A stretch of DNA of 64,000 nucleotides. It comes from Craspedostauros australis. Taxonomy: Eukaryota > Bacillariophyta > Bacillariophyceae > Mastogloiales > Achnanthaceae. The notes under the pieces were generated by a model that saw nothing but the letters and a program-made list of their open reading frames with translations, searched no databases and was not told where the DNA came from. Of this stretch, positions 1 to 64,000 are shown in pieces. Positions within the stretch are counted from its first letter, which is position 1. Each line of letters begins with the position of its first letter. Location of the stretch: NCBI GenBank assembly GCA_026770025.1, contig JAMXDE010000013.1:806001-870000 (forward strand), written 5' to 3'. Made by a program: the position numbers and the translations under genes.

Positions 1-1
1 T

Positions 2-1014
2 ACAGTGAAGGAGATCTACCTCTTCCTTGCAATCTACTACTACATGGGAGTCTTCAAGGCACCGGCCAAGCAGGATTATTGGCGCGCCCCTTCCATTGGC
101 ATACCATCCCACTTGCTGACAACGTACATGACACGGGCAAGATACGAAGTTGTGTGGAACCACATTCACTTCACAGCTGTGAGGGGCACAATTGCTGCTG
201 ACACGAAGAAAGCCACTGACTCAGATGACAAGGATGTCAGCGACAGCAAAGACAATCTTGTCCAGAGCCAATACGATTCTCTCACAAGTGCAACCACCAG
301 CAGCTCGCCCTCAATTTGATCTGCAACTTCGAGCCTCTCTGCATCCACAGCCACCAACCAAACCCTGTACACACAGCCCCACATTCTTCCTACACCGATC
401 GTTGACAGCAACAGAAGCTGGTATCACAAGATCCAACCACTGCTTGACCATGTCAATCAGGTGTCGAAGAGTATCTGCATCAAGCCAGGCTTTGCCTGTG
501 CAATCGATGAGATGATGGTGAGATTCAAGGGCAGGTCCAGGCAGACCACTCGGATGAAGCAGAAACCCATCAAAGAGGGGTACAAATTCTATGCTCTGCG
601 CTGCTCGAAGACTGGATTTGGATATCATGTACTGCCTGCAGGACGTCTGGACACCACAACAAAGATCAACAACACCGTGGAGGAACTCATGAAGACATTG
701 GACCCAACAAATCATCATGTTGTTGCAATGGACAATCTCTTCACAACCAAGACAGTCATGGCAAAGTCAAGAGAGATGGGCATCGGAGTTGTTGGCACTG
801 CAAGGAGGAGGAATGGATTCCCCAGCACAGAGGTGAAGGAGGTTGAGGACATGTGCTTCAACTCACTCTATGTCTGGATTAAGAACAATCAGTACGTGGT
901 GGCCAGGTGGATTGACAACATTGTGGTGTTGATGGTCAGTACGGTGCACCATGGGAACGAGTCAGCCCTTTGCAATCGCCACAAGCCAAGAAAGAACAAG
1001 GCGAATGCAGGGCA
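2..1014 (+). pseudogene. piggyBac-type transposase relic (DDE_Tnp_1_7), truncated
   Basis: This reading frame is open from the window edge. It resembles the middle of a piggyBac-derived transposase (DDE_Tnp_1_7), which in intact elements performs cut-and-paste transposition at TTAA. Visible blocks are the N-side helical block (EIYLFLAIYYYMG at about nt 11-49, then DYWR), IDEMMVRFKGR (about nt 503-535, first catalytic Asp) and VAMDNLFTT (about nt 725-751, second catalytic Asp). The third catalytic Asp and the Cys-rich tail are absent, because the frame is cut at 1014 by the LTR of element 1. A single in-frame TGA lies at 317-319; the frame reads on at once with convincing piggyBac sequence (SWYHKI...), so the stop is a point mutation or lies in a short unspliced intron. 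The 5' end is outside the window. I see no 3' part of the gene beyond 24.7 kb. Confidence 0.85.
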
Positions 1015-1808
1015 TGTTGGCAAGTTCCGCTCACGGTAACCTACGATCGTGGAAGATGGTGTTGGTTGATAGTCGTTCGTTTGCTATTTCATTACTTGGC
1101 TACTCCGATCCTTTCGGTGTACGCCCGTTCTCTTGCCCGATGCTCTTGGCACTTCAATCTGTTTTGTAGATTTGGTCTCTGACTATGAGTCGGTATGCGA
1201 GACTCTCTCTCTCTCGCTCCTCTCTGTATTCTCTCTCAACATCGTGTGCTCGTGCTACACGATACTCCGTGTTCGATGCGTACTCTGCATTCAACACTCC
1301 GTTCGTTCAGTACTGGCTCCTACTCCATGAGCACTTACCATTTGAAGTTCACCTTCTGTATCCGTGATGCTGATGCCCTTCGGTCATCGGATCTTCGCCT
1401 CCTGCTCTGACTTGGAGACAGATGTCAACGTGGTGACATGTTGACATCCTGTTGACGTCAGTAGGCGTCCTTCTGCTCTCCAGATGTCATGTTCCATTGG
1501 TGATGCAGCAGCCTGTCAGATGATATCGTCATCTGAGGTTTAGTTGGGAAGTACCTCGAGATTCTCTTGGTACCATTGATGGATGGACGGACGATATTTC
1601 TAATTCTCTCAGAAATCGTCGATTGCAAATTTCCTCCAGAGATTCTGCTCATTTTCGTGTGTTCCATTTCTGCTGTAATTCTGACGAATCACAGCATACT
1701 ATCGACACGAGTGTAGTTGTACCGTCCAAGTGCGTATGAGAGAATAACGGGTGAACGATGCACATATATACGTACATCTTGACATATACTCACATGTACA
1801 TCTCGACA
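1015..1808 (-). repeat. 3' LTR of element 1 (family A)
   Basis: On the plus strand this repeat begins TGTTGGCAAG and ends ATCTCGACA, so in coding orientation the LTR runs TGTCGAGAT...CTTGCCAACA with TG/CA termini. It matches the LTRs at 10082-10872, 17143-17933 and 23482-24282. A polypurine tract (ACAGGAAGGG in coding orientation) abuts it at 1809-1818. Confidence 0.93.
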
Positions 1809-1828
1809 CCCTTCCTGTGTGCATTCGG

Positions 1829-4800
1829 TCATTCGAATGTTCTCGATGTGTCAAGGTACGACTTCTCATGTTCACGTTGTAAGTCGGCCTTGATGTTCTT
1901 GGTGAATCCGTCGCTTGTGTTTTGCTCGGATTTGACGAAAATGATTTCGATGGTTTTATTGATTACCATGTTCCTCACGTAGTGATGGCGCACGTCGATG
2001 TGCCGCGATCATTGGGATGTTGATGGGTTCTTGGCGATGAAGATTGCTCCGATGTTGTCCACGCGGACTTTGATCGGTGTCTTCACTGGGACGCCCACAC
2101 TTTCGAGTAGCTGCATGACGAAGAAGATCTCCTTTGCTGCTTCGGAAAGGGCAACGTATTCTGCTTCGGATGAGCTGAGTGTGACGGCCTTCTGTGCCTT
2201 GGATCGCCAAAGGATTGGTACCTTGCACAGGTATAGGATGAACCCTCCTACGCTGATTCTCGTGTTCTTGTCTCCTGCATATTCGCTATCGCAGAAGAGC
2301 TCCATATACCAGCCGTCGTCGTCTGGACGTGCTGGATTGATCTTCAATCCATAGTCCTTTGTATCGATCACATACTTGATGATCCGATACATCTCCTTCA
2401 TTGCGGCCTTGGTGGGCCCGATCAATACCTTGGAGAGTTCCCTCACAGGGTTCGCGATATCTGGTCGCGAGTGCTTGATGAGGAAGAGTAGCATACCGAC
2501 GCCTCGGCGGTATTCGGCATGTTCTTCTGGTCCGACCTTCTGTAGTCCGTTGTCTTTGGATGGTCGTACAATGATTTGACCTGGAGTTCCCGGTGTCCCA
2601 TAGCGTTGCATCTTTTCAACCTTGGTTCCGAACTCTTCAATGAGGTGTCGGATGAGATGTGGTTGACGCAATGTCGCTCTGGTCTTGTCGTGGTTCAGTT
2701 CGATGTTGCAGCTGAGGTAGTCTCCGAGTCCGCGCTCGATTGTCACCTTGAACTTGCTGCCTTGGATGTCCTTCAGGAAAGTCTCCAGTGCCTTGGAGTC
2801 TCCGCAACAGAAGCAATCGTCCACGTAGATGGCCACGATCATGCTTCCTTCGTTCGTCTTCCTGTAGAACAGGCACGGGTCCGCTGCGCTCTGTTCGAAG
2901 TTGATATTCTTGAGGGTCGATACCAACATCTTGAACCATTGCCTGGCGCTTTGTACAAGTCCATAGATTGGCTTGTGTAGGGTCAGGGCTTCGTCTGGTT
3001 GATGATCCATCCCGTTGGGACAGTTCATGTAGATCTCCTCGTCGAGGTCTCCGTGTAGGAATGCCGTTACGACATCGACGAGCGCGCAGTCCATCTTCTT
3101 GATTAGCATGATCACCATCATGACCCGATAGGTCACGTCATGGATGACGGGTGAGTAATGCTCTTGGAAGTCTACTCCTGCAACTTGTGAATAGCCACAT
3201 GCAACGAGCCGTGCTCGATGTGTGCCGTCGCGCTTCAACTTAAAGACCCATTTGCATTTGCAGCATCTGCGGCCACGTGGAATGGCGTCTCGTTTGATCT
3301 TGCTGTACACCTTTCGTGTATCCATGGAGTCGAACTCCTTGTTGATGGCTGCTCGATATCCCTTTTGATGGATGGGATCCGGATGATTGAAGGCTCCATC
3401 GAATGTTGTTGGTTTGATGTGCTTCTCTGGTTCTTTGTTCTCGTCCTGCATCGACAGTCCGATGTCGATCGCTGGTGCCTCGGTGATGATTGCGTTCATC
3501 CCGTATAGTCCAGTTGTGCTATGATGAGTGATCTCGATCTCTTCATCTTCGTCTACGATTTCTTCGTCATCTGTAGTTTCGTTGTTGGACTCATCAGTTA
3601 TCTCATCACTCAATTCGTCACTGTCTTCATTGGATGATGACTTACTCTCATAGCCTTCTTCCTTTTAACCTCGTTCGTTGAAGTCTGCGAGCTCACGCAG
3701 AGCTCTGGAAATACTCTTCCCTGTAGTTGGATTGGGGTTAGCTTCTCCCTTCCTGCCTCGTGCTTCATGACGTCAGATTCTCTCCTTTCTAGTTGTGTCA
3801 CGCTTACTTGGTTTGCTTGGTGGAGGTTTGGATGGTGTGTCATGTGTAGACCTCGTTGGTGTGTTCGGAGGAGTTGCGCCTGTGTCATCGTCGACTCCGT
3901 CGCCGGATGGTGTGATCTCGTCATCCTCATGATTGGATTCGCTCCGATCTTCCTTGTCGTTATGGATTAGTTGGGTCACTACTTCATCGTCCTCATCATC
4001 CTCATCGTCACTGTCTGATAGGATGTGATACCTGTTGCTGTCAGCGAAAGATACTCTCTTCGCTTCTGATACTTGACGCATTGCCGTCTTTGGCATTGCT
4101 CCCTTCCGTCCAATGATTGTGAAGCCGTCTGCGTCTGTCGTTCCTACTTCGCTGGATATGTTCGGTGCTGGTGCCCAGCCACGGAACTGTCCGTATGATT
4201 GGTTGAGCCACTTGATGTCGCGAGAGCAGACTAGCGACTTGGTCGATGGTCTGTACATGTTGTAGACCCCTGATGCATGTTGGTGTGTATATCCAATAAA
4301 CACCATCTCTTCTCCTCTATTCTTGAGTTTGGCGGTGATCCCGCCGTAGGTAGTCTTCACAACACCTACCTCTCCGAATGTGCGGAGTGCATCCGCATAT
4401 GGTGGATCGCTGCCGAAGAATTGTTGATGTGGTGACTCCTTCTGATTCTTCGCTACGGTGATGTTGGCGATGGCGGTGGCAGTGCTTGCAGCTGCTGCCC
4501 ACAGGCCATGCCTATACTCTTCGTCGAGCTGTGCTCCGTTGAGCATGGAGCGGATCTTGGTATAGAGATACGCGAACTTGCGTTCCACTCTGCTGTTCTG
4601 TTGCGGCGTGTTCGATGCCGTGAATTCGAATTTCACGTTGAGTCCTGCATCGATGAGAGTATCCTGCGTGGATTTGTTCTCTCCGCTGTTGTCTCCACGG
4701 AAGATGATTTGTTGATCACCAGTCTGTGATTTGATCGTCTGGACGAATCGTTGGATGTATCCTGGTTGGTCACTCTTGTTCTTGAGAAAGAAACTCCAGC

Positions 4801-5438
4801 AGTGATCCGTGCAGTCGTCCACGATCAGGGTCCAGTAGCGTTTATCTCCGAAGCTTATGTGTTTAGTGTAGCTAATGTCAATGAAGAGTCGTTCGCCACG
4901 GCGAGTTGCTCTCGGAATGGTTGCCTTCGGAATATTCTTGACTCTTGCGTTCGCGACCGCGCAGTCGCGACATACCGGCATCTCGCCGATGATCTTCCAT
5001 CCGTACTGAGCGGCCGTCCACTTCATGGTCTCGAGTGGCGCGTGGCCGAGCATTCGATGCAAGTTCACTGTGCTGATCTCCTTGGATGGATTCTTGATGA
5101 TGGCTGTGCAAGCCTTGTTGTCGTCCGTTGGCATGATGGGATGCATCTGCACTCCCGTGATGAATCCGTTGGATGTAGGGAAGACTCGGTCGAACACGAT
5201 CTTCGTTCCAGATCCGTTGATGATGTCCATCAGAATGCCGTTGTTACCAAGCTGATATCCGTTGTACAGAGCCTTGTTCGTAGAGAAAAGGTTCACCGCC
5301 ATTTTCGGTGTGTACTTCACATCGTCGAGCCGGATGATGTGGCCAGTATTGTCTCGTTGCTTGACCTTCAAGCGAATGGATCCCATTTTGGGAGAGTCTA
5401 GCTTCGTGCTGTCTCCCACTTGGACGAAGGACTTTGTG
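1829..5438 (-). pseudogene. Element 1 Pol (integrase, RT, RNase H), decayed
   Basis: This is the C-terminal part of the family A Gag-Pol, homologous to residues from the protease/pre-integrase region onward of the intact copy in element 2. The HHCC pre-integrase domain, integrase core (DNSGEN, then PQQN), reverse transcriptase (VDVVTAFLHGDL and YVDD) and RNase H (LSSSEAEYVALSEAA) are all readable in one frame. Three internal stops break it: TGA at 3773-3775, TAA at 3665-3667 and TGA at 2009-2011. At each of these codons element 2 has CGA (Arg). The frame itself is intact, with no indel shift seen. The right edge at 5438 is where element 3 inserted; the upstream Gag half continues at 20842-23399. 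It is not expected to make a full product. Confidence 0.9.
5433..5438. repeat. Left target-site duplication of element 3
   Basis: TTTGTG immediately precedes the LTR of element 3. It pairs with TTTATG at 20842-20847, one mismatch in six. Joining the two flanks across one copy restores the family A reading frame at the same length as element 2. Confidence 0.7.
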
Positions 5439-6229
5439 TGTTGGAAATCCGGGGTTATAGATATAGTCTAATGCTTATTAAACTGTACCGTTTTAGAACT
5501 GTGAGAACAACACACTCATTTCTCAGATCGTCAACTCGTTTGCCCATGATGCTGTTGGTGGCCTCCTGTAGTTGCCCCTCACAATCATCATTGCAATCTC
5601 TCTCTGTCATGCCCATTTCATTGCTCATGACAAGTGCATTTCACCATGCTTGTCTCCTGAGATATCGGTCTACACTCCTGAGGTGCATGCATGCTGATGC
5701 TTGATTCATTCTCTTCTCATCAGACATCCATCACTCATTCAGTACACTCATCCGTGTTGTTCACTCACTCCTCTCACATGCTCATCGACAATCACACTTG
5801 GTCAGAACATGGAGTTCTGGCACGATCAGTCCAGTCCTTCGATGTTGTTCCAGTCCGCGCTTTGTTCTCCTTCGCTGGTTCTCTGTCGGTCATGTAATCA
5901 TGTTCTGGGTTCCGAGCGATTCAATCCGTGATTGCGTTCTTGCATAGATGTTTCAGGTTAACTGGTCAACCCTCATGCTTGGAACACTTCGGTGTTCCAG
6001 TCTCCCTTTCACATCCATCGTTCGCCATACCAGTTCGTCAATCCACTCAAACCATGTCTCACGATTAGTCTGTCCGTCGTCCGTCATACTCTTGACACAC
6101 AGAGGAGGAGGTCCACAATAGACTTGGGAGCGTGTCCGACTTTGATAGATTGGTGAGTCTAATTTTGGTATTATGGGAGGTGCGGCAATCTAGAATAATA
6201 CGACATAGTCGTACCCTCGATTCCTGACA
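5439..6229 (-). repeat. 3' LTR of element 3 (family B)
   Basis: On the plus strand this repeat begins TGTTGGAAATCC and ends GATTCCTGACA; in coding orientation it starts TGTCAGGAATC and ends TTTCCAACA. It shares the TGTC...CCAACA termini with family A but is otherwise unrelated by eye. It is nearly identical to 20051-20841. Confidence 0.93.
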
Positions 6230-6240
6230 CCCTTCCATTG
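6230..6240 (-). other. Polypurine tract of element 3
   Basis: In coding orientation the sequence AATGGAAGGG directly precedes the 3' LTR. This is the position and composition expected for the plus-strand DNA primer of an LTR retrotransposon, and it resembles the family A tract ACAGGAAGGG. Confidence 0.65.
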
Positions 6241-6300
6241 TCGCATCGACATCATACCATAGACTCCACACTCCATCACTCTCTTGTGCCACCATCCCTC

Positions 6301-9300
6301 TCACTCTTCTCGGTCCACTGCTGACCGAGGCTGGATGATATCTCCCTTGTGTCTGTCGTAGATCTCCTTCTTCGTGTTCTTGGTGAAGCCGTCTGCGATG
6401 TTGTCCTCTGAACGTACGAACCGGGCTCTAGCCTCTTTGTTCGCAATCAGCTCTCGGATGAAGTGATGTCGGATATCGATGTGTCTTGTTCTGGCCGATG
6501 TAGATGGGTTGGAAGCGATGAAGATTGCTCCCACGTTGTCAACCATCACGTCTGTCGGCCTGTGTATCTCCAACCCGATGTCACTCATCAATTGCGTCAG
6601 GAAGCGGATCTCCTTGCCTGCTTCCGACAGTGCAACGTACTCTGCCTCCGTTGAGCTCAGCGTCACGCTGCGTTGTGCCTTCGATCTCCAGATGATAGGC
6701 ACTCCTTGTAGTAGGACGAGGTGTCCTCCCACACTGATGCGATTGTCCTTGTCACCAGCGAACTCGCTGTCGGTGTACACCACAATCTTCCATGCATCGT
6801 TCTCCAAGGGTTTCGGTCTCATCTTCAGGCCGTACTCCCTCGTATCCGACACGAACTTCATGACTCTCAGCATCTCCTTGTACGCTGCGGCCGTTGGTCC
6901 GTCCAACACCTTGGTCAGTTCTCGCACTGCATTGGCGATGTCGGGTCTTGAGTGTTTCACCAGGTACAGCAGCATCCCCACTCCGCTTCGGTAGTTGCTG
7001 TGTCGCTGCTTGTCGACCTTTGGTGAGTCACTCTCTCTCTGGATGCCTTGTCCTGGCGTCCCTGGTGTGCCGTATCGTTGCAGCTTCATCACATCGTCCT
7101 TGAAAGTGCTGACGATGTTGTTGATGATGTGTGGTTGGTTCACCCAGCAATTGGTCTCGTCATGGTTGAAGTTGATCTTGCAACTGAGGTAGTCTTCGAG
7201 ATCTTCCTCCACCTTGATACCGAATCACTTTGCCTTGATGTCCCCCACGAGGTCCTTCAGCTCCTGTTCATCCCCGATGCACAGGCAGTCGTCGACGTAG
7301 GTTCCGATCAGTAGCATTCCCCCTTCCTGATTCCGAATCAGGAGGCATGGATCCACCTTGCTCTGTCTAAATCCCATTTCGATCAGGATGTCGACCAGCT
7401 TCTTGTTCCATTGCCTGGCGCTCTGCACGAGCCCATAGATCGTCTTCTTGAGCAGTAAGCATTCATCGGCCTCATGCCTCATGCCTTTCGGGCATTGCAT
7501 GTAGATCTCCTCTTCGAGATCCCCATGCAAGAACGCTGTCTCGAAGTCGATGATGATGCAGTCCATTCGAAGAAGCATCTTCATGGTTAGCATCACTCGG
7601 TAGGTAGCGTCGTGGATCACCGGTGCGTGATGCGCTGAGAAGTCGACTCCTGCAATCTGGGAATACCCACATGCAACCAATCGGGCGCGGAATACGCCGT
7701 TCCTCTTCTCCTTGAACACCCACTTGGTCTTCACGCATCGTCGGTTGTCTGGCATCTCGCTCTTCTTGATCTTCTGCCATACTCCTCTTCTGGCCATGTC
7801 AGTGAACTCCTTGTTGATGGCTCCACGCCACTTCTCTCTCTTCTCGGGATCAGCATGATCCCAGCACTCCTCGAACGTCGTTGAATCCAACATCACAGCC
7901 GTGTTGGCTTGTTCGGACCATTCACCATTCCGTTCGTTCTCAACATCCTGACTCGCAGCGATGAAGTCGATAAGTCTCATCCTCCCTTGGGTAGTATCGA
8001 TCATCATGCCGGCGACGTCCCTGTTGAACATCGACCCATCTGTGTGGAAGCTGGGTCCTCCAGTAGCCGCGGGGACTATCATCGTCTCCTGCGCAGTGTC
8101 GTAGCCATCCTCATCCCCTGATGCTGATGCTTCGCCTGCCTCCGATTCCGAATCCGATTCTGATTCTCGTTCCCTTTCCTCTTGGGGAACCGGTGAGTTG
8201 TTATAGCCAGCCAGGCTACTCACCATTCTCGGTACGCGTGCCAATGGTCTCATGGGAGTGCGTGCATTCGATTGCTCGGTAGCCAAATCGATCTGCCCCG
8301 CACGGTCGTTGTCCCTTCCGGTTTCATCGTCCTTATCGTTGATCGATGGTTCTTCCCCTTGGGTAGGTAGTAAATCGTCTTACTCGTGAGTGGTGTCGTC
8401 TGTGTCTCTTGTTGTGTGTCCGGCTCTTCCGCTCTTCTCTGCGACGCCGATCTTCGCGCTCCTTGCGATGTTCGAGCTTCGCCCCCAAGTCACTCTCTTT
8501 CTCTGGAATGCATCTCCAGTGTCAGAGTCGTCGTCTTCCAGATCATGTATTATCGATCTGTTGGCATTCTCAACACCCTTGAACTGCCCATACGACTGGT
8601 TCATCCATGTCACGTCTCGTGTGATTAGGATTCTTGCCGTTGCGAGGTTCATCATTCGGTATACACCGCTCGCATGTGACTGCCCGTATCCGACGAACAT
8701 CGCAGGCTTGGACCAATCGTCCAGTTTCGCCTTGATCACTCGGCCTCCGATGAACACCATGCCAATCTCGCCGAACAAACGCAGTCCGTCCACGTATGTG
8801 GGTGTCTGCCCATTGAATAGTACGCAAGCCGGTTCTCTCGACTTCGTTCCAATGATGTTCTCGAGTTGCGTTGCTGTTCTTGCTGCTTCAGCCCATAGCT
8901 TCCCTCGTAGGTGCTTTGGTAGGTGGGTCTGGTTGAGCATCGCCCTGACCTTTCCGTATAGCACAGCGAACTTTCGTTCCACGCGACCATTCTGCTGTGG
9001 AGTTGAAGCTGCCGTGTATTCGAATGTCGGGCCGAATCCCACCTTGAGTAGCTGCGCCTCTGCGCTGTAGTTCTCGCCTGCGTTGTCACATCTGATATTC
9101 TTGATAGTCACGTTCTGATTCGCCTTGAGCCATCTCAAGAGCGACATCATCTTCGATCCCACTTCGCTCTTCTCTTTGATGAAGTAGCTCCAGCAGTAGT
9201 CGCTGTAGTCGTCAATGATCAGGAGCCAGAATTTTCCGCGACCAAAACTGTACGTCTGGACACTGGAGGTATCCATGAACAGCCGTTCGCCAACTCTGTT

Positions 9301-10081
9301 CGCCTTCGGCTGTGACATTTTCGACAAACACTTTTGTCGAGATTTGCCGATGGCGCAGTCCTCACATGGATTCATTCGTCCTATGACATTCCATCCGTAC
9401 CGCGCAGCAGTGCGCGAGATAGTGTAAGTGTCAACGTGGCCTAACATTTTATGGATTTGATTGATGTCGACCGCCTTGCCGGTGGACACACCAATGTTTG
9501 CCATCTCATGTTCGGCTGGGACCGCCACCATGTTCACGCCGGAAACGAATCCGCTGTGAGTCGCCATGATGCGGTCGAAACGGATGCGCAGTCCGTTCTT
9601 CTCGAGAGCCATCACCACACCTTTGTTGCTGATGTCGAATCCGCTTTCGAGTGCCTTCGTGATGCTCAGGAGGTTAACCCAAAGCTTGGGAACGAACTTC
9701 ACCGCCTTGAGGATGACAATGATCTCCGAGCCATCCTTCTGCATCACCTTCATGCGTTTGTCGCCCACCTTCGTTGCTTTGAGGTAGCGCCCGCTTCCCA
9801 CCTTCACTGCGAAGCTCGCGAGGCGCACGTTCGTCATGCCCTCGTCGCTGTTGGTGAGATGGCACGATGCCCCCGAGTCGCCAAGCCAGGTGTTTGCCTC
9901 GTGGCGATCTGGCGCGATGGTTTTCTTGCGTTCGCCGGCGTCGTACATGTCGCCGATCACCATGGCTAGCTCATGCGCATGGTTGTACCCGTAGATGGGC
10001 AACTCGTCGAACATGTGCCCGTCGCACACGCCGTTGTTTGATGGATGATGGATCCAGAGCAGGCGATCCGCGGCCATGGCG
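6301..10081 (-). pseudogene. Element 3 Pol (protease, integrase, RT, RNase H), decayed
   Basis: This is the C-terminal part of the family B Gag-Pol. Read leftwards from 10081 it shows the protease motif WLGDSGASCH, the HHCC pre-integrase domain (HKMLGH...CEDC), the integrase core (FMDTSS, IRCDNAGEN, PQQNGRVERKF), reverse transcriptase (TAFLHGDLEEEIYMQCP, then YVDDCLCIGD) and RNase H (LSSTEAEYVALSEAGKEI). Two stops interrupt it: TAA at 8380-8382 in the low-complexity linker between integrase and RT, and TGA at 7225-7227 in RT, just after YVDD. All pieces share one frame. The N-terminal part lies beyond the element 2 insertion at 17934-19963. The natural stop is the TGA at 6301-6303. Confidence 0.9.
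10076..10081. repeat. Left target-site duplication of element 2
   Basis: ATGGCG directly precedes the 5' LTR of element 2, and the same six bases directly follow its 3' LTR at 17934-17939. The match is perfect. Confidence 0.85.
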
Positions 10082-10872
10082 TGTCGAGATGTACATGTGA
10101 GTATATGTCAAGATGTACGTGTATATGTGCATCGTTCACCCGTTATTCTCTCATACGCACTTGGACGGTATAACTATACTCGTGTCGATAGTATGCTGTG
10201 ATTCGTCAGAATTACAGAGGAAACGGAACACACAAAAAGGGGCAAGATTTCTGGAGGAAATTTGCAAATAACGATTTCTGGAAGAATCAGAAGATCGTCC
10301 GTCCATGCATCAATGGTACCAAGAGAATCTCGAGGTACTTCCCAACTAAACCTCAGATGACGATATCATCTGACAGACTACTGCATCACCAATGGAACGT
10401 GACATCTGGAGAGCAGAAGGACGCCTACTGACGTCGACAGGATGTCAACATGTCACCACGTTGACAGCTGTCTCCAAGTCAGAGCAGGAGGCGAAGATAC
10501 GATGACCCATGAAGATCATGGATACTGAAGGTGAACTTCAAATGGTAAGTACTCATGGAGTAGAAGCCAGTACTGAATGAACAGAGTGTCGAATGTGGAG
10601 TACGCATCAAACACGGAGGATCGTGTAGCACGAGCACACGATGTAGAGAGAGAGAGAGAGAATACAGAGAGGAGCGAGAGAGGATCTCGAGTACCGACTC
10701 ATAGTCGGAGACCGAATCTACGAAACAGATTGAAGCGCTGAGAGCATCGGGCAAGAGAACAAACGGACACCGAGAGTATCGGAGTGCCAACGTAATGAAA
10801 TAGCAAACAGACGACTATCAACCAACACCATCTTCCACGATCGTAGGTTATCGTGAGCGGAACTTGCCAACA
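10082..10872 (+). repeat. 5' LTR of element 2 (family A)
   Basis: This 791-bp repeat begins TGTCGAGATG and ends CTTGCCAACA. It should carry the promoter and polyadenylation signals, but I could not assign a TATA box or R boundary with confidence. A GA dinucleotide run lies near 10648-10661. Confidence 0.95.
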
Positions 10873-10884
10873 CGTTTATAAACG
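10873..10884 (+). other. 12-bp palindrome next to the 5' LTR (candidate primer-binding region)
   Basis: CGTTTATAAACG starts at the first base after the 5' LTR, where a primer-binding site is expected. The corresponding sites are CGTTTCGAAACG in element 3 (20039-20050, minus strand) and CGTTTATAAACA in element 1 (23470-23481, minus strand). It does not begin with TGG, so it does not look like the complement of a mature tRNA 3' end. Confidence 0.45.
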
Positions 10885-10954
10885 ATAGATCAGGGCGAGC
10901 CCGCGAATCGTATCGTGCGAGGAAGACGAACATCATTCAAGAGCAACAGGCTGA

Positions 10955-13900
10955 ATGAGCGAGGAAGAGGAATTGAAAGACATCCCTCTGTCCAATCCGA
11001 CTATCAAGAGACAAGAAGGTGCGAGTGAGACTCCACCACGACAAGAGAAGGAAGCAGCCGCGGCTACTGTCCTATTAGGCGCAGACGCAAGCGCGATCGA
11101 CGAGACCGAAGAAGAACGGTCTGCAAGACTACATCGTAAGGAGAAGAGGATTCTCAAGGCGATCAAGCAAGAGGAGACTGGTGTGACGAAGAGCATTCGC
11201 ACAGCCAAACAGGGTGGGAAAAGTGAGACACCACCAGGAGGAGAATTTGTGACGAAAACAATCTCCGCGCAACAACAGGCGAAAATCGAAGAATCGACAA
11301 CACAGAAACAAACGGAAACCAAGGGCGCGAGCGCACCAACGACGAAACAACGAACCAACATGGCGACATCAGCCAACATGAACAAGCGACGCATCAAGGC
11401 GCCGATGTTCAGCGGTGAACAGGAAGACTACAGCGCATGGGAGTCCCAAGCGAAGGCATACGCTCGTGCACAGAAGACGAGAGACGTGATGTTGGGCAAG
11501 ACCAAGGTGCCAACAGTGAGCGAGATCGCGGCAGCCACCGATGAAGACAAGGAAGCGATGGAGGAGATCTACGAGCTGGGATGCGACTGCTTCAGCGATC
11601 TGATCCTCATGATGGATGCAGAGAAAGGAAAAGGCAAGCAGGCCATCCAGTACATCAACCAATGCGTCTCCGACGATTATCCCAAAGGAGATCCACACGC
11701 AGCGTGGAACGTTCTCGCGGAGAAGTTCCGACCATCCGATGCGGTGACGAAGATCAAACTCAAGCGCCAATTCAACAACGAAAAGATGAAGAGAGACACG
11801 GACCCTGACATCTACATCACGCAACTTGAGAGTCTACGATCGCGTCTCCACGATGTCAAGTACGAGATCACGGACGAGGAAATGATCAGGCAGATTCTCA
11901 GCACGGTGAGCGTGGAATACAAAACCCACGTCGTGAACCTCCAACATCAACTCACGTTCAGTCCGGAACTGATTACCATCAACACGATCAGAGGAGTACT
12001 CCGTACTGCATACGCCACCCACAGAGGAGGCAAGGCATACGTCGACGACTTCCAAGACAGCAACACGAAGAGCAACGACACCGGCTTCACAAGCACCGGT
12101 AACTTCAAGGGTACTTGTCACAACTGTGGCATGTATGGCCATAGATCCGCCGATTGCCCAGAACGCAAGAAACCGAACAACAAGAAAAACAACAACAACA
12201 ACAACAAGATGAACGGAAAGCGCAACAAGGGAACCGGCTTCAAGGGCAAGTGCAACTACTGCGGCATCTTCGGACATCGCGAGGCGGAGTGCCGAAAGAA
12301 GAAGTTCAACGAGAAGAAGAAGGCCGACGAACAGGCCAACACAGCAACGCAAGGACACGACAAGAGCGGGCACGAGATGGTACTCTTGGCAAAGGACATG
12401 CTGCTCTGCATGTTGGTGTCTGACAACTACATCAAAGACTCCTTCTTCGATAACTTCGAATACGTTGGGAGTGACGACGAAGTACAGGATGATGAGATCA
12501 TCCCGGAGTGGCTCAGCGAGGAGCCAATCATCCACGAGGTGGATCCAAGACGCGAAGTGAGCTACGAATGCTGCTTCAACGCGCACGACCTGATCGGTTC
12601 ATACGGCGACGAAGCTGAGATGGACGAGGCCAACGATAGCGACATCGAAGAGGCCATGAGCGATGACGACGACGACGCCGACGAGGACGGCGCAGACGAA
12701 GACGATGAGGCGGACCGCGGCGCGGCGCCTCCTCCTCCAGCGGCGGGGAACAACAGATCGGGCATCTTCGACGAGGATGACAGCGACGAATCCGAGGACG
12801 GCAATCATCCAGACGACAGCTTCAATCCAAACGAGCGTGTCGTGTACCCAGGGAATATCGACTTCCCACCAATCGAGGATCCCAACAGGTCCAACTACCT
12901 CCATCGTCATGACACCGTCCCATATGCAACAGAGACAGCATTAGTGATCCAGAAGCAGCTCATCTTCGATGCAGTGATGGAAGCAGGAGTGAGCCTGTTC
13001 CCAGGAGTTGCACAAGGAGTGCTGAGACCAATATGGGTGAACATGATGGGATCGATCCTATCCGAAAACTTCAGATCGATTGAAGAGATTCTCGCCAATT
13101 CAGTTGTGATCAATCGCATACTGGAAGCAGCCGAGACAGAGACAATCCCAGAGACGGATCTTCATTACATCCTTGGAGGATGTATGCGCGTACTCTTACG
13201 CGAACGACCACGGGTCCATCCATACGATCCAGCCACAGGATCTCATCGGAACAGTACGATTCCATCGGACTACGCGCAATTACCCGATGACATGGATGAC
13301 GGAGATCATCATCCTCCATACAACGAAGATGGAGTCCACGAAGACGATGATGACGGCAGCTTCAACGACGAGATAGCTGCGGCAGCTGTGGAGCAACTCC
13401 ACGAGCTGAGCACCAAATACAAGGACAAGGTCAACAAGGACACCTGGCTCGCCGACAGCGGAGCTTCGTGTCACATCGTCAATTCAGACGCCGCTCTCTT
13501 CAACGTACGGCATATCAAGTCCTTCGTCCAAGTGGGAGACAGCACGAAGCTGGATTCTCCCAAGATGGGGTCCATTCGCTTGAAGATCAAGCAGCAAGAC
13601 AACACTGGCCACATCATCCGGCTCGATGACGTGAAGTACACACCGAAAATGGCGGTGAACCTTTTCTCCACGAACAAGGCTCTGTACAACGGTTACCAGC
13701 TTGGTAACAACGGCATTCTGATGGACATCATCAACGGATCCGGAATGAAGATCGTATTCGACCGAGTCTTCCCCACATCCAACGGATTCATCACGGGAGT
13801 GCAGATGCATCCCATCATGCCAACAGACGATGACAAAGCTTGTACAGCTATCATCAAGAATCCATCCAAGGAGATCAGCGCGGTGAACCTGCACCGAATG

Positions 13901-16900
13901 CTCGGCCACGCGCCACTCGAGACCATGAAGCGGACGGCCGCTCAGTACGGATGGAAAATCATCGGCGAGATGCCGGTGTGTCGTGACTGCGAGGTCGCGA
14001 ACGCAAGAGTGAAGAATATTCCGAAGGCAACTATTCCAAGAGCTACTCGCCGCGGCGAACGGTTCTTCATTGACATTAGTTACACTAAACACATAAGCTT
14101 CGGAGATAAACGCTACTGGACCCTGATCGTGGACGACTGCACGGATCACTGCTGGAGTTTCTTTCTCAAGAACAAGAGTGACCAACCAGGATACATCCAA
14201 CGATTCGTCCAGACGATCAAATCACAGACTGGTGATCAACAAATCATCTTCCGAGGTGACAACAGCGGAGAGAACAAATCCACGGAGGATATTCTCATCG
14301 ATGCAGGACTCAACGTGAAATTCGAATACACGGCATCGAACACGCCGCAACAGAACGGAAGAGTGGAACGCAAGTTCGCGTACCTCTACACCAAGATTCG
14401 CTCCATGCTCAACGGAGCACAGCTCGACGAAGAGTATAGGCATGGCCTGTGGGCAGCAGCTGCTAGCACTGCCACCGCCATCGCCAACATCACCGTAGCG
14501 AAGAATCAGAAGGAGTCACCACATCGACAATTCTTCGGCAATGATCCACCATATGCGGACGCGCTCCGCACATTTGGAGAGGTGGGTGTTGTGAAGACTA
14601 CCTACGGCGGGATTACTGCCAAACTCAAGAATAGAGGAGAAGAGATGGTGTTCATCGGATATGCACACCAACATGCATCAGGGGTCTACAACATGTATAG
14701 ACCATCGACCAAGTCACTCATTTGTTCACGAGACATCAAATGGCTCAACCAATCATATGGACAGTTCTGTGGCTGGACACCAGCACCGAACATATCCAAC
14801 GAAACAGGAACAACAGACGCAGACGGCTTCACAACCATCGGACGAAAGGGAGCAACGCCAAGGACGGCAACGCGTCAAACATCGGAAGCAAAGAGAGTTT
14901 CTTTTGCTGACAGCAACAGGTACTACATCCTATCAGACAGCGATGATGAGGATAATGAGGACGACGGAGTAGTGACTCAACTAATTCAGAATGACGAGGA
15001 AGATCGGAGCGAATCCAATCATGAGGATGACGAAATCCTACCCTCCGGCGACGAAGCCGATGACGAGAAAGGTGTCACTCCTCCGAACACACCAGCAAGG
15101 TCTACACATGACACACCATCTAGATTTCCACCAAGCAAACCAAATAAGCGTGACACAACTAGAAAGGAGAGGATCCGACGTCACGAAGCACGAGGCAGGA
15201 AGGGAGAAGCTAATCCCAAGCCAACCGCAGGGAAGAGTATTCCCAGAGCTCTGCGCGAGCTCGAAGACTTCAACGAACGAGGTCGAAAGGAAGAAGGCTA
15301 TGAGAGTGATCCATCATCCAATGAGGCAAGTGACGAACTCAGCGACGAGATGATCGACAACTCCAACAACGAAACTACAGATGATGAAGAAATCGAAGAC
15401 GAAGATGAAGAGATCGAGATCACTCATCATAGCACAACAGGACTATACGGGATGAATGCAATCATTACCGAATCACCAGCGATCGACATCGGACTGTCGA
15501 TGCAGGACAAGAATAAGGAACCAGAGAAGCACATCGAACCTACAACGTTCGACGGAGCCTTCAATCACCCAGATCCTATCCATCGAAAGGGATATCGAGC
15601 AGCCATCAAGAAAGAGTTCGACTCCATGGATACACGCAAGGTGTATAGCAAGATCAAACGAGACGCCATCCCACGCGGCCGCAGATGCTGCAAGTGCAAA
15701 TGGGTCTTCAAGCTGAAGCGTGACGGCACACATCGAGCACGGCTCGTTGCATGTGGCTATTCACAAGTTGCAGGAGTAGACTTCCAAGAGCATTACTCAC
15801 CCGTCATCCATGACGTGACCTATCGGGTCATGATGGTGATCATGCTAATCAAGAAGATGGACTGCGCACTCGTCGATGTCGTAACGGCATTCCTACATGG
15901 AGACCTCGACGAGGAGATCTACATGAACTGTCCCAACGGGATGAATCATCAACCAGACGAAGCCCTGACCCTACACAAGCCAATCTACGGACTTGTGCAG
16001 AGCGCCAGGCAATGGTTCAAGATGTTGGTATCGACCCTCAAGAATATCAACTTCGAACAGAGCGCAGCGGACCCGTGCCTGTTCTACAGGAAGACGAACG
16101 AAGGAAGCATGATCGTGGCCATCTACGTGGACGATTGCTTCTGTTGCGGAGACTCCAAGGCACTGGAGACTTTCCTGAAGGACATCCAAGGCAGCAAGTT
16201 CAAGGTGACAATCGAGCGCGGACTCGGAGACTACCTCAGCTGCAACATCGAACTGAACCATGACAAGACTAGAGCGACATTGCGTCAACCACATCTCATC
16301 CGACACCTCATCGAAGAGTTCGGAGCCAAGGTTGAGAAGATGCAACGTTATGGGACACCGGGAACCCCGGGTCAAATCATTGTACGACCATCCGAAGATA
16401 ACGGACTGCAGAAGGTCGGACCGGAAGAACATGCCGAATACCGCCGAGGCGTTGGTATGCTACTCTTCCTCATCAAGCACTCGCGACCAGATATCGCGAA
16501 CCCTGTGAGGGAACTCTCCAAGGTATTGATCGGGCCCACCAAGGCCGCAATGAAGGAGATGTATCGGATCATCAAGTATGTGATCGATACAAAGGACTAT
16601 GGATTGAAGATCAATCCAGCGCGTCCAGATGACGACGGCTGGGACATGGAGCTCTTCTGCGACAGCGAATATGCAGGAGACAAGAACACAAGAATTAGCG
16701 TAGGGGGATTCATCCTATACCTGTGCAAGGTACCAATTCTTTGGCGATCCAAGGCACAGAAGGCCGTCACACTCAGCTCATCCGAAGCAGAATACGTTGC
16801 CCTTTCCGAAGCAGCAAAGGAGATCTTCTTCGTCATGCAGCTACTCGAAAGTGTGGGCGTCCCAGTGAAGACACCGATCAAGGTCCGTGTGGACAACATC

Positions 16901-17122
16901 GGAGCAATCTTCATCGCCAAGAACCCATCGACATCCCAACGATCGCGGCACATCGACGTGCGCCATCACTACGTGAGGAACATGGTAATCAACAAAACCA
17001 TCGAAATCATTTTTGTCAAATCCGAGCAGAATACAAGCGACGGATTCACCAAGAACATCAAGGCCGACTTACAACGTGAACATGAGAAGTCGTACCTTGA
17101 CACATCGAGAACATTCGAATGA
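10955..17122 (+). CDS. Copia Gag-Pol polyprotein (2055 aa), intact
   Basis: This single ORF encodes the structural and enzymatic proteins of element 2. The N-terminal about 140 residues are charged and low-complexity. A Gag domain follows (KAPMFSGEQEDYSAWESQ near residue 150). Two CCHC zinc knuckles sit near residues 388 (CHNCGMYGHRSADC) and 432 (CNYCGIFGHREAEC). A long acidic and proline-rich linker of about 380 residues leads to the aspartic protease motif (WLADSGASCH, near 831). Then come the HHCC pre-integrase domain, the integrase D,D-35-E core (near 1038, 1102 and 1138), reverse transcriptase (TAFLHGDLDEEIY, YVDDCFCCGD near 1724) and RNase H (CDSEYAGD, SSSEAEYVAL). The protease-integrase-RT-RNase H order defines Ty1/copia. 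There is no gag-pol stop or frameshift, so Gag:Pol stoichiometry must be set otherwise. The ATG at 10955 fits the context and starts MSEEEEL, as in element 1. Confidence 0.96.
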   Translation: MSEEEELKDIPLSNPTIKRQEGASETPPRQEKEAAAATVLLGADASAIDETEEERSARLHRKEKRILKAIKQEETGVTKSIRTAKQGGKSETPPGGEFVTKTISAQQQAKIEESTTQKQTETKGASAPTTKQRTNMATSANMNKRRIKAPMFSGEQEDYSAWESQAKAYARAQKTRDVMLGKTKVPTVSEIAAATDEDKEAMEEIYELGCDCFSDLILMMDAEKGKGKQAIQYINQCVSDDYPKGDPHAAWNVLAEKFRPSDAVTKIKLKRQFNNEKMKRDTDPDIYITQLESLRSRLHDVKYEITDEEMIRQILSTVSVEYKTHVVNLQHQLTFSPELITINTIRGVLRTAYATHRGGKAYVDDFQDSNTKSNDTGFTSTGNFKGTCHNCGMYGHRSADCPERKKPNNKKNNNNNNKMNGKRNKGTGFKGKCNYCGIFGHREAECRKKKFNEKKKADEQANTATQGHDKSGHEMVLLAKDMLLCMLVSDNYIKDSFFDNFEYVGSDDEVQDDEIIPEWLSEEPIIHEVDPRREVSYECCFNAHDLIGSYGDEAEMDEANDSDIEEAMSDDDDDADEDGADEDDEADRGAAPPPPAAGNNRSGIFDEDDSDESEDGNHPDDSFNPNERVVYPGNIDFPPIEDPNRSNYLHRHDTVPYATETALVIQKQLIFDAVMEAGVSLFPGVAQGVLRPIWVNMMGSILSENFRSIEEILANSVVINRILEAAETETIPETDLHYILGGCMRVLLRERPRVHPYDPATGSHRNSTIPSDYAQLPDDMDDGDHHPPYNEDGVHEDDDDGSFNDEIAAAAVEQLHELSTKYKDKVNKDTWLADSGASCHIVNSDAALFNVRHIKSFVQVGDSTKLDSPKMGSIRLKIKQQDNTGHIIRLDDVKYTPKMAVNLFSTNKALYNGYQLGNNGILMDIINGSGMKIVFDRVFPTSNGFITGVQMHPIMPTDDDKACTAIIKNPSKEISAVNLHRMLGHAPLETMKRTAAQYGWKIIGEMPVCRDCEVANARVKNIPKATIPRATRRGERFFIDISYTKHISFGDKRYWTLIVDDCTDHCWSFFLKNKSDQPGYIQRFVQTIKSQTGDQQIIFRGDNSGENKSTEDILIDAGLNVKFEYTASNTPQQNGRVERKFAYLYTKIRSMLNGAQLDEEYRHGLWAAAASTATAIANITVAKNQKESPHRQFFGNDPPYADALRTFGEVGVVKTTYGGITAKLKNRGEEMVFIGYAHQHASGVYNMYRPSTKSLICSRDIKWLNQSYGQFCGWTPAPNISNETGTTDADGFTTIGRKGATPRTATRQTSEAKRVSFADSNRYYILSDSDDEDNEDDGVVTQLIQNDEEDRSESNHEDDEILPSGDEADDEKGVTPPNTPARSTHDTPSRFPPSKPNKRDTTRKERIRRHEARGRKGEANPKPTAGKSIPRALRELEDFNERGRKEEGYESDPSSNEASDELSDEMIDNSNNETTDDEEIEDEDEEIEITHHSTTGLYGMNAIITESPAIDIGLSMQDKNKEPEKHIEPTTFDGAFNHPDPIHRKGYRAAIKKEFDSMDTRKVYSKIKRDAIPRGRRCCKCKWVFKLKRDGTHRARLVACGYSQVAGVDFQEHYSPVIHDVTYRVMMVIMLIKKMDCALVDVVTAFLHGDLDEEIYMNCPNGMNHQPDEALTLHKPIYGLVQSARQWFKMLVSTLKNINFEQSAADPCLFYRKTNEGSMIVAIYVDDCFCCGDSKALETFLKDIQGSKFKVTIERGLGDYLSCNIELNHDKTRATLRQPHLIRHLIEEFGAKVEKMQRYGTPGTPGQIIVRPSEDNGLQKVGPEEHAEYRRGVGMLLFLIKHSRPDIANPVRELSKVLIGPTKAAMKEMYRIIKYVIDTKDYGLKINPARPDDDGWDMELFCDSEYAGDKNTRISVGGFILYLCKVPILWRSKAQKAVTLSSSEAEYVALSEAAKEIFFVMQLLESVGVPVKTPIKVRVDNIGAIFIAKNPSTSQRSRHIDVRHHYVRNMVINKTIEIIFVKSEQNTSDGFTKNIKADLQREHEKSYLDTSRTFE

Positions 17123-17131
17123 CCGAATGCA

Positions 17132-17142
17132 CACAGGAAGGG
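17132..17142 (+). other. Polypurine tract of element 2
   Basis: CACAGGAAGGG abuts the start of the 3' LTR and just follows the Gag-Pol stop codon. Its position and purine content fit a plus-strand primer site. Confidence 0.7.
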
Positions 17143-17933
17143 TGTCGAGATGTACATGTGAGTATATGTCAAGATGTACGTGTATATGTGCATCGTTCAC
17201 CCGTTATTCTCTCATACGCACTTGGACGGTATAACTATACTCGTGTCGATAGTATGCTGTGATTCGTCAGAATTACAGAGGAAACGGAACACACAAAAAG
17301 GGGCAAGATTTCTGGAGGAAATTTGCAAATAACGATTTCTGGAAGAATCAGAAGATCGTCCGTCCATGCATCAATGGTACCAAGAGAATCTCGAGGTACT
17401 TCCCAACTAAACCTCAGATGACGATATCATCTGACAGACTACTGCATCACCAATGGAACGTGACATCTGGAGAGCAGAAGGACGCCTACTGACGTCGACA
17501 GGATGTCAACATGTCACCACGTTGACAGCTGTCTCCAAGTCAGAGCAGGAGGCGAAGATACGATGACCCATGAAGATCATGGATACTGAAGGTGAACTTC
17601 AAATGGTAAGTACTCATGGAGTAGAAGCCAGTACTGAATGAACAGAGTGTCGAATGTGGAGTACGCATCAAACACGGAGGATCGTGTAGCACGAGCACAC
17701 GATGTAGAGAGAGAGAGAGAGAATACAGAGAGGAGCGAGAGAGGATCTCGAGTACCGACTCATAGTCGGAGATCGAATCTACGAAACAGATTGAAGCGCC
17801 GAGAGCATCGGGCAAGAGAACAAACGGACACCGAGAGTATCGGAGTGCCAACGTAATGAAATAGCAAACAGACGACTATCAACCAACACCATCTTCCACG
17901 ATCGTAGGTTATCGTGAGCGGAACTTGCCAACA
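17143..17933 (+). repeat. 3' LTR of element 2 (family A)
   Basis: This 791-bp repeat matches 10082-10872 apart from about two bases, and is followed directly by the target duplication ATGGCG. Confidence 0.95.
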
Positions 17934-17939
17934 ATGGCG
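17934..17939. repeat. Right target-site duplication of element 2
   Basis: ATGGCG is identical to 10076-10081 and lies immediately after the terminal CA of the 3' LTR. Confidence 0.85.
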
Positions 17940-19963
17940 CTCATACGCGAGATCAGATTCTTCGGGAGTGGCGGGAGACGATTCTCCTCAAGCAAATCGT
18001 TGATGTCGATTGCCTTGCTCGCCACGTCGTATGCTCCGATCACACCGATGGTCATCAGCATGAAGTACACACTCCGCACTTCCATGTGGTTCTCGTCGAT
18101 GCCTTGGTATGCCTCCATCGCGTCATAGCAGATGAGCGAGAGGTCGGAACGAACATCATTCGCAGGCATCACGTTGGACAGCGAGCATCTCACCGCATAG
18201 GGAGGGTTGTCGCTTCCAAGGATTTGGCGGCGTTGGAGCTTCTCGGCTGGCGTCACAGGCACGTCTCCCTTTGGTCCTCCTGGGATGAGGATCAAGAATG
18301 GGCAGAACGGGCAGTCAACACACCACGAGAACAAAGGCCCTTTGGTAAGGCACAGTGGGCACCACGCGTTGTCGTTGTCGCGCCGAGACGCGGTCTCGAT
18401 CAATCCGTCCAAATAGGAGCGGATGGGGCGTACGTTGTAGATCGGCTCTGATCGCCTTGCTGAGGCCGTCGCGTGGAGATCGATGCCGGGCATCGCGATC
18501 TCGTTGCTTTCGGTTTCGTCAGCTTCGCTCTCATCAGACGAGAACAAGTTGTCGCTCATCATGCGATCCGCGTCGACTTGCGGTCCGTAGTAACCGTAGT
18601 CGTTCGGGCTGCGGATCCCAACCACTTCGATCGATCCCTCGTCGTTGTTGTTGTTGGTTCCGTTGTAGAACCCTGCGGCCAAGTCTCCGTCGACGACCAC
18701 GAGAGCCATGTCCTCCATGAGGTTTTCGATGTTGCTCTCCGTGTCGTGGGTGCGGGTTGTCACGATTTCGTGGTCGGTGAGAATTTGTTTTTCGCTCACA
18801 TTTTTGGTGTTGCGCGCGATTTCTCCATCTTCCGCGATTTCGTGACATAACATCACTTCATCGACGCTGACCAGCGCGACGTCGTCCATGCCGTCCATCC
18901 CGTCGGTAGCCACATTGGCTGAGTCCGCGTCCTTCATCGCTGCTCTCAACTTGAAGCATTACACGATCTTGTGGCCTGTCTTGCCACAGAACTTGCACTT
19001 GCCGTTGAAGCCTCCGGCGCTGAAGTTGCCGTTGTTGCGGTTGCCATTGCCGCGGTTGCCGTTCTTCTTGGCGCCACCGCCTTGCTTGCCAATGCCGCTC
19101 TTGGTTGGGGAGCGACAGTCCGCCTTCTTGTGCCCGTAGACGCCACAGTTGCGACAGTTGCCCTTGAACCCGCCGATCGCGGCCAAGGCCATCTCCTCCT
19201 TGCCATGGTTGCCTCCTTCGCGCTTAGAACCATGTTTGGTATGGTGGCGGTCGTAGGTGAGGCACACGGCCTCGCGGATGTCTTCAACTGTCATCTTGTC
19301 TTCTTTGCCTGCGAATTTGAGCTCTATGAGTTTCACGTCCATCTCGTAGTCTCTCCCGAGAGCGTTGAGCACAAGCATGTTGTATTGCTCGGCGTCCATC
19401 TTCACGCCAGCACTCTCCAAACGGTTGCGGAGCACCTCCATGTCGGTGAGGAACGAATCAGGGCGTTCGCCCTTCTTCAACCGCATTCCGTTGAGTTGAG
19501 CCAACAACTGCGCCTTCATGGGTGCAGTACGTTGCTCGTAGATGCGCTCGAGCGCCTTCCACGCCTTGCGTGGGTCACCTGCCTCGTAGGTACCGCTCTT
19601 GCATCCCAGCACAGCCATGAAGGCAACATTGCCTTCCGGAGTTTCATGGTTAATCGCCATGGTCAGTTCTTCAAACGCGTACTTCGCCAACGCCTTACGG
19701 TACTCAGCCTTCTCCTTGTAGGACATGACTGACACCTTCTTGGGTTCCCCCGTACCCGAGTCTCCGCCCGTCGTCGGGGCAAGACCGGATGGTCCGAGAG
19801 GTTCATCCTTTACCACCACGGCATCCGCAGCTTGGAGGTAAAAGTTCCCGTAGCCCTTGCGTTCAGCGCGGGTGAGGAACTTAGCGCTCCATGCGTTCCA
19901 GTTGGACTTCTTTCCGTCGAACACGATGGGGTAACGATCGGACTTGCCAAAGAGGGAGCTCAT
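17934..19963 (-). pseudogene. Element 3 Gag and linker region, interrupted
   Basis: This is the N-terminal part of the family B polyprotein. The first ATG in frame is at 19963 (MSSLFGKSDRYPIVF). The Gag core contains NWNAWSAKFLTRAERKGYG and ARKAWKALERIY-like blocks, followed by two zinc knuckles: CRNCGVYGHKKADC and CKFCGKTGHKIV, whose final Cys follows a TAA stop at 18959-18961. The frame then continues through an acidic linker of about 340 residues to 17934, where element 2 is inserted; the protein resumes at 10081 with the protease region. Beyond the insertion point the apparent end (GKFRSR) is LTR sequence and not part of the protein. Confidence 0.88.
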
Positions 19964-20050
19964 GATGATGGTGGTGGTAAGGGTGACGGCGAGTGTTGCT
20001 GTGCTGATGGTGGTAGAAACGTAGGATTTCAATCGTAACGTTTCGAAACG

Positions 20051-20841
20051 TGTTGGAAATCCGGGGTTATAGATATAGTCTAATGCTTATTAAACTGTAC
20101 CGTTTTAGAACTGTGAGAACAACACACTCATTTCTCAGATCGTCAACTCGTTTGCCCATGATGCTGTTGGTGGCCTCCTGTAGTTGCCCCTCACAATCAT
20201 CATTGCAATCTCTCTCTGTCATGCCCATTTCATTGCTCATGACAAGTGCATTTCACCATGCTTGTCTCCTGAGATATCGGTCTACACTCCTGAGGTGCAT
20301 GCATGCTGATGCTTGATTCATTCTCTTCTCATCAGACATCCATCACTCATTCAGTACACTCATCCGTGTTGTTCACTCACTCCTCTCACATGCTCATCGA
20401 CAATCACACTTGGTCAGAACATGGAGTTCTGGCACGATCAGTCCAGTCCTTCGATGTTGTTCCAGTCCGCGCTTTGTTCTCCTTCGCTGGTTCTCTGTCG
20501 GTCACGTAATCATGTTCTGGGTTCCGAGCGATTCAATCCGTGATTGCGTTCTTGCATAGATGTTTCAGGTTAACTGGTCAACCCTCATGCTTGGAACACT
20601 TCGGTGTTCCAGTCTCCCTTTCACATCCATCGTTCGCCATACCAGTTCGTCAATCCACTCAAACCATGTCTCACGATTAGTCTGTCCGTCGTCCGTCATA
20701 CTCTTGACACACAGAGGAGGAGGTCCACAATAGACTTGGGAGCGTGTCCGACTTTGATAGATCGGTGAGTCTAATTTTGGTATTATGGGAGGTGCGGCAA
20801 TCTAGAATAATACGACATAGTCGTACCCTCGATTCCTGACA
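20051..20841 (-). repeat. 5' LTR of element 3 (family B)
   Basis: This 791-bp LTR is nearly identical to 5439-6229. The palindrome CGTTTCGAAACG (20039-20050) abuts its inner edge, and TTTATG (20842-20847), the second target duplication copy, abuts its outer edge. Confidence 0.93.
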
Positions 20842-23399
20842 TTTATGTCTCGCACGTTGAAGAGAGCGGTGTCTGAATTGACGATGTGACAAGAAGCTCC
20901 GCTGTCGGCGAGCCAGGTGTCCTTGTTGACCTTGTCCTTGTGCTTGGTGCTCAGCTCGTGGAGCTACTCCATGGCTGCTGCAGCTATTTCATCGTCGAAG
21001 CTGCCGTCGTCTTCGTCTTCGTGAACTCCGTCTTCGTTGTATGGATGATGGTGATCCTTATCATCCATGTCGTTGGGTAGTTGCGCGTAGTCCGATGGAA
21101 TCGTACTGTTCCGATGTGATCCTGTGGCTGGATCATAAGGGTTGACGCGTGGTCGTTCGCGTAAGAGCACGCGCATGCATCCTCCAAGGATGTAGTGCAG
21201 ATCCGTCTCTGGGATCGTTTCTGTGTCAGCCGCTTCCAATATGCGGTTGATGACGACCGAATTGGCGAGAATCTCTTCGATTGATCTGAAGTTCTCGGAT
21301 AGGATGGATCCCATCATGTTCACCCATATTGGTCTGAGCACTCCTTGTGCGACTCCTGGGAACAGTTTCACTCCTGCTTCCATTACGGCATCGAAGATGA
21401 GTTGCTTCTGGATTATCAATGCTGTTGTCATTCCGTATGGGATGGTATCATGACGATGGAGGTAGTTTGAGTTGTTGGGACTCTCAATCGGTGGGAATTC
21501 GATATTCCCTGGGTAGACAACACGCTCGTTTGGGTTGAAGCTGTCGTCTGGATGATTTTCGGTTTCGTCGCTGTCATCTTCATCGAAGATGCCTGATCTG
21601 TTGTTCCCCGCCACTGGAGGAGGCGGGGCCGCGCCGCCGTTCGTTTCGTCTTGGCCTCTATCATTCTTGTTGATCTCATCGTCGGCCTCTTCACTCATGG
21701 CCTCTTCGATGTCGCTATCGTTGGCCTCGTTGCCCATCTTGGCTCCGTTGCCGTATGGACCGATCAGGTCGTGCGCGTTGAAGCAGCATTCATAGCTCAC
21801 TTCGCGTCTTGGATCCACTTCGTGGACGATTGGCTCTTCGCTGGGCCACTCCGGGACGATCTCATCGTCCTGCACTTCGTCGTCACTCCTGACGCACTCG
21901 AAGTTATCGAAGAAGGAGTCTTTGATGTAGTTGTCAGACACCAACATGCAGAGCAGCATGTCCTTTGCCAAGAGTACCATCTCGTGCCCGCTCTTGTCGT
22001 GTCCTTCCGTTGCTGTGTTGGCCTGTTCGTCGGCCTTCTTCTTCTCGTTGAACTTCTTCTTTCGGCACTCCGCCTCGCGATGTCCGAAGATGCCGCAGTA
22101 GTTGCACTTCCCGTTGAAGCCGGTTCCCTTGTTGCGCTTTCCGTTCATTTTGTTGTTGTTGTTGTTTTTCTTGTTGTTCGGTTTCTTGCGTTCTGGGCAA
22201 TCGGCGGATCTGTGACCATACACACCACAGTTGTGGCAGGTCCCCTTGAAGTTACCGGTGCTCGTGAAGCCGGTATTGTTGCTCTTCGCGTTGCTGTCTT
22301 GGAAATCGTCGATGTACGCCTTGCCTCCTTGATGAGTGGCATGTGCTGTGCGGAGTACTCCTCTGATTGCATTGATGGTGACTACGTCTGGATTGAACAT
22401 GAGTTGATGTTGGAAGTTCACGATGTGAGTTTTGTATTCCACGCTCACCGTGCTGAGGATTTGCATGATCATCTCCTCGTCCGTGATCTCGTACTTGACA
22501 TCGTGGAGACGCGATCGTAGACCCTCGAGTCGCGTGATGTAGATATCGGGGTCCGAGTCTCTCTTCATCTTTTCGTTGTTGAATTGACGCTTGAGTTTGA
22601 TCTTCGTCACCGCATCGGATGGTCGGAACTTCTCCGCGAGAACGTTCCACGCTGCGTGTGGATCTCCTTTGGGATAATCGTCGGAGACGCATTGGTTGAT
22701 GTACTGGATGGCCTGCTTGTCCTTTCCTTTCTCTGCATCCATCATGAGGATCAGATTGCTGAAGCAGTCGCATCCCAGCTCGTAGATCTCCTCCATCGCT
22801 TCCTTGTCTTCATCGGTGGCTGCCGCGATCTCGCTCACTGTTGGTATCTTGGTCTTGCCCAACATCACGTCTCTTGTCTTCTGTGCACGAGCGTATGCCT
22901 TCGCTTGGGACTCCCATGCGCTGTAGTCTTCTTGTTCACCGCTGAATATCGGCGCCTTGATGCGTCGCTTGTTCATGTTGGCTGATGTTGCCATGTTGGT
23001 TCGTTGTTTCGTTGTTGGTGCGCTCGCGCCCTTGATTTCCGTTTGTTTCTGTGTTGTCGATTCTTCGATTTTCGCTTGTTGTTTCGCGGAGGTTATTTTG
23101 CTCACAAATTCTCCTCCTGGTGGTGTCTCACTTTTCCCACTCTGTTTGGCTGTGCGAATGCTCTCCGTCACACCAGTCTCCTCTTGTTTGACCGCCTTGA
23201 GAATCCTCTTCTCTTCACGGTGTAGTCTTGCAGACCGTTCCTCTTCGGACTCGTCGATCGCGCTTGCCTCTGCGCCTGATAGGACAGTAGCCACGGCTGC
23301 TTCCTTCTCTTGTCGTGGTGGAGTCTCACTCGCACCTTCTTGTCTCTTGATAGTCGGGTTGGACAGAGGGATGTCTCTCAGTTCCTCTTCCTCGCTCAT
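20842..23399 (-). pseudogene. Element 1 Gag and protease region, decayed
   Basis: This is the N-terminal half of the family A polyprotein, starting MSEEEELRDIPLSNP at 23399 and closely collinear with element 2. It contains both CCHC knuckles (CHNCGVYGHRSADC and CNYCGIFGHREAEC) and the acidic linker. A TAG stop at 20964-20966 replaces a Gln codon (CAA in element 2), followed by the protease motif WLADSGASCH in the same frame. At 20842 it meets the LTR of element 3, and the protein resumes at 5438. The linker between knuckles and protease is diverged and contains small indels relative to element 2, without loss of frame. Confidence 0.9.
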
Positions 23400-23481
23400 T
23401 CAGCCTGCTGCTCTTGAATGATGTTCGTCTTCCTTGCACAATCCGATCTGCGGGCTTGCCCTGATCTATTGTTTATAAACG

Positions 23482-24282
23482 TGTTGGCAAGTTCCGCTCA
23501 CGATAACCTACGATCGTGGAAGATGGTGTTGGTTGATAGTTGTTCGTTTGCTATTTCATTACTTGGTTACTCCGATCCTCTTGGTGTACACCCGTTCTCT
23601 TGCCCGATGCTCTTGGTGCTTCAATCTGTTTTGTAGATTTGGTCTCCGACTATGAGTCGGTGTAAGAGATGCTCTCTCGCTGCTCCTCGTATTCTCTCTC
23701 TCTCTCTCTCAATATCGTGTGCTTCGTGCTACATGATACTCCGCGTTCGATGCGTACTCCGCATTCAACACTCCGTTCGTTCAGTACTGGCTTCTACTCC
23801 ATGAGTACTTACCATTTGAAGTTCACCTTCTGTATCCATGATCCTGATGCCCTTTGGTCATCGGATCTTCGCCTCCTGCTCTGACTTGGAGACAGCTGTC
23901 GACGTGGTGACATGTTGACATCCTGTTGACGTCAGTAGGCGTCCTTCTGCTCTCCAGATGTCATGTTCCATTGGTGATGCAGTAGTCTGTCAGATGATAT
24001 CGTCATCTGAGGTTTAGTTGGGAAGTACCTCGAGATTCTCTTGGTACCATTGATGGATGGACGGACGATATTTCTAATTCTCTCAGAAATCGTCGATTGC
24101 AAATTTCCTCCAGAGATTCTGCTCATTTTCGTGTGTTCCATTTCTGCTGTAATTCTGACGAATCACAGCATACTATCGACACGAGTGTAGTTGTACCGTC
24201 CAAGTGCGTATGAGAGAATAACGGGTGAACGATGCACATATACACGTACATCTTGACATATACTCACATATACATCTCGACA
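23482..24282 (-). repeat. 5' LTR of element 1 (family A)
   Basis: This 801-bp LTR begins TGTTGGCAAG on the plus strand and ends ATCTCGACA. It has diverged clearly from the 3' LTR at 1015-1808, mostly by C/T and G/A differences in the part I compared, in line with an old insertion. Confidence 0.92.
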
Positions 24283-24690
24283 CTCCAAGTCAGAGCAGGA
24301 GGCGAAGATCCGATGACCAAAGGGCATCAGGATCATGGATACAAGAGGTGAACTTCAAATGGTAAGTACTCATGGAGTAGGAGCCAGTACTGAACGAACG
24401 GAGTGTCGAATGCGGAGTACGCATCGAACGCGGAGTATCATGTAGCACGAAGCACACGATATTGAGAGAGAGAGAGAGAATACGAGGAGCAGCGAGAGAG
24501 CATCTCTTACACCGACTCATAGTCGGAGACCGAATCTACAAAACAGATTGAAGCACCAAGAGCATCGGGCAAGAGAACGGGTGTACACCAAGAGGATCGG
24601 AGTAACCAAGTAATGAAATAGCAAACGAACGACTATCAACCAACACCATCTTCTACGATCGTAGGCTTCCAATCATGGAACTTGCCAACA
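24283..24690 (+). repeat. Partial family A LTR in inverted orientation
   Basis: This is the 3' half of a family A LTR, starting at CTCCAAGTCAGAGC and ending CTTGCCAACA, in plus orientation. It directly abuts the minus-oriented 5' LTR of element 1. It shares diagnostic variants with that LTR (for example AAAGGGCATCAGGATC), so the two form an inverted repeat with arms of about 408 bp around a 393-bp spacer. Confidence 0.85.
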
Positions 24691-24919
24691 ACCATCGCCG
24701 CACATTCGCAAGAGTCTGCAGGCACCATACCATACACAGGCGTTCTGGCCTATTCTTTGCGTTATATCGCTGTATGAAGCGATGGCGTTGGCAGCAACGA
24801 GCACTGAGCATCTCTTGGCGCCGTACGGGCGTTGCAACGCCTCATAAAAGCAATCCCTGGCTGCCGAGCATCGCATTTTGCAAAATTGAGTAAGAGCGAA
24901 CGTTTGCCACACGCTCTGA

Positions 24920-25799
24920 TTGCATCGCCATCGCCAACGCCACCCATCCATCCATTTTTTGCCAACTAAGTTTCGTTCCTCCAATCCAACCAACGTCCCG
25001 AACGCCATCATTGTGCAGCTGCTCTGCACCCTTCCAATCTTCGCTGTGCAGTTGCTTGCCAAGGGAGGAGGCGGCGGCGGCGGTGGCTCAAGCAGCGGTG
25101 GTGGAGCTGCGGGCAGTCACGGAGACGGTGGCCCGGCCGACCCGGCCTCGATCGGGATCATGGTGGGCATCTCAGCTGTCTTGGCGGGTATCAGCTTTGC
25201 CGTTCGGCGGTATTGCAGATCCCCGCAATGGATCTCCCAGATCGGCAACGGCCTCCTCCTTCGTGGATCAGAGCAAGCAGGCCAAGATCAACGTGCTGCA
25301 GAGCAGCGCCAACCATGTCGACAGCATGATCAACATTGCGATTGCCACGCCACCTAACAGCTGCTATTGATGCACCTACAACAAGAACGCCCGTGCCCAT
25401 CAATCCGAGGAGCACCTCACCTTCGAACCGACCACCGTCAAGAACGCCAGTTTTGATGGCACTAACGTCGACGACGAGATGGAGAAGCAGAACGCCATTG
25501 AAAGTGTCAGCGGTGGCACGACGCTGTGGAAGGTGACAGGCAAGGGTTCCGACAACGACGGCAACTTCCGCATCGACGAAGGATACGTCGCCGCCAACGG
25601 CGATGCGTTCTGGGTGGAGACCTCGGAAACGACGGTGGGCCTGGAGGTGTTGGTCACGGGCCGCTTTGACTTTGTCAACGGAAAGCTCAACTCCGCATCG
25701 TGGGTGTGTAACAAGGGGACTGGCGGAGAGCTGTTCCATTTCAAGTTGGACCAGACAGTGGAAGATGGCACGGTGATCACCAGCATGTCGGGCATGTAA
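24920..25799 (+). pseudogene. Small glycine-rich membrane protein gene, frame-broken or multi-exon, unidentified
   Basis: I do not recognise this gene. Three coding-like stretches follow one another. Frame 1 (about 24990-25215) gives a hydrophobic segment (IIVQLLCTLPIFAVQLL), a Gly/Ser run and a second hydrophobic segment (GIMVGISAVLAGISFAV). A second frame (about 25215-25367) gives DQSKQAKINVLQSSANHVDSM and ends in TGA at 25368-25370. The same second frame then continues (CTYNKNARAHQSEEH) through the ATG at 25479 to a stop at 25797. The last part (GTTLWKVTGKGSDNDGNFRIDEG, AFWVE, ASWVCNKGTGGELF) looks like a compact beta-rich domain. One frame change and one TGA must be explained by unidentified introns or by decay. 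No ATG is evident for the first stretch. Confidence 0.4.
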
Positions 25800-25908
25800 A
25801 TGCGAACGTGCAGCGCAGAGCGGTTCAGCTCAGTTCGGTTCGGTCCGGGGCGTGCAGACAACCACAGCGATGGCAGATAATGTTCCGTGTGGCGCTCCAC
25901 CAATACAA

Positions 25909-26028
25909 GTACGTGAATGTGTACGTGAATGTGTACGTGAATGTGTACGTGAATGTGTACGTGAATGTGTACGTGAATGTGTACGTGAATGTGTACGTGA
26001 ATGTGTACGTGAATGTGTACGTGAACGT
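25909..26028. repeat. Tandem repeat, 12-bp unit, 10 copies
   Basis: The unit GTACGTGAATGT occurs ten times without interruption; only the last copy carries a substitution (GTACGTGAACGT). Because the unit is a multiple of three, all six frames stay open and create spurious repetitive ORFs (YVNV, RECV, HVHI and similar). Confidence 0.97.
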
Positions 26029-26492
26029 GCACGATTCATACCCGCCCACTGCACTATACTCTGTTGTACGAGCTGCTCTGCTGCGCTGGATGACATGCAC
26101 TTCTTCGGAGACTCATACAGTTTTGATTTTCTTTTGGCAATGGAAGACATTAAAGTAGAGCAGTATAGCATTGTGTTTGAAGTGGAGGACCATGCGCATT
26201 ACACCAATAGGGAGTATCCTTTGCAGAAGTCTCCCTCTCAGGGACTTCCCTATCAAGTTGACCGACTCTTTCGTGTCCCCTTATCTCATCAATTTCATTC
26301 TGAATCTTGCAGCGCCTGCAGCTTCATGCTTGTACTTGGTCATTATTTTCGACTATCTCGAGAGCATTACTTTCTATTGGTAGAGTGATCGAGTTCGAGC
26401 CAATCTTGATCCTGTCGGTTCATCCATTTCTCGCTTCTGTGCACAACCCACCCCATCTCTTCCGCCACCTTCCCCTTCACCCTGCCGCGACT
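26029..26492. other. Intergenic, no feature recognised
   Basis: This stretch lies between the 12-bp repeat and the 3' end of the sulfotransferase-like gene. Short ORFs cross it, but none has recognisable sequence. Confidence 0.6.
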
Positions 26493-28190
26493 TCAGGTCA
26501 TTGTACGATTCAGCCTGTCCAAGAGATCGTCCCAAGTTGACACGCCTTCAAACAAACGATCCAGATTCACTTCACAGAATTCACGCTTCTCGTAGACGGT
26601 GCGGTAGAATGCCTCGCGGTGTGCCGCTTCACCGTCAGGAGATGCATACCACTCAGGCATCCACTTCTCCTCCAACGTCAGCGACATGTTCAGGAGCTCT
26701 TGCAATTCATCCTCCGGCGGACAATCCAGCGGGAGATCCGCGAAGGTCTTGTTCAGAACACTCGTATAATACTCCGCGAACTCGACTGTCACAGCCATCC
26801 TGGTTCGGTTGGCTTGTGTGGCTTGGCTGATCAAGCCACGCTTTGCTGCAGTAAAGATTATCTTGCTGATTGCCAACCATATCATTGATCGGACGTTGGT
26901 CTTGGTGGGTTTCTCTCGTTGCTCGAGGTATTCACATGACTTGGGAGTGTCTGGAATGGTGTCGCACAGCAGCTGCTCAGAGATGTGCCGTTTGCTGTGG
27001 AAGTTCATGATGTGGATGGGATAGCCACTTTCTCTCCACGATTGGATCATTCCGTCTATGAAGACAAAACCTCCCGAAAGAGTCATGATCATGGGACCAT
27101 CACCGAACGGCTTTGAACTGCTCTCCATCCGCTGACGAATAACTTTCCACAGGTTTGTGTCAAATACTTCACCTTTCATAGGCCAAGGAATTGAGGGCTG
27201 GCCTACTTTTGCCTGCCTCCCGACGTTTTGCTTCCAAGAGCTGAGCATCCAGTCAAAGGCGCGTCGGTAGGTGATGACCACCGACGCATCCCAGTCTTGG
27301 AGGAAGTGGCGCAAGTTGTTGAAGTACGTCGGACTCTGGAATCGTGTTTTGTCATAAAAGCGGGAAATGCCCTGGAGCTCGCTGCTGTACACCAACGAGA
27401 TGTTCTGCTCTTTGGCCGCATCAAGTACTCGTTGTGTTTCCACTAATGGGGCTGGCAACTCCGGTGGCGGTGGCTGCCATGGTGAACCGAATACTGCTTG
27501 ATCTGTGCTGTTCATGAGCGCTTGCTGTGCCAGTTGGTTCCTGTACTTGGAGTAAGGCTCATGCAGGGCCACTTCGTGGAACAACTGTTCGATTGAACAC
27601 AATTGCAGCTGTTGATCCGTAAATGGTTTTTTTCGGCATTTTAATCCTGAATCCCAGTAGTGGTCGCTGGCGAGGATCTGCTTGTTTCTGAGTTCCAACA
27701 AGTCCCTTTGCAGGGAGGTCGTGGCAGTCTTCAGTGGTCCCAAATGGAACACTATCCGGTTTTTCTTTTCTTTGGGAGCAGCCTTCATTGGTGGCTCCGC
27801 TGGTGGCTCCGTTGGTGGCGCTGTTGTCGAATCCATTCCTGATACATCTGTGCGAACGTTGGCTTCTGCGTGTTCCACAATGGGAGATGATCGCAGTCCC
27901 TCAATGATTGCAGATTCTGTCTTTGCATCACCCATTGTTGAGGATGAACACCGCCATGGTGAGATCTGCATCACGAAGCATTGGAAGGCCATGAAGGAAT
28001 ATGCCACTATTGCGAGTCTCGCGGTCTTGTTCGCCGTAGTCGACTGGCGACGACTGGTTCCATCGCCATTGTTCATCTGTTTCGCCGAGGGAGTTGCGAC
28101 CCTGCTATGGCCGGTTGCCAAGGTAGCCTTGTGGTTGGAGTGCTTGAGTCCACCATACTCCGCATGAAGTCCACCCGAAGAAGGATCCAT
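26493..28190 (-). CDS. Sulfotransferase-like type II membrane protein (565 aa), copy 1
   Basis: The protein has a short cytosolic N-terminus, one hydrophobic segment (about residues 57-75), a Pro/Thr stem (about 120-140) and a globular domain. That domain opens with HLGPLKTATTSLQRDL (about 149-164), which fits the 5'-phosphosulfate-binding loop of PAPS-dependent sulfotransferases (Lys followed by TT/S). VVITYRRAFDWMLSSW (about 304-319) fits the 3'-phosphate-binding region (Arg and Ser). This architecture suggests a Golgi enzyme that sulfates glycans. It starts at ATG 28190 and ends near MT at 26493. It is a paralogue of the divergently oriented gene at 29737-31488; both share the DHYWDSG and EWYAS blocks near the ends of the domain. 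Assignment rests on motifs only, and the acceptor substrate is unknown. Confidence 0.8.
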   Translation of the reverse strand: MDPSSGGLHAEYGGLKHSNHKATLATGHSRVATPSAKQMNNGDGTSRRQSTTANKTARLAIVAYSFMAFQCFVMQISPWRCSSSTMGDAKTESAIIEGLRSSPIVEHAEANVRTDVSGMDSTTAPPTEPPAEPPMKAAPKEKKNRIVFHLGPLKTATTSLQRDLLELRNKQILASDHYWDSGLKCRKKPFTDQQLQLCSIEQLFHEVALHEPYSKYRNQLAQQALMNSTDQAVFGSPWQPPPPELPAPLVETQRVLDAAKEQNISLVYSSELQGISRFYDKTRFQSPTYFNNLRHFLQDWDASVVITYRRAFDWMLSSWKQNVGRQAKVGQPSIPWPMKGEVFDTNLWKVIRQRMESSSKPFGDGPMIMTLSGGFVFIDGMIQSWRESGYPIHIMNFHSKRHISEQLLCDTIPDTPKSCEYLEQREKPTKTNVRSMIWLAISKIIFTAAKRGLISQATQANRTRMAVTVEFAEYYTSVLNKTFADLPLDCPPEDELQELLNMSLTLEEKWMPEWYASPDGEAAHREAFYRTVYEKREFCEVNLDRLFEGVSTWDDLLDRLNRTMT

Positions 28191-29736
28191 CGTCGAGAAT
28201 GCTGCCTTGGACTTGTGAGTTGTCGATGCTCGTGTGGTTGGTGTTGTTGGTGTGGTTGGTGGCTCCAGCGAGAGCGGCGTTCGCTAGTGTGTGGCGACTT
28301 TTGTTGTTGCGTTTGTTCCTGTCGTGATGCGATGCGAGCATGCGCGAAACCCTGTGGGCGAGAAAGCACTGTTTCATTTATTTCGCTTCGCCGTTTCTAC
28401 ATTTTTCGCAACTTTGCAACGTGTTGTCATTGGCGGTGTCTCAGGGGTTCCATTCCACGCGCCTGACTTGCTCTTCTGACGTCATGAGATCTGCGGCATT
28501 GAGCTAATCCATAGACACATAGCTTTTGTCTGCGTTGGGTGGTAGTGCTACTAGTGCCTTCAAGAGCCGCCTGTAGCCAACGTTTTTGGCTACAGTTGGC
28601 TACAATTGGATCACAAAAAACTGCTCTGTAGAATGTAGTACATTTTCTACGTAAGTCCCGAACGAAAACAGGCCAGAAACAGCATCAACCGTGGTCCAAC
28701 TCTCCGCACTCAGCCCGTATGGGCCATCTTGTACTCATAGTGCAGTTCTAGTATCGCATAGTGTTTATATATACCATCGTAAAGTTTGGTGGCTGTTGAT
28801 CTCTTGCTCGGCGAGCACTGATGTGGTCCGTCAAGCACCCCCATCATTCACGGACGCTTTTGGCTTGTGTTTGGCGCGTTTTCTTGTTCTGATTGGTCCA
28901 AAGCAGTATTCCATCCATCCATGACGTCACGATGACGCAATCATTGGAACCAGAATTCTCCAAACTTGCCACCGAAATTGAGGATCCGAGGGGTCAAATA
29001 TCATTCCGACCTCCATGGGAGCACTAAACGCAAGCATAACTCCATACCATCGCACTCAAACATAATATAGACCACATGGGTGTGACCGCCTCGGAGAGAT
29101 TATTCTGAAATGATATCTATTGTACAGATTGAGCCAAAGAATGCTCAGCGCCGAGACTTCAAAGATGGAGGGTCGAATTTCTCGAAAAAAGAGGCCAGAT
29201 CCTACCGGACTCCTGTAGAATCCTACTTGTAGCCAACGAACAATCCGGTCCGTCCTTCGTCCGAAGGCAAAACCACACCAAGGGGGTCAACAAACACAAA
29301 AAGATCGACGAGATAGTAGTAACAACATTATAATGTTATTACTTTCCTGGATAGCCCTGACTCTTAAGTTTACGTAGATGTGAAGAGATGTTGGATTGAG
29401 TGTCTGTAAAACGAAGGCGGAGTTTGGGAAAAACTGATCCAAAATCTGTAGCCAACTGTAGCCAATAATCGCCAATAATCGCCAATTTTTGGGTCCGTTT
29501 GTTTGAGGCACTAGTCGTACGGATCAGACGCGGGCATGAACCAACAAACGCACGTGTCCACAACGCTCGCCTGGCAGAGAGGAAAACAAAGTCAACACAC
29601 GAAAACACAAACAAACAAACATCACACAATCACCACAACAAACCCAGTCACATCCAATAACTCGCATAATATAGCGCACGCATAGTTGCTCGTACACGTG
29701 CAAACATCGAAGAACCTCCACATTGAGCTCTTCATC
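28191..29736. other. Divergent intergenic region between the two sulfotransferase-like genes
   Basis: This 1.5-kb stretch should hold the promoters of both flanking genes. A perfect hairpin lies near 28563-28585: a TGTAGCCAA stem, CGTTT loop and TTGGCTACA stem, followed by another TTGGCTACA. Related TAGCCAA words recur near 29230 and 29447-29490, where ATAATCGCCA also repeats. No coding sequence is convincing. Confidence 0.6.
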
Positions 29737-31488
29737 ATGGATGCCCATTCCAACAGAGTGGATGGAATGACAGGCACGCGCAAGCGACTCAACCAGCCGA
29801 ACCGAAACACTGTCGTCACACAGCGCCATCATGGCAGCAACCCAAATCTCTCTGGCCAACGGATGGACAATGACAACAGAATCGAAGGCCGCCAACAACC
29901 AAGGAAGCGCCGATCCATCACGACAGCCACGATGGTGGCGGTACTTGCTGTGGTGGTCGTTTTCTCTTGGTTCCTGGTATCCTATGAGATGCAGAGCATG
30001 AATTGGCAGACTTCGTCCTTCGCGATGGATGAGACACTGGCAGCAGCCGCTACCGTCGAGATGGAGGGCTCATCTTCGACTGTCAAAGAGATCCAAGCTG
30101 ACATGCGCATGGGCGTGCCAGGAATGGATACGGCAACGCTTCCACCGACTGAGAATATTCTCAAAGGAAGGAAGAACCGGCTGGTGTTTCATTTTGGTCC
30201 ACCAAAGACGGCCACGACCTCGCTGCAACAGGACTTAGTGGAACTCAGAGAAAAGGAAATCCTCGCCGAAGACCACTATTGGGATTCAGGAATACTGTGC
30301 TCGAAAGATCCATTTACAGCTGAGCGCCTCGATTTATGCTCTTTGAATGTCGCATTCCACCGGGAAGCCATGCTTTGGGCATATACCAGGTACAGGAAGC
30401 GAATGAAAAGGCAGCAGTTGTTGATGAACAACCATGCACGCGCAGACGGCACACCCGCAGAAACATCAGCGCCGCAGCCGCGATCGCGATCGCTACCGAA
30501 GATACCATCCCAGCTGGTGGAAACACAAAGGCTACTTGACGCAGCAAGGCAACAAAACATCTCGCTGATATACAGCAGCGAATATCGGGGCTGCAGGTTA
30601 AATTACGGCCCAGCCGGGTTGTTCCAGAGCCCTGAGTACTTTGCCAACCTGCAACACCTGCTCAGAGGCTGGGATGTATCCATAATCGTCACCTACCGAC
30701 GTGTCTTTGACTGGATGATCAGCACTTCGAAGCAAATATTTGGGATGGCGATAGAGTATAACAGGTCAGCATCTCAGTGGCCCCGTGAAAATGGCACAAT
30801 GCATGGAAATGCTTGGTCGTCGATACGGGCATGGATGAACATCAGTTCACACCCGTACAAGGGTGGCCCCATCACAATGACTATTTCGAACAATTACATT
30901 TTCATGGATGGCATCATCTCATCATGGAAACAAAGTAATTTCCCTATCCACATCATGAACTTCCATGACAAACGAGGTATCTCGAAGCAGTTCCTCTGCG
31001 ACTTCATCCCGGACGCGCCCAGCTCGTGCGAATACCTACAGCAAAGGAAGACGACCACTCACAGCAATTCCAGGACAATGATCTTTTTCATGCTCAACAA
31101 CATTGTGTTTGCTGCAGCGCAACGAGGCTTGATCAGCGAAGCTGCGCAGGTCAACAATACCAGGCTAGACACGTCTATTTGGCTGCAGAACTATTTCAAC
31201 GACGTCCTGAACAAGACCATGGTAGATCTTCCCTTGGATTGTCCGCCGAATCATGAACTGGAGGAGCTTCTGGAGATGTCACTTGAGATCGAGAAGAAGT
31301 GGATGCCGGAATGGTATGCCTCTCTTGATGGTGAAGTGGCACATCGCAAGGCATTCCATCGCACTGCGTACGTGAAGCGCGAATTCTGCAGTGTGGACGA
31401 AGAGCGATTGTTCGAGGGTGTTGTCACGTGGGGCGGACTTTTGGAAAAGCTGAACCGAACATGGGGGGTGAGATGGGAAGCATCATAA
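29737..31488 (+). CDS. Sulfotransferase-like type II membrane protein (583 aa), copy 2
   Basis: This is a paralogue of the gene at 26493-28190. From the first ATG in frame (29737, MDAHSNRV) it has a basic N-terminus, a membrane anchor (about residues 62-83, VAVLAVVVVFSWFLVSY), a stem region and a sulfotransferase-like domain. HFGPPKTATTSLQQDL (about 152-167) is the putative PAPS 5'-phosphosulfate loop, and IIVTYRRVFDWMISTS (about 316-331) the 3'-phosphate region. The shared blocks HYWDSG, LVETQR-LDAA, ISLIYSSE, IHIMNFH and KKWMPEWYAS show that the two are a duplicated pair. A longer reading from 29686 would need a TTG start and is not preferred. A Golgi sulfotransferase role is inferred; the substrate is unknown. 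Confidence 0.8.
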   Translation: MDAHSNRVDGMTGTRKRLNQPNRNTVVTQRHHGSNPNLSGQRMDNDNRIEGRQQPRKRRSITTATMVAVLAVVVVFSWFLVSYEMQSMNWQTSSFAMDETLAAAATVEMEGSSSTVKEIQADMRMGVPGMDTATLPPTENILKGRKNRLVFHFGPPKTATTSLQQDLVELREKEILAEDHYWDSGILCSKDPFTAERLDLCSLNVAFHREAMLWAYTRYRKRMKRQQLLMNNHARADGTPAETSAPQPRSRSLPKIPSQLVETQRLLDAARQQNISLIYSSEYRGCRLNYGPAGLFQSPEYFANLQHLLRGWDVSIIVTYRRVFDWMISTSKQIFGMAIEYNRSASQWPRENGTMHGNAWSSIRAWMNISSHPYKGGPITMTISNNYIFMDGIISSWKQSNFPIHIMNFHDKRGISKQFLCDFIPDAPSSCEYLQQRKTTTHSNSRTMIFFMLNNIVFAAAQRGLISEAAQVNNTRLDTSIWLQNYFNDVLNKTMVDLPLDCPPNHELEELLEMSLEIEKKWMPEWYASLDGEVAHRKAFHRTAYVKREFCSVDEERLFEGVVTWGGLLEKLNRTWGVRWEAS

Positions 31489-31930
31489 TAGTTGTGGAAT
31501 GGTGAATACCCTCCACGTGATGGGCCTTGATGTGTGTCGATTGGTGAGCTTTCTGCACACGTTTGGATCTCCGTACCTATGATGTGTGATGTGCGTGGAA
31601 AATCGGAACTTCGTCTTGTTGATGCAGAAAAAGGCCACGGTAGTCGTAGGCTTAGACTTTGACTAGATGAAAGAGGTGGAGTATCATGTGTCGTGTGTGG
31701 CGTTTGGGGGAACGGCAGCGCCTCTGCTTGAGGGCATCATCAGCTTGCAACATCAATGGCACAAGCTTTCAAGATATATCTAGCACCAGCCTTGTTTCTT
31801 CACATTCTATAATATTACAATAGAATATTCTACTCTGTTATGATGTGTTTTGGACTCCGATGATGTTGACTTCTGTCAAGCTGCCGTTGATTTCAAGATC
31901 ATTTACCGCGCAAACGCATGCAACCAGTTC
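31489..31930. other. Intergenic, convergent 3' flanks
   Basis: This is the space between the 3' ends of two convergent genes. I see no coding, RNA or repeat feature; an AT-rich patch near 31800-31840 could hold processing signals. Confidence 0.5.
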
Positions 31931-33091
31931 TCAACACGTCAATCCGATGTCAATTCCGCCAAATGTGCTCATCTTTCCATCTAGAAATCGGAACGATCGA
32001 ATCTGCGATGAGCCAGTGAAGATGGTGTGCACGAACATGAAGAGCCCCGGAACGTCTCCAAAGTCGTCGATGTGGTAGCAAGAGGTGGGGAGGCAGATTG
32101 AGAGAGACGATTGTTTGGAACCGAGAAAAGTGCCCACCTCCAATGAATGGACGTCTCCGGTCGTCGTATCTGTGAGGTTGAGCAGGACGGAATTGTCGGC
32201 CAGGCCTTCGTCTTCGCGCACGTCCAGGAAGAGCCGGTTCCCGTTTGGACAGTCGCCAGGGCAGTCGCTCCATCCCAAAAGATTGTTATCAGCCGTGCAA
32301 TCGTACATTGTGGTGTCCAGGCAGGAGTCACCAGCGAGGCCAAGATACACGCGATCGCCTCCGAAAACATAGCTGATTTCGCGACTGTTGTCGTAGTGTG
32401 CTGTCACATCGAATTGTAAACCCAAGAGTGAAGAGTCGGGAGCATCGGGGGAAGGATCGATTATGCCTGGGATATCTGCGAAGATGCAGGTTCTTGGGAC
32501 GCATAGCGAGGCTTGCACGTATGTGTTGTCTTCGCCATACAAGCTATCCAGCGCGATGGAGAAAAGCTCCTCGTTGCGGTAGATATCCATGAACGAGATA
32601 CTGAGGCCATCGTAGTTGACGCCAGCATCCGAGGTGATTTTGTAGTTGCCTTCATCCTGGCTGACTCTGACTTCGAGAGGCATCTCACGAAGTTGGCATT
32701 CGAGTGGTGTGGTAGGTCCGGATGTTGGTGTCAAAGTTGGTGGTGTGGTAGGTCCGGATGTTGGTGCCAAAGTTGGTGGTGTGGTCGGTGCGGATGTTGG
32801 TGCTGAAGTTGGCACGGAAGTCGGAGCCGTGGTCGATAGGCACCCGGTGATGTGGTTGCACTCGATCCCGCACACTTCCGCAATCGGCTTGTCTCTGAAT
32901 TCATCGGTCTTGATACATCTCTTCTGAGGATTGTTGGCAACATCGGCGCAGGTTTTCCCCAACTTGTTGTTGTACTTCACCGGAGCAAAAGGTTTGTTGT
33001 TGCAATTGTAAGATACTGCAGAGCATTGTGTCAGCCCACCGAAGGCAAGGATCGAAAGAAGATGGAGTGTTGGTGTCATGTGGATCTTCAT
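31931..33091 (-). CDS. Secreted Cys-rich protein with Pro-Thr linker (386 aa)
   Basis: The ATG at 33091 starts a clear signal peptide (MKIHMTPTLHLLSILAFGG, cleavage near residue 25). A small Cys-rich module follows (about 30-85; KTCADVANNPQKRC..., CGIECNHITGC), of the compact type seen in diatom extracellular proteins. A linker of (P-T-x-x-P-T) repeats (about 88-130) leads to a C-terminal domain of about 250 residues. This last domain contains two internally similar halves, each with a sequence like SLCVPRTCIFADIPG or SICLPTSCYHIDDFGDVPG, so it may be an internal duplication. I infer an extracellular or wall-associated protein; no enzyme motif is visible. A GTG at 33121 would extend it but is not preferred. 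Confidence 0.75.
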   Translation of the reverse strand: MKIHMTPTLHLLSILAFGGLTQCSAVSYNCNNKPFAPVKYNNKLGKTCADVANNPQKRCIKTDEFRDKPIAEVCGIECNHITGCLSTTAPTSVPTSAPTSAPTTPPTLAPTSGPTTPPTLTPTSGPTTPLECQLREMPLEVRVSQDEGNYKITSDAGVNYDGLSISFMDIYRNEELFSIALDSLYGEDNTYVQASLCVPRTCIFADIPGIIDPSPDAPDSSLLGLQFDVTAHYDNSREISYVFGGDRVYLGLAGDSCLDTTMYDCTADNNLLGWSDCPGDCPNGNRLFLDVREDEGLADNSVLLNLTDTTTGDVHSLEVGTFLGSKQSSLSICLPTSCYHIDDFGDVPGLFMFVHTIFTGSSQIRSFRFLDGKMSTFGGIDIGLTC

Positions 33092-33454
33092 GATGGTGCC
33101 GATGATGATGGTGATGAACACAGAGGTGGCGGCAGTATTGGCGGGGTACGTGGTTGGGATAGGGTATATGAACTGGATGTATTCTGCGGCCTATAGTCGT
33201 AGAATAGGCAGCTATCACTGTGTTGATTTCGTTGTTGGTTTGCTTTGCTCGGCGTTGATTTTATGAATCAATGTGGCTGAGACCGGGCAGGATGAGTCCT
33301 CAAGTAACAACAACTCGAGAATACAATGAGTTCAATGGTGACAAATACACTGTGATGTGCGAAGTTCCTCTACTCAACGGTCGAGCAACACATGATTGGC
33401 GCGCTTCGATAGTCTCACAGGTTAACTTTCCTTGCCATCAAGTCCATGTGAGAT
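33092..33454. other. Intergenic, upstream of the secreted protein gene
   Basis: This probably contains the promoter of the leftward gene. It ends at the insertion site of the DNA transposon. No further feature was recognised. Confidence 0.5.
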
Positions 33455-33458
33455 GTAA
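33455..33458. repeat. Left target-site duplication (GTAA) of the DNA transposon
   Basis: GTAA directly precedes the terminal inverted repeat and is repeated directly after the other end at 39526-39529. Confidence 0.75.
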
Positions 33459-33614
33459 GAGCCCCCCGAGTGAGTCGACCTGCACTCCGTTATTGGCCTC
33501 CAGAAATTTTCTCTCCTACATACTAACCAACCACATATTTGTAATCCTTGTAGGTCTAATACAAATAATTAACCGATGGATTTTTGAGTTAGATCCTATT
33601 TTAAGTTTTATGGA
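33459..33614 (+). repeat. Left terminal inverted repeat of the DNA transposon
   Basis: This is the inverted match of 39370-39525: identical for the first 39 bases, diverged in the middle, and then almost identical over the inner block containing AATTAACCGATGGATTTT. Confidence 0.93.
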
Positions 33615-35291
33615 CCGATGGATATGCGCAATTTTCGATCTCTTTCGGGTTTCAGCCTTTGACAACCGACTACATCGATCCAATTTAACCCTTTGCTGTT
33701 CTTTGTTTCAGCGACATTGTTCTGATTTTGAATTGTTTAGTCTCTTTTTCAGGTGTTCGGATGGGACCACCCAACAGTCCATCCACGATAGCACTAGTTG
33801 TAGAATGTTGGGGGAAGCGGTGAATCCGCTTTTACATTCATTCCATCATGTGCTTATCCAATCCGTCATCGACGTCACGCAACTAGATGCTTCGTCATGA
33901 AACACCAATGATATCACGATGCGAAACATCGTCAGGTTTGCTTCTTCGTGGCGAAGTGGTTGAGTGGGGTTGGTACTCCTCGAGTGTTTTGTGTCGTGGT
34001 CTTTTTGGACAGTCGAAACAACTGGAGGTAAATCTCCACATCCCCCAACATGTGAGGCTGGTCGAGAGCGGCAAACTCGACACACCAAGATGAAAATGGA
34101 GCCACACCAAAAAAATACCACAATGGCCGTCGAACGGTATGCTTGGCGCCGCACCAACCAGCCGGCCAATTCAAGATCCAAGCACATCGCCGTCATCTCC
34201 ACGCAGCGTTTGGTGGGTGGACGAACGGAGGCGGGAAGAGGGGTTGATTTGGGGCCGTCGTAGGCCCCAGAAATACGGCCACAATTTGGCTCCAAATCGG
34301 CTCGTTGGTTTTGGCCTGTGTACGCCACACACAGGTCATATCAGCGCCTACAGATGGGCAAGACGCCTCAGGAAGGGCAAGAAGAAGGCCCCCTCGAAGT
34401 TCGAGGCTCGCAGAGCACCGGGAAGGTCTCCGCGCGGAGAGAAAGGTGGTTTTTGGGAGTTTTGGTTGGGGCTCGCCTGGCACCAGTCGCGTGGCTTTGG
34501 CGGTGAGGGGCGATGGGAAGACGCCCCTCAATCGCCAAGGTACCCATACAAGATGCGTGCGGCATCATTTGAAGATGCACGTCGTGAAGCGTGCGCCACA
34601 GAGACGGTGTACAAGAGGCTGCAGCCGACCATATCTGCAGAATGGTCGTTGTTGGTGGGAGCAAAAAATGCCCAACCACATCATCATATGGAGGTGTACC
34701 GCGTCAGCCATGCACTCCCAGCCCATTCTGGATGCATCTGCCTGTCGCCATGGAGCGTGGTAATGCACGAGGGGCACAAGGAGGGGCTGCAAGGATCGTA
34801 TGGATGAGGTATGGATCCGTATCCATACCGCATCCGGATTGAAAATGATTTTTCGAAATCGCTCTGTTTCAGTGTGTGGCTGCATTGCTGCATGCAGAGC
34901 CGATGTCTGAGGCCAACCTTCATGGAGCGGATAGCTGGGGGGTATGCAGAGCGAATGATCTGATCAGTTTGCTGAAATGCAAGGATGATGATGATGATCA
35001 TGTGTGCTCATTGGAGGGCAACATTGTGCCATCGACCATTTTTTTTTTTCCGAATCCACCACACAACACACAGGAAACCAACATGACTTCCAAAATATTT
35101 TCAATACTCATTTAACTTCGATATTCTGATCAACAGATAGCCAGGCGTCTGAGCGCAATGTTTAGTTTTAATTTTAAGCGATGTGTTGTTGAGATATGGC
35201 ATGACAAGCAGATATTGGATGTGCTTTTTGGATGGCCTCTAGACTCGTTTTAGTAGCATGGTCTGCCACCCACAAAACTCCACAACTAGTG
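33615..35291. other. Non-coding left arm of the DNA transposon
   Basis: This 1.7-kb interval lies between the left TIR and the 3' end of the transposase-like gene. An ATG ORF at 34139-34807 (222 codons) has biased, low-complexity composition and no recognisable domain, so I do not call it. A T-run lies at 35040-35050. Confidence 0.5.
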
Positions 35292-38200
35292 TTATCGCGG
35301 CAGTTCATGCCCATCACAATTTTCCGTCTCATCATCCAACACAGCCTCACTTTCTGCATTGGCCTTCATTGTGTGAGCATCACACCACATCTGATGATTC
35401 AGCTCCTCTTCTTCTCTCTGCAACTCTTCTTCTCTTCGTTCCTCCTCTGTTACAGCTGGCGCATTGTGGGTCGCCATGATTGCAGATGCTGTTGCTTTGT
35501 TTGTTGGGTTGGTGTTGGTGTTGGTTTCTGCCTTGATGAGGGCAGCCTGCTTCTTTTCTTTGCGTTGTTTGGCGTTGTACGCTGCAGACAGCGATGCTTT
35601 CACCCGCATGGGATTAGCGTGCAGTTGTACGTACCAGTCAGTTTTCGTTCTTTCGTTGGCCATCAATTGTTCGTGTGCTTCATGTTCGGACGGTCTGTTT
35701 TTCGAGTCCTTCGCGGACGCTTCACTGATGTCCTTCAATTTGTCCGCGATGTAGTCTGGTAGTTTCGCGTTGATCCGTACGGTTTTGCTCGCCCAGCCTG
35801 GCACTGCGAGTGGTGGGTGTTCGGTTTCTGCGGTCTTGTCCTTCAACTCCGCGGTGCGGTCGGTCGGCACGCATCCTTGTACGTCTTGGATCGCTTTGCC
35901 GAACACCAGCCCCTTGCTCTCTGCCGCTGTGCGCCCGAGTTTTCGCGTCTTGTCCGTCTTCCTGAACGATTCGGACGTTATCGGCAGCTTGTCGGACTTG
36001 TGTGTGTGAACATCGGCAACGCCCAGCTGGTTGATGATCCAGCCGTCCCATTCAGCGCTCTTCACAACGACGTCTTCCGTGATGCCAGATGCAGCCACCA
36101 ATCGCGCCTGGTCATCATCATACTTCACCTCGTGAGTTTGACGCACCTGTTGCCCGTTCGCGCGGAATCGTCGTTTTGGTGCGCCAGGAAGCGTCGTGAT
36201 GTTGCCTTCGAGGGTCTCTGCGTTGACCAGTACCGTTGTCGTACCTGCGATGTTACCGGCTTGGAGCGCGAGGAAGAGTTGGAACGGGGTCTTGATGTCC
36301 TTGCCACTTTGCACGTATTTTCGCAGTACACGGGTGATGTACGCGAAGTGGGTGTCCAGCATGCTCTTACCGGTTTGGGCCTCCGTGTAAATCCATGCGA
36401 TGATTTTGGCGGCCTTTCGTGTTGCAAGGTTCTTGTTGAGTACCGATGTGATGAGCGCGATGTGCTCGTGACTGGCGAAACAACACGCGTTATCGCTCTG
36501 TAGGATGATCTCAGTCACGGATGGGTGAATGTCTTTGACCTTTTTTTGCACAATGTCAAGCAGTGCACCAACTTGAAGAGTGTCTTGTGTCGGTCTTCCA
36601 CCGACCACAATGTCAATGAACCGATAAGTAAAAATGTCGTTGCGACACGTGATGACCATCGCCCCAAGCAGTGACATTCCCTTTTTCCCCCAATATTCTT
36701 GTTGGGCTTCGCTTTGGCCTGTTGGTAGAATTTTTTGCTTATGGTCAAGTACCACATAGGCTCTTTCAGGCTTATCATTGAGTTCGGATTGATAAAAAGC
36801 GATTTGTCGGAATTGCACTTTGGCACGCACTTTGTGAGCCATGTAATTAGTGATTTCATCAGCGAATCCCGGCGCCGCCGCAAGCATTGATTGCAATTCG
36901 TCCTTGTGTTCTGCGAGTTCGTTGTCCTTAAGCATTTCGACGAATGGGACAAAACGATCATTCACAAATCGCATTGCTGATCCACAACGGTTGCATACTT
37001 TACGCGGTTGTTCGTTTGTTGTGACCACTGGAATGTCATTTGTGATGGTTGGCGTGTCGCTTTTGAGAGTGGTCTTCTTGCGTTTGTGCTTGTTGGTGCG
37101 TGCTTTGCGTTGGTTGGTTGAGGTGGTTGTTGCCTTCTTCTTCTTCTCCTTTTTGGTGGTGAGAGCGAACGCGGCCGAATGCATTGGATCGTCGCACTGA
37201 AGCTGCATGTGGGAGGCGGTGAACTCCCATTTGAGGAACACAACAAGCAGTTCGAGTGCATTCAAGAGGGAATCGGCCGTGCGCACATGTGGAGAGATGA
37301 CGTCATTGGGCTCGTCGTTGTCGTTGTCGTTGTCGCTCTCGTCATTGGCATCGTTTTGTTCCTCTCCGTCTGTTTCATACTTAGCCTTCAGGAGGTCTAC
37401 TAGGCGCGAAATTGCCTGTTTGAGTTTCTCCGTCGCCATCCAGAAGTAACTCTCGAAGGAAGAAAGGCCCGTCTTGATCTTACTTTTGCGTGTGAGCAGG
37501 TTAGTCATGAGGGTGAATGCAGGCATTCCAACTGGGTTGTTAGTCGTTGACGCGTACATGTCGAATAGTTGTTCGATTGACGTGCTTCCACGATCGAAGA
37601 CGGGGACATTTTCAAATTTGATGCCTCCGAACTGTACCGTGTGACTCAGGCCTGCCTTGTACGTAGCGGTGGTCATGAGAAATGATGCCACACCAGACAG
37701 ATTGCAAGCACGCACACGATACTGGAGAACCTTTGGCGGGATGAGTTCGCCACGGCTGAACATGTCATAGGCGCGTCGCAATGTTGTTAATTGACTCCGG
37801 GTGATTGCAGTGCGTGCAGGCTCGACACGAATACGCTGTTCCTCTGACATGGTCTCCAGGTGACGAGAGAGGATTGCGGAGCTGTTAGTGAATGACGTAG
37901 ATGCAGCGAGGACAGCTCTAGCTGCGATAGCCAGTGTCTGTTCCCCCCCAACACATAGGGTGTACAGATTTGGACCGAGTGCAGGCGGCGGTAGATCCGC
38001 GCGCGCGCGGACAAACTCCACGACCTGCTGCATCTGGCGTGTTGGCAACTCCTCCTGGGGGAGCAAGACACCCCAGAGCGCAGAAGCCACGTTGACCCAC
38101 ACACGTGTTACATTCCACCATGTGTGCCTGTCGCAATTCCAGCCAAGCACGAATCCCTTGGGAGGCATGGAAGTAAACACGTTCATGTCGAAGTGATCCG

Positions 38201-38885
38201 TGAGCAACTCCATCACGCGAATCACAGCAGGGCGCCTCCAGTTCTCCCCCTCTTGCGGATCATACCCGAACTGACCTCCTCTCCTGTTCCTGCTGGCACG
38301 CGTTCCTTCCCCCCTGTCGTTGTCGTCGTAGGTGGTGTCGCTGTCATTGGAGGTGTCTGCATAGCCACCAGCTACAACAGCATTGCAGCGACGAGGGAGC
38401 CTCGCTGGTGGGGCAGGCTCGACAGGTGGTGCAACGTCAGGCACAGCAGGGGGTGGCGCGTTCACGATAACGCTCACCACTGCTCCATCGCCGACACCTC
38501 GTCCCTCGGATCGCACCCTGACGTTGGAGTCGTCGAAGACGCCTCCGTTGTCATCGAGGATGTGAACGAACACATGCAGCACGCGAGCGTGCGCATCCGT
38601 ACTGTTCGGGACGAGGCTGCCATCCGCTGCATGCATCGGCTCCACATCAATCACTTGCGTGATGGTGGTTGGCTTCTGGACTGCAGGGGATGGCTTGTCG
38701 GGCAACAGTTGCTCCGCGGTAGGGAGCAAGTTTCCCTTGGAGTCAACAGGAGGAGCAGACACAGGGTAAGCAGAGCGCGGTTTCTTACAGGGGGAGGGGT
38801 TGGCATCCTTGGCCTTGGCGGTGGTGGAGAGAGGCATGTTGTAGTTGTTGGTGTAGGGTATAGTTGATACTTGGTTTGATGTCAT
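35292..38885 (-). CDS. Putative DDE/D transposase of an unassigned family (1197 aa)
   Basis: Numbered from ATG 38885, the N-terminal about 220 residues are disordered and acidic or proline-rich. A helical region follows (about 220-520). Then come a possible zinc site (Cys564-x4-His, then CNRCG at about 631-635), a Lys-rich stretch between these, and an RNase H-like core: AYVVLDHKQK (Asp714), EYWGKKGMSLLGA, QDTLQVGALL, EIILQSDNACC (Asp798) and YTEAQTGKSMLD (Glu835, Asp844). The order of these blocks recalls uncharacterised animal proteins with SDNAGCYH and GK-CDR motifs, as I remember them. The C-terminus is charged and coiled (EERREEELQREEEEL). Position inside TIRs with a target duplication supports a transposase. 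A second ATG at 38837 is possible. The ORF is uninterrupted, so the element may be recent. Confidence 0.72.
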   Translation of the reverse strand: MTSNQVSTIPYTNNYNMPLSTTAKAKDANPSPCKKPRSAYPVSAPPVDSKGNLLPTAEQLLPDKPSPAVQKPTTITQVIDVEPMHAADGSLVPNSTDAHARVLHVFVHILDDNGGVFDDSNVRVRSEGRGVGDGAVVSVIVNAPPPAVPDVAPPVEPAPPARLPRRCNAVVAGGYADTSNDSDTTYDDNDRGEGTRASRNRRGGQFGYDPQEGENWRRPAVIRVMELLTDHFDMNVFTSMPPKGFVLGWNCDRHTWWNVTRVWVNVASALWGVLLPQEELPTRQMQQVVEFVRARADLPPPALGPNLYTLCVGGEQTLAIAARAVLAASTSFTNSSAILSRHLETMSEEQRIRVEPARTAITRSQLTTLRRAYDMFSRGELIPPKVLQYRVRACNLSGVASFLMTTATYKAGLSHTVQFGGIKFENVPVFDRGSTSIEQLFDMYASTTNNPVGMPAFTLMTNLLTRKSKIKTGLSSFESYFWMATEKLKQAISRLVDLLKAKYETDGEEQNDANDESDNDNDNDEPNDVISPHVRTADSLLNALELLVVFLKWEFTASHMQLQCDDPMHSAAFALTTKKEKKKKATTTSTNQRKARTNKHKRKKTTLKSDTPTITNDIPVVTTNEQPRKVCNRCGSAMRFVNDRFVPFVEMLKDNELAEHKDELQSMLAAAPGFADEITNYMAHKVRAKVQFRQIAFYQSELNDKPERAYVVLDHKQKILPTGQSEAQQEYWGKKGMSLLGAMVITCRNDIFTYRFIDIVVGGRPTQDTLQVGALLDIVQKKVKDIHPSVTEIILQSDNACCFASHEHIALITSVLNKNLATRKAAKIIAWIYTEAQTGKSMLDTHFAYITRVLRKYVQSGKDIKTPFQLFLALQAGNIAGTTTVLVNAETLEGNITTLPGAPKRRFRANGQQVRQTHEVKYDDDQARLVAASGITEDVVVKSAEWDGWIINQLGVADVHTHKSDKLPITSESFRKTDKTRKLGRTAAESKGLVFGKAIQDVQGCVPTDRTAELKDKTAETEHPPLAVPGWASKTVRINAKLPDYIADKLKDISEASAKDSKNRPSEHEAHEQLMANERTKTDWYVQLHANPMRVKASLSAAYNAKQRKEKKQAALIKAETNTNTNPTNKATASAIMATHNAPAVTEEERREEELQREEEELNHQMWCDAHTMKANAESEAVLDDETENCDGHELPR

Positions 38886-38950
38886 GAACTGCACTGGTAT
38901 GAGACGAAGTGACGACGGAGAGCATACAATGCAAGGTCGACCATTTGTTG

Positions 38951-38968
38951 ACAACAACAACAACAACA

Positions 38969-39003
<35 letters not shown>

Positions 39004-39004
39004 A
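38951..39004. repeat. (CAA)n-(CTA)n microsatellite
   Basis: Seven or so CAA units run directly into about eleven CTA units. The repeat lies just upstream of the transposase-like start codon, so it would be in the leader or promoter of that gene. Confidence 0.95.
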
Positions 39005-39369
39005 CTAATAGGGCGAGCACAAGCATGGAACACAACAGCGAGTGCGCATGGCATTGGCGAGGAAAGTTGTGAAATGGAGCGAAAGAGTGGCGATGATTTG
39101 CGGAATTGTGAGCGGATGGCGATGATGTTGGATGTGTGATGTGTTTTGTGTGATGTGTTTTGTGTGATGTGTTTTGTGACGATCAAAATGTGAGATCATG
39201 TGGCGCAGGCTAACGTGTATTTAACGCGTACCAAACGAACGACAATCCCGGCGTCTATTCCATGACTGACTGCCTCATGATAAATGCATCGGAACAGCAT
39301 GGAACCTTCTGAAAAACAACAAGTAGTTTCACGGGGTCGACCCATACGACTTTATCATATTTTTGACTA

Positions 39370-39525
39370 TCCATAAAACTTAAAATAGGATCTAACTAAA
39401 AAATCCATCGGTTAATTATTTATATGGAGACTACGAGGATTATGAATATGTGCTTGGTTTGGATATCGAAGACAAATTTTATAGATGCCAATAACGGAGT
39501 GCAGGTCGACTCACTCGGGGGGCTC
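39370..39525 (-). repeat. Right terminal inverted repeat of the DNA transposon
   Basis: This is the inverted match of 33459-33614, ending on the plus strand in CTCGGGGGGCTC and followed by the GTAA target duplication. Confidence 0.93.
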
Positions 39526-39529
39526 GTAA
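39526..39529. repeat. Right target-site duplication (GTAA) of the DNA transposon
   Basis: GTAA is identical to 33455-33458 and directly follows the right TIR. Confidence 0.75.
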
Positions 39530-39872
39530 TATTTCCAACGGCCACGAGTGCAGCTGCAGTCGCAGCAGTCATCCCCGGTTACCTTTCTGGGCAGACCAGC
39601 TCGTTTGTATCGGGGACACCCGGCAAAAAGCAACGGAAACGAAAATCGACTAGTACGACTAATTCGACACCCAAGAACGATTTTGTCACTCAGACACGAG
39701 AAAGCCACATGCGACGTTTTGACATCGATGAAGAACAAGTCTTCCTTCGAAGAACTTATGGAGGCATCCTGTTGGTCCTACTTCGGATAAACACAGCGAG
39801 GCAACGATGCAGCTCGCCGGCTTGATCGAGTCCCGTCAGTTAAGAAACCATGCAGTTCGACATTCTAAATAT

Positions 39873-40070
39873 TTCGAATGACGGCTATTTAAATCAAATG
39901 ACGGCTATTTGAATCGAGTGACGGCTATTTAAATCTAATGACGGCTATTTAAGTCGAGTCGCGGCTATTTGAATCGAATGACGGCTATTTAAATCAAATG
40001 ACGGCTATTTAAGTCGAGTCGCGGCTATTTGAATCGAGTGACGGCTATTTGAGTCGAACGGCGGCTATTT
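39873..40070. repeat. 20-bp tandem array, 10 copies
   Basis: The core CGGCTATTT occurs at 39882 and then every 20 bases to 40062 with no change of spacing. The unit is approximately ATGACGGCTATTTRARTCRA; the positions outside CGGCTATTT vary. Confidence 0.97.
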
Positions 40071-40534
40071 TATTCGCAGTGCTTTCTACTCGTGATCCAA
40101 GTTGACAAGTTGGGAAATTAATCAAGCCAGGTAAATGCGCCTGGTCTCCCAACGAAACCACAAATTGATGGCTCTTCGCTGCTCTGTTCTGCTCTCAAAG
40201 AATCACAACAGAGACGGGTGTGCGTTTGGAGTGTTGTCATCACCGTTCAAATTTCATTGCTATCTTATAAATGTGAAGCCTTGCCAAGTCGAAAAATTGA
40301 ATGTTAGGGAAGCCAATGCAAGATGGACTAGACACCTTCATCGCAGCGTTGAACTTCGCATGAGTGTTGATGAGCGTTGACCGATTGCCAAGGTTGAGCT
40401 TCCTGTGTTGCTTGGTGTGGGTGAGCGGTGGTTGATGGCCGGCTGTTGCGTTTTGTGGGGTGTGAGGGAGTGATCTAATTACTAAAATAGTGGTGGAGAC
40501 GTATCCCGTGAAGGCAACAGATGACTAACTAAAT

Positions 40535-40659
40535 AAGTCGAATGACGGCTATTAAAATCTAATGACGGCTATTTGAGTCGAATGACGGCTATTTAAATCT
40601 AATGACGGCTATTTGAGTCGAGTGACGGCTATTTGAGTCGAACGACGGCTATTAAAATC
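40535..40659. repeat. 20-bp tandem array, 6 copies (second block)
   Basis: Same unit as 39873-40070, with CGGCTATT at 40546 and then every 20 bases to 40646. The block is 464 bases from the first and is not in phase with it. Confidence 0.96.
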
Positions 40660-41329
40660 ATGGGTTTGGTTGTTGCACGACTTCTCGGGATTAAATCACG
40701 AGGCTGTGCTTCAGGGTCATTGTCGGAGTTTCTCCATGATTCTCCCAACAGTGAAACTCGAAGCTATGACTCACGAAGAGTTCCTGAGAACAACAATATG
40801 AGTCGAGAGCATTCTTTTCGCGGGAACATTTGTCATCGCCACAACAACAAGTTTTAATTGGCTGGGCCAGTCATCTCCAATATCGACTAATTCGACCCTT
40901 TTTGCCGGGTGTCCCTGATCTTGGGATAAAAACCGGCAAGCCGGAGTCACCAACGAGTGGAGACGACAGCTTCCAAATTGTTCGCGCACATTGATCGGTC
41001 TATCGGGCTGGGGAAATGCCCTCGTTCCAACCTCATCTCGAACTTGACTTGTGGTCAACGTTCGTCTTTCAAGACTTGCACCTCTAACTTTGCTTACGCT
41101 TATGATTCTACCTCCACGTACATATAAGATTACACTGTAGCACCCCGAAGGGCCGCACGGACTGGAGAAACTGGGAACATGCGTTGGTTTGCTGATCTGC
41201 CATCCCTTGTGCTGTCTCGACGACGATGATCTGCTGTCTCCTTCGACACTGTTCCGCCCTGACTTTGGCGCACCGCAGCACGAACGCAAGTTCTCATGAA
41301 AATGAAAATGGCTGCCGGATGTGTCGACT
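40660..41329. other. Intergenic, 3' side of the Pro-Thr-rich protein gene
   Basis: Apart from the right arm of the 18-bp inverted repeat at 40898-40915, nothing is recognised. Leftward ORFs crossing it show no known domain. Confidence 0.5.
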
Positions 41330-43963
41330 CTACGGGATGCACGGGTCCACCACCGTCGGGCACGTTCCGTTGTTTCCCACGGTGAGGGTTTCTCCCTTGG
41401 GGCACAGACCTGGACCAATGCCAGCATGGCATCTGTTGCATTCCCCCTCCGTGTTGCAAACTCTGTTTCCAAGGATTACATCCGATTCGAAGTTCTTTGA
41501 GTATGCGAACAGACGGCAACTGTTCTCTCCCACGCAGCTCTCTTCACCAATGGTGACATCTCCAGCAAAGATGTTGTAGTAGACGTATGCGTCAGGACCC
41601 ACGTACTTTCCGTAGTACGAATGGAATCTGGAACATGCGAGGTCGCCGATGCAAGAATCCTTGCCAATCTCGACATTCGAAATCCGTTTCGGGTCGTTTG
41701 TCACATAGTAGTACGCGTACCCAGCCCCTATCGAGTAGCAGGAGCCAAGGCTGTCGCATGCACCTTCGCTGATTAGGACGAAGCCATCCGCCGTTGTTCC
41801 TGTGTAGAAACAGGACCGTGAACCTGTGCAGGCGTTTGGTCCGATGGAAGCAAAGGACTCGCCGGATCCGGCCGCAGAATTGTAGTTTACACCCTTGCAG
41901 CCCAGTGTGCCCGTGCAGCTGCCGGCGAAGACAACATCTCCAGCCGCCAGGTTGTCGCAGGCTCGAAGCCCGGTGCAACTGTCCTCGGCGACGGTTGCGA
42001 CGCCCACCCACGTGCATGTGCCAGGTTCTGGACAGCAAGGCTTGTCCTTGCATGCTTCAAACACCTCTTCCTTCGTCCCAGTGAACAGCAGCTTGCCTGT
42101 GTCGGCTGCAGCGTCCACGAACTGCTGCAAGCGGTTGGCCCTCTGTTTGACGGCATAGAACATACTCAAACCAGCTTGGACACTGCCCTGTTTCGCAAAG
42201 ACATTCGCAAGATCTTCTCTGGAAGAGATCGCAGCCTTGAGCTGGGCGCAGTTCGAATCACAAGGTTTTGCATCCAAAGCGGTCAAGAATGCTTCTCGTT
42301 CCGCATCTGTTGTCGGGGATACAGTCGGAGCGTCAGACGGATCGGTGGTGGGGATGGTGGTTGGTACGCTTGTTGGCTGTAGCTCTGGTGATACGCTTGG
42401 CAAAGGCACGAACTGAGACGGCGCCAATGTCGGTTCTGCTGTCGGTTCTGTTGTTGGTGCTGACGTTGGGACTGATGTTGGCAAAGATGTTGGTGACAAC
42501 GTTGGTCCAGAGGTTGGTCCTGATGTTGGTCGAGACGTTGGGCCGCTGGTTGGTAATGATGACGGTTCAGAGGTCGGTCCAGACGTTGGGCCGCTGGTTG
42601 GTACTGATGACGGTCCAGAGGTCGGTCCTGATGTTGGCCCAGCAGTTGGCCCGCTGGTTGGTCCGAAAGTTGGTTCGGAGGTTGGTCCGGATGTTGGTCT
42701 GCTAGTTGGTTCGCTGGTTGGTCCGCTGGTTGGTCCGCTGGTTGGTCCGCTGGTTGGTCCGCTGGTTGGTCCGAAGGTTGGTCCAGAAGTTGGTCCGTTT
42801 GTTGGTTCCGAAGTTGGCCCGGATGTTGGTCCAGAAGTTGGTCCGTTTGTTGGTCCAGAAGTTGGTCCAGAAGTTGGTCCGTTTGTTGGTTCCGAAGTTG
42901 GCCCGGATGTTGGTCCGGATGTTGGTCCAGATGTTGGTGCGAGTGTCGGTCCAGATGTCGGTGAAGCTGTTTGTGCGGGTGTCGGTCCTGATGTTGGCAT
43001 AGATGTCGACGCAGATGGCATGAAACTAGTCATGGATGTCGGTGACGATGTCGGCAGATCCGTTGGTGCGGATGTCGGTCCTGGTGTTGGTGCAAAGGTC
43101 GAATCAGTCGGCGCCGATGTCAGTGGCTGCGTGGGCTCGGATGTAGGCGTTGGTGTTGGCGGAGCTGTGGGGACCGCAGTCGGCGCTGTGGTTGGGTTTA
43201 TGGTGTGCGTGCGTGTCGGCTTCGATGTTGGTCCAGATGTCGGCAGCACGGTTGGTCCAACAGTTGGTTGGCCAGTTGGCTTCGATGTCGGCACCGTCGT
43301 AGGCTCCGCAGTTTGTTGAGGGGTAATTCGACTCTGTTCTTGAGACAACGTTGGTTCTACCGTCGGTGCCACTGTTGGTGGCGCAGTTGGAGATCCTGTT
43401 GGTAGATTGGTCGGTTCGCCAGTCGGGTTTTGTGATGGAGAATTCGTCACTGGCATGGTGGGAACGGGAGTCGAGTCTGGGATTGTCACTGTCAGATTGT
43501 GGTCGATGAAGAAAGTGCGATTCATGCTTGGGATCGTTGTATTCCCAGTATCTGGGGAATCAGTAGAAGCTACGGTCGGAGCGGTCGTCGGGCTCTCGGT
43601 TGCGGAGCTTTTGTCGGATTTTGGTGACTTGGTTTTGGCTGACTTTGGAGTCTTCGTCTTGGTGGACTTCGGCGCTTTGGTTTTGCCAATCTTCATTGAC
43701 TTCGACGGGTCTTCCTGAGCCTTGCGCGTCTGCTGTGTCACATCCGCGATGCGTGTATTCTCTGTTTGCCGCAGCAGATGACGGCGTGGGCGATCATCTT
43801 CATCGACTGTCCCGAAGTTGCTTTCGTGGTCCTTGGTGATGATGATTCCATTACGCGTGCGCACGCGCAAAGGAGCCATGCCGTCTCTCCTCGATGACAC
43901 ATCGGTGGCGACCTGCGCCAACACGATGGAGCTGAGGACACTCGAATTGACGCGGATCTTCAT
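41330..43963 (-). CDS. Secreted mucin-like Pro-Thr-rich and Cys-rich protein (877 aa)
   Basis: The ATG at 43963 starts a signal peptide-like segment (MKIRVNSSVLSSIVLAQVATDVSS). A Lys/Ser/Pro/Thr basic stretch (about residues 90-115) precedes a very long repeat region (about 118-545) built from x-P-T-S-G-P-T units. This region is expected to be O-glycosylated and extended. The C-terminal third (about 560-877) is Cys-rich with a repeating pattern of short beta-like blocks (CTGLRACDNL, CTGTLGCKGV, CTGSRSCFYT, CDSLGSCYSI, CIGDLACSRF, CVGENSCRLF), spaced about 30-45 residues apart. This suggests a solenoid of C-x-G-x4-C modules. The architecture fits an extracellular adhesive or wall-associated protein. 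No membrane anchor is evident. Function is inferred from architecture only. Confidence 0.8.
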   Translation of the reverse strand: MKIRVNSSVLSSIVLAQVATDVSSRRDGMAPLRVRTRNGIIITKDHESNFGTVDEDDRPRRHLLRQTENTRIADVTQQTRKAQEDPSKSMKIGKTKAPKSTKTKTPKSAKTKSPKSDKSSATESPTTAPTVASTDSPDTGNTTIPSMNRTFFIDHNLTVTIPDSTPVPTMPVTNSPSQNPTGEPTNLPTGSPTAPPTVAPTVEPTLSQEQSRITPQQTAEPTTVPTSKPTGQPTVGPTVLPTSGPTSKPTRTHTINPTTAPTAVPTAPPTPTPTSEPTQPLTSAPTDSTFAPTPGPTSAPTDLPTSSPTSMTSFMPSASTSMPTSGPTPAQTASPTSGPTLAPTSGPTSGPTSGPTSEPTNGPTSGPTSGPTNGPTSGPTSGPTSEPTNGPTSGPTFGPTSGPTSGPTSGPTSGPTSEPTSRPTSGPTSEPTFGPTSGPTAGPTSGPTSGPSSVPTSGPTSGPTSEPSSLPTSGPTSRPTSGPTSGPTLSPTSLPTSVPTSAPTTEPTAEPTLAPSQFVPLPSVSPELQPTSVPTTIPTTDPSDAPTVSPTTDAEREAFLTALDAKPCDSNCAQLKAAISSREDLANVFAKQGSVQAGLSMFYAVKQRANRLQQFVDAAADTGKLLFTGTKEEVFEACKDKPCCPEPGTCTWVGVATVAEDSCTGLRACDNLAAGDVVFAGSCTGTLGCKGVNYNSAAGSGESFASIGPNACTGSRSCFYTGTTADGFVLISEGACDSLGSCYSIGAGYAYYYVTNDPKRISNVEIGKDSCIGDLACSRFHSYYGKYVGPDAYVYYNIFAGDVTIGEESCVGENSCRLFAYSKNFESDVILGNRVCNTEGECNRCHAGIGPGLCPKGETLTVGNNGTCPTVVDPCIP

Positions 43964-45122
43964 GGTGGTTGAGTTGGCTTGATTACGTCGTGATGCGTGT
44001 GATGTGCTCGTCGAAACAGCGTTGATGGACAGTTGGTTCTTCGTCTCTTGTGTATGTCAGAGAACAGCGAGGGATTCGATGAATGTCGTGATTCGGTCCT
44101 GCGATGTGTGTTGTGGGATGCAGCGGGTTTGCTCAAATGAAAGATGATCGCGATGGTGGCCGAACGACGTCACCGCACACACGATGATTGCAGTCACCGC
44201 GAGCTGACAACCGTCCGTGCATTCATGCCATCCATGCTTTCACACACTTCACGCTTCTGCCGTTGATGAAGGACTGAGATCGCCAGTTGTTCCCAACAAA
44301 CGTACGCACCAATTGCAGAGGTGATGTTGACGTGCATTTGTTCTGTTCGTTGTTGCGCCTCAAATTGTGTTGGCGTGATATTACCGTTGTAGCCGACTGG
44401 CGTGGCACCGTTATATGATTCGTAAATCCCACCTAAAGTATCGCTGAACGTGGTGTTCCCGAACGTTAACTGACGTTAACCTGTGTTTTTGTGCGTTGAA
44501 CGTGAAAACGGCAGATTTGTGTTGTGACCCCAACAACGAACAAACGAAACCATCAGCACCAGCGTCAAAGTAACACATCACAGAAAGGGCATAATGTTGG
44601 CAACGAAGATGGCGACAATGGCGACGAGATCCGATCGAATTCATCATGAACGGTCATGGTGTTGTTGCGATGAGATGATGCGCGGAAGATTACCTCCTCC
44701 TTGGGAAATGAAAATTGCATGTGACGAATCCATCGTGAGGCCACATCTTCTTTTGTGACCGGCAACCAAGCCGGAATCTCTCACCAAGATTCCAGACTGC
44801 CGATGACACATCAAGGGGGCCGATTCACACCCAACTCTGGCCGGTCAGGGGGTCACAAGCGAACACAACGAACAATGACCAAATCCTCCTCGCCCAAACA
44901 CATCTGCCATCGCCACATTGGTGGTGCTGCGAAAATGAATGCCCGCAATCCGATGTGCTGCTTTGCAATCATCAAACTTACATACTCTAATGCTCGTGGA
45001 TTATTGATCGACACACAAAATTGAACGTGACAGAGGAAACACAGCACTCAGCAAACGCACCATTGTAATTCATCGGAATACTCGTTCTGAAGCGCAGAAT
45101 CAAGGACAGCAACACGGCAGAC
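43964..45122. other. Divergent intergenic region
   Basis: This 1.16-kb stretch lies between the leftward Pro-Thr-rich protein gene and the rightward GST gene and should contain both promoters. A short palindromic patch (GTTAACTGACGTTAAC) lies near 44464-44479. No coding feature is supported. Confidence 0.5.
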
Positions 45123-45962
45123 ATGGCAACCGAAGCGAGCACGGCATCCGCCGCCACCGTGGCAACGGCGCACATTCCCGGCCATTGGCGATTGATCTAC
45201 TTCGATGCGCCCAACCGGGGTGAACAGATCCGGTTGCTGTTCCACTTGGCAAAGCAACCCTTCGATGATGTGCGCCTCAAGTTCCCGGATGGTTTGGAAC
45301 CCTACAAGAAGGCTGCCATGGGAGATGATTCCCCGTTGCTGGGCACGGACAAATGCCCCGCTGTCACCGCACCGGACGGCCAACACAAGGTTGAGACAGC
45401 GGACATCATGGAATTCCTCGCGGAGAAATTCGACTTGTCTCCTACGAACGAAAGCAGCAAGGGAAAGGCAAAGCAGCTTGCGCTCCTGTCTCAGGAAGTG
45501 CTCGACAAGGTGTTCTACAAGGTGATGTTTCCCATGATCTACAAGAACATCCTCGACAAGGATTTGTTTGGAATTCTGTTTTTTGTCAATTACTTCACGG
45601 GAGTGCATAAGAAGATGGACGAGGCGCGTACAGCATTCACAGCACTGCTGGACAAGCTTGAAGGCGAGATTTGTGACGGCGACCTCCACTTTTGCGACAA
45701 TCAATTGACCTATGCCGATGTTGCCATCTTTTCCGTGTTGGAAGCAATCTTTCAATTGGAATGCTTTGACCCTGAAGAGCTGATGAAGGAAGATTGTCCC
45801 AAACTCTTCGCACTTTATAACAACCTTCTACCGAAGGCCAAAGAGGTTTGGATTGACGAACGCAATGCCACATTCCAAGATGGACACGAATCTTTCATCG
45901 ACTATGTTGCGATCAAGAATTCGCCACTGTCTTGCACGAGAAGCAAGAAGGGAAAGCACTGA
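45123..45962 (+). CDS. Glutathione S-transferase, sigma-like (279 aa)
   Basis: The protein conjugates or isomerises substrates with glutathione in the family at large. The N-terminal thioredoxin-like domain contains RLIYFDAPNRGEQIRLLFH, with the expected catalytic Tyr at residue 26, then KCPAVTAPDG (cis-Pro loop) and ETADIMEFLAEKF, the usual glutathione-binding (Q/E)-S/T block. The C-terminal helical domain includes LTYADVAIFSVLEAI, matching the conserved N-capping box (LTYAD). Length is longer than the usual 200-220 residues because of an Ala/Thr-rich N-terminal extension of about 19 residues and a C-terminal tail. The gene is single-exon, starts at an ATG, and converges on the silicon transporter gene 575 bp downstream. 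Confidence 0.9.
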   Translation: MATEASTASAATVATAHIPGHWRLIYFDAPNRGEQIRLLFHLAKQPFDDVRLKFPDGLEPYKKAAMGDDSPLLGTDKCPAVTAPDGQHKVETADIMEFLAEKFDLSPTNESSKGKAKQLALLSQEVLDKVFYKVMFPMIYKNILDKDLFGILFFVNYFTGVHKKMDEARTAFTALLDKLEGEICDGDLHFCDNQLTYADVAIFSVLEAIFQLECFDPEELMKEDCPKLFALYNNLLPKAKEVWIDERNATFQDGHESFIDYVAIKNSPLSCTRSKKGKH

Positions 45963-46536
45963 CATCTTTGATGATGGATGCAGGGACTCAGAGATCTACG
46001 TACATGAAGAGATAAAAAACGGAACCCAATGCAACCTGTGAGCTGTTATGCCTCCACCGATGTTGGCGCCAAGTCGAGCAGAAGAGGTGCGCACAAGAAC
46101 GTTGAAGGTACACAGGTACAGAAAATCAGGTACTCATGCGAATGTGTTTGTTTCGCTCTGTAAGAACAAAGTCTAGAGATACATCGTTGTCATCATCATC
46201 ATGCCATGGCTGCCATCTTCATCTTCTGCATTGTGAGGGAGTCAATACATTTGTTGCCTCCATCAACTGGTATGTGTCGTGTTGTCTTGCGCGGAGAATT
46301 CTGAAGAGCTTCCACCATTTCTCGTATCGTTGTTGCATGCATTCAACCATACCCAGTCTTCTCTTGCTCGATCCTCCATCACAACAGTATGTGGGCATTG
46401 ATCGAGGGAGCCAACGCGTTGTGGAGTATTGTATTATATGATATTATCATTCGTGTTCTTAGGTACAATGTTACGTAAATATAGTAGTGTGTATTTCGGA
46501 GTGGGAGGCGGTGCCATGATGTATGACACATGGTGC
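45963..46536. other. Convergent intergenic region between GST and silicon transporter genes
   Basis: This holds the 3' flanks of both genes. It is AT-rich near 46430-46500. No coding or RNA feature was recognised. Confidence 0.5.
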
Positions 46537-48189
46537 TTACTTCTGCACGCCCATCTCCTCATCGGCATCAGCCTCGGAGCTCTGGTTCTCCTCGTCCTGG
46601 TTCAGCTTGTTCATGGCGGCAGTCTCCATGCGAAGGGCAGACTCGAAGACGGCGGCATCCTCCTCGTTGCTGCAGGCGTTGATCTCCTCACGCAGACTCT
46701 TGATGTTGGACAGGACGCGCTCGCGACGGACGGAGTACGACTCGTTCTGTGCGGCCAAAGCCTTCTGGAGCTCGAGGTACTCGCGTGGGACGGCGGTGGA
46801 ACCAGCCTCACCGACAAGCACGTTGGTTCCCAAGTGCATGTTGCGGTTGCTCTGGTGATCTGGCTTCATGCCGGCGGCGCGCTCCTCTGGGGTACCGATG
46901 TACACCTCATCGAGCTGGAAGCCAGAGACGGCCTTGTGAATGGAGGCAAGGACCCAGGCTCCAGAGCAGATACCGGTGGCTTCCAACAACAGACAGAACT
47001 GGAGGAAGATGTAGACGATTGGGTTGGAAAGGAAGGCGATTGGGAAGACGGATGCAACCAGCTGCCATGTGATGGAGGCGATGATGGTGGTGATGAGGGC
47101 TCCAAGAAGTCCGGTGTTGAAGAATTCCTGGGTGCTGTCAGAGACTCCGAAGATGTTCTCGCCGGTTCCGACCTCGACATCGAGGGTGGTGACACGGGCG
47201 ATGATGAAGAAGCACATGGTGACGCAGATCTGACGTCCGATCATGAATCCTGGAAGGTTGCGTCCGTCACCGCGGAAGAGGAGCTCGCAGGTCTTGCGGG
47301 CCATTGGGTGGTCTCCACGGTCCTCCTTTGGAAGCTTGGCGACGGCGAAGAAGGCGATCTGCATACCCTCGAGCATACCGACGATGGACATGAAGAGGAA
47401 GAAGAGGATGACGGCGACTCCGTTTGGCACTCCGGCCCACATGGTGGTCTTTCCATCGAAGAGGGCGACGAGGGTGACGGCCATGGCGTAGCACAGGATG
47501 GCGAGGGAGATGAGGATGCGTCCCCAGTAGAAGAGGTTCTGGGCACCGTCGCGTGGTGGTTCCTTGGACTCGATTTCCTTGCCGGAGGCCCAGACGAAGA
47601 ACATCTGGACGAGGTAGCACGAATGCAGAAGTCCGGAGAACTCGATGGCGAGGGCGACGTAGAGGGTGAAGACGGCGAAGAAGTTGTTGATGTAGTCAAG
47701 CATGCAGAGGGAGGCGTTGACTTGGGAGTTGAGCTGTCCGGCTTGGGCGGTCATGAGGATCATGGCGGCTCCGGATCCGAGGAAGATCTGGATGATGATG
47801 TCTGGGAGTCCGAAGACCTCGGCATCGGCGAGCGGGGCACCGCACTGGTTGATGGTGAAGACCATGAGGAGGACCATGAACTGACGTCCCATGAGGTAGC
47901 GGTCGAGGTTGTCACCCTTGTGGGCGAGGGAGGTGCACTGGTGGCTGGTTGGGTGGGATTCGACGTAGAGGTCACGGTCGACTGGTGGGAGACCGACGAG
48001 GGAACCCTGTCCTCCCTCAACCATGTTGAGCCACACGAGGGCCGTGATCATGACGACCAAGGCGACCACTGGGTGGACCTCGGACGAGACCTTGGTCTGC
48101 TCATTGAAGATGAGTCCGCAGACGATGGTGATCGAGAAGATGAGGAGTCCGGTGGAGTACACCGACTTGACGAGCTGAACGGGATCCAT
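46537..48189 (-). CDS. SIT: Silicon transporter (550 aa)
   Basis: This is a plasma-membrane transporter that takes up silicic acid, with Na+ coupling in marine diatoms, for frustule formation. The start at 48189 (MDPVQLVKSVYSTGLLIFS) is typical of diatom SITs. The duplicated diagnostic motifs are present: EGGQ (residues 58-61) and GRQ (101-103) in the first half, EGMQ (274-277) and GRQ (318-320) in the second. About ten hydrophobic segments span residues 12-450. A C-terminal coiled coil follows (about 470-540, EYLELQKALAAQ...LREEINA), also typical of the family. Length matches the usual 540-560. An upstream ATG at 48429 would add 80 Ser/Asn-rich residues and is rejected. The leader just before the ATG is (CAAA)-rich. 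Codon use is strongly biased to C-ending codons, as expected for a highly expressed gene. Confidence 0.97.
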   Translation of the reverse strand: MDPVQLVKSVYSTGLLIFSITIVCGLIFNEQTKVSSEVHPVVALVVMITALVWLNMVEGGQGSLVGLPPVDRDLYVESHPTSHQCTSLAHKGDNLDRYLMGRQFMVLLMVFTINQCGAPLADAEVFGLPDIIIQIFLGSGAAMILMTAQAGQLNSQVNASLCMLDYINNFFAVFTLYVALAIEFSGLLHSCYLVQMFFVWASGKEIESKEPPRDGAQNLFYWGRILISLAILCYAMAVTLVALFDGKTTMWAGVPNGVAVILFFLFMSIVGMLEGMQIAFFAVAKLPKEDRGDHPMARKTCELLFRGDGRNLPGFMIGRQICVTMCFFIIARVTTLDVEVGTGENIFGVSDSTQEFFNTGLLGALITTIIASITWQLVASVFPIAFLSNPIVYIFLQFCLLLEATGICSGAWVLASIHKAVSGFQLDEVYIGTPEERAAGMKPDHQSNRNMHLGTNVLVGEAGSTAVPREYLELQKALAAQNESYSVRRERVLSNIKSLREEINACSNEEDAAVFESALRMETAAMNKLNQDEENQSSEADADEEMGVQK

Positions 48190-49220
48190 CTTGTTTGTTT
48201 GTTTGTTTGTTGTTGTGTTGATACTCTGGTTGTTGCTGTGATTGAACGTTGCAGAGTTTGCAAAGTTTGAGATTGTGAGATGAAGGTGGAGTTGAGAATG
48301 GAAGTCGATTTGAGTTGATGAAATGGAGATTGACGACAAGGACAACCAGTTGATGCGAGTAGTAGGAAGAGCGTTGTAGAGGGAAGGCGCACGCCATGGA
48401 TGCGAGTGAGAAAGGCTGACACTTGCCACTACCAGTACTATTCCACGTACAAAGCTACGTGTGCGAGTACCAATGCATCATCACACGTTACAAATCCTCA
48501 CGTTGGGTACTATACTGATCGGTTCGCCTCTCTTGCGAAATTTGAGCGATGGAATTCCGGCGTGGGCGAGTCCGCGAGATCCCGGAAACACCACCCGGCG
48601 CGTCGTGTGGGAACGGTATTTAGGAGGAGATAAGCCCAACAAGGTTGCTATGCGCGGCGAAGCGAGGACTGCGTGGTTTGTTGGAAGTCACTATGGGAAT
48701 AGACGGTTGAATGGACGTTATTGATGAAGATCATTCTCCCTTTCGAAATGTCGCCAACAACCAACACATCAACACAACCACGAACAATGACATCCTGTCG
48801 TGGAACAGGCGGCTCACTCGTCAAGCAATGCCAATGACGTTGTTGATGGCATCGGCAATGGCATTGGCAACGGTCGAGACACATGGGAAAGACTGGACAG
48901 GCAACACTCTCGTCGGCACTGTGTTTAGCACCACGCCATACTCTCCATCGTATGGCACCATGAACATCTGCATGTTGCCAATCCCGCGCTTTGCAATGTT
49001 GATAAGACTGCAATTCTAATGGTATTGGTGGATGTCGGCATTCTGCCTCCAATTCTTCTTGTTTGTTGCGATCGCGCCATACCATTGCACAACGTCACGT
49101 CCAACGCTTTCATGTGCGAGCGTTGACGTGCGTCATGATGATGAGTGGCGGTATTGATGGAGAGGTGATGTGGATGTCGGCGATGCGGTCACCACAACTG
49201 TTGCGGCTCGATCACAAGCT
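48190..49220. other. Upstream region of the silicon transporter gene
   Basis: The 5' leader and promoter of the silicon transporter lie at its left end (48190 onward, with four CAAA units directly upstream of the ATG). Small ORFs such as 48711-49019 show no recognisable domain and are not called. Confidence 0.5.
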
Positions 49221-50006
49221 TCACACGATGTCCGGCTCCTCTCCGCAATGATCACTTGGAGCATGCGGCTCAGCGGATTCGTGATCTTCGTCCTCCAGCG
49301 ATACTGGTGCGTCAGACGTTGTGCAATCCTGGCCTTTGTCCGATGGTTGGCTGTCGGTGATCATCTTCCCTGCGGCATGCTCAACCAATGAAGTCGTAGT
49401 TGGAGCAGTCGCCGGTCCCTTTCTCATCAGCACGAAGGACGATGGATGCATCACACCATCGATGTACGAGGTTCCCAATGTCACCTTCGAGAACACACCC
49501 GAGTGACCGTTGACGATGCAATCGTCGATCACAGCGCCATCTGCGAATGTGATGTACGAGGCTTCGTAGACGCGGAATCCGAAGTATAGCAACCGTCCTT
49601 GGACATCGGCGCCGCGGACCCGCAATACCGCTTTCATCATGGGTGTGCCACAAAGCACTGCAACGAAAGACCAATCATGAATCGAGTTGCAGACTGATTG
49701 GTAGATCGCGTACAGCGCAAGGCTCCAAGGGACCTCGTGCTTGACACCACATGCTCGGTAGCAACTGGTCTGACGAGCCATCCGAGGTGCGGGTGCCTCG
49801 GACAGCACTTCAGACGCCACATGATACAGGCAAACTTCTAGATAGTGCCGACCGCGACGGCGAAACATTGCCCGCTTCCCCATCTTCGCGATCGCATTCC
49901 CACGACGGCTATCATGTCTTTTCTTTCTGGTCCGGGCAGTGCCAGTGGATTGATCACACGACACCAACGGCAGACACTCAAGCAGAACAGAATGGCGATG
50001 GAGCAT
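49221..50006 (-). CDS. Hexapeptide/left-handed beta-helix-like protein, probable fragment (261 aa)
   Basis: Only the middle (about residues 90-200) looks like a known fold. VPWSLALYAIYQSV is followed by TPMMKAVLRVRGADVQGRLLYFGFRVYEASYITFADGAVIDDCIVNGHSGVFSKVTLG. This resembles the C-terminal trimeric beta-helix unit found behind adenylation/carrier domains in NRPS-like proteins (the 'lGa.iG...E.dl..igd.a.id...l.gH' pattern, recalled from family knowledge). Normally a long N-terminal enzyme part precedes this unit; none is seen. The N-terminal 80 residues are basic and look non-coding, and they overlap a plus-strand ORF. It may be a gene relic or a last exon. Assignment is tentative. Confidence 0.4.
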   Translation of the reverse strand: MLHRHSVLLECLPLVSCDQSTGTARTRKKRHDSRRGNAIAKMGKRAMFRRRGRHYLEVCLYHVASEVLSEAPAPRMARQTSCYRACGVKHEVPWSLALYAIYQSVCNSIHDWSFVAVLCGTPMMKAVLRVRGADVQGRLLYFGFRVYEASYITFADGAVIDDCIVNGHSGVFSKVTLGTSYIDGVMHPSSFVLMRKGPATAPTTTSLVEHAAGKMITDSQPSDKGQDCTTSDAPVSLEDEDHESAEPHAPSDHCGEEPDIV

Positions 50007-50407
50007 CGACGAAACATGAATACCTCAGCCGCAGATTGCAGGCGCACGAGACGGAGATCTTCCATGTCCGTCCAGTGACACCCAGCCGACCGCAATACAT
50101 CGGTAGCGATATTCACTTCTCGTGCGGACCGGAAGTTGACAGCTTCAACCTCATGGACAACAACACCGTCGAGATCAACCTCAAGCGCGACTTGGAGCGG
50201 TTGGGCAAGTACATTTACGTGTTCGTGCCCGTCACCAACACCGCTTCCGTTCGTGTCAAAGTTGGTGGCAAGCAGGAGACGTGGAGCGTCCACTCGCAAG
50301 TCCCACAGAAAGGAGACCCGAACAGCTGCGGTTCCATTCTGCGAATCGCCATCGACATCAAAGCGGATGGTTCCGGAGATGATGGGAGGGTGTCGATTCT
50401 ATTTTGA
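49751..50407 (+). CDS. Unidentified protein, C-terminal beta-rich fragment (up to 218 aa)
   Basis: I do not recognise this gene with confidence. The last about 120 residues look coding (IGSDIHFSCGPEVDSFNLMDNNTVEINLKRD, LGKYIYVFVPVTNTASVRVKVGG). They read like a terminal beta-sandwich, possibly of a large glycoside hydrolase. The first about 80 residues overlap the minus-strand ORF at 49221-50006 and are Ser/His-rich. There is no plausible upstream domain, so this is likely a relic or the last exon of a gene whose earlier part is missing. Confidence 0.35.
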   Translation: MLGSNWSDEPSEVRVPRTALQTPHDTGKLLDSADRDGETLPASPSSRSHSHDGYHVFSFWSGQCQWIDHTTPTADTQAEQNGDGASTKHEYLSRRLQAHETEIFHVRPVTPSRPQYIGSDIHFSCGPEVDSFNLMDNNTVEINLKRDLERLGKYIYVFVPVTNTASVRVKVGGKQETWSVHSQVPQKGDPNSCGSILRIAIDIKADGSGDDGRVSILF

Positions 50408-50837
50408 TGCGTTGCAACCGGAATCGCGGCACTGTCGTCCTCGCCTGGTACTCTACACATCGCGATATGACTTGCCGGCACATTCCCGTTCAAGTGCAGA
50501 AGCGTTCGCAGAACAAACATAGAAATCTACTCTCAAGATACTATCACTCCTACTCATTCACGAATGTAGTCAAACGTGGATAGCCTTGCTGTCGTCCGTT
50601 AGATTTCGCGCCAACACGACACGACAACACTGCCAACCACCAAGCGACAACATGCAGTTGCGTCTCCCAACCAACTCCAAACACAACCACACACCCATCA
50701 CGACAGAGTCTCCGAGTCCATCTTCATCGCTTGGCCGACTTGACGACATTCTCCACAATCTCCGACTTCAACAGCGGAGCAGTCATTCCAGTGGACGCAC
50801 ACTACAATACACAGGGAGTAGCAGAGTCGGCGACATC

Positions 50838-51232
50838 ATGGATAGCACTACACAGACAGGCGCCACGCCGCTGCCAATCATGCGCGGTGTGGAGTACCGA
50901 TGCGGAGACTGCGGTGCCCGCAACATGATCAAGGGAGGCGATCCCGTGCGATGTCGGCAATGCGGGTTCCGCATCCTCTACAAGACGCGCACGAAGCGAT
51001 GTAAGTGGAACTATGTTGCGATGCGCTGTGATGGAATGTGCTATGCTGTGCCGTGGCTTGTCTTTATGAGAATGAATGCACTCAACGCGGGCCTGAAATC
51101 CACTCACAACGACACCCTGCAAATTGATGTCGCTCCTACCTTCAAACCGGACGATTTTTGCTTCCACCATGGATACTTCTACGAATCCGCGACGATGATG
51201 CAACAATAGTGATCCAGTTTGAAGCGCGATAG
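50838..51232 (+). CDS. RPB12: DNA-directed RNA polymerases I, II and III subunit RPABC4 (RPB12), 61 aa, one intron
   Basis: This small zinc protein is shared by all three nuclear RNA polymerases. The zinc ribbon and core are clear: [10 protein letters not shown]...[16 protein letters not shown], with Cys pairs CGDC and CRQC. An intron at 51001-51209 (GTAAGT donor, CAATAG acceptor) joins exon 1, ending in Arg plus one base, to a 23-base final exon at 51210-51232. The spliced product ends RTKRLIQFEAR, the family's invariant tail (yeast ends very similarly). The unspliced ORF instead runs to a nonsense stop at 51207-51209. The start is uncertain: ATG 50838 gives 61 residues, while ATG 50652 would add a Ser/Thr-rich extension. 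Confidence 0.92.
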
Positions 51233-52278
51233 CGATCAATTGGAAATACCGTAGCGGAAGACGGGGCCTTGCTTTGATGAAACCGCGGACGGAATTTACG
51301 ACAGCATAGACGATGACAGCGGATGCCGTCGGGTGGGCGATGAATTGCTCGACGCAGCAACGCAAAGCAACAGGTGAAGAAATGGAGGGAGCGAAGCTGC
51401 ACCGTAGCGAATATGCACAGAGCCGACGTCGCGGCTGCATATGTGCAATGGAAAGTTGAAGAGGCCACAAGATGTGAATGATGCATCACACACCATCATC
51501 GGAATATTGGCAGAGAATCAATGGCGAATGGACCTGCTTTGTTGGGACACAGCGAATGACCATAAAACTCGAACGATCGAAGACTATGCCTTGGACGCAT
51601 TCACTGCAACCTTTTCAGCGACAAGGATGGGATGATGATTGCCGATGATTGCCGGTGCAGTTCCCATCGCGATTCACCCAAATGGTGGACAATGACCGCT
51701 GTTTCAATCAGCGCAGCGTGTGTCAAGAAACGGTACATCCATGAGGGCATACGCCGGGCGTCGCTGACATTACATGACAGCCTGGCGCCGGCACAATAAA
51801 GTTGCGGAAGGCGACGTACATAGTGGATACTTGATTGCATAAACTGAAAGCAACAGAGAACAATAACCAGATCAAGAGTTGCGCAACTCATGAAAAGTCA
51901 CAAGATCTTTCATCCCTCTCTGGTGCTTGAATCCTCTTCACAGTCCATATTTCGTGCGGACCGCTGCTCGTTGATCATACTCTTGTGCTTTTCCAAAGGC
52001 TTGAGGTGATGCCTGCGCACCGCCGATTCTCTGAAACGTCTGCAGTTTCTTCGGCGATAGTCCTCCATGACGGCCGTCTTCGATCTCAAAGTTATAGTTC
52101 TCATCGAACGCATCGACGGGGGCGCCCAAACACACACAGCATCAATGCCAGAAAAGGAAGCACAAATGCGCTGCACACCTGAAAGTCCATGATCTGCCAA
52201 TGTCGAACGTTTCGTGAAATGGAAATGAACGAAGGCTCTGTCAAATAAGTTCATCCACTGTTCTATTTGGTCTTTGCC
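51233..52278. other. Intergenic, no feature recognised
   Basis: This is the space between RPB12 and the 3' end of the large ATPase gene. Short ORFs are present on both strands but none carries recognisable sequence. Confidence 0.5.
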
Positions 52279-55200
52279 CTATGCATAATCCGACTTATGC
52301 TGGCGCAACAGCATGTCGACCTTCTTGTTCGCGCCCCACTGTCCGTATAGATTGATGGACTCCTCCAAATGGATCTTCGCCTTCTCCTTGTTTCCTCTGC
52401 GAGCATAGAAAGCAGAGTATCTCTCATTCACAAGGGCCTGGTCGTGAATAAGCGACTGTCGCCGCGTCATTTGGATGGCCTCGTCGTATTGCTCGATTGC
52501 TTTCTTGTCTTGTTTCTTCAGAGAGTACTTTTCAGCATCCAACAGCGCAATGTACGGGATGCAATTCGGATTGCCCTTCTTGGCCCACCTCTTCAATATC
52601 TTCAGGAATGTGCGAGCGTGCTTGGTGTAGTAGGATGGTTTGCATTTGTGTGCCATCCCGTAACAGCAGAGTGCACTATGGAACAGTGCAGGAGGCAGAT
52701 AGTAACTGGATGGTAGCGCCTTGACCCAATCCAGGCAAGATTTGATTGCAATTTGGGAACCAATTTCATGCTCGCCAAAGTAGGCTGCAAGATACAGCTG
52801 GAATATCCTGCGAGTCATGTCTTGAGCATCTGCTAGCGCATGGTTGGCATCATACGCTTCGTTTGTTTCGTTGTATGCATCCCCAATCAATTGGGTTGTG
52901 TGGTTGGAGGCACCTCGAAGGTTCAAGACAAGCTGCCATAGCATGAGGGTCAGCTGGTATTGGAGGTTCTGCTGGAAATCTCGCATGGTGTTGCTGTGAA
53001 CCAGTGCATCTTCGTCGAGAGAGTCCAGCGGTTGCCCGGCGACGAGGCTGAAGACGAGAGAGCCATACAGAGACCAAGTACCAGTTTCCACGTCACCAGT
53101 GGACATACTTAGCCTTGAAGCCTCCAGCATGGGACTGATACTTTCTTCAAACGGATGATTCCAATGACGAATGCCGCATTGGTGATAGTGTATAGTCTTG
53201 CCATCAAAGCTGGGATCATCCGATATCTTGGTGATTCTCAGCGCTATCTTCCCACACTTTTGAGCCACATCGAAGCGCTCCAGTATGCAAACCTCGAGAA
53301 TTCCGGCGAAGGCCAGAGCCGATGCCGAATACATCGTGATTCCTTGTTTCAAGCTCAGCCTCAATGCCTTCACAGTGATCAAAGGCACGAGATCGGGTGC
53401 GCTCAAGTAAGCGATCATTGTGAACTTGTCCAATGTCTTCATGACGGCTTGACGATGTTCGTCATTTGATAACGACAGCGTGTCTCTCAAGTCTTCTTCC
53501 AGCCGTCGAACTATGCTCTGGGTTGATATTATTCCTCGGAGAATGTAGATCATCCGACCCAGGGTGGTGGAAGGAAGATTGCAACCAAGCTGTGACAACA
53601 GGTCAAGGCACATATCCACGGGCCCTTCCTCTTCAGTATTCTCTGTTTCCGAGAAAGAGATGTCGATCAGGACGTGATATGCACGGACCTTGCCCAGTAT
53701 GCCACAGTTCTGATTGATGACGGCCTTGCAGTATGATCGTGAGGCGGCGAAGCTGGTGATCACGAGATGGCTCTCCGCTGCCGATGAGTACAGCTCCAGG
53801 CTCTCCTCACTCAGCGTCTGCCAGTGATCATCTGGAAGGAGATCGATCGCCAAGGCGAAATATGAAGACGCCAGATGGAAGGCCGATGCACTGGCGGCCT
53901 GCTGCCCAGCCTTGTGGTTGAGCATGATGATCCTCATTCGACGATCCAACGCCTGACGGCTGGGCATGAGATCGGGTCTCGTGTCGAGAAGATTGGTGAT
54001 CATGAAGATCTTGTCGTTGAGGTCGTTCTCAGATAGCGCGTACAGCAGGATCTCTCCAACACGATACTTGAGCTCCGAGAGCTGGTCTTCTGTGGGTATC
54101 ATGGATAGTGCGGCTTCTTGGACCTTGTCATGGATAAAGGCGTATTGGACGGATTTGGCCCGTCTGACTCGCGTACTCTTGTTGCTGGTGGATGTCTCTT
54201 TGGAGCTGCCATCGCTAACTGTGGAGCTTTGGTGATCAAGCACTTGTACTTTCTTGAGCAATGCTTCTCTGTCGAATGTCTGGAGCATGGCGATGATCTC
54301 ATCCTCCTTGACGATCTTGGTGACTTGGAATACCTCGCGGAAGAACTTGGAGTGACTGGAGTGGATGAAGAGGCCCGTGATGACTGCGCAGACGTGCGAA
54401 GTAGAGAACGTGGCTCCGAGGCAGGCCGCGATGGATAGTACCCAGTGCGTGGAGGCGGACTTTTGGAGCCTCATCTTCATGAGGTCCATGATGTTGTCAC
54501 CCGCAGCCGCAGATCTGTAAGTGATCTCGTTGACATCCCAGGCCCATGCTGCTGCGTGGCTGGCGTCATTCGTGACTCCTGATACTTCTGGGAGTGTCGC
54601 CGCTGCTGTTGTTGGCGGTGTCGGCGGTGTTGGTAGATGATTCTGGGTGATGAGACCGTCCTTGACGAGTGAGTCAAGGTACTGCTGGATGAAGAACATG
54701 TTGCCAGCCGTCTTCCCGTGCACGATCTCTGCCAGAGGCATCAAGTGTGCGAGCGATGATGCAGCTTCGGAATGATCGGGATGATCGCCTTCGTCTCCTT
54801 CATGCGAAGATACACGGAAGAGGCGCTGGAGGTACACTGCTACCTCATCCACGCTCAGATCCTCGACTGAGAGCTTAATGATCCGAATGGACCGCTCTCT
54901 CTTCGATTCCTCCAACGATGCCAGAGTCGCCTTCAGAGTCTGGTTCTCATCCAACATGTTCGAACGGTACAGTCCGATGATGGTCAGCGATGTGCTTCTG
55001 CTGTCCAGCAGCCAGGACTGGATGAGACCCAGCGAGGCTCGATCAGCCCACTGAAGGTCGTCGATGGCCATGACTACTGGGCAGTAGCTGCAGAGGATCT
55101 GCATGAACCTGCGCAACACGTAGGTGATTCGTTGTGTGTGGCTTTTGTAATTCATGGACAAGCCGCTACCCCACACACTGCTGCCGACAGAGGGGCAGAC

Positions 55201-56166
55201 GGATTCGTCGCTGACACCGTGAAGCGATGTCGGCAATGGTAATGCCAAATTCGGGTGTGTAGCTGATGTGGCGGAACCCGGGGGGTTGCCATTCCCAACA
55301 GCCTGCTGCGATGTCTTCACGGTTGTCAGCATTTCAATGTTAGGGATGACGTGGGATAGCAGCGCTAGCTCTCCCATCGATAGCCCTTTCGACACCAACG
55401 TCGCGAGTGTCTGACGCTTCGATCCAGGGCCCTCAGTGCTTGCCTGGTGTTCTGTCGAGGCCTTCACTTCTGACTGAGCCCTGTTTGCCACCTGTTCGCA
55501 TAGCTCCGCCATGGCTGACTGGATACCTGTGTACGGGACACCCTCCTTCTTGGTGGATAATTCGCATTTTCCTGTTGCGAAGAAGCCATCGAAAGGCGCG
55601 TCTGTGTCATTGTTGCTGTCGTTGATGTTGGCTTGATCTGGACCGACGAAGCATGCTGTTTGAGGCAGCAAGCTTTTGCAGACTTGCTCGACGAGTGCTG
55701 ACTTGCCGCTTCCGGACTGCCCAGAGATCAAGACTAACGACCGAACGTGGTTTTGAGCGGTGGATGCGATGGTTGTATTTGGCACGGGCGACGATGGCAG
55801 CGGCGATGGCGGCAAGTCCTTGGTTTCTACATCGCTGCCGTTGCTACTTGTGGCAGTTCCACTGGCCGTGCTGCTGCTGCTACTACAAGCGTGGATGCAT
55901 GTATTTCCCTCAACCCCGTTGGTCGATGAGATTGGATCTTTCGGAAGGCTGGCTGCAGGCCCTTGGTTCAGAACCGAATATGTTTTCTTTTTTTGTTGGT
56001 TCTCGATTGCGTTGAGCAATACACGGATCTCCTTGTCACGTCCAACCAGGCCGACCTTGTCGAATGCGAGGCATGCCGTCACCTCGGTTGCATGCGTTGG
56101 CATTGTTGCTGTTGCGATTGGTGTTGCTGCCATCGCTTCAAGTTGTGTGGTTGTTATCGTGATCAT
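52279..56166 (-). CDS. Large STAND/AAA_16-type ATPase with helical-repeat C-terminus (1295 aa)
   Basis: The N-terminus has VGLVGRDKEIRVLLNAI (about residues 37-54), the usual opening of AAA_16 signalling ATPases. After a Ser/Thr/Pro linker come Walker A GQSGSGKSALVEQ (149-161) and Walker B VVMAIDDLQWAD (364-375), with LTIIGLYRSN after it as a sensor-like strand. The second half (about 700-1290) is helical and TPR-like, ending in INLYGQWGANKKVDMLLRQH. Such proteins act as ATP-driven scaffolds. Many homologues in diatoms continue into a kinase or cyclase domain, which I do not see here. The ORF is single-exon, starts at ATG 56166 and is very long and uninterrupted. Its partner and signal are unknown. 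Confidence 0.8.
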   Translation of the reverse strand: MITITTTQLEAMAATPIATATMPTHATEVTACLAFDKVGLVGRDKEIRVLLNAIENQQKKKTYSVLNQGPAASLPKDPISSTNGVEGNTCIHACSSSSSTASGTATSSNGSDVETKDLPPSPLPSSPVPNTTIASTAQNHVRSLVLISGQSGSGKSALVEQVCKSLLPQTACFVGPDQANINDSNNDTDAPFDGFFATGKCELSTKKEGVPYTGIQSAMAELCEQVANRAQSEVKASTEHQASTEGPGSKRQTLATLVSKGLSMGELALLSHVIPNIEMLTTVKTSQQAVGNGNPPGSATSATHPNLALPLPTSLHGVSDESVCPSVGSSVWGSGLSMNYKSHTQRITYVLRRFMQILCSYCPVVMAIDDLQWADRASLGLIQSWLLDSRSTSLTIIGLYRSNMLDENQTLKATLASLEESKRERSIRIIKLSVEDLSVDEVAVYLQRLFRVSSHEGDEGDHPDHSEAASSLAHLMPLAEIVHGKTAGNMFFIQQYLDSLVKDGLITQNHLPTPPTPPTTAAATLPEVSGVTNDASHAAAWAWDVNEITYRSAAAGDNIMDLMKMRLQKSASTHWVLSIAACLGATFSTSHVCAVITGLFIHSSHSKFFREVFQVTKIVKEDEIIAMLQTFDREALLKKVQVLDHQSSTVSDGSSKETSTSNKSTRVRRAKSVQYAFIHDKVQEAALSMIPTEDQLSELKYRVGEILLYALSENDLNDKIFMITNLLDTRPDLMPSRQALDRRMRIIMLNHKAGQQAASASAFHLASSYFALAIDLLPDDHWQTLSEESLELYSSAAESHLVITSFAASRSYCKAVINQNCGILGKVRAYHVLIDISFSETENTEEEGPVDMCLDLLSQLGCNLPSTTLGRMIYILRGIISTQSIVRRLEEDLRDTLSLSNDEHRQAVMKTLDKFTMIAYLSAPDLVPLITVKALRLSLKQGITMYSASALAFAGILEVCILERFDVAQKCGKIALRITKISDDPSFDGKTIHYHQCGIRHWNHPFEESISPMLEASRLSMSTGDVETGTWSLYGSLVFSLVAGQPLDSLDEDALVHSNTMRDFQQNLQYQLTLMLWQLVLNLRGASNHTTQLIGDAYNETNEAYDANHALADAQDMTRRIFQLYLAAYFGEHEIGSQIAIKSCLDWVKALPSSYYLPPALFHSALCCYGMAHKCKPSYYTKHARTFLKILKRWAKKGNPNCIPYIALLDAEKYSLKKQDKKAIEQYDEAIQMTRRQSLIHDQALVNERYSAFYARRGNKEKAKIHLEESINLYGQWGANKKVDMLLRQHKSDYA

Positions 56167-57431
56167 GGGCTCGTGGCAATTTCGCGCCGGTTTGATCTAC
56201 TTTTGTGACACCAAGAAGTGCGGGTGGCCAGAGCGCTCATGCCAGCACCAAGGTCCTACTCGCAACTTGGATGTACACCAAGCCGAGCATCGTCAATGCC
56301 ACACGGAGGGGCGTTGAATGGTGGATTCGAAGCAGAGTAGGGAATCTGGGTTCATCCCAGTCAGTGTTTCCGTTCTGGGTTTCAGAAGGATCGAGCCCAA
56401 CTATAGCTAATTGTCTGTATCCTGCTGTGGTGCCAATTCGCGCGCACAAGCGCGTCCACGTCCCACGAAAGGGCACTTCCCGCTTTTCGTGTCAGCAAGA
56501 TCGAGGGAGTGTCTAGAGGGAGAGGTCCACGACCCTGTTTCCACTCCGTGCTGCCTTTCATGAACCTTTCCTGTCGCCAAACCTGCTTTTGTTTTTCGTG
56601 GTTGTTCCCTTGGGAAAGGTTTGGTTGACATCAACCGGACTGATACCAACTTGATTGTTGTCATTCCGCTATTGACGGACGTCGGTTCACAGCACGTTCT
56701 GTGAGCAGCGCAGTCTCTTGACACATTTGGGGAGGCTTGAGAGGCGTACCGAATCGCTTCAGGCCACCTGCTCATCCTATTGAACGGTCGAGCGAAGACC
56801 CTCGATAAATTGGCAGGGCCGATTTTGATCCTTGGTCGTACGACAATACGAGGTAAGCGCGTGCCTCAGCATATGGTACAAGTTACAAGAAAGATATTCT
56901 GTTCGACTTGTTTTTGTTCGTGGTGAGGCATCAACCACGATAATAGAGTGTGTCCGTTTCTCTAATCTGGCCACGCCTGATATCTTGGACGGGCCTTTCT
57001 TCACTTTGGACAGTATCCGCCTACCCAGTGTCTTGAATCAATGCATCTCTGAGGTTCGTTGGGTGGTATTGGTCTTGACAAGGTACGAAGATGGTGCCCA
57101 CAAGGCATGCCGTTACGGTGTTGATTGACGCTTTTTTGCACGAAATCTTTTGCAGCCCACGATCGCTCTGAGTGCTCCGCCAGCTCCCCCGTCCTCGTTT
57201 GGATCGTCGCGCGTTCTCTCGGAGAAGGAGAACAACAAGAAAGCCACCTGCGGGACACGAATATACGTACGTATGGCACCATGTGACGAGATAGATGGCG
57301 CCAGTGCATGGTGCATCGGAGTCGAGTACCATCTGGAATGCAGTTCTGAACGAGGCGAAAATGTCTCCAGCTCGTGGAATACTTGCGACGTCAGGGGCGA
57401 CACCTTACGCGTTTGAGTTGGGACGCCCCAA
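56167..57431. other. Intergenic, upstream of the ATPase gene and left of element 4
   Basis: This should contain the promoter of the ATPase gene at its left end. The rest, up to the insertion point of element 4, shows no coding or repeat feature. The five bases before the LTR are CCCAA. Confidence 0.5.
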
Positions 57432-57849
57432 TGTTGTTTCCCAGCAGTGGACTCGCCTGGTTTGGACGAGGACGCTGCTTGGCTCTGGTGACAACTAGCA
57501 ACTTAGGAATGCATTGTAACTGTGCTGCTAATTGTGAGTGTAATTATGTATGGATGTTGCTTCATTGAGTTGCTTGGCATTCGCGTTGCTATCTGAAGTT
57601 TCTCCTCTTTTGGTTTGAATGTATCGTGCATCCGTGTCATTGGTGGGCGGGACTGTTTGAACCAATCATGCCTCTCTTCCAGGATCCGATTTGAAGTAGT
57701 ATACTGTGCGGGGCGGTAGAGCTATGCTTCTGGGATCCTTCTCAGTCTCGGATACGATCGTGTCACATGTCTGACTCTCGGATACCTTCGAGTCGATCGA
57801 TTCGTGCCTTGGATACCAGTTGAGTCCCGCATGTGATTCTCGGATACCA
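57432..57849 (-). repeat. 3' LTR of element 4
   Basis: On the plus strand this starts TGTTGTTTCCC and ends CTCGGATACCA; in coding orientation it runs TGGTATCCGAG...GGGAAACAACA. Internal CTCGGATACC-like words recur at about 57747, 57778 and 57838. The inner boundary is inferred from TG/CA ends, because the second LTR is truncated by the window. Confidence 0.8.
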
Positions 57850-57870
57850 TATTATCCCACACTCCCTCGT

Positions 57871-60800
57871 TCATTCGGATGCTGGTGCGCCTGGTCTCCA
57901 TCCCATCGTGAGCTGTGTGAACCGTTGGAACAAGTCCGATGACAATGGCTTGGTCCATAGGTCTGCGAGTTGCTCCTCTGATGAGATGGGTAGAATTTCG
58001 ATCATTTTGTTCTCAACGTAGCGCCTGAAGTGGTGGTACTTGACATTGATGTGTTTGGTTCTGGGTCTCATCTTTGGCATTCTGGCTATTTCGAGTGCGC
58101 CTGAGTTGTCTTCAAATGCCTTGCAGTAGACTTTGGGCTTGTATCGGTTTGGCGTGATTCCCAGGTCACACATCTCTTGCAGCATGTGCATCATCGGTAT
58201 GACTTCACGCAGAGCTGTGGATAGGCTGATGAATTCTGCCTCGGTGGTACTCAAAGCGATCTCCGTCTGTAGCTTGGATGCCCATGTCACTGGACATCCA
58301 GCGAACATGATGATGTAGCCGGTTCTGGACTTGGATGTGCTGGGGTCTGTTGCCGCTGTCTCCTTGTTCCATAGTCCCACAAAGTCTGCATCTGCATAGC
58401 ATTCGAAACCCTTGTCCTTGGGATCGAGGATGATTCCCTCATCCCTGGTTGATCTCAGGTATCGTATGATGTGATGGACTGCATTGGTGTGCGACTTCTT
58501 TGGGTCTTGGCAGAATCAGGCTGCCTGGTGCACTGCATATGCTATCTCTCCTCTCGTGGATTTCTCAAGGAAGTTGAGCTTTCCAATCACTGATCTGTAG
58601 TGCCATGCCGCATTGTGTGGTGGTCCATCTTCGTCCTTGTTGAGGATGGTGGTCGATTGTGCTGGTGTGTCGCGAGGCCGAGTGTTTGGCCTGAAGTTGA
58701 CGTCTTCGACCAGTTGATCGATGAGATGTGGTTGTGCCAGCTTGACTCTTCCATCCTCCATTTTGGTGATGTGCACGCCAAGGTAGTCAGTGATGTCTCC
58801 CTCGTCAGTCATGCTGTATTTGGACTGCATGTTGGCGAGGATCTCTTCCACTTGCTCCTTGTCTGGCCCAGCGAGGATGCCGTCGTCGACGTATACAAGG
58901 AAGATTGTCCTTCCCTTGTAGTAGACGCATCTATCGTACTTGCTTTGCACGAATCCCATGTCGAGTAGGCCTTTGTGCAGATGTTCGTTCCACACACGCC
59001 CTGCCTGTTTCTGTCCGTACAGATTCTTCACGAGTTGGAGGACGTGGGACTTGTTGTCGCCCCCTTGTAGTTTCACTCCAGTAGGTATTTCCATGTATAT
59101 GGTGGTCTCAACGTCAGCCTGCGGGTATGCCAGGATGAAGTCCACCTGCTTGGTGTGCCAGTCGAGCATGATGCTGAGTATGAGGACCAGCCGGATGGAT
59201 ATCCAAGTGACCACTGGGGCGTAGGTTTCCCAGTAGTTCACTCCCTTCTCCTGCTGACCGCCATGGGCGTTCAGCCGAGCCTTCCATCGATATACCTCTC
59301 TCGTCTTGAGCCGTCTCTTTCGTTTCATGGACCATACCGATGATAGCACCTTGTGCTCCTTGGGAACCTGGGTGCGTGGGATCAACTTCCAGTGACCGTT
59401 GTCGTGATGTGCATCGATCTCCTTCTGCATGGCCTCTTTGAATTTGTCTCGATCCGGCTGTGCCATTGCTTGGTGATAGTACATCGTATCTGGGTCCGCA
59501 CTGGCTGCGAATGCTAGTGGGTCATCATATGCCTTAGGGTCAAAGCTGTCATGGTCAAGATGGTAGTTGGCCACCTTGTATGCCGCTGGGATGGCGATTA
59601 CGCCTGTCTCGATGTTCTCCAATACCTTGCGAGATGGTGTTCTGTTCCTGCTCGATCGCCTGAGGCCTGTTGGTGTCGTTGTGGGGTGTTGCCCTGCAAC
59701 CGCGCCATCCTCTCCGATATCTGATGGTTGCTCACCGATGCCGATCTGGTTCTGTTCCATTGTTGGTGCATTCTGTTTCAGTCTCTCATCCACCATGGTA
59801 TCAGTCTCGATGTCTTGGTTCTGCAGAGTCTCCTCGGTGTCAGGTTCTGCCACAGTCGCTGATTGCTTGTTGATGTATTGTTCAGGAGCTCCCTCGGGCA
59901 TCGTGATGTGTTTTGTCTTGCTCTTGCTGTGGCCCAGCTGTGGACTTAGCTTTGCTAGCTGTTTCCATTTGCTGTGGTTGTTGTCCATGTCTGGAGCCAC
60001 GGTTTGGAACATGTCGTCACATTTGATGTGGAATTGAGGAGAGACCAATCCGGTTCTTGGATTGAGTATCAGAGCAACTGACTTGGCGTGAACTGGTGAT
60101 ATTCCGATGTAGATGCCAAGCCGTGAGCGTGATAGCCACTTGGGTTGGCTTCCTCCTGATGCCAGCCTTGAGTTGAGTACGTATGTTGGGCATCCGAAAG
60201 TGTGGAAGTGTTTCAGCTGTGGTCTGACCTGTGCACCTGTGAATCTTTCGATGGGTGTTTGGGCTTGATGCTTGACCATTGGCGCCGAGTTGATGACCTC
60301 GTTAGCCATTCGAAGAGCGTATGGCCAGAGCGCGATTGACATTGCAGCCTTCCATCGGATGGATGCATGCAATATCATGGTGCGAGCTGGTTCCATGAGA
60401 TCTCTGATGCGCCTTTCGGCTACTCCATTCTGGAAGTGTGCCTCTGCCGCGCAGAAGGTGATTGTCTGTCCTGTCCGATCGATGTGATCTCGCCATAGAT
60501 TCTCAGCGAACCTGCCATTGTCTGCATGATAATGCTTGACTTGGACATGGTGGCTGCGAGCATAGGCTTCGAAGGTCTTCTTTGCGTTCAGCGTCTCTTC
60601 AGCGTTTGTGCTCTTCTGTAGGTGCACGTAACTGAGTCTGCTGTAGTGGTCCACAAATATCGTAGCTGCCCGATACCTCTGGTTGGTGAGCTTGCCTTTC
60701 ACTTGGCCAATGAAGCCTGGAGTGGGTGACTCGAGTTGGTCCACGGATATGCAGTCGCCAGGCTGGTTGATGGGCACTGGTCTGATGGTGCGCTGTTGCT

Positions 60801-61749
60801 TGGCTCGAGTTCGCCATGGTTTCTTGGTTGCCTTGCCGTACGAGCAGCTGGCGCACACTGGTAGTTGGCAGTGCTTGAACTTCGATGGCAGTTCTCCTGT
60901 GTTCGCCATGTGTCTCATTTTGTTGAATGAGATGTGGCCGAGCCTGTAGTGAACCTGAAGCATTTCTGCTGTGTTGGTCCCTGCGTATTCGTTGTTTGTG
61001 TGGATGGTTCTTCCGGCGGGTGAGTCCCTGAAGTTGATTTGCATGGGGATGCTCCTCTCTTTCGTGGTGGATGGCTCGTCTGTTTGGAGCCTTTCTGTTG
61101 TTGCTCGCTGTCGTGCCGGAAGTGGTTGTTGTTGGTGGGAGACTTCGTCTGTCGACTCGTCGTCTCCCTCGGAGTCTGTGATGTGATCTTGGTTTGAGGT
61201 TTCGTGAACCGATTCCTCATCGCTCACGATATTGGACTCGCTGTGAAGTTCTGTGGTGACCTCCGGAAGCATGTTGTTTGCCATGCAGTAGGTTGCAAAA
61301 CACTTGATGCCTGGTGCCGACTGAAGCATTCCGATGTTGGACTTGCTCAGTGGTATGGTTCTCTTGTGCTTGCGGTTGTCCCAAAAGAGCTCCATCTTGT
61401 CACCGAGCGTCAGACACCCAGTTCCGTGTGTATCTCCCTTGGTTTGTGCCCAGTGTTGTGGGCATAGTAGTCGGAATGGTAGATCAGGTTGATATGCCAC
61501 GTTCTCAAGTGTGATGGTGTGCTTGATGCCGAGGTCGTCTTGTATCTTCCATCTCACCTTGCCCATGTATCTGATACGGGCCTGTCCTACACCTCTGACC
61601 TGTTGGTTGACTTGTTTTGGTTTGCCAACGAAGTCGCTGAGTGTGTTGGTGAACGAAGTTGACGCGCAGTTGTCGACAGCGATGTTGAACGAGTCGGAGT
61701 CGAATCTTGCTGTGGATGTTGCGTCTCTTCTGTGCTTGGGTTGAGCTTG
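57871..61749 (-). pseudogene. Element 4 Pol (protease, integrase, RT, RNase H), one internal TGA
   Basis: The open frame begins after a TGA at 61750-61752. Read leftwards it shows the protease (FNIAVDNCASTS), the FRLLCPQHWAQ block, the pre-integrase HHCC (HYRLGHISFNKM...CASCSYGK), the integrase (ISVDQLESPTPGF, HADNGRFAEN, QNGVAERRIRDL), reverse transcriptase (VDFILAYPQAD, YVDDGIL) and RNase H (ALSTTEAEFISLSTA, then EDNSGALEIA). A TGA at 58516-58518 interrupts the frame between RT and RNase H in a position where related proteins, as I recall them, have Arg (AVHQ.ARF). The final stop is TGA at 57871-57873. No frameshift is needed. A 5.8-kb collinear frame with only TGA breaks is discussed as a finding. 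Confidence 0.88.
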
Positions 61750-62070
61750 TCATGCCATCGCCCAGAGCTGAGTGAGGGGACCCGTCGGTCTCTTTGTCAC
61801 TATCTTGGCTCTGCGATGTTTGGTGCTGTAAGCGTAGATGCGTCGGCACCTGTTGCGGCTTGGCTTGAGCCTGCGGCGCTTGAAGCATTGGCGACGGATA
61901 ACCTTACCGGTTGCTGTCGTCATTGCTGCTCCAACCGCCCACACAATCTTTCCTGTGACATGCATCACAAGCTCTGCGGTGATGAGCAGGAGCCATGTGA
62001 TGATGTGTTGGATTGAGTTGAGGAGTGGTCTGCAGATAGCAAGAGCCATTCTTGCGATCCGACCTGAGTT
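61750..62070 (-). other. Open segment between Gag and Pol of element 4, with a hydrophobic stretch
   Basis: This in-frame segment of about 106 codons lies between the TGA at the end of Gag and the TGA before Pol. It has a hydrophobic stretch (IITWLLLITAELVMHVTGKIVWAV) followed by a strongly basic one (RRQCFKRRRLKPSRNRCRR). It is collinear with Gag and Pol. It could be part of a Gag-Pol linker made by read-through, or a decayed linker. Confidence 0.5.
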
Positions 62071-63657
62071 TCAATACTCTTCCTCGTCCGAGTCTTCCAT
62101 GATTTGATACATGGCGACTCTGAGCTTGTCCGCCTTTGCCTTGCTGAGTGGCTTGTCGGCTTCCTTCTCTTTCTTCTTGTCCTTCGACATGCGGCATTCC
62201 TTGGGATCGTGACGGACCCACTTGCCCTTGTCGCCGTGGTTCGGGCACCACCAGATGTCCTTGCCATTCTTGTCGGACTTCTTGTGCGGTTCCCCGGCGT
62301 TGGGAGGAGTCAGGTACCAGGGAGTATCGCCCTTTCCCTTCTCCTTCTTGCCGTTCTTCTTCTCTTTGCCCTTGTCCTTGTTGCTGTTGCTGCCTTTCTT
62401 GTCGTTTCCTTTCTTGTTGTTGCCCTTGGCCTTCTTCTTGAGTTGATCGATCTGGGCGGTGAGCGCCACGATCTTTCGATCGGCCTCTGTGGGTTCCTTC
62501 CATGTTCCGTTCTCGACCATGGTCTTGTACTTGGTGTCTGCAAGTGACATGAGTTGATCTGCTGAGAGGTCTCCGCCTTCGTTGTGCAAGTCCTCCTTCG
62601 TGCTGATGTATGACACGAACCTTGGGTCCTCCACAGTGCGGTATGCCTTGAAGAGGTTGACCAGGAGGTCGAGCGTCTTGGCTCCACGTGACGCGAGGTC
62701 ATTGCGTTGCTGCTTGACGTACTCGTTGAACTCTGTGACATTTCCTTCGAGCTCGATGATCTTGTCGTCCAGCGATGCGAGTCTGGTTCGAATGACGGAC
62801 ACGGTGGCGTTGGTGTCGACTTGAGAGAGCATCATGAGCACCTTGAAGTAGAGAAGTCCACACTGTTCCTTGCGGACCGTATACTTCTTCACCTCCAGTC
62901 CCATTCGTGATTTGCCGCTCTCCGTGAGTGAGTTGGAGAGGCATGCAAAGATCATTTGTGAGTTCTGCGCGTCTCTGGTTGGGGACTTGATCATCACTTG
63001 GCAATGTGCTCTGAGTGACTCGTATGGGATCATTCCATGTTCATTGATGAGGTTGTATGATGTTCCTTGGACGTGGAATGTGAGTGTTGGCCACCAGTTG
63101 GACAGAGTTGCTCGGTTGCGCAAGTCGTTGAGGAACACATTGATGGACTGTGACTCCACTCCGAACTCGTGCTGGAGCGGTTCGATCGCCTTGTTGTAAA
63201 TGCTCACGTCTCGCTTGCGTTCCCAGTTGAGTGGCCTGTTGTGCAGCCTTGCTGGGGTGAGTGCGAACGTGTTCGTGCGGCGTCTGCGGATGGCTGGTTC
63301 GATGTCTTCTTCTTCTTCATCGTCGTTGTCATCGTCGTCGTCGTCATCCTCATCATCGCTGTCGTCGTCGTCGTCGTTGTCGTCTCCTCCACCTCCGTCT
63401 CCTCCATTGCCTGCAGGGTTGTTTGCTGGATCTGCTGGTGGAGGCGGATTGTTGCCAGGTGGAATGATGATGTCTCCATTGGTTCCATCGGGGGTTCCCT
63501 CGTTGTTGCCGAGGTCCTCTTTGGTGGGGTCTTGGTCATCATCGTCGTTCTCTTTGTTGCGTTTGTTGCGGTCTGCCTTCCGAGCGAGCGCCACGCTTGC
63601 AGCGTTTCGGGCTTCAGCCGTGGTGCGGCCTCCGGTGCGTCGGACTTGGGTGGACAT
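62071..63657 (-). CDS. Element 4 Gag (528 aa)
   Basis: From ATG 63657 (MSTQVRRTGGRTTAEA) the protein has a charged N-terminus with a long Asp/Glu run (about residues 90-130), then the Gag core (NRPLNWERKRDVSIYNKAI..., RNRATLSNWWPTLTF). A Lys/Asn-rich region follows, and a zinc-binding motif of the CPNHGDKGKWVRHDPKEC type, which is usual for this copia lineage in place of a CCHC knuckle. It ends with an acidic tail at TGA 62071-62073. A GTG 33 bases upstream is not preferred. It makes the particle shell and binds the RNA. Confidence 0.88.
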   Translation of the reverse strand: MSTQVRRTGGRTTAEARNAASVALARKADRNKRNKENDDDDQDPTKEDLGNNEGTPDGTNGDIIIPPGNNPPPPADPANNPAGNGGDGGGGDDNDDDDDSDDEDDDDDDDNDDEEEEDIEPAIRRRRTNTFALTPARLHNRPLNWERKRDVSIYNKAIEPLQHEFGVESQSINVFLNDLRNRATLSNWWPTLTFHVQGTSYNLINEHGMIPYESLRAHCQVMIKSPTRDAQNSQMIFACLSNSLTESGKSRMGLEVKKYTVRKEQCGLLYFKVLMMLSQVDTNATVSVIRTRLASLDDKIIELEGNVTEFNEYVKQQRNDLASRGAKTLDLLVNLFKAYRTVEDPRFVSYISTKEDLHNEGGDLSADQLMSLADTKYKTMVENGTWKEPTEADRKIVALTAQIDQLKKKAKGNNKKGNDKKGSNSNKDKGKEKKNGKKEKGKGDTPWYLTPPNAGEPHKKSDKNGKDIWWCPNHGDKGKWVRHDPKECRMSKDKKKEKEADKPLSKAKADKLRVAMYQIMEDSDEEEY

Positions 63658-63808
63658 GTTGATGGTTGGTTTGGTGTGATGGTTTGTCACACTGTTGCTG
63701 TTGTTGTTCGTTGGGTTGTCGATTGTCTTGTGTTGATTGTGTTTTTCTGATGTGTGAGGTGCTCGTTTGGTTTGTCGAGCTCCTGCGTCATGTTGCGCAG
63801 AGGAAGCG

Positions 63809-64000
63809 TGTTGTTTCCCAGCAGTGGACTCGCCTGGTTTGGACGAGGACGCTGCTTGGCTCTGGTGACAACTAGCAACTTAGGAATGCATTGTAACTGT
63901 GCTGCTAATTGTGAGTGTAATTATGTATGGATGTTGCTTCATTGAGTTGCTTGGCATTCGCGTTGCTATCTGAAGTTTCTCCTCTTTTGGTTTGAATGTA
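63809..64000 (-). repeat. 5' LTR of element 4, partial (cut by the window edge)
   Basis: TGTTGTTTCCCAGCAG starts at 63809 and the match to 57432-57623 continues to the last base of the window without a visible difference. Confidence 0.93.

Follow-up and report, generated by a model that had tools for sequence, protein, structure and literature searches.

A recently active DNA transposon of the diatom Craspedostauros australis with long inverted ends, NTAN target duplications and a probable RNase H-like transposase

The window, the whole 64,000-nt stretch of Craspedostauros australis DNA analysed here, contains a transposon of 6067 bp at positions 33459–39525. An inverted-repeat search and end alignment place its terminal inverted repeats (TIRs) at 33459–33614 (plus strand; the left, gene-distal arm) and 39370–39525 (minus strand; the right, gene-proximal arm), each 156 bp long. 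The arms agree at 135 of 156 positions and perfectly over their outermost 39 bases, bearing out the identical outer ends given in an initial sequence-only reading of the window. Comparison of the flanks, together with a survey of end pairs, also upholds the GTAA duplication that this reading placed just outside the element: GTAA occurs on either side, with the left copy at 33455–33458 and the right copy at 39526–39529, neither with a strand. The repeat detected by the inverted-repeat tool (33456–33614 and 39370–39528, 159 nt, 86% complementary) runs 3 bases into this target duplication.

Between the ends lies an open reading frame on the minus strand at 35292–38885, assigned as the transposase gene from its uninterrupted frame, selection and its copies. 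The uninterrupted frame of about 1197 codons proposed in the sequence-only reading, which opens at an ATG at 38885, stands as a frame; its start is likelier at 38837 (Met17, 1181 codons), because all 10 rows of the alignment have Met at position 17, and just 1 of 9 sister copies has it at residue 1. Against this start, alignment with L161, an element of a second subfamily, shows a gap opposite Met17, and the L161 frame has a nearby Met (TMSS).

The gene is under purifying selection, with dN/dS of 0.22–0.34 over the ORF in 9 comparisons. Residues 701–890 (36216–36785, minus strand), the proposed RNase H-like catalytic block, give dN/dS of 0.04–0.21 in 9 comparisons and are 78% identical to L161, versus 43–66% for the other blocks of residues 17–1110. 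Residues 391–500 (37386–37715, minus strand) are as strongly constrained as the proposed catalytic block (0.00–0.21, 9 comparisons). Residues 211–390 (37716–38255, minus strand) diverge fast in the copies L061 and L062 and might perhaps form an end-binding domain. In keeping with such a role, distances between TIRs correlate with those of residues 17–390 at 0.74–0.89 and with those of residues 620–890 at 0.42–0.61, among 31 of 34 sequences (L020 and L024 were dropped because no end was found, L161 was left out, and the window copy is counted twice, L009 being the same copy). This better co-variation of the TIR with the N-terminal half than with the core is only a hint, because distance along the DNA confounds it. 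A possible zinc site, C564/H569…C631/C634, spans residues 564–634 (36984–37196, minus strand), with a basic linker separating its two halves; the Cys/His site suspected at first sight gains weight from the retention of all four residues in 11 of 11 copies compared and in L161, a protein of 57% identity.

Within the proposed catalytic block, the motifs VVLD, LQSDNACC and EAQTGKSMLD were found at the residues first assigned to them. Crude strand propensities give the order strand–D714, strand, strand, strand–D798, strand–E835/D844, the order of an RNase H-like transposase. L161 has both the proposed first and the proposed second catalytic aspartate, D714 (36744–36746, minus strand) and D798 (36492–36494, minus strand). 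Among the 11 copies compared, D714 is invariant, and D798 is present in 10 and replaced by Asn in L062. The third catalytic residue is probably D844 (36354–36356, minus strand), with E835 (36381–36383, minus strand) as an alternative; both occur in L161 and in all 11 copies, so that E835 is as well kept as the residues of a D714–D798–D844 triad (10–11 of 11 copies). In the crude strand and helix calls D844 falls past the last strand, and the helix expected around it is not clearly predicted. The exceptional D798N of L062 lies within an open frame, which implies either movement of L062 in trans or a mutation that followed its insertion. We rejected D798N as a subfamily trait, since Asn occurs in L062 only and L122–L124 of the same batch carry Asp; L119–L121, also of that batch, ended short of the site or did not show it.

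The remaining gene-distal internal segment (33615–35291, no strand) was characterized by a third-position test and by comparison with L161. Across 10 copies no steady third-position excess, and nothing else convincing as a second gene, appeared in this segment. A local excess at 34509–34658, in the frame of a plus-strand ORF at 34139–34807, occurs in 6 of the 10 copies (L061, L062, L015, L034, L036 and L038) and is absent from the other 4. A second gene was rejected on this unsteady substitution pattern and on the absence of a segment of such length from L161. The L161 element is 4635 bp long and consists of little beyond its ends and the transposase gene, with 273 bp after the ORF; its ends share GAGCC and GTGAGTCGACC with those of the window element. 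The segment is probably dispensable, because this 4635-bp element has no counterpart of such length. The same comparison bears on the proposal that the element carries the long gene as a passenger and is moved by a different enzyme. The enzymatic activity of the gene product is inferred, which leaves some room for this proposal. Yet both subfamilies have the gene between their ends, L161 consists mostly of it, it is under selection, and no other coding segment is convincing. We regard a passenger as very unlikely; the long gene is probably the element's own transposase.

Several lines of evidence from the host genome establish the element as a genuine, recently active transposon with more than 100 copies. 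The sequence-only reading had looked to the host genome for further copies of the ends, with precise 4-bp duplications and a conserved core, as support for a superfamily, and all of these were found. First, the motif GAGCCN5AGTGAGTCGA occurs 141 times in forward and 135 times in reverse orientation, with 0 for the control. With at most 2 mismatches, the end motif gave 79 forward and 76 reverse matches, whereas its reversed control gave 0 in either orientation. The left 156-nt TIR has at least 42 matches in the host genome, where 40 of 296 candidates were scored. Second, an exact 4-bp duplication flanks 36 of 37 end pairs tested, an outcome with a chance of about 1 in 256 per end pair, and all 36 duplications have the form NTAN. 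None of these exact duplications extends to 5 bp, and the one exceptional pair has mismatched flanks, GTAT/CTAG. A 38th end pair, that of L161, has the duplication GTAT. The observation is thus confirmed, with copy number and duplications far above chance.

Third, a nested copy reveals an empty site: its joined flanks align with the uninterrupted ends of other copies over 97 columns, of which 83 are identical, with 1 gap. The joined flanks of the window copy matched no uninterrupted place in the genome. Fourth, an alignment of the window copy with the copy L010 has 14 gap columns and is identical at 5710 of its 5718 aligned bases, and the window copy, L010 and L011 encode an identical protein. 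Among 139 copies of the catalytic block that were scored, 98 lie in frames of 1150 or more codons. The family is likely still mobile, given its more than 100 copies, the many frames that are open and the separate copies that encode the same protein. Excision, and hence cut-and-paste movement, would fit these features.

Relatives of the protein were sought widely. Searches of Pfam, NCBIfam, PHROGs and the PDB returned nothing credible; 3ssr_B (E 0.26), 9x3j_A (E 0.12, in the tail region) and weak Pfam names (best E 0.14) were disregarded as chance matches. Scanning viral and prokaryote contigs by pattern, in collections that include hardly any animal or algal genomes, if any, revealed no relatives, and the viral pattern matches L060 and L125–L158 proved unrelated by tblastn. 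No description of the diatom element was found in the licensed part of PubMed Central.

The target duplications nevertheless bear on known superfamilies. piggyBac, Kolobok and Ginger likewise make 4-bp duplications, as does Chapaev, and the element could in principle be a very derived member of one of the four. piggyBac and Kolobok are TTAA-specific (KolobokP excepted), but TTAA makes up only 2 of the 36 exact duplications of the element. piggyBac was rejected on this count, and no domain in the diatom protein matches either superfamily. Kolobok was rejected on the same count and for its C/DxxH between the second aspartate and the last acid, a motif missing from residues 798–844 (if D844 or E835 is that acid). 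Ginger1 and Ginger2 share 4-bp duplications and long TIRs with the element but differ in their TGTNR ends, CCGG or RTATAY targets and Gypsy-type integrase; the GAGCC ends of the element and the lack of an integrase match led us to reject them. CxxC is likewise absent between D798 and D844, and Pfam gave no credible match. A derived member of these four groups is therefore improbable. CMC/EnSpm–Transib was rejected because C(2)C and H(3–4)H are missing between D798 and D844, again on the premise that the last acid is D844 or E835. Tc1/mariner recalls the element in that TA is central to every duplication tested, but its duplication is a 2-bp TA rather than 4 bp, and the diatom protein has no credible Pfam match. 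Tc1/mariner enzymes are much smaller than the diatom protein.

Sola, a poorly known superfamily that the sequence-only reading did not recognise, is the named one that the element resembles. PMC10741241 describes Sola elements as mostly 2–9 kb long, with TIRs of 11–1124 bp, duplications of 4 bp and a DDD transposase, and PMC3627910 describes Sola2 duplications as AT-rich, for example ATAT. The element matches in its AT-rich 4-bp NTAN duplications, 156-bp TIRs, length of 6067 bp and large transposase, and the D–D–D order proposed here would agree as well. In duplication length, ends and size it thus agrees with Sola as described in PMC10741241, and the initial view that it fits no named superfamily is not established. 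Among stramenopiles, transposons named as Sola are given for the diatom Cyclotella cryptica (PMC7466962), and Sola-1 and Sola-2 for the brown alga Ectocarpus (PMC12477816). The element differs in that its target is strictly NTAN, the outer bases being free. The resemblance is one of description, and the catalytic residues proposed for the diatom protein would have a DD45D spacing. DUF7869, which we take to be a Sola group and which a reconstructed Sola2-type stretch matched, had no match to the diatom protein; a DUF7869 search of the host genome gave no match, but its controls matched nowhere either. On this reading the element works like a Sola transposon, and the odds that it is a true member of Sola1–3 seem to us roughly even.

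Alternatively, the element might share one unnamed superfamily with large animal proteins, as yet uncharacterised, that carry SDNAGCYH and GKxxCDR blocks. A reconstructed 167-residue animal-type stretch aligned with residues 713–882 (44 of 172 columns identical, E 4e-13 in a single comparison) across all three motif blocks, and has no credible Pfam family of its own. It is a lead only, because it was reconstructed after the diatom protein had been read. Another reconstructed stretch, bearing an SDGA motif, failed to align (best E 0.57), neither stretch counts as independent evidence, the viral and prokaryote scans returned no relatives, and Sola is compatible with the animal link, in that the animal proteins may themselves be Sola. 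A shared superfamily is thus a doubtful prospect, and its fuller form, a diatom and animal group of DDD enzymes of more than 1100 residues with a split zinc site and NTAN 4-bp duplications, and with near-identical, probably living copies in this diatom, is a shade more doubtful still.

Whatever its superfamily, we consider the diatom element to be, with a probability of about 0.9, a cut-and-paste DNA transposon that is autonomous and recently active and has an RNase H-like DDD transposase. Of the original proposal of a cut-and-paste transposon with a DDE-like gene, the duplications, copies and conserved core are borne out, and the RNase H fold is backed only by motif order and a crude strand propensity. 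A single protein of about 1181–1197 residues would bind the 156-bp ends through its N-terminal half and then pair them. Its RNase H-like DDD site (D714, D798 and probably D844) would cut and join DNA. Both ends would be joined to the target with a stagger of 4 bp around a central TA, and filling of the gaps would then yield the NTAN duplication.

If the family is still mobile, end binding, excision and NTAN targeting are open to direct assay. It would offer a workable model for a transposase group with no solved relative in the searches made, and a possible insertion tool for diatoms. Were the animal link true, it would provide a test of superfamily sharing between algae and animals.

The element at positions 33459–39525 of the window (6067 bp) is a real, recently active transposon with well-defined ends and a well-defined target. 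The inverted ends, GTAA duplication and uninterrupted 1197-codon minus-strand ORF described in the sequence-only reading were all found where it had placed them, and the inverted-repeat arms as computed (33456–33614 and 39370–39528) extend into the duplication, beyond the element proper. In the host genome (74.8 Mb, 90 contigs), the end pattern GAGCCCCCCGAGTGAGTCGA with at most 2 mismatches has 79 forward and 76 reverse occurrences, and the looser pattern GAGCCN5AGTGAGTCGA has 141 and 135; the controls, reversed for GAGCCCCCCGAGTGAGTCGA, gave 0 + 0 for each. Among the 100 GAGCCCCCCGAGTGAGTCGA matches listed, 66 form 33 pairs spaced 6.00–6.11 kb apart. The shortest pair among the matches listed is 4.6 kb (looser pattern), and gaps of 6.7–20 kb are also present for both patterns, at least two of them representing one family copy nested in another (contig C9). 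Copies lying within or directly adjoining the ends of other family copies include L117/L118 (C9:1067394–1073450) and L085 (C44:388568).

Target duplications were compared in 37 end pairs spaced no wider than about 6 kb: the 33 GAGCCCCCCGAGTGAGTCGA pairs among the matches listed and 4 pairs with GATCAG-type ends. The precise 4-bp duplication anticipated for several copies is exact in 36 of the 37; none of these reaches 5 bp, and each carries a central TA (ATAT 6, CTAG 5, TTAT 5, CTAT 4, TTAG 3; GTAA, ATAA, ATAG, GTAT and TTAA 2 each; GTAG, TTAC and ATAC 1 each). The odd pair, L043/L044 (C1:2668996 and 2675037), carries GTAT and CTAG, both NTAN, as expected of recombination between two copies, and is a possible recombinant. 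Joined through a single ATAT, the flanks of a nested copy align to uninterrupted family ends elsewhere (83 of 97 columns identical), which is an empty site; the joined flanks of the window copy yielded none in the host genome.

When the 5.7 kb nearest the gene-proximal end are aligned, the window copy shares 5710 of 5718 bases with copy L010 (14 gap columns) and 5664 of 5717 with L012 (16 gap columns), and the protein is identical in the window copy, L010 and L011. When the host genome was queried with the catalytic block of L161, a member of a second subfamily, all 139 scored of 363 candidates matched, bearing out the expectation of a core conserved in many copies; frames of at least 1150 codons hold 98 of the 139. 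These near-identical copies, identical proteins and long open frames make this a young, large family that is probably still mobile.

The ORF is under purifying selection, with whole-ORF dN/dS of 0.22–0.34 in nine comparisons with other copies, 0.00–0.21 at residues 391–500 and 0.04–0.21 at residues 701–890; residues 211–390 are strongly divergent in L061 and L062. L161 is 4635 bp long, with a GTAT duplication (beyond the 37 pairs), TIRs identical at 140 of 150 positions and an ORF occupying most of its interior. Its protein is 57% identical to that of the window over 1122 aligned columns: 78% at residues 701–890, 43–66% in the other blocks of 17–1110 and 37% in the tail. L161 has nothing of comparable length to match the 1.7-kb segment that lies to the left of the gene in the window element, and a clear coding signal was sought in that segment and not found, so the gene by itself probably suffices and the window element is probably autonomous. 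Within this segment, third-position changes are locally in excess at positions 34509–34658 in 6 of the 10 copies compared, when read in register with a plus-strand ORF (34139–34807) that runs opposite to the putative transposase; this stretch is possibly a small exon.

By a crude propensity prediction, D714 is preceded by a strand (YVVLD) and followed by two more, and D798 is preceded by a strand (IILQSD), with the next strand, KIIAWIYTE, leading into the segment that holds D844, an arrangement suggestive of the RNase H order. Known RNase H folds place the third acid in a helix after that last strand, so D844 seems clearly the likelier candidate over E835; a helix at D844 did not stand out clearly in the same crude prediction. 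The residues C564, H569, C631 and C634 are shared by all 11 copies compared and by L161, and could bind zinc. Copy L062 (C1:1974894–1980944) has an open frame of 1170 codons, yet carries Asn in place of the proposed catalytic residue D798.

Right of the element, a 20-bp tandem repeat (AATGACGGCTATTTAAATCG-like) forms two arrays (39874–40070 and 40534–40659). Near the right flank, about 67 bp (about 39613–39679) belong to another repeat family, with matches at 87–100% identity in at least 38 other genome places (40 scored of 56 candidates). Further along, a minus-strand silicon transporter gene (46576–48189; PF03842, 827 bits) is one of 88 host-genome matches to that profile, 32 of them covering 480 or more of the 513 profile positions and 25 scoring 811–831 bits; among 14 control genomes one matched, below the cut-off. 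A silicon transporter set of such size is unusually large. The abundance of these genes is consistent with a diatom as host, and may also suit other silicifying algae. In one case (C2), a transporter gene and another copy of the transposon are 458 bp apart.

The window protein had no credible match in Pfam, NCBIfam, PHROGs or the PDB, and nothing credible emerged from phages, plasmids, or viral and prokaryote contigs, the contig scans being seeded by short exact peptide or DNA patterns that distant relatives escape. These negatives say little about algal or animal relatives, because the host genome was the sole eukaryotic collection searched. Among named superfamilies, piggyBac, Kolobok, Ginger and CMC each fail on features tested in the element. 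The animal proteins to which the sequence-only reading likened the core are a plausible lead for kinship. An approximate animal-type stretch of 167 aa, composed with the diatom protein already known, aligns to that protein over 172 columns at 26% identity, and a second such stretch does not align; for both reasons the alignment falls below the usual standing of evidence.

In its 4-bp duplication, TIR length, size and inferred DDD order, the element fits Sola as described in PMC10741241, and may belong to it. Sola is named from Cyclotella cryptica and from Ectocarpus in PMC7466962 and PMC12477816, respectively. The animal proteins may themselves be Sola, so that the two readings would be one. 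The window element is ordinary in kind, with possible importance for classification.
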